From a virus: a DNA stretch of 40,859 nucleotides. Positions 1 to 40,859 of this stretch are shown here, piece by piece. The stretch spans positions 1 through 40,859 of the IMG/VR virus record IMGVR_UViG_3300045119_000249; one strand, given 5' to 3'. The first letter of the stretch is position 1, and each line of letters begins with the position of its first letter. The notes below the pieces were generated by a model. That model saw only the letters and a program-made list of their open reading frames with translations, was not told the DNA's origin and did not search any database. The position numbers were made by a program, and so were the translations under genes.

Positions 1-80
1 GCACGTCAATGCAAAAAAAGGCAGGCAAAGGTAAGGCAGGTCACAGCACGGCAACGCAAGGCATCGCAACCCATTCCAGG
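1..80 (+). repeat. Final GCANN pentamer tract of the array
   Basis: This is the continuation of the array across the circle junction. Read in fives from base 1, the first 16 units run to base 80 and every one has A as its third base; most begin GC. The tract stops at a small hairpin and the leader of the first gene. It has no coding potential, because a 5-base period rotates through all three frames. Confidence 0.85.
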
Positions 81-84
81 GTTG
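67..84 (+). promoter_or_regulatory. Leader hairpin before the RAMP-like gene
   Basis: CAACCC, six bases, GGGTTG form a perfect 6-bp stem 34 bases before the start codon at 119. The same GGGTT/AACCC stem sequence is the second hairpin of the upstream array repeats, so leader and repeats could pair with each other. A T-run follows at 92-98, seven bases after the stem. This is too far for a classical intrinsic terminator, but attenuation is possible. Confidence 0.45.
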
Positions 85-118
85 TCACATATTTTTTTAA
101 ACTTGAAAGGACAAGATC

Positions 119-718
119 ATGAGCATGCAAACTGCATCCGTAAACATCGCAGGCGTCAGTCCGCTACTTCTGAATAATCCGCAAACTGTTGATCGCTTCA
201 ACAAGTTTTCAAAAAAGATTGCGGCCATTACAGCAAAGCGCACCAGTCGCACCGACGAGGATCACTTAGAACTGCGTCGTCTTGAAGTTGAAAGCAAGTT
301 GTATTTTGACGACGCCCTTGGCGTCTACGTACCATCGACTTGGTTGCTTGAAGCAATCGTGAAAAATTCGTTCAAGGTCGCCAAGGTCGGTATGTCGCGC
401 GCCCGTGGTGGAGTTTTTATGACCGCGTCAAAATGCAAGTTGAATTTTGCCGGAATGGAAAAGGTGAAGACCGTTGACGACATTGTGTTGAACGACGAAT
501 TTCACCGCATCATGAACATTCCGCAGGGACAGGTGCGCTTAATCAAAGCCTGCCCGTCCTTTGTCGACTGGAGTTTTACCGCGGTGATCGAATTTGACGA
601 CTCGATCATTGATGCGCGTGCAATCACTCGCACAGTTGAACATGCATCTCGCTACAACGGCTTCGGTGATTTCCGGCCGACCTTCGGTCGTGCGACAGGA
701 ACGGTGCAGCATGCATAA
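119..718 (+). CDS. RAMP/Cas7-like phage protein, function unknown
   Basis: 199 residues. ATG at 119 follows GAAAGGA with good spacing. The family is a recurrent phage protein with an N-terminal beta strand ending in PLLLNN (residues 15-20), a G-x-YVPSTWLLEAI segment (68-80) and a glycine/arginine C-terminus GFGDFRPTFGR (181-191). The last two resemble the helix start (IPGSSLKG-like) and glycine-rich loop (GxGxxxxGFGR-like) of Cas7-type RAMP proteins. That match is my reading of motifs, not a search result. It is the first gene after the structured GCANN array and overlaps its partner gene by 8 bp. No catalytic residues are evident; a nucleic-acid-binding scaffold role is the simplest guess. 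It could equally be an unrelated beta-rich structural fold. Confidence 0.85.
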   Translation: MSMQTASVNIAGVSPLLLNNPQTVDRFNKFSKKIAAITAKRTSRTDEDHLELRRLEVESKLYFDDALGVYVPSTWLLEAIVKNSFKVAKVGMSRARGGVFMTASKCKLNFAGMEKVKTVDDIVLNDEFHRIMNIPQGQVRLIKACPSFVDWSFTAVIEFDDSIIDARAITRTVEHASRYNGFGDFRPTFGRATGTVQHA

Positions 719-1163
719 AACGCTGATTGAGGCACTGAAAAAACGCGGCCTGCTGAAATATGGCGCCGTGTTCTCTGGTGACTTGTTGCGTGAGCTAATA
801 GGCGTCCAATTGCCGACCCTTGACGATTTGGTCGGCCTTGATGCTCACGGAATTCGTCGTGCTTACGACAACATCAAGTTAACAGAGCTTGGCGCCGTCG
901 ACACGCTGCGCACACACCTGCTTGATGAGGGAAAGTATCTGCAACAGGCAAACGGCGACTTTCGGATTCTGTTACCGAATGAGAACGTGCGTCAGGCAGA
1001 ACTTTACATGCAGAGCGGTGACCGCAAATTAAGTCGTGCGGCCAAACTATTACGCAACACGCCGAAGCTGGTCGACGAAGATGCAGACCAATTACAGGCG
1101 CGCATCATGATGAAGCGTGAAGGCTTAAGCGAACGCAGGCGAAGAGACAACCACGCGCCTTGA
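711..1163 (+). CDS. Partner of the RAMP-like protein, hypothetical
   Basis: 150 residues. Start ATG at 711 lies inside the end of the previous gene (8-bp overlap), with AGGA at 697-700 as ribosome-binding site; the frame is open further upstream but without a good start. It is mostly alpha-helical, with an N-terminal segment (about residues 5-30) that could be a winged-helix recognition unit, a conserved-looking GKYLQQANGDFRILLP stretch, and a basic tail (SERRRR). I recall similar proteins next to the RAMP-like family in other phages, but have not checked. The overlap implies co-translation, so the two probably act together. It is followed directly by an intrinsic terminator. Confidence 0.82.
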   Translation: MHKTLIEALKKRGLLKYGAVFSGDLLRELIGVQLPTLDDLVGLDAHGIRRAYDNIKLTELGAVDTLRTHLLDEGKYLQQANGDFRILLPNENVRQAELYMQSGDRKLSRAAKLLRNTPKLVDEDADQLQARIMMKREGLSERRRRDNHAP

Positions 1164-1172
1164 TTGTTTATC

Positions 1173-1196
1173 ATGCCCGTGCTCACGGGCATTTTT
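1173..1196 (+). terminator. Intrinsic terminator after the RAMP-like gene pair
   Basis: ATGCCCGT, four-base loop, ACGGGCAT, then TTTT: an 8-bp stem with a short U-run. It sits 10 bases after the stop of the partner gene and before the next ribosome-binding site. It separates the array/RAMP-like pair from the following small genes as a transcription unit, or attenuates read-through. Confidence 0.8.
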
Positions 1197-1246
1197 ATAT
1201 CGTCGGTGCTACTATAAGTAACAGCGTGTTCAAAAAGGGAAACGCC

Positions 1247-1549
1247 ATGTCAGACGAAAATACAACGGAACGTGAAGATGCAGAGACAGCGTCATCACGC
1301 CAGGCTCGCGTGACCTTCGGATGCATGCTTGCAAAGATCGCGGCAGAGTACGAAGTTCCACAGAAGGACTTTGCAACTATCTGCGGTCTTGCGGTGATGA
1401 TCTACAGCACCATTGCGGTAGAAGTGCACAAGCAGGAACCGGTCGACGCGCTGGAATTGGCCGCACACATGCTAGGTGGTTTGCATGAGTCGAATATCGA
1501 CGTGCACCTTGTTGAAATCAACAACAAGGCAAGCACGAAAACCCACTAG
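1247..1549 (+). CDS. Small hypothetical protein, paralogue A
   Basis: 100 residues; ATG at 1247 after AAAAAGGGA. An acidic N-terminus is followed by a helical core with a CGLAVMIY motif and an EV-K-QEP segment. The next gene (1559-1870) aligns with it through VPQKDFATICGLAVMIY / IPLEEFAYICGLSIIFY, so the two are tandem duplicates. The gene at 39641-39904, on the other side of the array, shares the CG-AV------IEV pattern more distantly. The function is not recognised. The gene has its own ribosome-binding site directly after a terminator, suggesting an internal promoter or read-through. Confidence 0.75.
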   Translation: MSDENTTEREDAETASSRQARVTFGCMLAKIAAEYEVPQKDFATICGLAVMIYSTIAVEVHKQEPVDALELAAHMLGGLHESNIDVHLVEINNKASTKTH

Positions 1550-1558
1550 GGGCAGAAT

Positions 1559-1870
1559 ATGACAGACCCAACAGACAAGGTCTACATTTTCGGTGGTGAA
1601 GGCGAAGATGACGACGCCATAGCGCAAGCCACGCAGCGCGCCGAATTTGCCATTAAGTTAACACGGTGGGCAAACAACCGTGAAATTCCGCTTGAAGAAT
1701 TCGCTTATATCTGCGGTCTGTCGATTATTTTTTATCGTGAAGTGTGCAAGCAGGTACACGAACAGGACGTGCCAGATATCGCAACATTGGGCGAGCGTTT
1801 GGCGCAAGGCGTTACGGCTAATGCCGATATTTTGGCAGCGGTCATTCCAAAAGACGACGCGAAGCACTAG
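1559..1870 (+). CDS. Small hypothetical protein, paralogue B
   Basis: 103 residues, ATG at 1559, nine bases after the previous stop, with GGGGCAGA as weak ribosome-binding site. Residues 35-65 match the preceding gene (YICGLSIIFY, K-VHEQDVPD), with a divergent acidic N-terminus. This looks like a local duplication followed by divergence. It ends immediately before the methyltransferase-like gene, whose Shine-Dalgarno overlaps its stop codon (TAGGGG). The role is unknown; the hydrophobic ICGL segment is too short to be a confident membrane helix. Confidence 0.75.
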   Translation: MTDPTDKVYIFGGEGEDDDAIAQATQRAEFAIKLTRWANNREIPLEEFAYICGLSIIFYREVCKQVHEQDVPDIATLGERLAQGVTANADILAAVIPKDDAKH

Positions 1871-1878
1871 GGGAAAAC

Positions 1879-2556
1879 ATGTACGGAAGCGACAGCCATA
1901 TCATCGATACGCGCAACCTGCGTGATCCGGCCGAGCACGGCGCGCTGGACAAAGCCGGTCGCTTGCTGGTGCTGCCTGCAGCGTTTTGGGATGCATTCAA
2001 GCAGGAAGAGATTTGTACCTTCTGCGTGAAGAACGGGTTTTACCACGTGCCCACAATTGAATTCTGCGAGTGGTTGCGCACGTTGATCGGCCCCGACCTA
2101 CAGGCACTGGAAATCGGCGCCGGGAACGGCGTACAGGCGGCCTACCTTGGCATGCGTGCGACCGACAACTATCTACAGACGTGGCCAGATATAAAACAGC
2201 TCTACGGCGATTTAGAGCAGGCCACGGTGCCCTATGGCCGCAACGTGGAAAAGGTCGACGGTCTAGTGGCCGCGAAGCATTACGGCGCGGACGTGATCGT
2301 GGCCGCATGGGTTACGCACAAGTACGACAAACGCTTCCCGCAAAAAGGCGGAAATATGTACGGCGTGGATGAGGGGAAATTGCTTAAGCTGGTGAAATCC
2401 TACGTGCATATCGGACATACGCGCGTGCACCAGACAAAGTTGATTCGTGCGCAAGTACACCGGGCTTACACACCGCCCGGTCTGGTATGCCGGGCGCTGG
2501 CGCCGGGCCATGCACAGGTTTTGGTGTGGGGACGGCAGCTTCCAGGCGAATCGTGA
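1879..2556 (+). CDS. SAM-dependent methyltransferase-like protein
   Basis: 225 residues, ATG at 1879 after AGGGGAAAAC. A class I Rossmann methyltransferase motif I is visible, EIGAGNG at residues 78-84, followed by an acidic strand end (ATDNY, 94-98) where SAM-ribose contacts are expected, and a later DVIVAAWVTHKYD strand. No DPPY or PCQ nucleic-acid base-modifying motif is present, so the substrate cannot be named. The C-terminus extends into the next gene, which is coupled by a GTGA overlap. It could modify a small molecule, protein or tRNA; a degenerate enzyme is also possible. Confidence 0.75.
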   Translation: MYGSDSHIIDTRNLRDPAEHGALDKAGRLLVLPAAFWDAFKQEEICTFCVKNGFYHVPTIEFCEWLRTLIGPDLQALEIGAGNGVQAAYLGMRATDNYLQTWPDIKQLYGDLEQATVPYGRNVEKVDGLVAAKHYGADVIVAAWVTHKYDKRFPQKGGNMYGVDEGKLLKLVKSYVHIGHTRVHQTKLIRAQVHRAYTPPGLVCRALAPGHAQVLVWGRQLPGES

Positions 2557-2813
2557 AAACTTCGCGGCAGTTGATCATATGCCCGGATTGCGGACGCCCT
2601 AATGATGCGCACACGGGTTTGGCCGATGACGCAACGCCCGAAGCGGGTAATTTTTGTATTTGCTTCGATTGCGGGTTTGTGGGCATCTACACGGGCAGCG
2701 GTGCAACGCTAGGGCAGCGCAAGCCGACAGACGAAGAGGCGGAAGAAATCGCCAAGCATGTAGGGATACAAGCTGTGTTGCGCGCGTGGCGCCTGCGCAA
2801 GTCAATGCATTAA
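2553..2813 (+). CDS. Small zinc-ribbon protein
   Basis: 86 residues from a GTG at 2553 that overlaps the upstream stop (GTGA), with AGGCG before it. I chose this over a longer in-frame start at 2487, which lies deep inside the previous gene. Two CxxC pairs, CPDCG (about residues 10-14) and CFDCG (about 38-42), form a zinc ribbon; the rest is helical and ends in a basic segment. Such small ribbons are common in phage early operons as transcription or nucleic-acid adaptors; no specific function is supported. Confidence 0.72.
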   Translation: MKTSRQLIICPDCGRPNDAHTGLADDATPEAGNFCICFDCGFVGIYTGSGATLGQRKPTDEEAEEIAKHVGIQAVLRAWRLRKSMH

Positions 2814-2829
2814 CAGAAAGGGAACCAAC

Positions 2830-3318
2830 ATGCAGACGTGGCACGCAGTGAATAAATCGGACTGGCTACCCGGCCCGTGGAGCGACGAACCGGACAAGGC
2901 ACAGTGGATCACAGCAGCAGGGTACGACGCGCTGATTGTGCGCAATTCTAGTGGCGTGCTGTGCGGTTATGTTGGCGTACCGCCATCGCATCCCTGTTAT
3001 GAAAAATCCGCGTTTGACCTTGACTTGATGGCACACTGCGGCCTGAATTATTCCGACCACTGCGCAAATTGGGGTGACGATGAACTAGGTATTTGCCACA
3101 TAGCAGAGCAGGCAGCGAACGCCGATGTGTGGTGGCTAGGTTTCGACTGTGCTCACGCGTTTGACTTGGTACCAATTGCGCAAAAGCTTTTTATTGAACT
3201 AGGGTTTAATTCGCTGTTCGACACATGCATGTACCGTGATTTCTCTTACGTGCAAGACGTTTGCGAAAGCCTTGCCGCACAGCTCGCGGCTATTGATTCG
3301 GCAACACCCGCGACTTGA
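2830..3318 (+). CDS. Conserved phage early protein
   Basis: 162 residues, ATG at 2830 after AAAGGGA. It has a recurrent phage pattern: GYVGVPPSHPCYE (about residues 46-58), a HCGLNYSDHC segment, WWLGFDCAHAFD (about 102-113) and a C-terminal YRDFSYV with a leucine-rich helix. The many conserved Cys/His/Asp residues suggest metal binding, but the function is unknown to me. It is the last gene of the rightward early block; its 3' end overlaps the convergent leftward gene at 3290-3469 by 29 bp. Confidence 0.82.
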   Translation: MQTWHAVNKSDWLPGPWSDEPDKAQWITAAGYDALIVRNSSGVLCGYVGVPPSHPCYEKSAFDLDLMAHCGLNYSDHCANWGDDELGICHIAEQAANADVWWLGFDCAHAFDLVPIAQKLFIELGFNSLFDTCMYRDFSYVQDVCESLAAQLAAIDSATPAT

Positions 3319-3469
3319 TCAAACGGTCATCGATGCGCCCGCACTTGGCGCAACGGCGTTTCTGCCGGGTTTCGAGTGCGGCCATTTGCGTCCACTTGTC
3401 ATCGATGCGAAAACCATCGACGAAGTCTATGTACTTCTGCCAGTCGCTCCACTTGTGAAAAATGCACAT
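3290..3469 (-). CDS. Small HKWSDW / CxxC phage protein
   Basis: 59 residues from ATG at 3469, one base after the stop of the upstream gene. It opens MCIFHKWSDW and ends with a QKRRCAKCGRIDDR block, a layout I associate with short phage proteins of unknown role. A longer ORF exists upstream (to 3541), but it would overlap the previous gene completely, so the short start is preferred. It is the distal gene of the leftward early operon and is convergent with the rightward gene ending at 3318. Confidence 0.65.
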   Translation of the reverse strand: MCIFHKWSDWQKYIDFVDGFRIDDKWTQMAALETRQKRRCAKCGRIDDRLIKSRVLPNQ

Positions 3470-3470
3470 A

Positions 3471-3743
3471 TCATTTTCTTTCAGCAGCTCGCGATAATTC
3501 AACTTGCAGTTGCTGCCAAGCCGATTGAAACCGGCTTTCATAAATAAAAATCCTGCTACCGGCTTTTGTCATGGCGCCCAATTCAATCAAACGGGCTTGC
3601 ACATGCTGCATATGATAACTGCCCATTTTTGCGTCCCCGAATATCGCTTTACCGAACGGGTGATTTTCGCAAAATGCCGTAAGCGTAACCGGTATTTCAT
3701 CCGGTGGCGGCCAATAAGCGCGGCTAATTTCATGAGAGGACAC
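3471..3743 (-). CDS. Hypothetical early protein
   Basis: 90 residues using GTG at 3743, preceded by GGAGA with 6-base spacing. An upstream TTG pair would add five residues but lacks a ribosome-binding site. The middle contains a compact basic region (HPFGKAIFGDAKMGSYHMQHVQARLIELG) that may be a winged-helix-like DNA-binding unit, followed by a helical tail. The function is not recognised. It is co-directional with the following 59-residue gene, separated by one base. Confidence 0.6.
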   Translation of the reverse strand: MSSHEISRAYWPPPDEIPVTLTAFCENHPFGKAIFGDAKMGSYHMQHVQARLIELGAMTKAGSRIFIYESRFQSAWQQLQVELSRAAERK

Positions 3744-3814
3744 GGCGTTCTCCAACAATAACCCGGCTTGGCGGCATCGGGTGTTACGTCAAAATTGACG
3801 CGCGCCGAGTATAG

Positions 3815-4012
3815 CTATTTTTTGTTACTTATGGCTGCTGCGTCAATCTGCGCACGTATCCACGCAGACCCGCCAAGCGCGGCTAGATCGTCTGCTTGAT
3901 TCGCGCGAATGCTAACGGTCTTCGGAATAAACGGGCCTTCTGTGCCGTCCGTTGCTTTGCGCCCGGCGCCTTCGCGCGCGCCGCCGTGTGCTGGTTTCTT
4001 CGCGCGCTTCAT
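3815..4012 (-). CDS. Small GGAREGAGRK-type protein, ribbon-helix-helix-like
   Basis: 65 residues. A basic N-terminus with the GGAREGAGRK motif (residues 10-19) is followed by a TVSIRANQADDLAALGG segment and WIRAQID helix that look like a ribbon-helix-helix DNA-binding domain. This architecture is very common in phage and plasmid small regulators. Its ATG overlaps the stop of the upstream gene (ATGA), so translation is coupled. The target is unknown. Confidence 0.72.
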   Translation of the reverse strand: MKRAKKPAHGGAREGAGRKATDGTEGPFIPKTVSIRANQADDLAALGGSAWIRAQIDAAAISNKK

Positions 4013-4290
4013 GTCGCTTTTTTGACCGGTGGCTTGCTTTCCAGCTCGCGTCGAATGCGTCCGGCTTCACTGCGCATCGCGTGGTTTTGCGAATTGTGCA
4101 GCGCGGCCGATGCTGCGCCCAACCCTGCGTTCCACATCCGGTAAGCGAATTGCTCCGCGCCCTTGGCGCTGCTGCTGCGTGCGTTGTGATAAGCAGCGAG
4201 TACCATGCGTGCAGCGCTGATATGGTCGCCAGCTTCGGCACATTTCGATGCCTTGCTGTAAAGCTGACGTGCTGTTGTCAGGGATGCCAT
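4009..4290 (-). CDS. Hypothetical alpha-helical early protein
   Basis: 93 residues, predicted all-helical and rich in alanine, serine and arginine, with a repeated A-R/H-A pattern resembling a TPR-like pair (AEAGDHISAARMVLAAY). It has no cysteine pair and no membrane segment. Its 3' end overlaps the following RHH-like gene by 4 bp, and it starts two bases after the stop of the preceding gene. The function is unknown; it belongs to the leftward early operon of small phage proteins. Confidence 0.68.
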   Translation of the reverse strand: MASLTTARQLYSKASKCAEAGDHISAARMVLAAYHNARSSSAKGAEQFAYRMWNAGLGAASAALHNSQNHAMRSEAGRIRRELESKPPVKKAT

Positions 4291-4292
4291 GG

Positions 4293-4544
4293 TTATACCC
4301 TCACTTCAAGATTGTGAATCGCTGCGCGTGCGAGTACGGCAATCTCTTCGCGCGTGAGTTGGTGTTCTTGCGGAACCAGCGCGTCGGTGCAGCTTGCGAT
4401 TATGCGCAGTACCCGGTACAGCTCAGGCGCGGCAAGTGCCAGATTGCGTTGCGTGTTTACCAGTCGGTTGTACTCGCTTTTTTCGTCAAGCACTTTGTCC
4501 ATGGTGTCCGGTATCGCTTCGATTTTGATGTGCGTGTAGCTCAT
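4293..4544 (-). CDS. Hypothetical early protein with APEL motif
   Basis: 83 residues. The central LALAAPELYRVLRIIASC motif (about residues 36-53) is typical of a widespread but uncharacterised phage small-protein family that carries an LL-AAPEL-aL signature, followed by a helical C-terminus with REEIAVLARAAI. The start ATG at 4544 is the only good one. A 71-bp gap without a gene separates it from the upstream gene. No function can be inferred beyond early-operon membership. Confidence 0.7.
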   Translation of the reverse strand: MSYTHIKIEAIPDTMDKVLDEKSEYNRLVNTQRNLALAAPELYRVLRIIASCTDALVPQEHQLTREEIAVLARAAIHNLEVRV

Positions 4545-4615
4545 TGCGGTAGTCCTTGCGTGGTTGGAGTTTTGAATTATCCGTATAAATCAAAACGAGT
4601 CAAGTTCTCACGGAA

Positions 4616-4822
4616 TCAATGGCTTAACGCTGCTTTTATTTCCTCCAATTGGCGCCGTGTCTCGACCGCTGCCTTCAAGGCCCGGTACATGCGCGCTATG
4701 CCTTCGTCAAATATCACGTGGTCTTCCGGCATGTGCGCGCCACGCCAGGACGACGCCTCTTCGATTGCTTCACGCAACAGATCGATGTCCGCGAGCGACA
4801 GCGTTTCTTTTTTGTCGGTCAT
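4616..4822 (-). CDS. Hypothetical small helical protein
   Basis: 68 residues, acidic and helical, with an N-terminal DLLREAIEEAS helix and a C-terminal coiled-coil-like stretch (TRRQLEEIKAAL). It follows the 131-residue gene after 3 bases, so the two are co-transcribed. It has no recognisable family. Confidence 0.62.
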   Translation of the reverse strand: MTDKKETLSLADIDLLREAIEEASSWRGAHMPEDHVIFDEGIARMYRALKAAVETRRQLEEIKAALSH

Positions 4823-4825
4823 TTT

Positions 4826-5221
4826 TTATCCCTTCAAGTTCATGGCCACCCAATCACGAACGCGCTGCCAGCGTCCGGCAGGCGTTTCGCGTGTAAATGC
4901 GGCTTCATCATTGATAAACACAATTTCGCGTGACAGGGCTTGAGCAATGTCAAACGCATGGCTTACCTGTTCCGGTTCTTCTGGGTCAATATGCGAAAGG
5001 TCTAGCCCGCGCATGTGGCCGACAACACCGAGCGCGCAGAATTGGCCGTCTTTTTCCAGCTCATGCGCAATTAATTCTTTGGTCGGCATGGCATCAAGCA
5101 CATGCGCCAATTCATGCAGGAAGGCTTGACCGCGCCTGCCCTTGATTGCCGACGCAACAGCACCGCGCCAGCGTATCAAGTCCCATTCGTTGAGACTTTC
5201 ACAGTAGCCGCTTCGACTCAT
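4826..5221 (-). CDS. Conserved phage early protein (MSRSGY family)
   Basis: 131 residues. It has the distinctive opening MSRSGY and WDLIRWRGAVASAIKGRRGQ (about residues 13-32), an LDAMPTKELI segment, CALGVVGHMRGLDL, and a C-terminal RWQRVRDWV. I recognise this as a widely conserved phage early protein without known function. Its ATG overlaps the previous gene's stop by 4 bp, indicating coupling. The conserved Trp/Arg-rich N-terminus could bind nucleic acid, which is only a guess. Confidence 0.8.
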   Translation of the reverse strand: MSRSGYCESLNEWDLIRWRGAVASAIKGRRGQAFLHELAHVLDAMPTKELIAHELEKDGQFCALGVVGHMRGLDLSHIDPEEPEQVSHAFDIAQALSREIVFINDEAAFTRETPAGRWQRVRDWVAMNLKG

Positions 5222-5643
5222 GGTTCACCCCTTTCCTTATCGCGCCATGCGAACGGTATCGGATCACGCATCACCCACAAGTGGCGCATATTGGCCACGT
5301 TCACAATGTCCAGATCACGCGGGAATATTTCGACAGCTTCGGCCAAGCCGTACCCGCACTCGCGTTTGATGCGCTGCAGCTCATCCCACGTAATACCTTC
5401 AAGCCATTCACCGGCCTGCACGGCCGTTCGACAGATGCTCAAGCGGCAACGTACCGGCGCCGGTTCTTCAAACACCTGCACCAGAAATTCACGTGAACGC
5501 AATACGCGCACTGGCATCGCACTACTGCCTTGCATCATTTTGTCGGCCCACAGCTCGCGCGGGATATCCATCAAGGTAGGTGGCCACCTTAAATTGTCGC
5601 GCTCAAGCTGACGGCGCTGCTCGCGCGTGTAGTTGCGCCTCAT
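5218..5643 (-). CDS. Conserved phage early protein (NVANMRHLW family)
   Basis: 141 residues using ATG at 5643; the open frame extends upstream to 5811 but there overlaps two other genes. GAAGG lies nine bases before this ATG. Landmarks are RNYTREQRRQLERDNLRWP at the N-terminus, SREFLVQVF, GITWDELQRIKRECGYG, and VNVANMRHLWVM near the C-terminus. It is a recurrent hypothetical protein found beside the MSRSGY family in phages. It overlaps both neighbours (TGATG with the 33-codon ORF upstream, 4 bp downstream). Confidence 0.78.
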   Translation of the reverse strand: MRRNYTREQRRQLERDNLRWPPTLMDIPRELWADKMMQGSSAMPVRVLRSREFLVQVFEEPAPVRCRLSICRTAVQAGEWLEGITWDELQRIKRECGYGLAEAVEIFPRDLDIVNVANMRHLWVMRDPIPFAWRDKERGEP

Positions 5644-5744
5644 CAGTACAGGCCTTCGGTATATAAACGCGCTCCACTTAAACCCACAAAGCACGCGTCG
5701 GGGTAGCGAATCTGTCCAGCGGCCGCAGCGACGACGAACGCCAT
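5643..5744 (-). CDS. 33-residue coupled mini-gene
   Basis: ATG at 5744 directly abuts the upstream stop (TAAATG), and the TGA overlaps the next ATG (TGATG at 5645-5641). The 33-residue product starts MAFVVAAAAGQIRY and ends LYTEGLY. Exact coupling at both ends and the filling of an otherwise empty 101-bp gap argue that it is translated. It may be a real microprotein, or it may serve to carry ribosomes to the next start. The function is unknown. Confidence 0.55.
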   Translation of the reverse strand: MAFVVAAAAGQIRYPDACFVGLSGARLYTEGLY

Positions 5745-6173
5745 TTACTGTCCTTCGGTATGGCGGGTTATTGCCGCAGCGATTGCGCGGCCTGTTTTGG
5801 TCAAGCCCCACTCACCGCGCTGCGCTATTTTGATGGCTTCGCGCAATGCCAGGGTCTGCATACATTGCGTGAATTGCGCTAGCTGATCGAACGTCAGCGA
5901 TACGCCTTGCACGCTGCGCAGCGGTGGTGGTGAATAGTGAACGGCACCGACTGCCAGTGCCATGGTTTCCAGCATGAACGGATCACCGTCGTCTGGCAGT
6001 GGTTTGGGCTTTGCGCGCAACGCGAGCTTTGCACGCAGCTCATCGATGACCGCGACAAGGATTGCGCGTTCGTAAGATTCCGTCCCGATTGTATCGATGT
6101 ATTTCGGACTGATGCGCCGACGCACCATTGCTTCATATTCAGGTGTAAAAAACCTAGCCCGGTTCTTTTCCAT
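5745..6173 (-). CDS. Conserved hypothetical phage protein
   Basis: 142 residues from ATG at 6173 (MEKNRARFF), preceded by GGCGGGGC; the open frame starts ten codons earlier without better support. It is helical, with an N-terminal TPEYEAMVRRRI segment and an ERAILVAVIDELRAKLALR helix, then a C-terminal WGLTKTGRAIAAAITRH that looks like the wing of a helix-turn-helix. It is in the leftward operon downstream of integrase. No function is assigned. Confidence 0.68.
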   Translation of the reverse strand: MEKNRARFFTPEYEAMVRRRISPKYIDTIGTESYERAILVAVIDELRAKLALRAKPKPLPDDGDPFMLETMALAVGAVHYSPPPLRSVQGVSLTFDQLAQFTQCMQTLALREAIKIAQRGEWGLTKTGRAIAAAITRHTEGQ

Positions 6174-6248
6174 GATTGCGCCCCGCCGATAACAAGAACG
6201 CAAATGCTACGCTTAGTTGCGTGAAATCACCATAATGCACACTTGTGT

Positions 6249-6455
6249 TCACCCTTTCAGGTCTCTACGTATTTGTTCCGCTAGCGATTCCAGCAATGCA
6301 GGTGCCAGCTCTGCATATTGTTGATTCATAAACTGCATGCTGACGCCATTGCCCAAAAAGCCGTCAAAGACAATCAGAATGACGGCACCTGCTTGGCACT
6401 GCTCACGCAATATGGTTGTGGCTTCGTCATAGTTTCCCGGCCCGTGCGTTTTCAT
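6249..6455 (-). CDS. Conserved small phage protein
   Basis: 68 residues, start ATG at 6455 with GGGGTGAAG immediately upstream. It overlaps the end of the excisionase-like gene by 29 bp. The pattern ILREQCQAGAVILIVFDGFLGNG followed by a helical tail ending LAEQIRRDLKG matches a frequent small phage protein in which a buried hydrophobic strand is followed by a glycine turn. It lacks membrane or catalytic signatures. The role is unknown; the position suggests early lytic expression. Confidence 0.72.
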   Translation of the reverse strand: MKTHGPGNYDEATTILREQCQAGAVILIVFDGFLGNGVSMQFMNQQYAELAPALLESLAEQIRRDLKG

Positions 6456-6633
6456 CTTCACCCCAAGTCTGTGGGTCGCGTGCGCGCAAATCTGCAACCC
6501 TGTAACGGAAAAGCCCCGCACCGATTTTCACCGGGCGGGGCAATCTGCCTGCAGCAACCCGCGCCTTGATGGTGCGGGTTGACACCCCATACCGGGTAGC
6601 GACCGCCCGGCATGAGATATATTCAGGTATCAC
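6427..6633 (-). CDS. Excisionase/AlpA-like helix-turn-helix protein
   Basis: 68 residues from GTG at 6633, whose last two bases overlap the integrase stop (GTGA), so it is translated by ribosomes finishing integrase. The sequence SCRAVATRYGVSTRTIKARVAAGRLPRPVKIG (residues 7-38) is an AlpA/excisionase-type winged helix: HTH, then a basic wing. Physical linkage to the integrase stop supports a role as recombination directionality factor, though such proteins can also be transcription activators. That both are made from one leftward message is notable, because Xis and Int are often uncoupled. Confidence 0.78.
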   Translation of the reverse strand: MIPEYISCRAVATRYGVSTRTIKARVAAGRLPRPVKIGAGLFRYRVADLRARDPQTWGEDENARAGKL

Positions 6634-7883
6634 GCTGCCTTCGCCAAGGGTTCAACAGCCTGCAGCTTCTGACGTGCTTTCACACCATCCATACCGTTAC
6701 CGATGTCGTCGAGATAGTCCGCGTAGGCCTGACGCATGATGCGCTGGTAGTTGATCCACTCGGGCCGCTTGTAGACCAGCTCCACGTCCTTGCCGACTTT
6801 GTGAGACAACGACATTTCGATTACCTGTCCGTTGAAAAATGTTTCACCCAATGTATGCGAAGCCGTTGCACGGAAACCATGTGGCACGTGAATGCCGTCG
6901 TAGTCACGCAGGTACCGGTGCATGATGCCGCTTAAACGATCCTTGCCCGACGGCATGCCCTTACGATAGACGTTCGGGAAAACCCACGGCGATGTGCCAC
7001 AACGTAATTTCAGCTCACGCAACATCTTGACGGCTTGCTTCGGCAACGGAACAGCGTGGGCACGACGCTGCTTCATGCGCGGTGCTGGAATAACCCACAT
7101 TGCTTTGTCTAGGTTGAATTCTGTCCACGCTGCTTTCATCAGCTCGGCAGCGCGCGTGTACAAGTACGCGCACATCATCATAGGCACGCGCTGGTCAAAT
7201 TCAAGACGTTTTATTTCGTTGATCAGCACACCGACCTTTTCAGGGTCAAGCAATGCCGGACGCGCTTCGGCTTCCTGCTGCGGTGCCTCTTTGTGGATTT
7301 CGGTAGCGATGTTATGTGGGATCAGGCCGCGACGTGTGGCCAAGCTACAAACCTCACGAATCTGTCCGGCAATCGGGCGCACACTTCCGGGCACGTTCTC
7401 ACGTATCTGTTTCACCAGAGCACAGAGCACGACCATGGTCAGGTCGGCCATAGGATAGTGCCCGATATAGGATAAAACGTGGTTGCGCTGGCACCGCTTG
7501 ATGTGAGTAATGGACGCTTCGCTGATGCCTTCGGCACGCTTCAGGTCGATGAGTTCGTCCAAGCAGGCCGCGTAGGTATTCAGGCGCGCGTGCGCCTTGC
7601 GCTGCTTGCTGACTTTCTTTTCAAACACCGGATCAGCACCAGCCGCGATTTGTTTGCGCGTAGCACTTGCAGCGTCGCGCGCTGCTTGCAAGGACATTTC
7701 CGGGTAGGTGCCAAGGGTTGCGGCACGTTCTTTTTTTTCATCGCCTACCGCTAGATCGTAGCGCAGACGCCACGTCTTTTTACCGCTCACCGCGACGTGC
7801 AATTCCAGGCGATTGCCGTCCGCAACTTTGTAGGGTTTTGCTTTAGGCTTGAGACCGTCAATTTTCAGAGCATTGATTGCCAT
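6630..7883 (-). CDS. int: Tyrosine integrase, P4/DUF4102 type
   Basis: 417 residues from ATG at 7883, preceded by GGAAAGG. An N-terminal DUF4102 arm-binding domain (about residues 1-90, with LGTYPEMSLQAAR) is followed by a core-binding domain and a catalytic domain. Catalytic residues read as R244 (TRAAEL), H335 and R338 (HGFR), H361 (SHK) and nucleophile Y371 (VYKRP), so the enzyme looks complete. This family usually inserts at tRNA genes. It is the first gene of the leftward block and carries an excisionase-like gene fused to its stop. The 493-bp gap upstream probably holds attP and the promoter. Confidence 0.96.
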   Translation of the reverse strand: MAINALKIDGLKPKAKPYKVADGNRLELHVAVSGKKTWRLRYDLAVGDEKKERAATLGTYPEMSLQAARDAASATRKQIAAGADPVFEKKVSKQRKAHARLNTYAACLDELIDLKRAEGISEASITHIKRCQRNHVLSYIGHYPMADLTMVVLCALVKQIRENVPGSVRPIAGQIREVCSLATRRGLIPHNIATEIHKEAPQQEAEARPALLDPEKVGVLINEIKRLEFDQRVPMMMCAYLYTRAAELMKAAWTEFNLDKAMWVIPAPRMKQRRAHAVPLPKQAVKMLRELKLRCGTSPWVFPNVYRKGMPSGKDRLSGIMHRYLRDYDGIHVPHGFRATASHTLGETFFNGQVIEMSLSHKVGKDVELVYKRPEWINYQRIMRQAYADYLDDIGNGMDGVKARQKLQAVEPLAKAA

Positions 7884-7902
7884 TTCCTTACCTTTCCTTA
7901 TT

Positions 7903-7917
7903 CCAGTTTTTATACCA
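7903..7917 (+). repeat. 15-bp repeat next to integrase start, copy 1
   Basis: CCAGTTTTTATACCA, identical to 8145-8159. It lies 20 bp upstream of the integrase start codon. It could be an integrase arm site or an autoregulatory site. Confidence 0.6.
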
Positions 7918-8007
7918 ACTTTAGGCTTCACGGGTTGCAACAATGCGCAACACTGAAACCGTCAATTTAGCGGCTTGATTCTGGAAAAGCAAGGGACGTA
8001 TGCGACT

Positions 8008-8052
8008 TACAGCGATTTGCAGCGACCTACAGAAAGCTACAGCGAGTAGCAG
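8008..8052 (+). repeat. Five NNCAG motifs with 10-bp period
   Basis: TACAG, TGCAG, TACAG, TACAG and AGCAG begin at 8008, 8018, 8028, 8038 and 8048, exactly one helical turn apart; three are followed by CGA. This is a face-of-helix arrangement expected for cooperative protein binding, such as integrase or excisionase arm sites. Confidence 0.6.
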
Positions 8053-8144
8053 CAACACCCGCTAGCCTGCTGGTTTGTTTTGCGCGGTATCGGCCAAGAC
8101 CCGCACCAGCATTGAATGTAGCTAGTTTTTGAATTTACTTTATA

Positions 8145-8159
8145 CCAGTTTTTATACCA
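8145..8159 (+). repeat. 15-bp repeat next to integrase, copy 2
   Basis: Second exact copy of CCAGTTTTTATACCA, 242 bp from the first; TATACCAG at 8141-8148 makes a partial third unit immediately before it. Confidence 0.6.
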
Positions 8160-8376
8160 GTTTTCTGGCTACAGTCGGTAGCATCCGACCGTAAACCCCC
8201 ATGTATCTTTTTCGCCAAAGCCACGATTATGCGCGCCAGATCGGGCAGGGAAAAGGGGTCTTAGCCTTGTAAATATCTGCCCTTTGGTACATGGCGGCGC
8301 ACACAACTTCAGGTTATATTGTGTAGCCTTTAGTTGTACCTTGCGAACAAACGTTCAATTGTGAAAGGGGTCAATT

Positions 8377-9681
8377 ATGTCTATCGCATTAGAAGTCTTA
8401 GCGAAAATCACACCGATTCTAAAGAACAAACCTCACGGACTGACGGGCAAACAGGTGTTGTCGTACTTCACCGATAAATACAACATGACGCAGATTCGTG
8501 GCGGCCTTGAAACAAACGTGTCGACGGGCAGGCTTCGCAAGATACAGAGCGATGAAAAAACAGTGTGGGGGCCAGCGGTCGGTTTTACTTTACCGGGCTT
8601 ACCCCTCACCGCGAACAAACCGACATTTTCAAGTCAGATGATTAACGCAAGCCAGAAAAAGCGATTGGCATCGCGCAAGGCAAATCAAGAAAAAAAAATA
8701 CAGTCAGGGCAGAGCGGTATCGAAACCGACAAATTTCTGGAATTGATACAAACCAGATCAGAATTAAACCGTCATAGCTTGTCCGGGCACGTGACCGAGT
8801 TGTACAAAGTGCACCGCACGACAACGAACTACACAATCAATCGCTTGCTCAACACAGGCAAAATTGTCCAGATCGGAACGGTACGTCTCGGGTACCTTGC
8901 ACTAGCGAATCCGATACTAGCGGCTTCGGAGTTCAAAGGATCGGACGCACAGATCGTTGCACTCGTTGAAGCAAACCCGCTCATGAGTTCCGACGGTATC
9001 AAGGCACGCGTGGCCAGCGCAACAGGCAAGGACAGCACTGCGGTCTACAACATGATGAAGTCGCTAGTCTCACGCGGCCTTCTGGCAATGAAGGGACATG
9101 ACTTTGTACTGCCTTCATCTAGCGAAGCAATGTTGTCGACAGAAGACGACGTCGAACCAACACCAGTCGAAGAACTAGTCACACCTGTGAGTGCTTCACC
9201 GATGTCGCAATACTTCGCGCAATCGCTTGAAGGACTCGGTATCCAGATTAAGGCACTTGCAGAGTCACTGGCTGATTCGATTGCATTGCAGATCGGTGAG
9301 CAGGTGGCGCAACGTCTGGCTTCATTGGAAACGACAGTACATGGTGCCAGGCCGACGCAATATGCGAACAGCAAAGAGACAAGCATGAGCGAACAAGCAG
9401 GTGCGAAAATCCGAATTGCTATCGCTGGCCTGATCGGTGTGCAGGCTAACGCCATTGCGGCCGATTTTCCCGGTGTGAAATTTGTGTTCATCGATACCGA
9501 CAATGTTGGTGAGCACCTTGCAGAGCAGGTTAAACGCTGCAATCGGGTCTACACCATGACGAAGTTCGTCAGTCATGCACTTGAGGGCAAGTTACGCAAC
9601 CACCCGAACTTCGTTCGCATCAATGGTGGCCTGTCGTCGTTGCGCGCTGAAATCCGCGACAGCATTCAGACGCTGCAATGA
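8377..9681 (+). CDS. Multi-winged-helix protein with DUF2325-like C-terminus
   Basis: 434 residues, ATG at 8377 after GAAAGGGG. Three winged-helix-like units can be read at about residues 1-75, 118-185 and 188-248, then a low-complexity linker and an amphipathic helix (about 275-320). The C-terminal domain (about 343-434) starts with a Rossmann-like strand and turn (KIRIAIAGLIGVQ), has FVFIDTDN, and ends TKFVSHALEGKL with INGGLSSL. This layout resembles DUF2325-type nucleotide-sensor domains, a tentative match. It points toward a DNA-binding sensor. The gene is rightward between leftward blocks, overlaps a two-TM gene by ATGA, and looks like an accessory (moron) cassette. Confidence 0.8.
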   Translation: MSIALEVLAKITPILKNKPHGLTGKQVLSYFTDKYNMTQIRGGLETNVSTGRLRKIQSDEKTVWGPAVGFTLPGLPLTANKPTFSSQMINASQKKRLASRKANQEKKIQSGQSGIETDKFLELIQTRSELNRHSLSGHVTELYKVHRTTTNYTINRLLNTGKIVQIGTVRLGYLALANPILAASEFKGSDAQIVALVEANPLMSSDGIKARVASATGKDSTAVYNMMKSLVSRGLLAMKGHDFVLPSSSEAMLSTEDDVEPTPVEELVTPVSASPMSQYFAQSLEGLGIQIKALAESLADSIALQIGEQVAQRLASLETTVHGARPTQYANSKETSMSEQAGAKIRIAIAGLIGVQANAIAADFPGVKFVFIDTDNVGEHLAEQVKRCNRVYTMTKFVSHALEGKLRNHPNFVRINGGLSSLRAEIRDSIQTLQ

Positions 9682-9986
9682 TTCCACCGACCAAACGGAA
9701 GTACCTGTATGCGGCGTCATGGATAGCAGGTTTCTACAGTTGTATGTGCGCGATTTTTGCACCGTCCATGTCGCCGTCCCTGCGCATCGTTTCCGGTGTG
9801 CTGATTGGGGCCATGTTCACAATCAACTACGCAGTCGTGATGGTCGCTGAAAAGCACAACGACCGTCTGTATGAGATATGTGAGTACCAGCGCAAGGCAA
9901 TCGCGGTGTTGTCGCAGCTCTTACCAGCAAATAGCCTGAAAGAAGTGTCGTTCGACAATCTGCCGGGAGAAAGCACCAGCAAATAA
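9678..9986 (+). CDS. Small two-transmembrane protein
   Basis: 102 residues, ATG overlapping the previous stop (ATGA). Two hydrophobic segments, about residues 10-29 and 35-56, are followed by a charged cytoplasmic-type tail of about 45 residues with EKHNDRLYEICEYQRKAIAVL. Translational coupling to the multi-winged-helix protein suggests a two-component cassette: a sensor/regulator with a membrane effector, as in superinfection-exclusion or abortive systems. A holin is an alternative, since no other holin candidate is evident, but the position away from late genes argues against it. Confidence 0.75.
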   Translation: MIPPTKRKYLYAASWIAGFYSCMCAIFAPSMSPSLRIVSGVLIGAMFTINYAVVMVAEKHNDRLYEICEYQRKAIAVLSQLLPANSLKEVSFDNLPGESTSK

Positions 9987-10033
9987 TTTTGTCGTCCCTG
10001 ACGTCTTGCCATGGCGGACGTCCGACTTGTTAT

Positions 10034-10052
10034 CTACAATTGCTTATTGTAG
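10034..10052. promoter_or_regulatory. Palindromic operator-like site before the HTH gene
   Basis: CTACAAT, five bases, ATTGTAG: a perfect 7-bp inverted repeat 43 bp before the GTG start at 10095. Position and symmetry fit a dimeric repressor site, possibly autoregulation by the HTH protein downstream. No T-run follows, so it is not a terminator of the preceding gene. Confidence 0.5.
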
Positions 10053-10094
10053 CGGTCGGTCGCACGCTGTAGCATTGCAAAAAAGGAGACGACA

Positions 10095-10286
10095 GTGAAT
10101 CCAGACACCGAGTTGAACGCGGAAGAGATAGCCAAGTTGTTGAATTGTCACAGAGCCACGGTTTATCGGCTCTGGAATAAGGGCAAGCTGGCGAAGATTC
10201 CGTACCCTTTCAAACGCAGTAGAAGCCGCTACGGCGACGTGCAGGCACTTGCCCCTAGCATCATCAAGGGTGAACAGCGTGTGTAG
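10095..10286 (+). CDS. Small helix-turn-helix protein
   Basis: 63 residues from GTG at 10095, with a strong AAGGAG 7 bases upstream that fixes the start. Residues 6-40 form an excisionase/Fis-like helix-turn-helix (AEEIAKLLNCHRATVYRLWNKGKL), followed by a basic wing with KRSRSRYG. It is a second small HTH besides the excisionase-like gene near integrase. It ends 23 bp inside a convergent leftward reading frame. It probably regulates the island or late genes; no direct evidence. Confidence 0.78.
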   Translation: MNPDTELNAEEIAKLLNCHRATVYRLWNKGKLAKIPYPFKRSRSRYGDVQALAPSIIKGEQRV

Positions 10287-10550
10287 CCGTGCAGGCCTTG
10301 CGTGGCGCCTCTGGCGCGACGCTTATCTCGGTTTCAACTTCCGCAATGCTTGGCGTGTTGCTGGCCTGATGCAACGGCGCCAGTGAGGGTGAGCAATGCA
10401 GCACGCGACGCGCTGCCTGTGATATTTGCGCGTCGGCCACCGTGGAATGTTGTAGCAGCTCACCGGCACCGCTGACGTACTGCCCGGCACATCAGCGGCG
10501 TAGGTGTATCCACCAATCAGGCACAGCAGCGCGAGCGCTGCGGCTTTCAT
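10264..10550 (-). pseudogene. Signal-peptide protein, apparently frameshifted
   Basis: Starting at ATG 10550, a clear signal peptide (MKAAALALLCLIGGYTYA) leads into ADVPGS. After that the same frame becomes basic and cysteine-rich and runs to 10323, while the neighbouring frame reads like normal protein (GQYVSGAGELLQHSTVADAQ onwards) to a stop at 10264. One missing base near 10490 would join them into a secreted protein of about 95 residues. Either a true frameshift or an assembly error explains this. It is the last gene of the late operon, a common place for lysis or periplasmic proteins, but I recognise no family. Confidence 0.5.
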
Positions 10551-10553
10551 GGC

Positions 10554-11966
10554 TCACGCTGCCTCAAGCGCGGCCACGCGCGCTTCCAATTGCTCTATAC
10601 GCTCCATTGCCTTTTTCAGCACGGCGTAGGCATATGGCAGCGTGTTGGTGTGCGTCAGCGCCAGCATGCCGTCATCCTGTACGCTGGTAACGGTCGGGCA
10701 GTCTGTCCAGTCTTGCGCGATCAGGAAAGGCCGTTGCGTGCCTTCGTCGTCGGTCTTGAAGCGGCCGTGCTCAGTGCGCACAGTCTTGAACCAGTCCCAA
10801 AGTGCAGCGCCTGAAATTGGCGTCAATGCTGTTTTCATACGTTCGTCAGATGCAGCGGCCCACGCGTTGTTACCGTCTGAAATAAAAACGCCAACATTCG
10901 ATTGATTGTAAATATAAAAACCGTTATTGATGACCGGGCCAACTTCCCACCATTTCCCTACAGCAGCCGTAGTGTTGCGCATCGTCAAGCCAAGTGCCGC
11001 CGATGCTATGGTCACACTGCCCGGAGAATTTGCGTCGGATGAAAGTACGGTACTCGTGCCAAATAAAATACTTTGTCCGGTCGTTATGCGCATTGCTTCA
11101 TTACCACCAACGCGGAAACTCATCGGCACAAAAGCACCTGTGCCAACTTTATCGGACACGATTTGTGCTTCTGTCGGCAGCAACGCAAAATGCGCAAAGG
11201 CACAATTCAACATACTTGGCGCACCAAATAATTGAAAATATGTGTCTGTGCCTGTGCCGTTCGGTAGCATCGCCATTGCGGTCAAACTGTTAGGTGTACT
11301 ACTTTGAAATGCAAAGCGGTTTGATGCCGTCGCGTTTGACATATCGGCCATAAGGCGCCGACCAGTGCCAGCTAAAATGCAATTGCCCGCTGCATCAAAC
11401 CGCATGCGTTCCGTACTGCCCGAATAAAATTCGAGACCGCCCGGATTAAACGTCGCCCCAGTGTCGCGGATTGTGATTGCGCCACCTGATAACGTACCGG
11501 CTACGGTGCCCAAAAATACAACGCCATTTGCGCCAGTCGTACCGATAAAATTTCCCGTTAGTGAATTTATGGCGCCGTTAACTTTCAAGTCACCCGTCAT
11601 GGTCTGCGTGCCATCGCGCGCAAGCTTTTCGTTGTCCAGCTCTTGTAGCGCTGCTTGTACATTTGTTGCAGCGATACCGCCGACAGGCGTAAAGCTCACG
11701 CCGCCAGCAGCGACGACAACCGCGCCCGCGTGCGTTGAATTGTTGAATTGCAGGATTGCAACATCTGCCACACCGTCAAACAATTTGAGATAACAAACCG
11801 GCGCCGCTGCAACGTCTACCCATACGGTGCCAGGCTTGGCATAGGTCGGACGTGCAACGCCTGTATGCGAAGAGTGCAGCGCATCGCGCCAGTTGTTCAA
11901 ATCGTTTGCCAGTTGCGAGCCGGTTTTTACCTGCGGATCGATTACGCCAAAGTCATACTGTGACAT
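10554..11966 (-). CDS. Tail fibre with S74 intramolecular chaperone
   Basis: 470 residues. The N-terminus (DFGVIDPQVKTGSQLANDLNNW) resembles tail-attachment domains; GIAATNVQAALQELD (about 98-112) is a common fibre repeat. The middle is glycine/threonine-rich beta-helix-like sequence. The C-terminus holds a peptidase S74 chaperone: AAASDERMKT, with the Ser-Asp dyad at about residues 373-374, then a coiled-coil end (KAMERIEQLEARVAALEAA). In this family the chaperone trimerises the fibre and cuts itself off before the serine, so a 372-residue mature fibre is expected. It follows the tail-tip gene by one base and determines host binding. Confidence 0.9.
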   Translation of the reverse strand: MSQYDFGVIDPQVKTGSQLANDLNNWRDALHSSHTGVARPTYAKPGTVWVDVAAAPVCYLKLFDGVADVAILQFNNSTHAGAVVVAAGGVSFTPVGGIAATNVQAALQELDNEKLARDGTQTMTGDLKVNGAINSLTGNFIGTTGANGVVFLGTVAGTLSGGAITIRDTGATFNPGGLEFYSGSTERMRFDAAGNCILAGTGRRLMADMSNATASNRFAFQSSTPNSLTAMAMLPNGTGTDTYFQLFGAPSMLNCAFAHFALLPTEAQIVSDKVGTGAFVPMSFRVGGNEAMRITTGQSILFGTSTVLSSDANSPGSVTIASAALGLTMRNTTAAVGKWWEVGPVINNGFYIYNQSNVGVFISDGNNAWAAASDERMKTALTPISGAALWDWFKTVRTEHGRFKTDDEGTQRPFLIAQDWTDCPTVTSVQDDGMLALTHTNTLPYAYAVLKKAMERIEQLEARVAALEAA

Positions 11967-11967
11967 T

Positions 11968-14900
11968 TTAGAGCCTCCGTGAAATCTTCAGCGGCCCGTT
12001 ACCAGGACGCGAAACTTGTCGCCGTGTTGATTGCCGGGCACGCAGCGGTGGTGCCCGATACAAACCGGTAATATTTTGTGAACCACGCGCGCCGTAGCCT
12101 TTTGCAATCCAGTCGAAGTTGCGCGCGATACCTGCACCACCTGCGTTCAAAAATTGAATGTGGAACCCGGCCGCGTCTGCCGCTGTAATCGCGTAGCGCT
12201 CACCTGACGCTGCAAGGTCTGGCGTGATGGAAAGTGCAGGACGCACCATGAACGCAGGATCGTACAAAACCGTAAACCCGCCTGCAGGACACGGCACGTT
12301 GTAGTCACCGTCAGTACGGTCGGGCATATCAATATCAATCGTTGCCGCGTCGATAATTACGCCAGCATCAGGTTGTGCAGCGCCACCGATGTATTCCGCA
12401 ATGAGTCGGAATTGAAACAGCCGACCGATATAGTCGCCTACTTGGAAATGACGCCATATTCCAACATCAGAACGCCCCCAACCGATAGGCGAAGCAATCG
12501 CCAGTGGCGTCCAGTCAATCATCGCACCGGCTGAATTAATCCACCGGATTTCGTGCCAGATATTGACGTTACCGGTGATAGCAACTTGATTGCCGGAACC
12601 GTCCAGCGTCCACCCGCCAATCGGTTGCGCAATGGCAAGTGGTGTCCATGCGGCCATAAAGGCGTTCGTGCTATAAGCAGAGCCGTTGATTTTTGATGTG
12701 AACCGCGTCTGGAAAATATCGCCGCCGTCGTAAATCTCGTTGTAATAATATTCTGAGCGAGCAGGGAAAGAACCGTCACCGAGCGGCAACGTGATCAGGT
12801 CGTCGTCGGCATTGACGGTAAATCCAGATTTCAAACCAGGCCAGAGTTCTGGTTTGTCATCCCACTGTGCAATGACATTCAAGTTCCACAGCGTATCGGT
12901 CGGGGTGAACGCTACGGCGTAGTCTTCCGAAACCTGCCCGGCTGAATCAATCGAACGAATGAAGTAAGTGCCAAGCCTTAACGGCACTTCAAACGTGCGT
13001 GCAGGCCAAGGCACCGAAGGCGTCAAGCGCGTTGCACCAGACAATGCCGCACTGTCAAAGCGCGGGTCGTACCAGATTTCGTAAGCTAGAACGTCCTGAT
13101 CGGCAGATTCTGACCATATCAGCGTTATCGTCTCGCGCTTCACATCCAGATCAAACGCTGACGGCGCGGACGGTGGCAGATTTTCCAAAGGCACCGTGCT
13201 GGCGCTCATCGATGTGCCTTGCAGGCTTGTGTTCGTGAAAGGCGTCACCGTGTAAGTCAATTCCAGCATCGTGCGTTCAAACGATGCGATCAGGCTGAAC
13301 GTGTGCAAGCCTTGGAATGTTTCGGTACGGTCGACAAGTTCCGGGCGCTGGTTCGGAATGTTTAACCAGATTTCTGCGTAGGCAAAAAACGGTGAGTTGA
13401 CCGTGAAATTAATAAGAACTTGTTGTATCGGCCGCCGATCAATGAACACAAGTTCATTCACCAGCGTGACGGAAGTAACAGCAAGCGCCGTCGCATTGAT
13501 CAGATCGTCACCGAACCCAGGGTTCCACACTGGCAATGGGCCGGTGTCTGCGTCGTATATAGCAGGTTCATAAACGACAAGCGACAGTTGCGCGACCATA
13601 TCCGACTGTGGCTGTATCGCCTGCACGACATACGGCCGCGTCACCTTGTCGACCGTGCCGAGAACGAACAAGTCATCGGGCAGGATGCCCGTCGCGTCAT
13701 CTAACGTGAATTCGTGGCCAGAGACAACAGCGGTCACAGCGCCTTGCCGAATCGTGCCGTCCTGCAAGCGCACCGTATAAGCAGAAGGCGCCAGGCTCAA
13801 GTCTTGTGCAATCAGAACATCGTCACCAGAGACCGCAACAACGCGCGTCGAATAGCCGCCGATCTTCGGCACGTCATGCTGGACATAAACAAGGTCACCA
13901 CGCTGCACGGCCAAGTGTTCTATATCCATCTTCAGTGAAAAGGATTCACTGCGTTCAATCACTTGCGCCATCATGTAGCGGCCGTATGCCCACGCCCGGA
14001 ACCATTCAGTTATCCCGGCTGTGGCCAGCTCTTCAAAACGCGTGGCGTTGCTGATGTCGTACCCGTCTTTGTAGACGATGATTTCTTGCCGCTGGTATCC
14101 ACGGTCTCTATCGATGAATGACACACGCAACGCGTGCACTTCGTCCGCATAGGTACGCTGCCCGGAAAAGTCCCACGAATTTGTCGGTGTGATTACCTGT
14201 CGCGGTACGTCGTTGCGCTGATCAATCAACACACCATATTTACCGGTCTGCGTGAATATCAGCGATGCACGGCAGCAGGATAACAACGAGTCAATGACGT
14301 CCTTGATCGGCGCGACGAAGTCGATGACCATGTCACAGGTGTGGCGCGGTGCGGTTATCTCTTCGCCGTTGATAATCCATGTGCGCGGTTCATCGCAGTA
14401 TTGCGCCAGCGCGTACCAGGACGGCCAATCGATTAACGAATGCGCGACAGGTTTCGGCGTGGCACTCCCGATCAGTACGTCGAGCGCGCACCATGCAGGG
14501 TTACGCGTCGGAATTTCACCCACTAAATTACCAGCGCCGTCATACGTCGGCAAAATGCCTTGCGCAATCGCCGTAAGATTTTGTATGACACCGGAAATCT
14601 TTTCAGACGCGAGTAACCGTACCTCCAACATGGTATGCGGTTGGCGCAATTGAAACATCGGCCCGGTCACGTTTGATTTCAGTACCGTCACTGCTGCAGA
14701 GTTGAACAGCTTTGTGTCCGCTGAAATTGGCGTGATACGCGTTAACTCAATTTCATATTGGCCAGACTTCGGGAATTGCAGGTACAGCGACGCAGACTTC
14801 GGACGCGTCGTCATTTCATAAATAATGAAGCCGGGAAAATATTCGTAAGCCGCGTCGTTGTATGAAATTTGCAAACGATATATTCCGGTAACAGTCCGAC

Positions 14901-16017
14901 CGGGCGCACGCGACAAAATTATAGGCGGTTGAAAACCGAATTTTTCGTAATTGACGATTAACGGTTGCGTTGCAGGCACGGCGCCCATGTCTTCACCGCG
15001 CCATGTATAGTGATCGGTGTAAGCTGAAATATCCTCACCAGCACCGGTCACAAAAACAAACCCATCATCCGGCACGGTGTTGTTAACAATGTCACCAGTT
15101 GCAGAACGAATATAAAGCGCCTGCATACCCTTAACTTGATCGACGCGAATATCTGTCCACTCACCACCGACTTCGCGCCAGCGTCCGTAGAATCTGACCG
15201 AAGTGGCTCCGGGTGTACCTGACTCGTTGTACTGCACCAGGCCTTGCGGAAAAGTTAACGTCAGCTCGGCAAGCCATGTGTCAGGATTCGTCGTCAGCGT
15301 AAGCGGTTGATCCTTCTGCAAGACAAAATTAAATTGATCGTAAGCAACCTTGACGTTCGACAGCTCCGGTTGCATGTCTATTACATTGGGATATAGACGC
15401 GTCTCGGGGTCAAATTGGCTAATCGGCGTGTCACCGATACGAATGTCGGTAACCATCACGTTACCAATACCAAAGTCATAAATTGCCGCAATGATGGATT
15501 CAACACCGACGTTACTAATATTCGGATTCGCGGCAATCGGCGGAAATAATTTATATTCACCGTAAATTTTCAAGCACGCTTGATAAGGCCGCGCTGCATT
15601 CGATTGACCAGAAATACCGTAGGTCGACGTCTGTTGGCTCTCGCTTTGCGTGTTGGTACCGACTGACGGTGGCTTGATCAACAAACCAGACACGCCACCT
15701 AACATCAGTCCAGCGCCCATCACGATCAGATTGGGGTTATCGGTATAAACACCGACGACAATCAGCACAAGCCCGATAACAATTGACCCGATGCTTTTAT
15801 TGCGCTGACCTTTCTTCGGATCACCACCACCGCCTTGCGGCAGGATGCCCACCAATATCCGGTCGTCGTCATGCAGGAAGTAATTGTCCGGTTCTAAAAT
15901 CAGAATGCCGTGATTCAAAACAACGATGTCCGTGCGCGCCAGCAATTCAGGCGCGACGGTAAGCGCGAGCACTTCAGACAAGCGCATGCCTGCACGGATT
16001 TCCGTCGCTTGCGTCAT
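11968..16017 (-). CDS. Tail tip / host-specificity protein, J-like
   Basis: 1,349 residues from ATG at 16017, overlapping the NlpC/P60 stop (ATGA). The N-terminus (about 1-120) has a PQGGGGDPKKGQ stretch and two hydrophobic segments as in lambda gpI-like assembly proteins. The rest follows the J-like central tip layout: a YQACLKIYGEYKLFPP segment, baseplate-hub-like domains, fibronectin-III-like domains near 940-1030, and a C-terminal lectin-like module with FDWIAKGYGARG. Size and order (tape measure, minor tail proteins, NlpC/P60, tip, fibre) match siphovirus tail tips. The I and J functions appear fused. Confidence 0.92.
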   Translation of the reverse strand: MTQATEIRAGMRLSEVLALTVAPELLARTDIVVLNHGILILEPDNYFLHDDDRILVGILPQGGGGDPKKGQRNKSIGSIVIGLVLIVVGVYTDNPNLIVMGAGLMLGGVSGLLIKPPSVGTNTQSESQQTSTYGISGQSNAARPYQACLKIYGEYKLFPPIAANPNISNVGVESIIAAIYDFGIGNVMVTDIRIGDTPISQFDPETRLYPNVIDMQPELSNVKVAYDQFNFVLQKDQPLTLTTNPDTWLAELTLTFPQGLVQYNESGTPGATSVRFYGRWREVGGEWTDIRVDQVKGMQALYIRSATGDIVNNTVPDDGFVFVTGAGEDISAYTDHYTWRGEDMGAVPATQPLIVNYEKFGFQPPIILSRAPGRTVTGIYRLQISYNDAAYEYFPGFIIYEMTTRPKSASLYLQFPKSGQYEIELTRITPISADTKLFNSAAVTVLKSNVTGPMFQLRQPHTMLEVRLLASEKISGVIQNLTAIAQGILPTYDGAGNLVGEIPTRNPAWCALDVLIGSATPKPVAHSLIDWPSWYALAQYCDEPRTWIINGEEITAPRHTCDMVIDFVAPIKDVIDSLLSCCRASLIFTQTGKYGVLIDQRNDVPRQVITPTNSWDFSGQRTYADEVHALRVSFIDRDRGYQRQEIIVYKDGYDISNATRFEELATAGITEWFRAWAYGRYMMAQVIERSESFSLKMDIEHLAVQRGDLVYVQHDVPKIGGYSTRVVAVSGDDVLIAQDLSLAPSAYTVRLQDGTIRQGAVTAVVSGHEFTLDDATGILPDDLFVLGTVDKVTRPYVVQAIQPQSDMVAQLSLVVYEPAIYDADTGPLPVWNPGFGDDLINATALAVTSVTLVNELVFIDRRPIQQVLINFTVNSPFFAYAEIWLNIPNQRPELVDRTETFQGLHTFSLIASFERTMLELTYTVTPFTNTSLQGTSMSASTVPLENLPPSAPSAFDLDVKRETITLIWSESADQDVLAYEIWYDPRFDSAALSGATRLTPSVPWPARTFEVPLRLGTYFIRSIDSAGQVSEDYAVAFTPTDTLWNLNVIAQWDDKPELWPGLKSGFTVNADDDLITLPLGDGSFPARSEYYYNEIYDGGDIFQTRFTSKINGSAYSTNAFMAAWTPLAIAQPIGGWTLDGSGNQVAITGNVNIWHEIRWINSAGAMIDWTPLAIASPIGWGRSDVGIWRHFQVGDYIGRLFQFRLIAEYIGGAAQPDAGVIIDAATIDIDMPDRTDGDYNVPCPAGGFTVLYDPAFMVRPALSITPDLAASGERYAITAADAAGFHIQFLNAGGAGIARNFDWIAKGYGARGSQNITGLYRAPPLRARQSTRRQVSRPGNGPLKISRRL

Positions 16018-16412
16018 GACTTGTTCTTCCACCGATAAATCACCACGAGATTTTCACGCCAGTTGTCCAGCGGCTCGACGGTGCTATTGCGGCCATGCAT
16101 GGTGTGCAATATCTGGTCTTTTTCCAGATAGACAGCGCAGTGCGTAGGAAAGCCTTTCAGTTTGAAAATAAGCAGGTCGCCGTGCTGTGGCTTATCGACG
16201 CGTTCCCAACAACCGCCAGGCTCTAACATTTCCTGTGCGATGATTCTGCGTGCATCGCTCATATAGGTATGTGCGTCGTACATGTATGGCGGCCAATGCT
16301 GGTCGAGTGCTTCCTGCGCATAGTCACGCACCAGCGACCAACAATCGGCCGCTTCCGGTGGTATGCCGTGCGGTTTGTAGGGAATGCCCACGAAGTCAGC
16401 AAGGCGTCTCAT
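16014..16412 (-). CDS. Tail-associated NlpC/P60 peptidase
   Basis: 132 residues from ATG at 16412, two bases after the upstream stop. The NlpC/P60 fold is shown by Cys24 in ADCWSLVRDY, His91 in FPTHCAVYL and a probable third residue His103 in ILHTM. In lambda-like phages the gpK-type protein of this family sits in the tail tip and cuts peptidoglycan cross-links during DNA entry. The catalytic triad appears intact. It is not a lysis endolysin by context. Confidence 0.9.
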   Translation of the reverse strand: MRRLADFVGIPYKPHGIPPEAADCWSLVRDYAQEALDQHWPPYMYDAHTYMSDARRIIAQEMLEPGGCWERVDKPQHGDLLIFKLKGFPTHCAVYLEKDQILHTMHGRNSTVEPLDNWRENLVVIYRWKNKS

Positions 16413-16414
16413 GA

Positions 16415-16885
16415 TCAAGTCATAAACAATGCTGGAAATTCCACAGGCGAATAATCGCCAGCGGGAAATCTGCGCGACAAAATGTTTTCGACGGTCAATG
16501 AACCGGTGATGTCCAGCGCGTTGTATCCGATGACGTTCATGGTCAAAAACCCGACCGACTTTTCGACAACATCAAAGTCCACGTCGGTAACGATTTCCAA
16601 CAACAGGTTTGGTGCTTCTGGCAGGCCACGAATAAAATCCATAATTTCACCGGACACGTTCGCTATCTTCAGCGAGACCGTCGGCAACTTTTCACTGTCA
16701 TCGTTCGGTAAAACAATTTGAAACGGAAACGCCGTGAAGGTCTGTCCACGCGACACCACGTCAACAGAGTTATTGCAAACGCGTAACGAGTCTCTGCCAG
16801 GCAATGAAAAAGTCAGCAGCGCGACGAATACAATCGTCGACGATGTCGCCTGTACTTGCGGAATGATTACGGGAGTGAGTGGCAT
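16415..16885 (-). CDS. Minor tail protein, DUF1833-like
   Basis: 156 residues. The sequence has the DUF1833 pattern: a beta-rich N-terminus (SSTIVFVALLTFSLPG), VVSRGQTFTAFPFQIVLP, then TVSLKIANVSGEIMDFIRGL, and a C-terminal VIGYNALDITGSLTVENILSRRFPAGDYSP. In phage genomes this family lies between the tape measure and the NlpC/P60 gene, as here, in the gpL-like position of the tail tip complex. It is separated from its neighbours by 2-3 bases. Confidence 0.87.
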   Translation of the reverse strand: MPLTPVIIPQVQATSSTIVFVALLTFSLPGRDSLRVCNNSVDVVSRGQTFTAFPFQIVLPNDDSEKLPTVSLKIANVSGEIMDFIRGLPEAPNLLLEIVTDVDFDVVEKSVGFLTMNVIGYNALDITGSLTVENILSRRFPAGDYSPVEFPALFMT

Positions 16886-16888
16886 GAT

Positions 16889-17269
16889 TTAATCCACCCA
16901 CTGCGGCAGCTTTTCGAGACCGAAAGAAATCCGACACGCCGTCGCGTCAATCCAGTCAAAAGTGAGCGGTGTAGAAAACCGCCAAATCTGTTCACTACAG
17001 TTCGGCGGAAATTTCAGGCGCGTCGGTAGCACTCCACCTTGGCACGACTGTTCAAACCAATCGCGCCAAAATTGAACTTTGTCTGCGATGACCGTGACTG
17101 ATGCCTGCCCTTGACGAATAGGCGCCGTCACCCTGCGACGCACCTTGATGGTCTGTGCGTCATCCATGGCAGTACGCAACACGGCGTTCGCGTCGGTGGA
17201 TTCTGTCCACGACTGCAGATCACCGGACAGCTCAGGTGGGCGGGTAGCAACGGGGCCGGTGTAAGGCAT
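16889..17269 (-). CDS. Minor tail protein, gpM-like position
   Basis: 126 residues, start ATG overlapping the tape-measure stop (TGATG). It is beta-rich with many tryptophans (SWTES, FWRDWF, WRFSTPLTFDWID) and a single Cys pair. Synteny immediately after the tape measure and before the DUF1833 gene places it as a distal tail protein of the gpM/Dit-like class. Sequence alone does not prove the fold. Confidence 0.82.
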   Translation of the reverse strand: MPYTGPVATRPPELSGDLQSWTESTDANAVLRTAMDDAQTIKVRRRVTAPIRQGQASVTVIADKVQFWRDWFEQSCQGGVLPTRLKFPPNCSEQIWRFSTPLTFDWIDATACRISFGLEKLPQWVD

Positions 17270-19440
17270 CAGCGCACCGCCTTTCTGCTCACGCCATAAT
17301 TGCCGCGCATGGTGTTGTCCATGCTTCCGTCAGACAACGCGGCCTGCACTTCACGACGGATTGTAAAACTGATTTCTTTTGACCCGTCCGGCTTGTTCGT
17401 GGTGGCCACGTCGACCTTCGCTGAGTCGGCCATCGTGTTGTGAATCAGAATATTCACAGGCGAAGCCTGCACGCCAAGGTCACCGGAACTTGTACGCTTG
17501 AGAGGCACCACGGCTTCTGCACCAGCTTCACCCGCCACAGCGAACGAAGGGAACGTGCCACCGATTGCAAACGGCGTAATACCTTTCAGAATCGAATTGT
17601 GAAAAGCGCCACCTTGTGCAAAGTATTCTAGGCCTTTCATATTGAACGCTGCACCTTGTGCTTTGCCCATCACGGCCGTTGCAAGACCACCGAAGCCCAT
17701 TGCACGTAATGCCATGCCCATCAATTGCACAGCGGCCAATTTAATCAGCACCTGCGCGAGTGATTTAATCAGGCTCGCGGCCCAATCCTTGAACCCTTTG
17801 GAGTTATCGAACAGCGCGTCCGTCATTGAATTGAGACCGTCAGATATGACGTTCCCTAACGCGGTATTCAGCGCGGCCGAACTATCGACGGTTTTGTCGG
17901 TTTGTTTTTTGTGCGACTCCATCGCCGCGTTAGCTTTGTCAAGCGCGTCGCTGTACACCTTCCAGGTGAGTGACCCTTCCTGACCAGCCGCTGCAAGGTC
18001 GTTCAAGCTCTGCGTCAAAAACGCGATCTGATCGGGCAGTTGATTTGCCGACTCGACGGACTTGTTCAATGAGTCTTGAAAATCCGCGAGAGGCGGCCGC
18101 GTACCTGTTTCCTCTTGCAGCTTTTTAATCGACGCCGTGATTTGATCGGTCGATACGCCGACGGCTTGCAACAGCGCCACGTTGTCCGTCAGGAATTTGA
18201 GTTGTTCAAACGCGCCGATTTTCGTGTCGCGTGCCTTAATCAGCGATTCGACAAGTTGCTGCGTCGCCGTCAATGCTTCAGATGCGACGGGAATGTCTTT
18301 CACTTTCTTGGCGGTTTCGTCCGCGGCCTTGCCCATCGCGGCCAAGGCATCGGTGCTGCGCTTCAGCAGCTCGGCGCGCTTGTCTGCGTCCACCACTTCG
18401 CCAGGCGTAACCTGCATACCCTCTTTAGCTTTAGCAAACGACGCCCGGAATTTTTTTTCCCACGCATCAACAGCCGCACCAGAACTATCAACATCAGCGA
18501 CCCACTCTGAAATAATGTTCCCGGCTTGTTTGAATTCACCAGTTGCTACCGATACCAGTGCAGCAGCGACGGCACCGATACCTTGTCCAAGCGCCTGAAA
18601 TGTTGCCCACGCCTTTTTTGCGAAGACGGTGACATTCACCAGCGCGTTGCCGATTGTGTCGCCTACTTCTTTCCAGTCATCACCAGCACCGGCCGAATCT
18701 GCAAGACTAGTAGTCAACGCATCCAATGCAGGCAGCATGCCGACCGCAACCTTGGTGACGATGCCTTTCATCGACTGTTGCATGTCGTCAAAGTTGTCGT
18801 TGACCTTGCGCGCTTGATTTGCCGTCTCGGTATCGAACAACACACCGAGACGCTTCGCCTTGTCGTGATAGTCGTCCAGCGCCTGACCGCCTTCGTTCAA
18901 CATCGGAATAAGTTCGGCACCCGACTTGCCGAACACCTGCATGGCAATTGCAGTTTTTTGTGCACCGTCCGGCATGACTTGAAACAGGTCACTAATCTGT
19001 TTCATCGCATCGAACGCGTCGCCGTTCGGGTCAATATTCAGTGCTTGCAAAACCTTGGTCGACTTCGCGGTCGCGTCGCCCATTAAGCCCATTTGTTTAT
19101 TTAGTATGCCGACCGACTTCGACAGTTGTTCCGACGACACACCGGCGCCTTGCGCGGCAACATTTAACGCGCTCAGGTTTTCAACACTGACGCCAGTCTT
19201 TTCACTTGTCTTGCTGAGTTCGTCCAGCGCGTCAATGCTATTGCGTATAGCTTTGACGAACGTGTCGCCGATTTTGAAAGATGCCAAAACTTTAAATGCA
19301 GATTCGATATTTTTCTGCATCGTCGCGACACGCTTTGCCGCGTCTTCTGTCGCGTCACCCATGCGCTTGAATTCGCGCACAGCGTCCGTCGCATCAGCGG
19401 TCAGCTTGACTAAAAGTTCCTGAGTGCCAGCGAGAGCCAT
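17269..19440 (-). CDS. Tape measure protein
   Basis: 723 residues from ATG at 19440, preceded by AGGAGGGG. It has a long alpha-helical N-terminal half with heptad patterns (MQKNIESAFKVLASF, LSALNVAAQGAGVSSEQLSKSVGILNKQMGL), a hydrophobic middle (about 590-630, ALIKSLAQVLIKLAAVQLMGMALRAM) and a glycine-rich C-terminal segment (FAVAGEAGAEAVVPL) typical of tape measures. Length predicts a tail of roughly 0.1 micrometre, using about 0.15 nm per residue. It is short compared with lambda gpH (853). Confidence 0.93.
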   Translation of the reverse strand: MALAGTQELLVKLTADATDAVREFKRMGDATEDAAKRVATMQKNIESAFKVLASFKIGDTFVKAIRNSIDALDELSKTSEKTGVSVENLSALNVAAQGAGVSSEQLSKSVGILNKQMGLMGDATAKSTKVLQALNIDPNGDAFDAMKQISDLFQVMPDGAQKTAIAMQVFGKSGAELIPMLNEGGQALDDYHDKAKRLGVLFDTETANQARKVNDNFDDMQQSMKGIVTKVAVGMLPALDALTTSLADSAGAGDDWKEVGDTIGNALVNVTVFAKKAWATFQALGQGIGAVAAALVSVATGEFKQAGNIISEWVADVDSSGAAVDAWEKKFRASFAKAKEGMQVTPGEVVDADKRAELLKRSTDALAAMGKAADETAKKVKDIPVASEALTATQQLVESLIKARDTKIGAFEQLKFLTDNVALLQAVGVSTDQITASIKKLQEETGTRPPLADFQDSLNKSVESANQLPDQIAFLTQSLNDLAAAGQEGSLTWKVYSDALDKANAAMESHKKQTDKTVDSSAALNTALGNVISDGLNSMTDALFDNSKGFKDWAASLIKSLAQVLIKLAAVQLMGMALRAMGFGGLATAVMGKAQGAAFNMKGLEYFAQGGAFHNSILKGITPFAIGGTFPSFAVAGEAGAEAVVPLKRTSSGDLGVQASPVNILIHNTMADSAKVDVATTNKPDGSKEISFTIRREVQAALSDGSMDNTMRGNYGVSRKAVR

Positions 19441-19442
19441 CG

Positions 19443-20189
19443 TCAACCCCTCCTACGCAAGCGCGGACGAATCGTTAGATATGGCGTACCGAACGGCCAC
19501 TTTTCACCGGGCACCGCAAAACGTTTTGTGAATGCGGCATACACCGAAAACTCTCTGTTGAATTGCGAATTACGGCGCAGCGATTCCGCGGCCGAACGCA
19601 TGAAGCCAATGTGCTGGTTGCGCTTGCTGACGTTTTCCGCGGTGCCCATCTTGCCGCGCTTGCCGCGCGTCTTGATATTCAAACGACCGGCGCGCGCCGT
19701 TGCGCGATTTGCTACGCCTGCATAATCCAGAATCGGCCGCAACACCAGGCGGTCATTAATACCGAAGCCCACAATTTTCGACGGATCAGTCACCGGGCCA
19801 GACTTGCCCGGATCACTACTGACAAGTATCCACTGCCAATTGCTTTGTACATTGCGCAGGTTTCCAGACCGCGCCACTGTCCCCTTATCAATTGCAGCGG
19901 CCAAGGTATTTTCCATGACTGCCTGTAATGCACGCGTCATCAGCGTGCCGTAAAGCACCACGACTTTGCTATTGACGCTTGACAGTGCTTTGCCTGCATT
20001 GCCGTCCACAGTCATCAGCGTGGGCGGATTGCCTTGTGCGGTTTGATCGGCGGTGACGTCGTTGACAACGGCTACCAGGATTGCGCGCGTCTGCTCAAGC
20101 GAAAAGCCAGTCACGTCCGCTGCAATTTGCCCCTTGGCAAAATTGCCCGGCCCGAACGTGTACGTCTTCCGCTGCGTCGCCTGTGCCAT
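19443..20189 (-). CDS. Structural protein between tail chaperones and tape measure
   Basis: 248 residues, very basic C-terminal third (RAGRLNIKTRGKRGKMG, ending RLRRRG). It lies between the tail-assembly chaperone genes and the tape measure, where most siphoviruses have nothing, so it is an insertion relative to the lambda order. I do not recognise the family. The basic tail and the position suggest a tail-tube or tape-measure-associated protein, perhaps binding DNA. A start overlap with the chaperone stop (TGAcATG) implies co-expression with tail genes. Confidence 0.75.
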   Translation of the reverse strand: MAQATQRKTYTFGPGNFAKGQIAADVTGFSLEQTRAILVAVVNDVTADQTAQGNPPTLMTVDGNAGKALSSVNSKVVVLYGTLMTRALQAVMENTLAAAIDKGTVARSGNLRNVQSNWQWILVSSDPGKSGPVTDPSKIVGFGINDRLVLRPILDYAGVANRATARAGRLNIKTRGKRGKMGTAENVSKRNQHIGFMRSAAESLRRNSQFNREFSVYAAFTKRFAVPGEKWPFGTPYLTIRPRLRRRG

Positions 20190-20190
20190 G

Positions 20191-20397
20191 TCACAAACCG
20201 AAACCTTTCAATATGTTTTTTGCATTGTCCGTTTCGCTCTGTTCGTTCTTGCCTTCAAAATGTCGGCACCAACCAATCAGTTCGCATAACGGCATTTCCT
20301 GCTTGATGCGATACACCGGCATATGCAGGAATTCAGCAAGCACGTACAAGCTGCGTTCCCAATCCGTGTCACTCTTCGTCTTTGCTTGCGAATCCAT
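20191..20397 (-). CDS. Second tail assembly chaperone ORF (T-like)
   Basis: 68 residues if started at ATG 20397. It overlaps the G-like chaperone ORF by 29 bp in the +1 frame. A TAA immediately precedes this ATG in its own frame, so a G-T fusion could only form inside the 29-bp overlap, by a +1 or -2 shift. The G-frame stop there is TGA followed by C, a weak-termination context. It contains WERSLYVLAEFLHMPVYRIKQEM, like the T domain that recruits tube protein onto the tape measure. It may be made by frameshift, by separate initiation, or both. Confidence 0.75.
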   Translation of the reverse strand: MDSQAKTKSDTDWERSLYVLAEFLHMPVYRIKQEMPLCELIGWCRHFEGKNEQSETDNAKNILKGFGL

Positions 20398-20614
20398 TTA
20401 GCATCATTGACGCCTTAATGATTTCACCGAGTAGCGGTATCAGCTCGCCGAAACTTTCACCAGCAATGCTTTTACCGTCCTTGGATACCGTCGCCATCAG
20501 CAAGGCGTTTTGAAAATCACCCTTGTCTTCTTTTTGCGCCAGCGCCAGCAACGGCAAACCTTCACCAACCGTCAAGCCACGCACAGTGAATGGGCCGACC
20601 TTTATCTCTTCCAT
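20369..20614 (-). CDS. Tail assembly chaperone (G-like)
   Basis: 81 residues from ATG at 20614, with GAGGG upstream; the frame is open four codons further without a ribosome-binding site. The sequence EEIKVGPFTVRGLTVGEGLPLLALA and a helical C-terminus (LGEIIKASMMLNGF) fit the G-type chaperone that precedes the tape measure and coats it during tail assembly. The gene order tube protein, G, T, (extra gene), tape measure supports the role. Confidence 0.83.
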   Translation of the reverse strand: MEEIKVGPFTVRGLTVGEGLPLLALAQKEDKGDFQNALLMATVSKDGKSIAGESFGELIPLLGEIIKASMMLNGFASKDEE

Positions 20615-20665
20615 TGCAACCCTCACAACAAAATGCGTCCCGGCCTGCCAGGCAGGGACGCGTGG

Positions 20666-21319
20666 TTAGAACAAGTGACGCGGCTTGGTACTCATCGCAC
20701 CAGTAACCGTGAAGCCCACAGCACCATCAAGCGGCAGTGCCCACGAGATAGTCGACAGCACAGCAGGCACCACGATGTCGCCAAGGTTTTGTGGCAGCTT
20801 CACGTCGAGCACGCGTTCCTTCTGATCCTCGACGGCTAACAGCAGCTCGCTGTAGTAAGCGCCAAGTTCGACGAAACCCGTCAGCGTCAAGGTGCCTGCT
20901 TGACTGATTGCGGGAATACTTGCGGTCGGATCACAGAAGGTACCGACAGAAGTTGTACCGGCTGATTCCGCGGCAGGCTCCACAGCCGATAGACACATTT
21001 TCACCATGTCCATCTGCGACGTAACGCTGATGTCTGGCGTCGGGCCAAGCGTGGCCGTGCTGCCTGTCGTATCAGAACCGACAAGCGTGAACGAGTTGGC
21101 AGTGTCATCAACAGCGCCCACAATGAACCAGCGATTGTCCAGCTCTGGAAAACCGGTATAACCGACGTGCGCCAGATCACCGTCCGCAATACCTGCAACA
21201 CTCGCGACAGTTACTTCCGCTGGTGCTGCTTTTGTTATCGCCGTAGGAACCAATACAGTGGGCACGGCGTCGCCCATTGTTAAAAACGTTTCAAGACCAA
21301 TTGTCGACGATGCACTCAT
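20666..21319 (-). CDS. Major tail tube protein
   Basis: 217 residues from ATG at 21319, after AGGAAC. It is beta-rich, with SSTIGLETFLTMGDAVPTVLVP at the N-terminus, a DLAHVGYTGFPELDNRWFIVG segment, and the compact C-terminal VGFTVTGAMSTKP. It lies between the tail terminator and the chaperones, where the tube subunit is encoded in HK97/lambda-like phages. About 80 bp without genes follow upstream, so it may have its own strong ribosome-binding site for high expression. Confidence 0.85.
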   Translation of the reverse strand: MSASSTIGLETFLTMGDAVPTVLVPTAITKAAPAEVTVASVAGIADGDLAHVGYTGFPELDNRWFIVGAVDDTANSFTLVGSDTTGSTATLGPTPDISVTSQMDMVKMCLSAVEPAAESAGTTSVGTFCDPTASIPAISQAGTLTLTGFVELGAYYSELLLAVEDQKERVLDVKLPQNLGDIVVPAVLSTISWALPLDGAVGFTVTGAMSTKPRHLF

Positions 21320-21399
21320 GATAAAAAGTTCCTTTCTGACGGCGGACAAACACGCAACCCCACGCACTGCCGCCTTGCACGTGCGCGGGTTCTAAATCG

Positions 21400-21786
21400 T
21401 TATGGCAACGTCTGCCGGTATTCCACAGGCATGACGACGACAAAATTCTTTTGATTCATGGCCCAGTCTTGCGGTGTGCCAAAATTCACCAGTTGCAACA
21501 GGCCCGCAGCGTCTGTCATCTGCTCAAGTGCTGCGGCTACGTCTTCCGCTGCCTGCACCAGATCGGCATAACCGGTGCCGAGCTTTCCAAAAAACAACAA
21601 GTCGAACGTGCCTTGATCGACAAAGTCTTTGCAGAATGTCAAACGCTGTACTTGACCAGGCATCCACTCCACCGTGAACCACTTATCAAGGTCGGGTTTG
21701 ACGTTTGTGTTCACGGTGTCAATGAATGGCACCGGCATAGTTGCAAGCCAAGTTGTAACCAGATCACGCGTATATCGACTTGCCAT
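21400..21786 (-). CDS. Tail terminator-like protein
   Basis: 128 residues. It has mixed alpha/beta sequence with MPGQVQRLTFCKDF, AAEDVAAALEQM and a C-terminal strand NFVVVMPVEYRQTLP. It sits directly upstream of the tail tube gene and directly downstream of the neck gene, the position of the gpU-type tail terminator that caps the tube and contacts the neck. The assignment rests mainly on position. Confidence 0.75.
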   Translation of the reverse strand: MASRYTRDLVTTWLATMPVPFIDTVNTNVKPDLDKWFTVEWMPGQVQRLTFCKDFVDQGTFDLLFFGKLGTGYADLVQAAEDVAAALEQMTDAAGLLQLVNFGTPQDWAMNQKNFVVVMPVEYRQTLP

Positions 21787-22116
21787 TCAATCACCCACCG
21801 AATAACAGACCCAACCCATCACAATGCCGGTACCAACTTCCAATTTCGGTAGCACCGCCTCAAGCACGTAGTCCTTTCCACCCACCGTCACCACGTCGAA
21901 CTTCACCGGCTCAACTAGCAGGCTCGACGCCTTGATATGAATTTGCCGCGCCGTTATCCCGTAGGCATTCACCAGCGGAAGTTCTGTCGCAACACGACCG
22001 ATGCTTCCGCACAAAACCTTGTCCAGCGCCGTGACAACTTCAGGCGTTGCCACGGTGCGATGTGATCCAGGCACACCCAACACGTTCACATGCGCGTCAA
22101 ACTCTGTACGGTTCAT
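21787..22116 (-). CDS. Head closure / neck protein
   Basis: 109 residues, beta-rich C-terminal half (EPVKFDVVTVGGKDYVLEAVLPKLEVGTGIVMGWVCY) typical of head-closure or stopper proteins. Its start overlaps the connector gene by 4 bp, and it ends directly against the tail terminator. It is probably the second neck ring, between adaptor and tail terminator. Identity is by synteny. Confidence 0.75.
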   Translation of the reverse strand: MNRTEFDAHVNVLGVPGSHRTVATPEVVTALDKVLCGSIGRVATELPLVNAYGITARQIHIKASSLLVEPVKFDVVTVGGKDYVLEAVLPKLEVGTGIVMGWVCYSVGD

Positions 22117-22700
22117 ACAAACATGCGCCTGTAGGGATCAATCATCGACAGCAAGTTCGACGGGATAACGCCAAACTCACCCGATGATTCAGACACCGCA
22201 CCGACGTTGTATTCCACGCGCGTACCATCAATCGACGTGGCTTTGATTTCCTTCCCGATAGTCGAAGCGCCACCGCTTGAAGCAAACGACGCCCACACCG
22301 AATCGAACGTGCCTAACAGCGCCAGTTGCAACGGGCCGGGCAAAACTGAATAACCACCTGTGTAGTCGACCGTGACTTCGTGATAGCGAACGAACACGTC
22401 CAGCTTGATCACGCCCGTCTGCTTTTCGGCGTGGTATGCAATGTCAATACCGTTGTCACCCTGCACTGACGTTACGGTTTCCAGCGGGTAAGCACGCAGC
22501 GAGATAGCACCGCCCGCAAGGTGCGTTTCTGTTTCGGTGTAGTCGCCCAATGCAAGCGTGCGATTAAGATAAATTTCCAGCGTTTCCAGTGCAATGCCAA
22601 AAGCCGCGTCAATCTGCGCGTCCTTGGTCGCGTCATCAGGCGCCAGACCGGCACGCACGCGTAGAACTTCGATAGGGATGCCAAGGTAGTCGGTCGCCAT
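22113..22700 (-). CDS. Head-tail adaptor (gp6-like connector)
   Basis: 195 residues. The N-terminal YLGIPIEVLRVRAGLAPDDATKDAQIDAAFGIALETLEIYLNR is the characteristic helical bundle of HK97 gp6/SPP1 gp15-like adaptors, followed by a beta domain (EVTVDYTGGYSVLPGPLQLALLGTFDSVW). This ring binds under the portal. It lies two bases downstream of the collagen-like gene. Confidence 0.85.
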   Translation of the reverse strand: MATDYLGIPIEVLRVRAGLAPDDATKDAQIDAAFGIALETLEIYLNRTLALGDYTETETHLAGGAISLRAYPLETVTSVQGDNGIDIAYHAEKQTGVIKLDVFVRYHEVTVDYTGGYSVLPGPLQLALLGTFDSVWASFASSGGASTIGKEIKATSIDGTRVEYNVGAVSESSGEFGVIPSNLLSMIDPYRRMFV

Positions 22701-22702
22701 GA

Positions 22703-23584
22703 TTAGCCCCGCTTCCGTGCAAGCGGTACAGACTTCACGTTTCGCGTGGAAGACGGCACCGCTTCAATCACCGGGAACAGCTCGGCAACAACTTCGTTCA
22801 CTGCCTTGCGAACTTCCAGGCGCATGGCGTCGGAAAAATCCAGTTCTACAAAATCAATTTGGCCGCCTTCATCCTCGACGGTAAGCACTGCCTTAAAACC
22901 TTTCACTTCTGCCGACAAAATGCGCGTGCCATTGCGACCGGATTCACCCTTCGCACCGTCCTTGCCATCTTTGCCAGGCTGACCCACCCCACCGATCCGA
23001 CCAGCATCACCGACGTCACCTTTTTCACCCTTGGCACCGCGGCCACAAAAGATTTCAAACGCACCACCGGTAAACAGGAAGGCGCCGTAGTTCTTCACGA
23101 CGATGTCGCCTTCACCGTACTTGCGGCCTTCGACGAACGGGCCGCAATAGCGGAAGCCATGCAAGCCGATGCGCTGCCAGTCTTCCGACTCACCCGGCAA
23201 GGCATAGGTATTTTTAAGCGCGCGGAAGTGCTGCCCGAGATATGCCACCACGATTGAATCCGCGGTATAGATTTCGCCTGCCTTGTAATGCACCGCGTCC
23301 ATGCCGAGACCATCGCGACCGGCTTCGCCTTTGTCACCCGGCTTGCCGTCTTCACCAGGCTTGCCGGGTTCACCTGCAGCGCCGTCAATGGCTTTTGTCT
23401 TCGCGACAAACTCCGGGTCATCTTTCAGCAAGGCAGCAACCGCGTCCGGGTCTGCATCTTTGCCCGGCAAGCCGGGCACACCGGGAATGCCCGGCAGGGT
23501 TTGCACGCGCTTGACTTCAAACTCGATGCGACCAATTTCATGAACCAGCGGTTCAAGCGCGGCAGTAAGCACGTCCTTATCCAT
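22703..23584 (-). CDS. Collagen-like structural protein with carbohydrate-binding-like segments
   Basis: 293 residues. Three Gly-X-Y collagen stretches (about 32-43, 68-95 and 181-219) alternate with two segments that look like CBM5/12 chitin-binding modules (YKAGEIYTADSIVVAYLGQHF ... EDWQRIG, and YGEGDIVVKNYGAFLFTGG). It ends in a helical domain with RLEVRKAVNEVVAELF. Encoded between portal and adaptor, it is likely a capsid or neck fibre that trimerises through collagen helices and may hold the virion on glycans. Its start overlaps the portal stop by 8 bp. The function is inferred from domain look only. Confidence 0.82.
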   Translation of the reverse strand: MDKDVLTAALEPLVHEIGRIEFEVKRVQTLPGIPGVPGLPGKDADPDAVAALLKDDPEFVAKTKAIDGAAGEPGKPGEDGKPGDKGEAGRDGLGMDAVHYKAGEIYTADSIVVAYLGQHFRALKNTYALPGESEDWQRIGLHGFRYCGPFVEGRKYGEGDIVVKNYGAFLFTGGAFEIFCGRGAKGEKGDVGDAGRIGGVGQPGKDGKDGAKGESGRNGTRILSAEVKGFKAVLTVEDEGGQIDFVELDFSDAMRLEVRKAVNEVVAELFPVIEAVPSSTRNVKSVPLARKRG

Positions 23585-24977
23585 GGTCGGCCATCCGTTT
23601 CAACAATTCGACGGTCAGCTCGCGTGCCTGTTCTTGCGTCATGACGTCGGCCTTCGCTTGCGGCTCAGGTGGCACAGGCGCTGCAGGTGGAGCAACAGGT
23701 GCAGGTGGTGGTTTGTTCTTTGCTGCGATTTCGGACGCGTGCAGTTCCGACAACATGTCGACGCTAATCATCTGTTGTTGTAAAAATATCTGGTCACCGC
23801 CGTCAATGCGGCCTAACGCAAGTTGTTCACGCGCTTCGTTCGGTGACATCAAACCGCCTTGCACTGCGTGCGCCAGGCCATCAACACGCGTGATGAAATC
23901 CATACGCAGCAATGCAGCGGTGTCCAGCTCGACGTACTGATCAGGTGGCAAATCAAACGCAGCGTCAAGACTGCGTTCGACAATTTCCAGCACCGCGCCA
24001 AGACCGGTCGACAGCCAGAAATTAATCAGACTTTCCGTGCTGGCTTTTGCTTCGGTGCTTCCATTGATACAGACCAGCGGCACGTTAAACGCGCGCGCTA
24101 TTTCTTCAATGCTCATGCGCTGCGCTTCGATCAATTGCGAGTCCTGCGCATTGATAATCAGTGGCGTAAATTTCAGACCGCCACCGAGAATCGGCAAGCC
24201 ACCCGCCTTGGCGCCTTTGCTTTGTTCATCGAACGCAGAACGCAAGGCAAGCATTTGTTCTTTTGTCAGCGGCATGTCGGTCGTCAGCACACCAGACGGC
24301 CGTGACATCTGCGAAAAGAACGCGGCTTGATTTGCTGATAGCGCAACATTGATGCCGAGTGCTAAAGCCGCATTGCATAGGGGTGATTCACCAATCAGCG
24401 GGTGACGTGGGCAATACTGCCGTAGGTGCATGATGTCGCGCGCTGGCGCCATAAACTGCGCACCTTGCGGCTCCATCGGCGACGCGCCTATCGAATAGAA
24501 CACAACGCCTTCAGGCGTTATATAAGGCGCGCAACTACCTTGACTGAAAAGATGAAACGCCAGTGCTGCACCGCCTTCATCGCGCACGACGTGCACAAAC
24601 GACTCACCTTCAAACAACAGGCGCGCGACCGCATTCAGCAGGAATTGTGGCCACGTCTGATAATCGTTCGGCCGGTGAAGCACGCGCGCGGCCGGACTGA
24701 CATAATTCTGTTTATATGATCCGTCCGACTGCTTGACCATGTGACGCGGGTAGCACATCGCTAACGCCTTCGCCGTCACCATTACACAAGCATAAGCAGT
24801 TGCGACCTTCTGACCGTCGCGCGGTGCCAGCGCTAAATTCTGTTGGAAGCCATCGCCGAACGAAACACCGAACGGACGCCCGTATTCTGAAAATGCGAGA
24901 GCCGGGCCGCGGTTTGATCCTTCGGAACCGAACGGCCACCAGTTTTTGACGCGGGAGATTAAACCGCGTTCACGCAT
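23577..24977 (-). CDS. Portal protein, HK97 family
   Basis: 466 residues from ATG at 24977, overlapping the upstream stop (TGATG). It has hallmarks of the HK97-type portal: KVATAYACVMVTAKALAMCYPRH in the N-terminal clip/stem region, FEGESFVHVVRDEGGAALAFHLF, the central helix with EIARAFNVPLVCINGS, and a proline/alanine-rich C-terminal tail (about 425-450). Twelve copies form the DNA channel at one capsid vertex. The tail before the final helix is longer than usual and low-complexity. Confidence 0.93.
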   Translation of the reverse strand: MRERGLISRVKNWWPFGSEGSNRGPALAFSEYGRPFGVSFGDGFQQNLALAPRDGQKVATAYACVMVTAKALAMCYPRHMVKQSDGSYKQNYVSPAARVLHRPNDYQTWPQFLLNAVARLLFEGESFVHVVRDEGGAALAFHLFSQGSCAPYITPEGVVFYSIGASPMEPQGAQFMAPARDIMHLRQYCPRHPLIGESPLCNAALALGINVALSANQAAFFSQMSRPSGVLTTDMPLTKEQMLALRSAFDEQSKGAKAGGLPILGGGLKFTPLIINAQDSQLIEAQRMSIEEIARAFNVPLVCINGSTEAKASTESLINFWLSTGLGAVLEIVERSLDAAFDLPPDQYVELDTAALLRMDFITRVDGLAHAVQGGLMSPNEAREQLALGRIDGGDQIFLQQQMISVDMLSELHASEIAAKNKPPPAPVAPPAAPVPPEPQAKADVMTQEQARELTVELLKRMADHG

Positions 24978-25285
24978 CACAGAAAGTTACCCATATCGAC
25001 GTCAGTCTTGTCGGCTTCGACTTCTGCCTCTACAGCGTCTGACTCTGTCGGCTTGCGCGGCTTGCTGCGCTTTTCCGGTGTCATGACTTTGGTGTCGTAG
25101 GTACTCGACTTTTCAGGCTCTGGTTTGTTCGTGATGTTCTTCAGGCATAGCGCGCCGTCTTTCGGATTTTGCGCACGGCCGGACTTGATCAAGTCAGCGG
25201 CAAGGCCTTCGCCACATTCGACAAAGCCCGTTTGCATATTCAATTCTGGCAATGGCTGAAAAGCCCACACAATCGTCTGTGACAT
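24977..25285 (-). CDS. Small structural or head-associated protein, hypothetical
   Basis: 102 residues. The N-terminal half is compact (VWAFQPLPELNMQTGFVECGEGLAADLIKSG); the C-terminal half is charged and probably disordered (EKRSKPRKPTESDAVEAEVEAD). It is located between capsid and portal genes. Its Shine-Dalgarno (AAAGGGG) lies inside a stable hairpin (25292-25305), so translation is probably throttled relative to the capsid. No family is recognised; decoration or scaffold function is possible. Confidence 0.7.
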   Translation of the reverse strand: MSQTIVWAFQPLPELNMQTGFVECGEGLAADLIKSGRAQNPKDGALCLKNITNKPEPEKSSTYDTKVMTPEKRSKPRKPTESDAVEAEVEADKTDVDMGNFL

Positions 25286-25291
25286 AGCGCG

Positions 25292-25323
25292 CCCCTTTCA
25301 AGGGGGACGGGTTGCCCCGTCCC
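25292..25323 (-). promoter_or_regulatory. Two adjacent hairpins between capsid and next gene
   Basis: Read leftward, GGGACGGG, GCAA, CCCGTCCC (25323-25304) is an 8-bp GC stem with a GNRA-like tetraloop. It is followed by CCCCTT, GA, AAGGGG (25305-25292), which contains the ribosome-binding site of the gene starting at 25285. There is no U-run. The first could protect the abundant capsid message from 3' decay; the second could hide the downstream ribosome-binding site. Confidence 0.55.
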
Positions 25324-25331
25324 GTCAAGAT

Positions 25332-26684
25332 TTAACCAACCCAGGCGACAGCGGTCAGCTCGATGACAATGCCGTCGTCACGCAGGAATTCCCAATCGGC
25401 CGGGAGATTCATACGCGTTGCAACGGTGAAGGTTTGAAACAGCGACCGCGCGGGTTTTGCCACCACACCGGCACCGTCGACCAATGGCAACGGCGCTGCA
25501 TTTTCCTCATGCAGCGTGGCGACATTGGACGTGAGGAACACCGGTGCGCCGAAGGCACAAGTGATTTGCGCAAAATCCACAAGCAGAACGCTTGTGTCAG
25601 GGATGTGCTGCGAGACGATCACGGGCACACCTGCGATGTTGCCTTGTGCGGCTTCCGGGAAATAAGGCGCGCCGGTTGCCGTGCGTGCAAACTGCACCGT
25701 GTACCAATTCGTCTTTGACATGATGAAGCGCTGCGACGCGCCGCCCATGTTGAACTTAGCTTGCGCGGTAAGCATTTTCTTGATGTCGGTCAAGATATCG
25801 TTCGCCGTACCGGTACCGCTGGCTGGAAACTCGCTTGCAGCGGTGCCACCGAACCGGATACCAGCGGGACGAATCGTTGACCCGGCCGTCGCATCAAGGA
25901 ACGTCATATCGACATAGGCGCCGGTATCTTTCGCCATGGCGTCTTGGAAATACGCGGCAAGGTCAATGCTTGACCGTTGCAACATTTCTTCCGTCGCCGT
26001 GAGAATGACACCGAGATTTTTCGGCGTAAGGGTCTTGCCACCGAATTGCAGCGACTTGACCGGAACCGGTGCACCTTCAGCGCGCCACACACCTGCAGCG
26101 TCCAGCTCAGTACCCTTGCGATATGGCACCGCAATGGATGAGAACCCGTTGAACACATGCTGTTGCATCAGCGGTGTAGCACTGGTCAACACCGATTCAG
26201 CACGCAGGATGTCCATAAACTGACCGAAGCCCATCGTCAGCAGGTCTTGTGCGTAACCGGGCACGGTTGTCATTGCCGGGTTTTGGGCCGCCTTGATGAC
26301 AATGGCAAGTGCTTCGTTACCCTTGAACCGTGACTCGGCAATCTGTTCGACAGAAACACCCTTGACCTTGGCGTCATACGTGCAAAGCGCCAGCTTGCCG
26401 TACAGGTTTTCCGCGTCTTTGGTCTTGATAGCCGGGTGAATCACGGCAGGTGAGTCGACCGTCTTTTCGACAGGCGCTGCGGTCTTGCCTAGCGCCAGTT
26501 CTGCGCGCTTGAGATTTTCCAGACGCGTGCACATCTTTTCCACGTTGTCTGTGAGTTCGACAACCGCGGTTTCCATTTCCGGTGTCGGGTCTGTTTCCAG
26601 AAGTTTGGTCGCTTCAACAAGCTTGTCCTTTTCGGACGCGAGCGCCGTCTGCAGCTCGGTAATCTGCTGTGCCAGGGTTTTCAT
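25332..26684 (-). CDS. Major capsid protein, HK97 fold
   Basis: 450 residues. The first 65 or so residues form a coiled-coil delta/scaffold domain (QITELQTALASEKDKLVEATKLL), expected to be removed by the S78 protease. The mature part follows with the typical ETSVLTSATPLMQQHVF-like N-arm, E-loop and A-domain segments (AAGVWRAEGAPVPVKSLQFGGKTLTPKNLGVILTATEEML) and a C-terminal NMRLPADWEFLRDDGIV-like strand. Its start overlaps the protease stop by 4 bp, coupling protease and capsid. Confidence 0.95.
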   Translation of the reverse strand: MKTLAQQITELQTALASEKDKLVEATKLLETDPTPEMETAVVELTDNVEKMCTRLENLKRAELALGKTAAPVEKTVDSPAVIHPAIKTKDAENLYGKLALCTYDAKVKGVSVEQIAESRFKGNEALAIVIKAAQNPAMTTVPGYAQDLLTMGFGQFMDILRAESVLTSATPLMQQHVFNGFSSIAVPYRKGTELDAAGVWRAEGAPVPVKSLQFGGKTLTPKNLGVILTATEEMLQRSSIDLAAYFQDAMAKDTGAYVDMTFLDATAGSTIRPAGIRFGGTAASEFPASGTGTANDILTDIKKMLTAQAKFNMGGASQRFIMSKTNWYTVQFARTATGAPYFPEAAQGNIAGVPVIVSQHIPDTSVLLVDFAQITCAFGAPVFLTSNVATLHEENAAPLPLVDGAGVVAKPARSLFQTFTVATRMNLPADWEFLRDDGIVIELTAVAWVG

Positions 26685-27373
26685 GATTTCAGTTCCTTAA
26701 GTGAAAGAGATTCAGCGCGAGCCACAGCAGTGGCGGACTTCGACAACAGGACAGGGTCGACACCGACTTGCGTCTGCTCGGGTAACCCAAGGTCTGTAAG
26801 GGATATGCCAAACGATTTGATGATTTGAACGGCTAGGGGATTAGCCGGAACGGAAACAACCGAGCACTCCAACAGCTCGATGCTGTTGTATTGAATGCCA
26901 CCGAATTTGTTCGGCTCACCGGTTCCGCGAAAACCAATCGACGCACCGAGCGGTACGCCGTCATCAATCAGTTGTTTTGAAATGCGTGCGAGCGGTGTCG
27001 ACGCGAACTTGATGTTTGCAAGCAGGCGAGTACCGACTGCCTTGAAATTTTCCCAATACCCTATTGGGGAATCGGACTTGTGCTGCCAGAGCGCGACCAG
27101 GCGACCGCCTGCATCGGCTATCTGTTTGAATACGTCCGGGTTGATGGTGTCACCGACGCGATCCTTACCCGCTGCGCTGATGACAAACGCTGCGTCATAA
27201 CTCGGATCAAGGCTCTTTGTGATTTCCGCCAACAAGGTACCAGCGGTCTGGTCACCCCACGCGTCGCATGCTTTCAGGATTGCAGCTTCAGGCGTTGCGC
27301 CACCTGCAATCAGCGCGTCAATTTGCGCGTCAACTAGCGCCGTTCTTGTCGTCTGGTTTGACTGGTTCTGCAT
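26681..27373 (-). CDS. Prohead protease, S78 family
   Basis: 230 residues. The catalytic triad is readable: His98 in LWQHKSDSPIG, Ser145 in LGASIGF, and an acidic partner in the IELLECSVVSVPANP segment (Glu166 or Glu169). The protease cuts the delta domain from the capsid protein before DNA packaging. The N-terminal 45 residues are an extra helical region, perhaps the self-cleaved part. It is coupled to the capsid gene by ATGA. Confidence 0.93.
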   Translation of the reverse strand: MQNQSNQTTRTALVDAQIDALIAGGATPEAAILKACDAWGDQTAGTLLAEITKSLDPSYDAAFVISAAGKDRVGDTINPDVFKQIADAGGRLVALWQHKSDSPIGYWENFKAVGTRLLANIKFASTPLARISKQLIDDGVPLGASIGFRGTGEPNKFGGIQYNSIELLECSVVSVPANPLAVQIIKSFGISLTDLGLPEQTQVGVDPVLLSKSATAVARAESLSLKELKS

Positions 27374-27542
27374 TGCCCGGCCTCATGAAATGAGAGCCGG
27401 TGAACCGTTGCTCTGGCACAGCGGGTTGCTGCGCTGGTAAGTGCTTGTTGCGTTCTGATAAGGGAGGACGCTTGCGCGTACTGCTCACAATGCTTTCCAC
27501 CTGCGTGACCAATTTGCGCAAATATAGTCCAGGTTTTAAAAA

Positions 27543-27567
27543 GCTACAAGCTGCTACTTTACGCTAC
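27543..27567 (+). repeat. Three GCTAC motifs with exact 10-bp period
   Basis: GCTAC begins at 27543, 27553 and 27563, one helical turn apart, in the 206-bp gap (27374-27579) between large terminase and protease, upstream of the capsid operon. The same motif with the same period recurs in the repressor control region (36269, 36279, 36289). It is probably a phage regulator's binding site. Confidence 0.6.
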
Positions 27568-27579
27568 ATCAGGGTGTGG

Positions 27580-29199
27580 TCAGACGACAAGCATTTCGAC
27601 CGAGAATTCCGGGTCAATTCTGGCAATGAGGGGATACACGGCCATGAGCATGGCCACGAGACCGTCAATCTTTTGCGTAGCCTTTGATTTGTCCAGCTTG
27701 CGGTCACCGGCTGGGGAAGCCACAACGATTGCCGACGCGGCCCCGAGATTCAACACAGGATGCAAGCCGTGACGGATGCGGCCTTGCAGCAATGCACCTT
27801 CCAATGCATCAACACGCGGGGCCATGTCTTTGAAGCCTTGCCCCACTTCCTGCCAGGCCGCGCCTTGCGCGAAGCCTTCACGGTCTGCCGCTGCTTTCAG
27901 CTCGGCAATGCGCCACCGGTCAAACTGAATCGAATGCACCAGGATGCCGGTCTGTTCAATATGCAAACGCAGATATGCACACACCCAGTCGTAGTCGATG
28001 AGCTTGCCGGGCACAGCGATCAACACCCCGTCATTTACCCACTGCTCATATGGCACGCGTGAAATCAGCGACCGGTCGCGCAATCCCTGCAACGGCGTGA
28101 ATGCAAACGGCTGGACGTGGATATTGCCGTCGTCGTCGGTCTGCGCCATGCAGGCAACGGTCAAGTCCATTTTTTGCGACAAATCTAGCCCGATGTGCAC
28201 GCCCTTTTCGCGGAATATCTCGGGATCAGGCACACCGTTATTTTCTTTCCACACCGTAGGCGCAAGCCACAATCTTTCCAATGCAATACGCTGATTCAGG
28301 ATCAGCGAACGAAACGCGGCCTCTTTGGTTGGCAGACGCTTGGCTTGGAATGCTTGGCGCTCCACGTCCGCACGCGAGCGAAACACGCCAATTGCCGGAC
28401 AGGCCGCGTGCCAGGCTACCGGGTCATCAAGCGCGCAACCGACGGGCGCCATATACAGGTGGCAAACAACATCAGGCTGTGGGTTGCGAATCGCATCGTC
28501 AATCAGGATCGACAGAAAATCCGCGTCGCTTGGCGCCTGCGTGCTGATGATGATTGCAAGCGGATGTTCGTGGGCACCCTGCGCCGTCATCAGCGCGTCA
28601 ATGAACGGGTGAGACGGCCCCAGAATCTGCCCCCACTCATCACCGACAAGTACGGCAGGCGACAAACCCATCGCGCGCCCGGCTTCTGCCGCTAGCGCGT
28701 GGTATTCAATTCCGGTATTCAAGGCAACTATTCGCTTGCCGCTTGAAGTGACCCGCGATAATGTCGACAGCATTGTCGACATTGCTATGCTTTTCTGCAT
28801 GTAGTTGAAGACTAGCGCGGCCTGCTCGCGCGAGAGCGCAGCGGAATTGATACGCGAGTTGCGTGCAGTTAATCCCTCCATGAACATGAAGGCAAGCAAC
28901 AGCGCAGCAATCAGCGCCGTCTTACCTGCTTTGCGGCCGACTGACAGCATTGCAAAGCGCGCCAGCATGTCACCATCGAACAACGCCAGAATGAACACTT
29001 CCTGAAACGGCTCTAACTTCATGAGTTGCCCGACTAGTGGCCCCTCGGGAACAATTATGTATTTTTCGATGAAGGTACAAACGCGCTCACCCGTGGTGCG
29101 CTTGCGCATGGGTACCCGACGCCAAGCCCGCATGACGGGTACATAGCCAGATTTTATTGCCGTAAGTATTTCAAGCGGTAACGCTTGTGGCCCGTTCAC
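27580..29199 (-). CDS. terL: Large terminase, HK97-like
   Basis: About 539 residues using GTG at 29199, with GGAAG six bases before; GTG at 29226 would add nine residues but has poor spacing. Walker A GRKAGKT (about 88-94) and Walker B VLVGDEWG (about 180) define the packaging ATPase. The C-terminal RNase-H-like nuclease shows GLDLSQKMDLT (about 335) with later acidic partners near QFDRWRIAE and KIDGLVAML. It pumps DNA into the prohead and cuts concatemers. The start overlaps the methyltransferase gene. Confidence 0.95.
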   Translation of the reverse strand: MNGPQALPLEILTAIKSGYVPVMRAWRRVPMRKRTTGERVCTFIEKYIIVPEGPLVGQLMKLEPFQEVFILALFDGDMLARFAMLSVGRKAGKTALIAALLLAFMFMEGLTARNSRINSAALSREQAALVFNYMQKSIAMSTMLSTLSRVTSSGKRIVALNTGIEYHALAAEAGRAMGLSPAVLVGDEWGQILGPSHPFIDALMTAQGAHEHPLAIIISTQAPSDADFLSILIDDAIRNPQPDVVCHLYMAPVGCALDDPVAWHAACPAIGVFRSRADVERQAFQAKRLPTKEAAFRSLILNQRIALERLWLAPTVWKENNGVPDPEIFREKGVHIGLDLSQKMDLTVACMAQTDDDGNIHVQPFAFTPLQGLRDRSLISRVPYEQWVNDGVLIAVPGKLIDYDWVCAYLRLHIEQTGILVHSIQFDRWRIAELKAAADREGFAQGAAWQEVGQGFKDMAPRVDALEGALLQGRIRHGLHPVLNLGAASAIVVASPAGDRKLDKSKATQKIDGLVAMLMAVYPLIARIDPEFSVEMLVV

Positions 29200-30427
29200 G
29201 TTCCACTTCCGCAAACGTCCGACCACTGCCTTCCAGGGTTGCCGTCTTGCCGGTGTACTTCTGCCAGCGCATCACGCCAACATCGACGTAGTGCGGGTCT
29301 AGTTCAATTGCACGGCAATATCTACCGAGCATTTCACAAGCGATCAGGCACACACCCGATCCGCTGAAAGGCTCCAACACAATGCCACCTAACGGCGCAC
29401 TGTTTTTTATTGGAATCAGGTACACGCCCACCGGTTTTTGCGTCGGATGCTCACGTTCTTTTGACAGATCACGCGAGACCGTCCACACATCAGATTGCGA
29501 ACGGTCGCCGTACCAACCCGCAGAACCGCCGTTACCTTTCCAGCACCAATACACTTGTTCAAACTGTGAGTGGTAACCATGCTGGCGCAATAAAAACCGT
29601 TCTTTGACCCATATACACAGCCGCGGTTGCATGCGTAAATGATGGTCAAATAATGCCGAGTACATAGGCCCGTTCGCCGTCCCGCCAAAAAAATACAGGT
29701 TGGCGTTCGCGGTCGTGAATTCGATACAGGACACAAAGCTCACCGGAATAGCGGCCTGTGTCTGGTCACCGTCGATGCTTGACCCTTTACCCTTCCTGCT
29801 CGAATGATATGCAACGCCATACGGCGGATCAGTCACCACCAGATCGGCCAAGTCATCGCCAAGCAGGTGCCGGTACGTGTCGCGCTTGAGTGCATCGCCA
29901 CATACCAATCGATGCGTGCCAAGCAACCACACGTCACCGGCTTGGCTAACACACAGCTCCCGTGGCTCTGGCACTTCATCAGGATCGGTCAAGCCTTCTG
30001 AATTCTCACCACCGAGCAGGCGCACCAGATCGTCCGCGGTGAAACCTAACGTCAAGGCGTCGACGCCTTCCTGCGTGAGCGCACGCAGCTCAAGCGTCAG
30101 TTGGTCGGAATCCCACCCGGCATTTTCAGCAATGCGGTTGTCTGCCAGGATCAGCGCACGACGCTGCGTGTCTGACAGGCCAGAGACTTCAAGTGCAGGC
30201 ACTTCGTCCATGCCGAGCAGGCGTGCGGCTTCAATTCGTCCGTGCCCGGCTATGACACGCAGTTCTTCATCGATGAGCACAGGCGACGTCCACCCAAACT
30301 CTTTTATGCTTGCTGCGATTTGTTTAATCTGGTTTTTTGAGTGCGTCCGTGCATTGCCAGGGTAGGGACGTAAATCATCGATGCGCGCGCTACGGGCGCG
30401 GCTGTGCCAAGAGTCCGTGTTCGTCAT
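29171..30427 (-). CDS. ParB-domain/DNA methyltransferase fusion
   Basis: 418 residues. Residues 10-100 are a ParB/Srx-like N-terminal domain (LRPYPGNARTHSKNQIKQIAASI, VIAGHGRIEAARLLGM). A beta-class N6-adenine or N4-cytosine methyltransferase follows: catalytic DPPYG at about 200-204 and SAM-binding EPFSGSG about 160 residues later. The target recognition region lies between. Such fusions commonly sit between small and large terminase and are thought to protect virion DNA from restriction. The target sequence cannot be read from the protein. Confidence 0.93.
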   Translation of the reverse strand: MTNTDSWHSRARSARIDDLRPYPGNARTHSKNQIKQIAASIKEFGWTSPVLIDEELRVIAGHGRIEAARLLGMDEVPALEVSGLSDTQRRALILADNRIAENAGWDSDQLTLELRALTQEGVDALTLGFTADDLVRLLGGENSEGLTDPDEVPEPRELCVSQAGDVWLLGTHRLVCGDALKRDTYRHLLGDDLADLVVTDPPYGVAYHSSRKGKGSSIDGDQTQAAIPVSFVSCIEFTTANANLYFFGGTANGPMYSALFDHHLRMQPRLCIWVKERFLLRQHGYHSQFEQVYWCWKGNGGSAGWYGDRSQSDVWTVSRDLSKEREHPTQKPVGVYLIPIKNSAPLGGIVLEPFSGSGVCLIACEMLGRYCRAIELDPHYVDVGVMRWQKYTGKTATLEGSGRTFAEVERERATSVTA

Positions 30428-30860
30428 CTTCTAACGCCTCGTTAAATTCCCGGAATGCTTGCGATTGATTCGCGCGCGCGCGCGATGCGCCACCCTCAGT
30501 CGGCACACCAAACGAGAGCATGCGCAAAAGTGCGAGTTGCATACTTTGTGTTTGCGCGATCACTTGCACGAGTGGGTTAGCAATCGGCGTGTCGCGTTTT
30601 GTTTTGATGATTGGCCCGGTGCGGTCTAGTAGTTCCTGATTTTTTCTTATGTCAGCTTCAAGATTGCAAATCTTGCCGAGCAGGATCAGGTCATGCGCAG
30701 GCCACTGATGTGGCGCGCGTGCTGCTGCAAATTCTGGCCACAGCGTTTCGGCACCTTCTTTCAGGTGCACATAAGCTGGAATCGGAACGACGCGCGACGC
30801 TGCCAGTTCCTGCAAATATTCGACACTGTTTGTGCCCTTGCCACGCCTCACGACGGTCAT
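30390..30860 (-). CDS. terS: Small terminase, P27-like
   Basis: 156 residues. The C-terminal half carries the P27-type helical pattern NPLVQVIAQTQSMQLALLRMLSFGVP (about 95-120), followed by a disordered tail; the first part has a helix-rich DNA-binding region. It overlaps the methyltransferase gene, which in turn overlaps large terminase, so the packaging genes form one message. It recognises the packaging site, probably the gene-free region just upstream (30861-31157). Confidence 0.83.
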   Translation of the reverse strand: MTVVRRGKGTNSVEYLQELAASRVVPIPAYVHLKEGAETLWPEFAAARAPHQWPAHDLILLGKICNLEADIRKNQELLDRTGPIIKTKRDTPIANPLVQVIAQTQSMQLALLRMLSFGVPTEGGASRARANQSQAFREFNEALEDDEHGLLAQPRP

Positions 30861-31157
30861 GATTGCGGCCCCAACAGAGTGTTAAAAATCGGGGTTGTTT
30901 TGTCAGCGCCTCTCTGGCGGCCGGTTTCCAAAATAGGTGGGGAAAAGCGAACAGCCCCCCGCCCGGTCATCCTATGGCCCCGCCCTGTCTTGATAGGTTG
31001 CCTATGATGAATAAATAAATAAATTATTTTTATTTTGTTCATTGGCTTATGCAATGAACATATATAACAATCATTGCATGCATGCACATGACTCAGCATG
31101 TGATTGGGGTATGAGTGTGGTAGGCCATGGGCATGGCATTGATGCTGGTACATGTGC
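30861..31157. other. Gene-free region between HNH and small terminase, candidate cos
   Basis: 297 bp with no convincing gene. It contains a GC-rich core around 30940-30985 (with CCCCCCGCCCGG), an A/T-rich stretch of AATA repeats (31009-31036), a perfect 8-bp inverted repeat GTTCATTG/CAATGAAC (31037-31059), and runs of TGCATG. A compact palindrome ATAGGttgCCTAT lies at 30993-31005; a related GATAG/CTATC dyad is at 31194-31208 inside the HNH gene. In HK97-like phages the cos site lies here beside HNH and terS, so packaging initiation is the best guess. Confidence 0.5.
31037..31059. repeat. Perfect inverted repeat in the candidate cos region
   Basis: GTTCATTG, 7 bases, CAATGAAC. There is no U-run on either strand, so it is not a terminator. 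It may bind terminase or IHF-like protein beside the A/T-rich stretch. Confidence 0.5.
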
Positions 31158-31448
31158 TCACTCACTCCAATCAGGAGGGAATCCCTGTGCATTGATAGGT
31201 GGTCTATCTGGTGTGCTCTCGATTGCCTGCTTGATGCTGTTGTGATGGTGAGCACATAGCGCCTGCAGGTTGGTCACATCCATTGCCAGGCTAGGGTGTG
31301 TACGCCTGCTCTTTATATGATCCACGTGTGCGTTGCCCTTGCCATGCAAAGGCGCCCCACACATCTGGCACTTCCACCTTGCATTGGCTAGGCACTTGAG
31401 ACGCAGTGCATGCCATTCAGTTGATGAGTAGAAGGTGTCACCCGGCAT
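31158..31448 (-). CDS. HNH endonuclease
   Basis: 96 residues from ATG at 31448, overlapping the methyltransferase end by 11 bp. Zinc-binding CQMCG and LCAHHHNS flank the HNH core HVDHIKSRRTHPSLAMDVTNLQALC, with His-Asp-His as catalytic residues. Stand-alone HNH proteins beside terminase genes in HK97-like cos phages stimulate terminase cutting at cos. Position next to small terminase and the candidate cos region supports that role over a homing endonuclease. Confidence 0.93.
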   Translation of the reverse strand: MPGDTFYSSTEWHALRLKCLANARWKCQMCGAPLHGKGNAHVDHIKSRRTHPSLAMDVTNLQALCAHHHNSIKQAIESTPDRPPINAQGFPPDWSE

Positions 31449-32460
31449 GACCACCACTCCCATACAGCACATCATCTACAGCACGTACAAAGGCCGCGGC
31501 TTGCCCTACATTCAGCGCATTCCCATAGGCGCGCAATAGCTCCACGCGGTTGGATAGCCTTGTAGCCAGCGGGAGTGTTCCGGGTTCAACAGGCCGCCAC
31601 TTTGCGTCGCGACATAACAACCAATCTGCAGCAGACCATGCACCGTGAAGCGCGCCGGACAGGAATTCGTCCGTAGCAGGCTCACCGCTTTCTCCGTCAG
31701 CGCGTCGACGTCCGAAGAGTTCGCCGTCGATTTCAATGTACTCGCACTCGTCTTCAGTTGGGCCGATGCAATCGCAATCAGCGTAGTCAATCCCGCAGTT
31801 GGGGCAATTTCCATCTTCGTCGCACTCGGCACTGAAAACCACGCGGCTAAAACCGCTTGGCGCGGTAACTGATCCGTCCGACTGCGTTTCGTACCGTCCG
31901 GGTTCTTGCCTTCCAGGCTCATGCCCGGTGTGTCCTTCCAGTCCCGAGCCGCTGGCGTAGCCCATCCAGTAAAGGCGTTGTCTGATTTGTGGCGCGCCCG
32001 TGCCCGCTGCGCAGGTATCCAAAGCCCCGCAGACGTAACCCGCGCCGTCCATGTCAGCACATACAACGTCGAGCCAATCAAGGCCGTCCGCGCCCGATAT
32101 CTGTTCGCCAAGCACAACGACAGGTCGACATGCTTCGATAAGTTGGAAAAATGCAGGCCACAGGTCGCGCGCATCTTCGCGTCCCTTGCCCGTGCCAATC
32201 TGGCTGTAGGACTGACAAGGCGGGGAACCAGTCCAAACAGGTCGGTTGCTTCCCCAACCTGCAATTCTGAGTGCGAGTGGCCAACCGCCGATTCCACAGA
32301 AAAAGTGGCATTGCTTGTATTCACGCAGCTCATCGGGGTCAATCTCCGTGATTGATCGTGCGCTTACCGTGCCGGGTGGCAAAAACCCTTCAGCAATTAG
32401 ATTTTTGAGCCATTCACAAACGAACGGGTCATTGTCGTTGTAAAAAATCTGGTCACTCAT
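31438..32460 (-). CDS. DNA cytosine-5 methyltransferase
   Basis: 340 residues. The order of C5-methyltransferase motifs is intact: FFCGIGGWPLAL (I, about 53), GSPPCQSYS with catalytic Cys82 (IV), GEQISG (VI variant of ENV), APQIRQRLYW (VIII) and RAYGNAL with a following helix (X). Between VIII and X lies a short target-recognition region with a Cys cluster (CDEDGNCPNCGIDYADCDC, about 213-231), likely zinc-binding. It probably protects phage DNA from restriction. A second, protein-like ORF lies in the +1 frame on the same strand (32342 to 31512). Confidence 0.93.
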   Translation of the reverse strand: MSDQIFYNDNDPFVCEWLKNLIAEGFLPPGTVSARSITEIDPDELREYKQCHFFCGIGGWPLALRIAGWGSNRPVWTGSPPCQSYSQIGTGKGREDARDLWPAFFQLIEACRPVVVLGEQISGADGLDWLDVVCADMDGAGYVCGALDTCAAGTGAPQIRQRLYWMGYASGSGLEGHTGHEPGRQEPGRYETQSDGSVTAPSGFSRVVFSAECDEDGNCPNCGIDYADCDCIGPTEDECEYIEIDGELFGRRRADGESGEPATDEFLSGALHGAWSAADWLLCRDAKWRPVEPGTLPLATRLSNRVELLRAYGNALNVGQAAAFVRAVDDVLYGSGGHAG

Positions 32461-32561
32461 GGCTGAGTTCCACGTGAAACTTGATGTGCTTTTATGCTAC
32501 ACCAAGTTGCGCAGAATTGCCTTACCGAATTTGCAGAAAGTCGCGTTTGTAACTTTTGGTG

Positions 32562-32592
32562 ATCACTGCGCCGTCCTTTTCGGCGCAGTGAT
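32562..32592. repeat. 12-bp perfect hairpin made of two inverted iterons
   Basis: ATCACTGCGCCG, seven-base loop, CGGCGCAGTGAT. Both arms contain the iteron core. No U-run follows on either strand. It may extrude as a cruciform or block replication by pairing initiator-bound sites. Confidence 0.6.
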
Positions 32593-32672
32593 AAATTGCT
32601 TGCCAATGGCATAAAAATAACGTGCAGAATCAACGACTTCTATCATGCATCACTGCGCCGTGTGCGCCCTAA

Positions 32673-32715
32673 AGGAGAGAGTAAACGGCGCAGTGAGGCG
32701 CCGTTTTACTCTCCT
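32673..32715. repeat. Long imperfect inverted repeat within the origin region
   Basis: AGGAGAGAGTAAACGGCGC is followed closely by a near-perfect inverse, GCGCCGTTTTACTCTCCT. The stem is about 18 bp with a small bulge, and it includes an iteron. It is strong enough to form a structured single-strand start site or an RNA hairpin. Confidence 0.55.
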
Positions 32716-32819
32716 GTGCTCTCCGGTTTCGGCGCAGTGACGGCGCAGTGACGGCAAGTTGTTGATTTAATAAGGACAATTTAACGGCGCAGTGACGGCG
32801 CAGTGACGGCAGTGATAAA

Positions 32820-34835
32820 TCACTGCTTGCCCTTGACCGGGTTGAGCCACTGATTTTTCCAGTCACGGTCGACGTCAACCAGTGCCCGAGCTTCAAGCCA
32901 AGCGAGAGCAGCGCGTACCGAATTGCGTGTCAAATTCATCACCGCGGCTGATTCCTGCAAGCTACGTTTTGAATACCTGCGACCTTCCTGTAGCTCGTTT
33001 CGCAGAAATTGCAGCACCTGTTGTGCTTCCATTTCACGTTGTGCTTCGGGACTCACCTTGCTGGCGTTTACCTGTTCAAACCGGAATCCCTCACGGACGA
33101 CGTAAATCGGCTCAGGCGGCCGACAAAAACTCATCTTGGCAAGTACCATCTTGAACCCGGTTTGATCAGCGCCTAGCTCGTATCCGGTGGCGTCCTGCCA
33201 CTCTTTTTCATCAAGGGGAACCAGCACGGTGAGCATGCGCGAGCCATCGGCCATCGATGAGCCGCCACGACCGGCATATTGGTCGACAGCTTTGTCGCGC
33301 GCGTTTGCTTTGCCGGTGTGATGGATGAGTTCGACGCAGGCATTTAGCGCGTTGCGAATCATGCGACACGCTTCGATTAATCCCTGCTCGGAATCATTCA
33401 CGCGCATTTCACCGGTGCCGAAACTCACAGCCGGGTCAAAGATGACCCACGACGGTTCAAACGACGCGCATGCATCGATCAGCGCATTGACGTAAGCCGT
33501 CCAGGGTACGACGACGTCTTCCACAACGGCCGATAGGCGAAAGTGCACGCCCGACAAGTCAAGGATCACCACGCGCTCAAACACGGTCGCCGTATCTTGC
33601 GGTGTCAGGCATTCAGCGCGACAGATTTCCCGCAAGCGTGCGACAAGATTCTCGCGTGCATCTTCGCGCGTAATGAACACCGACCGGCCGGGTTGTTCTG
33701 GCTGGAATCCCCACAGCGGTCGCGCCAGTGCCAGGCGCATGGCTTCGTACAGCGCAAGCGTGGTCTTGCCGGTACCACCTGCTGCGACGCGCACGCGTAC
33801 ATCTGCAAACAGAAAACCGGGAACGATGACGCGGGGTGTGAGCCGTGCAATATCGACTTCGCGCGGCGTTGCAGGCACCAGACGCAGCGCATCGGCAAGC
33901 GGGTCGGATTTCGGGTTTTGCACAATCGCGCTGCTGCTACCGATTTTGACCGCCGGTGCGCGTGGGTTCTGCCAACCTTGCCGCTGTGCTTCCGCGAAGA
34001 CGGCCCCGAAGCCGGTCGCGGTCGGCTGAAACCCGTTCCACTTCGTTTCTGCCTGATCGGCGTCGAACTTATCGCTGGTCGCGCTCCACTCAAGCCACAG
34101 GTCTTGTCCCGGTGCACCTATCGTTTTCAGCGCCAGACCCATGGCCACCCAATGCGTGTAGCTATCTGCGCTTGTTGCGAACAATGCCAGGCGCAGGTCG
34201 CGCAAGGTGTGGTCGGTCACTTGCGTGACAGGTTGCAATGATTCGCTAGCCTGCTTGCCGGGTGAATGCAGCGGCAATAACGTGCCTTCGACGAAGTCTG
34301 CAAGATCAATCAGGTCGTGGTGGTTGAGCGCGTCGCCCGTTAGCGTGAAATAACGACCGGCGCTGTACGCTTCGATACCGGTACCGTTCGCGCCAAGCGA
34401 GCGGAAGGCGCGACCGAAGCCGATGTAGTGACAACCTTTTTTGCTTGGACTGCGTTCGCAATACGTGAACAGCTTTTCACCGATGAATTCCAGCGCCGGG
34501 TGTGCGGCTATGTCGTCCAGATCGATGCCTTGAAAATAGAAACCGGAACCGTCCGGCCCCATGGCGAAACCCAAGCCGGTGCACGGCTTCACGTAGACGC
34601 ACAGGTTGAACGCTTCGATTGCCTGCTCAAGCGTGGCCAGCTTGGCGATGTCTTCCGGTGTGTCCAGATGACCGAAGCGCGGTGAGCCGTCGCAGTAACA
34701 CGGAATCTTGCGCGGCTTGCCGCTGTTCTCGATCATGACCGAACGCCACAGCACGTAGCGTTTGGCCTGCAGGATTTTTTCGGGCAGATTGGCGAAGTCG
34801 TCTAGCGTCAGCATCTTGAAATCCGGGTTAAGCAT
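32820..34835 (-). CDS. Primase-polymerase / RepA-like helicase replication protein
   Basis: 671 residues from ATG at 34835 (AGGTGA upstream; overlaps the VRR-NUC stop by 8 bp). The N-terminal prim-pol domain shows GIDLDD (about 104-108) and RSPSKKGCHYIGF; a PriCT-like segment WVAMGLALKTIG...WLEWSATSDKFD follows. A RecA-type RepA helicase core carries Walker A GGTGKTT (about 353-359) and Walker B SWVIFDPAV. A C-terminal winged helix (SLQESAAVMNLTRNSVRAALAWLEARALV) may bind origin DNA. It probably primes, unwinds and initiates at the adjacent iterons. Primase and helicase in one chain is typical of phage and plasmid replicons. Confidence 0.93.
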   Translation of the reverse strand: MLNPDFKMLTLDDFANLPEKILQAKRYVLWRSVMIENSGKPRKIPCYCDGSPRFGHLDTPEDIAKLATLEQAIEAFNLCVYVKPCTGLGFAMGPDGSGFYFQGIDLDDIAAHPALEFIGEKLFTYCERSPSKKGCHYIGFGRAFRSLGANGTGIEAYSAGRYFTLTGDALNHHDLIDLADFVEGTLLPLHSPGKQASESLQPVTQVTDHTLRDLRLALFATSADSYTHWVAMGLALKTIGAPGQDLWLEWSATSDKFDADQAETKWNGFQPTATGFGAVFAEAQRQGWQNPRAPAVKIGSSSAIVQNPKSDPLADALRLVPATPREVDIARLTPRVIVPGFLFADVRVRVAAGGTGKTTLALYEAMRLALARPLWGFQPEQPGRSVFITREDARENLVARLREICRAECLTPQDTATVFERVVILDLSGVHFRLSAVVEDVVVPWTAYVNALIDACASFEPSWVIFDPAVSFGTGEMRVNDSEQGLIEACRMIRNALNACVELIHHTGKANARDKAVDQYAGRGGSSMADGSRMLTVLVPLDEKEWQDATGYELGADQTGFKMVLAKMSFCRPPEPIYVVREGFRFEQVNASKVSPEAQREMEAQQVLQFLRNELQEGRRYSKRSLQESAAVMNLTRNSVRAALAWLEARALVDVDRDWKNQWLNPVKGKQ

Positions 34836-35319
34836 CGCGGTCACCTGCAAGAAGTTTTTGCACATCGTCGATGGATGTGACGACCGCGGCCAATGCGCCA
34901 AGCCGTGCGCGGTTGTCTAAAAAACGCTGTTGTGCGCTGGTCGCTTTGCGACCGGGCCGCTTCACTTCAAAAAAGAAGGCGCGACCGCCGGGCAAGGTGC
35001 CCGACAGGTCGCTGTGGCCAGCGCTAGAGTTGAAACGGATGTGACGCTCGCCTTCCAGCATCATGCCGCTATTATGACGGGTGACTGAGGCGCCAATAAT
35101 GCGACGCAGATAATCGATTATTGCGGTCTGGATTTCACGCTCGGTCGGGCCGGTGTAGACCGCCGGTCTGGTGCGCGGTTTGTGTTCTTTTGGTGGTGGT
35201 GCGTGAAATAGCGGGTCATCATCTGGAATCGGTGTACCAGTTACGCGCGCCAGACCACGCATGACCGCGGCATTATGCACAATGACTTCCTGCAGGGACA
35301 GCCGTCCTTTGCGCTTCAT
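34828..35319 (-). CDS. VRR-NUC domain nuclease
   Basis: 163 residues. The VRR-NUC core is visible: REIQTAIIDYLRR, then HSDLSGTLPGG (catalytic Asp), FFFEVKRPGRK (Glu-x-Lys) and SAQQRFLDN. In phages this family is encoded beside helicases and is proposed to resolve branched DNA during replication or recombination. All metal-binding residues appear present. The preceding 80 residues are a basic, proline-rich extension. Confidence 0.92.
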   Translation of the reverse strand: MKRKGRLSLQEVIVHNAAVMRGLARVTGTPIPDDDPLFHAPPPKEHKPRTRPAVYTGPTEREIQTAIIDYLRRIIGASVTRHNSGMMLEGERHIRFNSSAGHSDLSGTLPGGRAFFFEVKRPGRKATSAQQRFLDNRARLGALAAVVTSIDDVQKLLAGDRDA

Positions 35320-35353
35320 GACGATATGTCATTGCAATAGTCCACACATGGAC

Positions 35354-35908
35354 TCATGATTGCAACGCCTCATACCAGTCGGACGGCAATAGACAATTAC
35401 CAGGCGCATCCTTGAACAACGGTGCTATCTGTTCGCGCTGGTATCCTGCAAGGCCGCATCCGATGCGCGTGACCAGAAACCTGTCGGTGGGATGCTTGCG
35501 TGCATGCTCAAGAAATGTGCCCACGTGTTGACCGATGATATCCACCGGTAAAATTTTCAATTCCGCGTCCTTGGTCGGAATTGCATAGCTATTGCCTTGC
35601 AGGCCTTCACCCCTTCCGTAAATTGCACCGCGGTGCTCGCGTGCATGCAGCGCTGCGCCTTTGCCGTGCCTGCCTGCCAGATTTGACCCGAAGACGAACA
35701 CCGCGAAGGCCTCCCACCTGCTGTACAGCTCATCCGCAGCAGCGACGGTGTTGTCCATTAAAAAAAATTCAGTTGCCTGTGGAAATGCCTTCCACTGCTT
35801 GATGACTTCGGCGCGATAGGCCGCAATCTCGCTGATTGTCCAGTCGTGCACTTCGTCGAGTGCACGGCAGATCACGTCCAGCGCGGTGCTTCGCGCCTTC
35901 TGATCCAT
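35354..35908 (-). CDS. Macrodomain-like protein
   Basis: 184 residues. The C-terminal part from residue 68 on carries VFVFGSNLAGRHGKGAALHA, SYAIPTKD, GQHVGTFLEHARKHP and RFLVTRIGCGLAGYQREQIAPLF, the pattern of the macro-like A1S_2505-type phage family, related to ADP-ribose-binding macrodomains. The glycine-rich loops fit nucleotide/ADP-ribose binding. In a phage, removing or sensing ADP-ribose marks could counter host toxins. The N-terminal 65 residues are helical with no match. The start has a weak ribosome-binding site. Confidence 0.85.
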   Translation of the reverse strand: MDQKARSTALDVICRALDEVHDWTISEIAAYRAEVIKQWKAFPQATEFFLMDNTVAAADELYSRWEAFAVFVFGSNLAGRHGKGAALHAREHRGAIYGRGEGLQGNSYAIPTKDAELKILPVDIIGQHVGTFLEHARKHPTDRFLVTRIGCGLAGYQREQIAPLFKDAPGNCLLPSDWYEALQS

Positions 35909-35911
35909 GGT

Positions 35912-36193
35912 TCACAAAGCCGCAATAATTTCGTCGGTAAAGAAATCAGGACGCAGTCGAGCAGGCTCGACGTGCACGCCAAGACGATGCGCAACGACCA
36001 CCACGGCGGGAAGGCTGTGCAAAGGAATTTCACGGTGCTGTTCCCACTTCCACACCGCGGCATGACTGATGCTTAAAAGTTCCGCCAAAGCAGATTGTCC
36101 CCCTGCCGCTTGTTGAATCCGCTTCAGGAAATCCACGGTGTAATTGTCAGATGTGAGTGGCCCCGAATTATTTTCGGAAATATTTGTAAACAT
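35912..36193 (-). CDS. Cro-like (YdaS-type) repressor
   Basis: 93 residues. A helix-turn-helix is clear: GGQSALAELLSISHAAVWKWEQHREIP (about 31-57), and LRPDFF near the end is typical of YdaS/Cro family proteins. GAAAGG precedes the ATG. It is divergent from the CI-like gene across a 176-bp operator region and is the first gene of the leftward replication operon, the standard position of Cro. Confidence 0.88.
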   Translation of the reverse strand: MFTNISENNSGPLTSDNYTVDFLKRIQQAAGGQSALAELLSISHAAVWKWEQHREIPLHSLPAVVVVAHRLGVHVEPARLRPDFFTDEIIAAL

Positions 36194-36369
36194 CGTTTAA
36201 CCTTTCACAAATCGCCTGCAACCTGTGGTTGCACGTTTTGGTGCTTTACGGTACTGTTGCGCGTGGAGGCTACCACCAGTAGCACAAAGTAGCATAACCC
36301 CGAACGGGCAAATTGTCGCCGTCAGGCTGACGGCACTTGTTAAAACCATGTTATTGAAAGGGTTTCTAT
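36194..36369. promoter_or_regulatory. Divergent control region between cro-like and repressor genes
   Basis: It contains three perfect dyads: TGCAACCtgtGGTTGCA (36217-36233), GCTACcaccaGTAGC (36269-36283) and GCCGTCAGgCTGACGGC (36318-36334). A third GTAGC at 36289 makes a 10-bp-phased triplet with 36269 and 36279. No strong -10/-35 pair stands out by eye. The different dyads suggest at least two regulators, the CI-like and Cro-like proteins, acting on both promoters. Confidence 0.75.
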
Positions 36370-37158
36370 ATGGCAGCGGTCAAGAAGACGACGCACAAAT
36401 CCACCCAGGTTGCGCAGATCAAGAACGAGAACATCGACCGAGAGACGCGTCCGGCTACAGAGCCGCCCATTTCGGCAGTCATCAGGCGCATGGCGCGGGA
36501 ACACGGTCTCAATCAGGAAGCACTAGCCGATGCGCTGCGAAAGGTAAGCAACGGCCAGATTGGCCGCGCTGCGGTTGGACGCTGGTTTCGGGGTGAGACC
36601 ACACCAGAATTGACGTGGCAGGTGGCACTAGCGAATCTGTTCGGTATCACCCTAGACCAGCTCCATGGTGAAGTGATGATGTCCAAAGAGCGCCGAACGG
36701 TTGAGATTTTCGGACAAACTCTCGATCAGATCGACGAAACGCTTAAACGCTCTGTCGAAGCTCATTTGTTGGGTGGACAGATTCTGTCCACCTACCCGCG
36801 CATCCGTAACCGCATCACGACGCTACGCCCGGATGTCATGGTGGAAGATGACAACGGGCCGGTGCTTGCGGTCTTCATCATGCAAGGTGGCCAGAACGCT
36901 GCATTGAATGTTGTAGGCCTTGCGCAGCTCTGGCACATGTCAGAGCAGGTTGCACCGCTTTATGTCGGCTGGATAAATCACGGAATACAAAGTGCAGACT
37001 TTGAACCACTAGTCGACGAAGGCTATGTGCAAGGCTTTGAAATCGTCCAAGGTGAAGAAGTTGAAATGTTGACCGCGAAGGGAGTGATTTTCTCTAATCT
37101 GCGTGCACAGCTTAAGGCCGCACTGGCACCGAAGACAAAAAAGAGGACAAAACGATGA
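36370..37158 (+). CDS. CI-like repressor with unusual C-terminal domain
   Basis: 262 residues, ATG after AAAGGG. Residues 35-100 form an XRE-type helix-turn-helix (VIRRMAREHGLNQEALADALRKV, AAVGRWFRGETTPELTW). The rest is not an S24 LexA-type peptidase: no Ala/Cys-Gly cut site or Ser-Lys pair is seen. Instead a helix is followed by RPDVMVEDDNGPVLAVFIMQGG, which has the shape of a PD-(D/E)xK fold without its lysine, then APLYVGWINHG. Induction therefore may not depend on RecA self-cleavage. The gene overlaps the lipoprotein start (ATGA). Confidence 0.85.
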   Translation: MAAVKKTTHKSTQVAQIKNENIDRETRPATEPPISAVIRRMAREHGLNQEALADALRKVSNGQIGRAAVGRWFRGETTPELTWQVALANLFGITLDQLHGEVMMSKERRTVEIFGQTLDQIDETLKRSVEAHLLGGQILSTYPRIRNRITTLRPDVMVEDDNGPVLAVFIMQGGQNAALNVVGLAQLWHMSEQVAPLYVGWINHGIQSADFEPLVDEGYVQGFEIVQGEEVEMLTAKGVIFSNLRAQLKAALAPKTKKRTKR

Positions 37159-37649
37159 TGCGCGCATTTATTGTTGTGGCATGTGCTTCGCTGCTTGCCG
37201 GGTGTGCTGTTGGTACTGCATCGCTTGCAGGCTTTGAGCCGCAAGCGGTTACGCGTGAGACTGACAGCTTCCGTAAGGTGACCACGTTCAAAGGCCCGGA
37301 AGTCAACCACGACGGTGGGCGGGTATTCCTGCGCGCCTTCGCTGATGCCAAGGGCATCACGACGTATGAGCTTTACTACTTCGACTACTTTCAATCTGGC
37401 CACGGTGAGTTCCGATCCGCGACCGATGCCAGTGGAAAAGATTTGACCGTCATACCGATTGAACGTCGGCTCTACACCTGCAACGGCTACGGCTGTTCCT
37501 ATTCAGAGCACGTGGCGGTTTCACTCACGCGCGACTACCTGTTTGCGCGAAGCGTTGACGGCTTGACGATCAAGCTGTACGGCAAAACCAGCGAAGTCGT
37601 AACGTTATCAGGTGCTTACGTAAAATCATTCCTGCAGGCGCTGCCTTGA
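37155..37649 (+). CDS. Lipoprotein co-expressed with the repressor
   Basis: 164 residues with an N-terminal lipoprotein signal (MMRAFIVVACASLLAGC; lipobox LLAGC, lipidated Cys17), then a beta-rich extracytoplasmic domain containing a short Cys-x4-Cys loop (TCNGYGCSYS). It overlaps the repressor stop by 4 bp and ends before a strong terminator, so it is expected to be made in the lysogen. Prophage-expressed lipoproteins often block adsorption or DNA entry of related phages; that role is an inference from position. Confidence 0.87.
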   Translation: MMRAFIVVACASLLAGCAVGTASLAGFEPQAVTRETDSFRKVTTFKGPEVNHDGGRVFLRAFADAKGITTYELYYFDYFQSGHGEFRSATDASGKDLTVIPIERRLYTCNGYGCSYSEHVAVSLTRDYLFARSVDGLTIKLYGKTSEVVTLSGAYVKSFLQALP

Positions 37650-37659
37650 GCCGGTGCAA

Positions 37660-37786
37660 CTTGCGTTGTCTTATTGCGCGGATGTGCTACCGTAAATAGC
37701 GCAGCGGATTTCCTCCCGGATTTTTGCCCGCTGCGTGTAGTTGCCTGATCTCACTTAAATACCCCGCCTTGTGCGGGGTTTTTTTT
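37660..37786 (+). ncRNA. Possible small RNA ending at the repressor-operon terminator
   Basis: After the lipoprotein stop there is no ORF. CGCAGCGG...CCCGCTGCG makes a long-loop hairpin (about 37698-37736), followed by about 25 unpaired bases and then the terminator. A weak promoter-like TTGTCT-16-TACCGT lies near 37668-37695. This may be just a 3' UTR of the repressor message, or a lysogen-expressed sRNA. Confidence 0.25.
37761..37786 (+). terminator. Strong intrinsic terminator of the repressor-lipoprotein operon
   Basis: ACCCCGC, five bases, GCGGGGT, then eight T. It has the strongest terminator signature in the window and isolates lysogenic transcription from the early rightward operon. 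Confidence 0.93.
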
Positions 37787-37848
37787 CGCCTGCGTTTTTG
37801 CAAGTTGTTGATTCTGTTGGTCTAGCTTTTCGGTACATGTTTTCCCTA

Positions 37849-37882
37849 TTGACAGGCGTTTCGTCTAGTTGCACGCTGCAAC
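37849..37882 (+). promoter_or_regulatory. Candidate early rightward promoter with operator
   Basis: A consensus -35 TTGACA (37849-37854) is followed, at -10 distance, by a poor match overlapped by a perfect dyad GTTGCAcgcTGCAAC (37868-37882). The half-site TGCAAC also forms the 36217-36233 dyad in the CI/Cro region, but in opposite order. A repressed or activator-dependent promoter for the genes from 37934 onward fits. Confidence 0.5.
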
Positions 37883-37933
37883 CCCACGCAACATTTCGCT
37901 ACTGATACGCACAATTCAAGTTGGGGACAGATC

Positions 37934-38137
37934 ATGCAGAGCACACCAGAAAAGACCGTCAGCGCCCCAATTAACCCGCACGCGCGTGCGCTGGTTTCCA
38001 TCGTCTGCAGCGACTGCGGTCATGAGTTTGCGAAGATGGTGAGTTTTCAGTTGGAAGTCGTGCAGTGCCCGGACTGCGGTGCTGCGCAATGCGGCCACGC
38101 AATGCAGGCCGCGTGGTTTCACCGGGTAGTGCAGTGA
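37934..38137 (+). CDS. Small zinc-ribbon protein
   Basis: 67 residues, ATG after TTGGGGACA. Two CxxC pairs, CSDCG (about 25-29) and CPDCG (about 45-49), form a zinc ribbon; a further Cys-Gly-His follows. It is the first gene of the early rightward operon and its TGA overlaps the next ATG. Probable nucleic-acid-binding adaptor; no further assignment. Confidence 0.75.
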   Translation: MQSTPEKTVSAPINPHARALVSIVCSDCGHEFAKMVSFQLEVVQCPDCGAAQCGHAMQAAWFHRVVQ

Positions 38138-38331
38138 TGCACGCCTACCAGGTTTTCTACCCGACCGGCGCCGTGCTGCGCATCACGGCACGCAGTCTCT
38201 ACACCGCCTGCTGCTTTGCCTACGCGAGCGGTCGTGAATGTTGGGTACGGCCGCTTCGCCCGACTGAGGGTGAGCACATCGCGTTCGTCGCACAAAATTT
38301 CGAGAGGGGTTCACATGTCACTTACCGTTAA
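38137..38331 (+). CDS. Small hypothetical early protein
   Basis: 64 residues from ATG at 38137 (TGATG overlap with the zinc-ribbon gene); the longer open frame to 38065 lies inside that gene. The sequence MHAYQVFYPTGAVLRITARSLYTACCFAYASG reads like a one-strand-one-helix protein. Its 3' end overlaps the SSB-like gene start. The function is unknown. Confidence 0.65.
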   Translation: MHAYQVFYPTGAVLRITARSLYTACCFAYASGRECWVRPLRPTEGEHIAFVAQNFERGSHVTYR

Positions 38332-38932
38332 AGACACCGGCGCTGATTTCGAGTTGGCACCAGCGGATCAGTACACCGCACGCTGTTATCGCGTCATCGA
38401 TCTAGGCACGCAAGCAAGCACGTATGAAGGCAAGACCGAGCAGAAGCACAAGGTGCTGTTCATGTGGGAATTACTGAGCGGTGCAACGATGAAGGACGGC
38501 CGTCCGTTCTGCGTCGGTCGCCGCTTCAATGCATCGCTGCATGAAAAGGCCGATTTGCGTAAAACGCTGGAATCTTGGCGCGGTGCTGCCTTCACCGACG
38601 AACAGTTAAATGGCTTCAAGCTGACCGACGTGCTTGGCGCCTACTGCCTGATGCAAGTCGTACATGAGAACGGGTACGCAAACGTTCAATCGCTGATGAA
38701 GATGCCCACGGGCATGCCGAAACCGAAAGGCATTAACGACGCCGTCAGTCTGGATTTTGACGACTTCGACTGGCTTATTTTCGACACATTGTCCGAACGC
38801 TTGCGTGAAACGATTGCAGCAAGTCCAGAGTTCAAGGACGTCGCGGCAGCTCGCACCAAAGCCGCCACCCAGGCTACGCCAGCGAAGAAACTGAGCGTGG
38901 GCATTGACATCGACGACGACATTCCATTTTAG
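38315..38932 (+). CDS. SSB-like ssDNA-binding protein
   Basis: 205 residues from ATG at 38315 after GAGAGGGG. It has a conserved phage family layout: YTARCYRVIDLGTQ, KHKVLFMWELL, GRRFNASLHEKADLRKTLESWRG, FKLTDVLGAYC. It ends with the acidic tail DIDDDIPF, the typical SSB C-terminal partner-binding peptide. It likely coats single strands during replication or annealing and recruits the neighbouring exonuclease or helicase. The OB fold is inferred. Confidence 0.83.
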   Translation: MSLTVKDTGADFELAPADQYTARCYRVIDLGTQASTYEGKTEQKHKVLFMWELLSGATMKDGRPFCVGRRFNASLHEKADLRKTLESWRGAAFTDEQLNGFKLTDVLGAYCLMQVVHENGYANVQSLMKMPTGMPKPKGINDAVSLDFDDFDWLIFDTLSERLRETIAASPEFKDVAAARTKAATQATPAKKLSVGIDIDDDIPF

Positions 38933-38941
38933 GCGACCGTC

Positions 38942-39631
38942 ATGACCGTCTACGTTCCTATCGATGTGGAAACCATACCGAGTAGCGACGAAACTGTGCG
39001 CGCCATGGTGATGGAAAACGTGCGGCCACCGCGCACGTTGAAAAAAGCCGACAGCATTGCCAAGTGGCACGAAGAGGAAAAGCCCGCGGCTGTTCTTTCA
39101 GCTCTGGACGCCATGTCGTTAGATGGTGCAACCGCAGAAATTGCGTGCATATGCTTTGCGATTAACGACGGGCCGGTACAGAAAATCTACGGTGGGTACG
39201 AGGGTTCAATGATTGCCGAGTTAATCGAACGTATCGGGCAGGCATTGAAACGTGATTATTTCGACCAACCGACCGAACGCTTGTTGCTGATCGCGCACAA
39301 CGCGGAATTCGACGTGGGCATGCTGCGCAAGCGCGCAATCGTGCAAGGCCTTGACCGGCCCGCGTGGTTTCCATGGGTCTACAGGCCTTACGACATATCA
39401 CGCGTGTTCTGCACGATGCGGCAGTGGGACAGTGATCCGCAACGGCGCATCAGCTTGGACAAGCTCTGTCGCATTTTGCACATCCCGTCACCGAAAGGCG
39501 ACGTCGACGGCAGCATGGTCGCGGAATTGTTCGCTGCTGGTGAAATTGAAAAAATCGTCAACTACTGCGCTGGCGATGTTGAAGCGGTGCGCCACTGCTT
39601 CTGGCGCATGTATGACCCAAACATGTACTAG
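38942..39631 (+). CDS. DnaQ-like 3'-5' exonuclease
   Basis: 229 residues. DEDD exonuclease motifs are present: ExoI IDVET (Asp8, Glu10), ExoII AHNAEFDVGML (about 118-128) and ExoIII YCAGDVEAV (about 208-216; YxxxD). It lies ten bases after the SSB-like gene, consistent with processing or recombination of phage DNA with SSB. It could also act on RNA. Confidence 0.92.
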   Translation: MTVYVPIDVETIPSSDETVRAMVMENVRPPRTLKKADSIAKWHEEEKPAAVLSALDAMSLDGATAEIACICFAINDGPVQKIYGGYEGSMIAELIERIGQALKRDYFDQPTERLLLIAHNAEFDVGMLRKRAIVQGLDRPAWFPWVYRPYDISRVFCTMRQWDSDPQRRISLDKLCRILHIPSPKGDVDGSMVAELFAAGEIEKIVNYCAGDVEAVRHCFWRMYDPNMY

Positions 39632-39640
39632 GGGGAAATG

Positions 39641-39904
39641 ATGGACGAAGAACCAGACGTCGGGCAGCAGGCGATAAACAGCTTTTCGCTGTATGCCTTG
39701 AGCATCACCGAACAGGCGATGAAGGTAAACATTGACTCACTTACCCTTGCCTGCGTTTGTGGCCAGGCTGTGAAGTTCTTGACCGCCATTGAAGTCAACG
39801 ATCAGCACAAGGTGGAACCAGACCCTGAGCGGATTTGTGAAGCCTTCAAAACGGTGTACGAAAACGGCGTGATCATGCGTGACGGTCGGCCGTATATGCA
39901 GTAG
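39641..39904 (+). CDS. Small helical protein, distant third paralogue, last gene before the array
   Basis: 87 residues from the second of two adjacent ATGs, better spaced from AGGGGG; starting at 39638 adds one residue. The core TLACVCGQAVKFLTAIEV plus K-EPD-E resembles the tandem paralogues at 1247-1870 (ICGLAVMIY...VEV-K-QEP), suggesting a common origin on both sides of the array. The function is unknown. Pentamer periodicity starts within about 12 bases of its stop codon. Confidence 0.72.
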   Translation: MDEEPDVGQQAINSFSLYALSITEQAMKVNIDSLTLACVCGQAVKFLTAIEVNDQHKVEPDPERICEAFKTVYENGVIMRDGRPYMQ

Positions 39905-39989
39905 AGCAGGACGACGGAAATGACTTGCAATGCACGGAACTGTATCGTAGGGAAATGTATGTCACAGCAACGCATTGAAAAGCAACGCG

Positions 39990-40033
39990 GTAACAGTCTA
40001 TGCAAGTGGGCTGTTATCGGGTGGCTTTCACCC
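39990..40033 (+). repeat. Array repeat 1 (type A)
   Basis: 44 bp. Hairpin 1 stem TAACAG/CTGTTA around the conserved loop core CTATGCAAGTGGG; hairpin 2 GGGTG, GCTTT, CACCC. Preceded by GAAAAGCAACGCG. Confidence 0.85.
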
Positions 40034-40094
40034 AAGGGTATCGCAGCGCAAAGCGACGTAGCGCAGCGCATAGCACCGCAGTGCAGAGTAACGC

Positions 40095-40139
40095 GTCAAC
40101 AGCCTATGCAAGTGGGTTGTTGCCGGGTTGTTTTAACCC
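40095..40139 (+). repeat. Array repeat 2 (type B)
   Basis: 45 bp. Hairpin 1 stem CAACA/TGTTG; hairpin 2 CGGGTT, GTTTT, AACCCG (closing base pair extends to 40140). Same loop core as repeat 1. Confidence 0.85.
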
Positions 40140-40226
40140 GCTAGCATAGCACTGCGTTGTAGTGAAAAGCACGGAAACGCAGGGCAAAGCATAGCGTGGA
40201 AGAAAAGGGCAAAGCAGGGCAACGTG

Positions 40227-40270
40227 GTAACAGCCTATGCAAGTGGGCTGTTATCGGGTGGCTTTCACCC
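40227..40270 (+). repeat. Array repeat 3 (type A)
   Basis: 44 bp. Stem TAACAG/CTGTTA and hairpin 2 GGGTG/CACCC, as in repeat 1. Confidence 0.85.
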
Positions 40271-40351
40271 TGATGAAACGAAGTGCACCGCAGGGAAAAG
40301 CGCGGTAACGATTTGTATCGTAAGGGAACGCACAGAACTGAAAAGCAACGC

Positions 40352-40396
40352 GTCAACAGCCTATGCAAGTGGGTTGTTGCCGGGTTGTTTTAACCC
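40352..40396 (+). repeat. Array repeat 4 (type B)
   Basis: 45 bp. Identical stems to repeat 2 (CAACA/TGTTG; CGGGTT/AACCCG). Preceded by GAAAAGCAACGC. Confidence 0.85.
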
Positions 40397-40482
40397 GATT
40401 GCAAAGCAACACAAAGCAGGGCGGGGCAGTTAAAAGCAACGTAATACATGGTACCGCTACGCAAGGCAATGGAAAGCAACGC

Positions 40483-40527
40483 GTCAACAGCCTATGCAAG
40501 TGGGTTATTGACGGGTTGTTTTAACCC
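40483..40527 (+). repeat. Array repeat 5 (type B variant)
   Basis: 45 bp. Hairpin 1 outer stem GTCAA/TTGAC; hairpin 2 CGGGTT/AACCCG. Preceded by GGAAAGCAACGC. Confidence 0.85.
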
Positions 40528-40648
40528 GAATGCAACGTTCTGAAAAGAGACGCGCCGAATCGCAACACAGATCACCGCAAAGCACTGACACTCACGGCAG
40601 TGCATAGCAGAGCACGGCCACGCAAAGTATTGCAATGGAAAGCAGCGC

Positions 40649-40693
40649 GTCAACGGTCTATGCAAGTGGGTTGTTGACGGGTTGCTTTCACCC
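40649..40693 (+). repeat. Array repeat 6 (hybrid)
   Basis: 45 bp. Hairpin 1 GTCAAC/GTTGAC is perfect; hairpin 2 joins a type B left arm with a type A right arm (GGGTT/CACCC), leaving one mismatch. It looks like a recombinant between the two types. Confidence 0.85.
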
Positions 40694-40732
40694 GGCTGTA
40701 AGGCACCGCAGTACAACGCAATGAAGCGCGAA

Positions 40733-40859
40733 GCACGTCAATGCAAAAAAAGGCAGGCAAAGGTAAGGCAGGTCACAGCACGGCAACGCAAGGCATCGCA
40801 ACCCATTCCAGGGTTGTCACATATTTTTTTAAACTTGAAAGGACAAGATCATGAGCATG
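40733..40859. repeat. Second copy of the 127-bp terminal overlap
   Basis: Exact copy of 1-127, ending just inside the first gene (partial start codon region at 40851). It should be trimmed when the genome is closed. Confidence 0.93.

Follow-up and report, generated by a model that had tools for sequence, protein, structure and literature searches.

A very probable VIPR locus with a GCA-type guide array in a temperate siphovirus

Results

Organization of the locus

The stretch analyzed here (the window) is the 40,859-nucleotide IMG/VR virus record IMGVR_UViG_3300045119_000249. Integrase, repressor, terminase, portal, and tape measure genes were found in it, and judged by its sequence the source phage is a siphovirus with a temperate lifestyle. 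The two ends of the assembly share a 127-bp overlap, positions 1 to 127 being identical to 40733 to 40859, and the circle closes through the array of putative guide RNAs listed in Table 1. Because of this overlap, the array crosses the window junction toward the gene at 119 to 718, and positions 1 to 80 duplicate 40733 to 40812, the end of the last run. Just upstream of the array, a gene on the + strand encodes a DEDDh-type 3'-5' exonuclease (PF10108; 38942 to 39631), with a small gene of no assigned function between it and the array (39638 to 39904). Near the terminase and primase region, the - strand encodes a ParB-like/DNA methyltransferase fusion (29171 to 30427; PHROGs 498 and 620) together with another DNA methyltransferase (31438 to 32460; PHROG 363). 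In the gap past the integrase gene, TRF detected a 10-bp direct repeat (GCGACTTACA-type; 8002 to 8050), where integration or excision proteins may bind.

Table 1. Coordinates of the features assigned to the putative VIPR locus
Feature	Coordinates	Strand	Basis
Putative vrRNA guide tract T1, GHANN units	39917..39991	+	PWM segment score 46.6, unit listing
Two-hairpin 3' tail of T1	39987..40033	+	alignment, fold, covariation
Putative vrRNA guide tract T2, 11 units; phage primase genes are a candidate target	40038..40092	+	unit listing, segment scoring, target scan
Two-hairpin 3' tail of T2	40093..40140	+	alignment, fold, covariation
Putative vrRNA guide tract T3, 16 units	40144..40223	+	unit listing, segment scoring
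Two-hairpin 3' tail of T3	40224..40270	+	alignment, fold, covariation
Putative vrRNA guide tract T4, 15 units	40275..40349	+	unit listing, segment scoring
Two-hairpin 3' tail of T4	40350..40397	+	alignment, fold, covariation
Putative vrRNA guide tract T5, 16 units	40401..40480	+	unit listing, segment scoring
Two-hairpin 3' tail of T5	40481..40528	+	alignment, fold, covariation
Putative vrRNA guide tract T6, 23 units	40532..40646	+	unit listing, segment scoring
Two-hairpin 3' tail of T6	40647..40694	+	alignment, fold, covariation
Putative vrRNA guide tract T7, scored over about 21 units; 1-70 = duplicated end	40698..40802	+	segment scoring
Hairpin and T-rich stretch closing T7 ahead of the vipr start, terminator-like	40798..40817	+	fold
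vipr, 199 aa, predicted RAMP/Cas7-fold protein, ~20 kDa, phrog_4652	119..718	+	profile, AlphaFold, structure search
vap1-like accessory gene, 150 aa, predicted winged-helix-like	711..1163	+	conservation, profile, model
Imperfect T2 match, 17/22 NN positions, in own primase gene (32820-34901, - strand)	33991..34023	+	target scan

The tract is a series of runs with a five-nucleotide period

The region from 39917 to 40812 had a period-5 Fourier score of 2.55 (z = 21), whereas 500 shuffles that preserved dinucleotides gave 0.72 ± 0.09 (maximum, 0.98). In the same region, the remaining periods between 2 and 12 scored 0.45 to 0.97, every 900-bp block in the rest of the window scored at most 1.15 at period 5, and autocorrelation peaks appeared for A, C, and G alike at lags of 5, 10, 15, 20, and 25. 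A sequence-only reading of this DNA had described a strict 5-nt periodicity over about 0.9 kb, to be checked by Fourier analysis or autocorrelation against shuffled controls. The period stands, its peak lying far beyond the shuffles, but the single strict tract does not: the region consists of seven runs, T1 to T7, of about 11 to 24 units each, with six two-hairpin elements of about 48 nt between them. Over the whole tract, 121 in-register G-H-A-N-N units were counted. Position 1 is the best-conserved base (G in 108 of 121; 1.37 bits), followed by position 3 (A in 102 of 121; 1.18 bits), where the misses are mostly G (13). Position 2 is C, A, or T in 79, 23, and 16 units, respectively (0.62 bits), G being avoided, while positions 4 and 5 are near-random (0.13 and 0.03 bits). 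The recount agrees with the earlier figure for A at position 3 (101 of 114 units, misses mostly G). The selection for one base every five that had been proposed from that figure holds for this A but left out the stronger constraint on G at position 1 and the constraint at position 2.

Each two-hairpin element comprises a long hairpin (CAACAGCC...GGTTGTTG type) and then a short hairpin (CGGGTTGTTTTAACCCG type). The spacings between repeat copies are 106, 131, 126, 131, and 166, all of them 1 modulo 5. The element forms the 3' tail of six of the seven guides; T7 ends in a terminator-like hairpin instead. The locus reads as several distinct RNAs in a row, with structured tails at their 3' ends, an arrangement that the sequence-only reading had overlooked.

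The tails covary as RNA helices

Thirty tails were aligned, drawn both from the window and from other loci. In the long helix, a standard pair is kept in 93% of cells, versus 62% with shuffled partners. Both sides have changed in a compensatory manner in 97 cells, versus 30 in the shuffles (0 of 500 shuffles reach 97, a significance somewhat inflated by kinship among the sequences), and double changes occur at 11 of the 13 pairs. A slide control preserves this kinship, and support for the helix still collapses when one side is slid by one to three columns. Because of the covariation and its collapse on sliding, the tails appear to act as RNA, presumably transcribed with the + strand. A search of Rfam returned no family at gathering score and one weak chance match.

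The neighboring gene encodes a predicted RAMP related to Vipr

VIPR (Viral Interference Programmable Repeat) is described in a 2026 preprint (PMC13142463) as a phage-encoded system in which a RAMP protein named Vipr is combined with a vap gene and guide RNAs (vrRNAs). In that account, a vrRNA has 9 to 16 pentanucleotide repeats, each a constant GGY followed by a hypervariable NN, and a structured 3' tail; every VIPR type has GGY/NN "or a related consensus." The NN pairs recognize double-stranded DNA, one target base, usually the codon wobble base, being skipped between pairs, and the complex is a transcriptional repressor that counters competing phages (PMC13142463).

The product of the gene at 119 to 718 belongs to a PHROG, 4652, whose function is not annotated. 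Pfam and NCBIfam searches gave no usable match for it, and PADLOC reported nothing but a weak GajB match. When a profile of 33 relatives was compared with all PDB sequences, the sole match was 36pp, "SUSP1 Vipr protein" (E = 1.1e-32). The single sequence also matches 36pp (E = 6e-16) via the G-loop motif GxGDxRPxFGR, the glycine-rich loop of the window protein being GFGDFRPTFGR. The best Foldseek and VIA-align matches of its AlphaFold model (pLDDT, 93.4) were Cas7-type subunits (type VII Cas7, Csm3, and Cmr4; Z up to 11). By its predicted fold and by its sequence homology to the SUSP1 Vipr, the product is a RAMP, with the RRM core and G-loop expected of a Vipr.

The gene at 711 to 1163 is kept downstream of vipr among relatives, and its profile matches the vap (second gene) of the SUSP1-like clade (probability, 96.6%; E = 6e-10). 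A Foldseek search of its model against the PDB gave winged-helix matches only, all insignificant. No CRISPR-type repeat-spacer array was found in the tract region, and vipr, the vap-like gene, and the upstream exonuclease gene had no Cas family match beyond the generic DEDDh exonuclease.

The NN pairs are hypervariable among close relatives

When five aligned Viprs were used to scan IMG/VR, 45 loci were returned, and the layout recurs in about 40 phage loci. Wherever the flanks of the IMG/VR relatives are long enough, GCANN-type runs lie beside vipr, always on the vipr strand; that the same tract should adjoin the same gene in related phages had been proposed as a check, and it does. Runs of GCANN are also present in phiHSIC and Vibrio phage 1.266.O, and runs of the GGY type occur in distant named phages, namely, Felixounavirus VpaE1 (GGTNN, SUSP1-like), Pseudomonas LESphi2 (GGCNN), and Gordonia Trine (GGC). 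Searches of the region's DNA against known phages, of IMG/VR for the exact tail motif, and of GTDB genomes by pattern for relatives of vipr or the terminase returned nothing. Upstream of vipr in some loci (L013, L015-L020, and L022-L024), the triplet loosens to GAA or GNA (scores of about 14 to 39) and the two-hairpin tails stay, which suggests that within the clade the triplet is free to drift.

To gauge variability, the comparison was limited to pairs of full-length, closely related genes, because the identities ignore gaps. In two such pairs (L043/L044 and L046/L047; vipr DNA identity, 93.5% and 93.4%), the tails are 97 to 100% identical and the GCA positions 0.83 to 1.00, while the NN positions are only 0.25 to 0.62 identical. 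Replacement of NN while the tails and GCA stay argues for a replaceable guide carried in a fixed scaffold, and because of this turnover, NN as a mere spacer and the tract as a decayed repeat are both disfavored. The sequence-only reading had thus passed over the informative part of the unit. Its suggestion that identical subunits of the neighboring RAMP-like (Cas7-related) protein bind at a 5-nt pitch gains support from the RAMP fold, the homology to SUSP1 Vipr, and the period-5 tracts beside the gene in relatives, but it missed the guide role of NN.

Explanations other than a guide array

In TRAP (trp RNA-binding attenuation protein), identical subunits bind a NAG triplet every ~5 nt. An RNA serving purely as a TRAP-like protein-binding scaffold or sponge, with NN only as spacers, would equally be expected to have a fixed triplet and a 5-nt pitch, and near-random NN is in line with it. 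TRAP RNA sites share with the window a triplet repeated at ~5 nt for identical subunits, but TRAP differs in its protein fold, in lacking a hypervariable guide and structured tails, and in having only about 11 repeats. The neighbor here is a RAMP homologous to Vipr and no TRAP; the runs carry covarying 3' tails, a guide-RNA trait; NN turns over wholesale between near-identical phages, with GCA and tails kept; and in the published homologue NN is the guide (PMC13142463). We therefore regard a pure scaffold as very improbable.

Low complexity with a period of 5 could also come from a decayed pentanucleotide microsatellite without selected function, for which we see practically no chance. TRF detects no pentamer array in the tract, the phase is broken by hairpins and then resumes, the triplet is conserved and the adjoining NN is not, and the runs are confined to one strand relative to vipr in tens of phages; the covariation of the tails and the co-occurrence with vipr refute it. 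A binding array acting as DNA (iteron-like, at an origin or centromere) has a similarly negligible likelihood: the tract is non-coding and lies between operons, 5 bp makes half a turn of the helix, and a ParB-like domain is encoded at 29171 to 30427, but the tail helix retains G-U pairs alongside its compensatory changes, as RNA would, and the runs invariably share the orientation of vipr.

Candidate targets of the guides

When the window's own genome was scanned with all guides, no near-perfect site was found for any. Against the collected loci, a 1-nt skip showed no excess over other skips, as is expected because the target set is so small; among loci fetched by guide patterns, only the guides that fetched them stand out. 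Testing the NN pairs for codon-phase composition was uninformative. Four guide patterns (T2, T3, T5, and T6) were then scanned exactly against IMG/VR, a collection of a size in which we estimate about one exact match per pattern by chance. The T3 and T5 patterns had zero matches, and the T6 match was rejected as chance since it stops at the pattern edge.

The T2 pattern had two distinct sites. In the phage primase gene of one relative (L058), T2 read with a 1-nt skip matches at 18 of 18 positions over the nine units searched and at 19 of 22 overall; the site is antisense, encodes the peptide TGYAAVFAE, and has the skipped base at the wobble position. The other site (L059/L060; 21 of 22) lies in an unrelated phage gene resembling a tail protein and could be chance or a real target. 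The best T2 site in the window falls on the homologous codons of its own primase (TGFGAVFAE), the next best site matching at 15 positions, and the own-genome match has a P value of 0.04 against shuffled unit order. Because about one chance match per pattern is estimated, the phage primase gene is a suggestive, unproven candidate target of T2.

Discussion

In all probability, the locus is a VIPR locus of a temperate siphovirus, made up of a guide array, vipr, and a vap1-like gene. The analysis computed here found the repeat structure, hypervariability of NN beside conserved GCA and tails, RNA structure in the tails, a RAMP fold with Vipr homology, vap homology, and co-occurrence of these elements across phages. 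Several points count against it. The triplet is GCA (GHA), versus GGY in the experimentally studied systems, and T6 and T7 have 21 to 24 units, above the published 9 to 16, T1 to T5 (11 to 16 units) being within that range. In the target scans, T3 and T5 had no match, the T6 match was chance, the own-genome match of T2 by itself reached only P = 0.04, and the 1-nt skip showed no excess. The original observation is correct and important, yet it was not of a previously undescribed phenomenon, this kind of system having been described in 2026 (VIPR; PMC13142463).

Transcription, assembly, processing, pairing with a 1-nt skip, and repression are proposed by analogy with the published SUSP1 system. 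The + strand of the non-coding DNA would give rise to about seven small guide RNAs (vrRNAs), each of 11 to 24 G-H-A-N-N units and six of them ending in a two-hairpin structure at the 3' side. The ~20-kDa RAMP (119 to 718) would line each RNA in multiple copies, one subunit per 5 nt, each Vipr subunit gripping the constant triplet, GCA, and displaying the adjoining NN. Taken together, the NN pairs would base-pair with double-stranded DNA, with one skipped base after each pair, and the bound complex, aided by the vap1-like protein (711 to 1163), would block transcription of a competing phage or prophage. Since the phage appears to be a temperate siphovirus, superinfection or prophage competition would be the natural setting for the system.

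The VIPR systems of SUSP1 and P. fulva (type II; PMC13142463, PDB 36pp) are likewise phage-encoded and share with the window a RAMP-fold Vipr homologue, a vap1-like second gene, and a pentanucleotide guide array with hypervariable NN and a structured 3' tail. They differ in their GGY triplet, the window having GCA/GHA, a two-hairpin tail, seven guides all upstream of vipr, and two guides of more than 16 units; the window Vipr is only about a quarter to a third identical to theirs. Class 1 CRISPR effectors (Cas7/Csm3/Cmr4; type VII Cas7) resemble it in the RAMP fold, the G-loop, and a backbone subunit placed along a guide RNA. In contrast to them, the locus is without CRISPR repeats or cas genes, and it has a 5-nt rather than a 6-nt pitch and constant bases inside the guide.

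VIPR is a newly described form of RNA-guided DNA recognition that uses a gapped code and is regarded as an ancestor of CRISPR effectors. In phages of Vibrio and of uncultivated hosts, its constant triplet can apparently be GCA as well as GGY, and the guide bases are replaced with the scaffold and tails left in place. Loci of the GCA and GGY types offer a natural comparison for how Vipr proteins recognize the triplet, and the phage primase is a testable candidate target; what merits further work is the GCA triplet and the candidate target of T2. One possibility, which we hold to be rather doubtful, is that the clade with the GCA triplet forms a VIPR type of its own outside the published seven, with a Vipr that reads a different triplet and with guides (T2) directed against the replication primase in related phages, the phage's own primase site having diverged enough to escape.

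The locus could be recognized as a probable VIPR locus from raw sequence. Vipr homologues of Gordonia, Mycobacterium, Pseudomonas, Vibrio, and Felixounavirus, listed without a functional name, are labeled "hypothetical protein."
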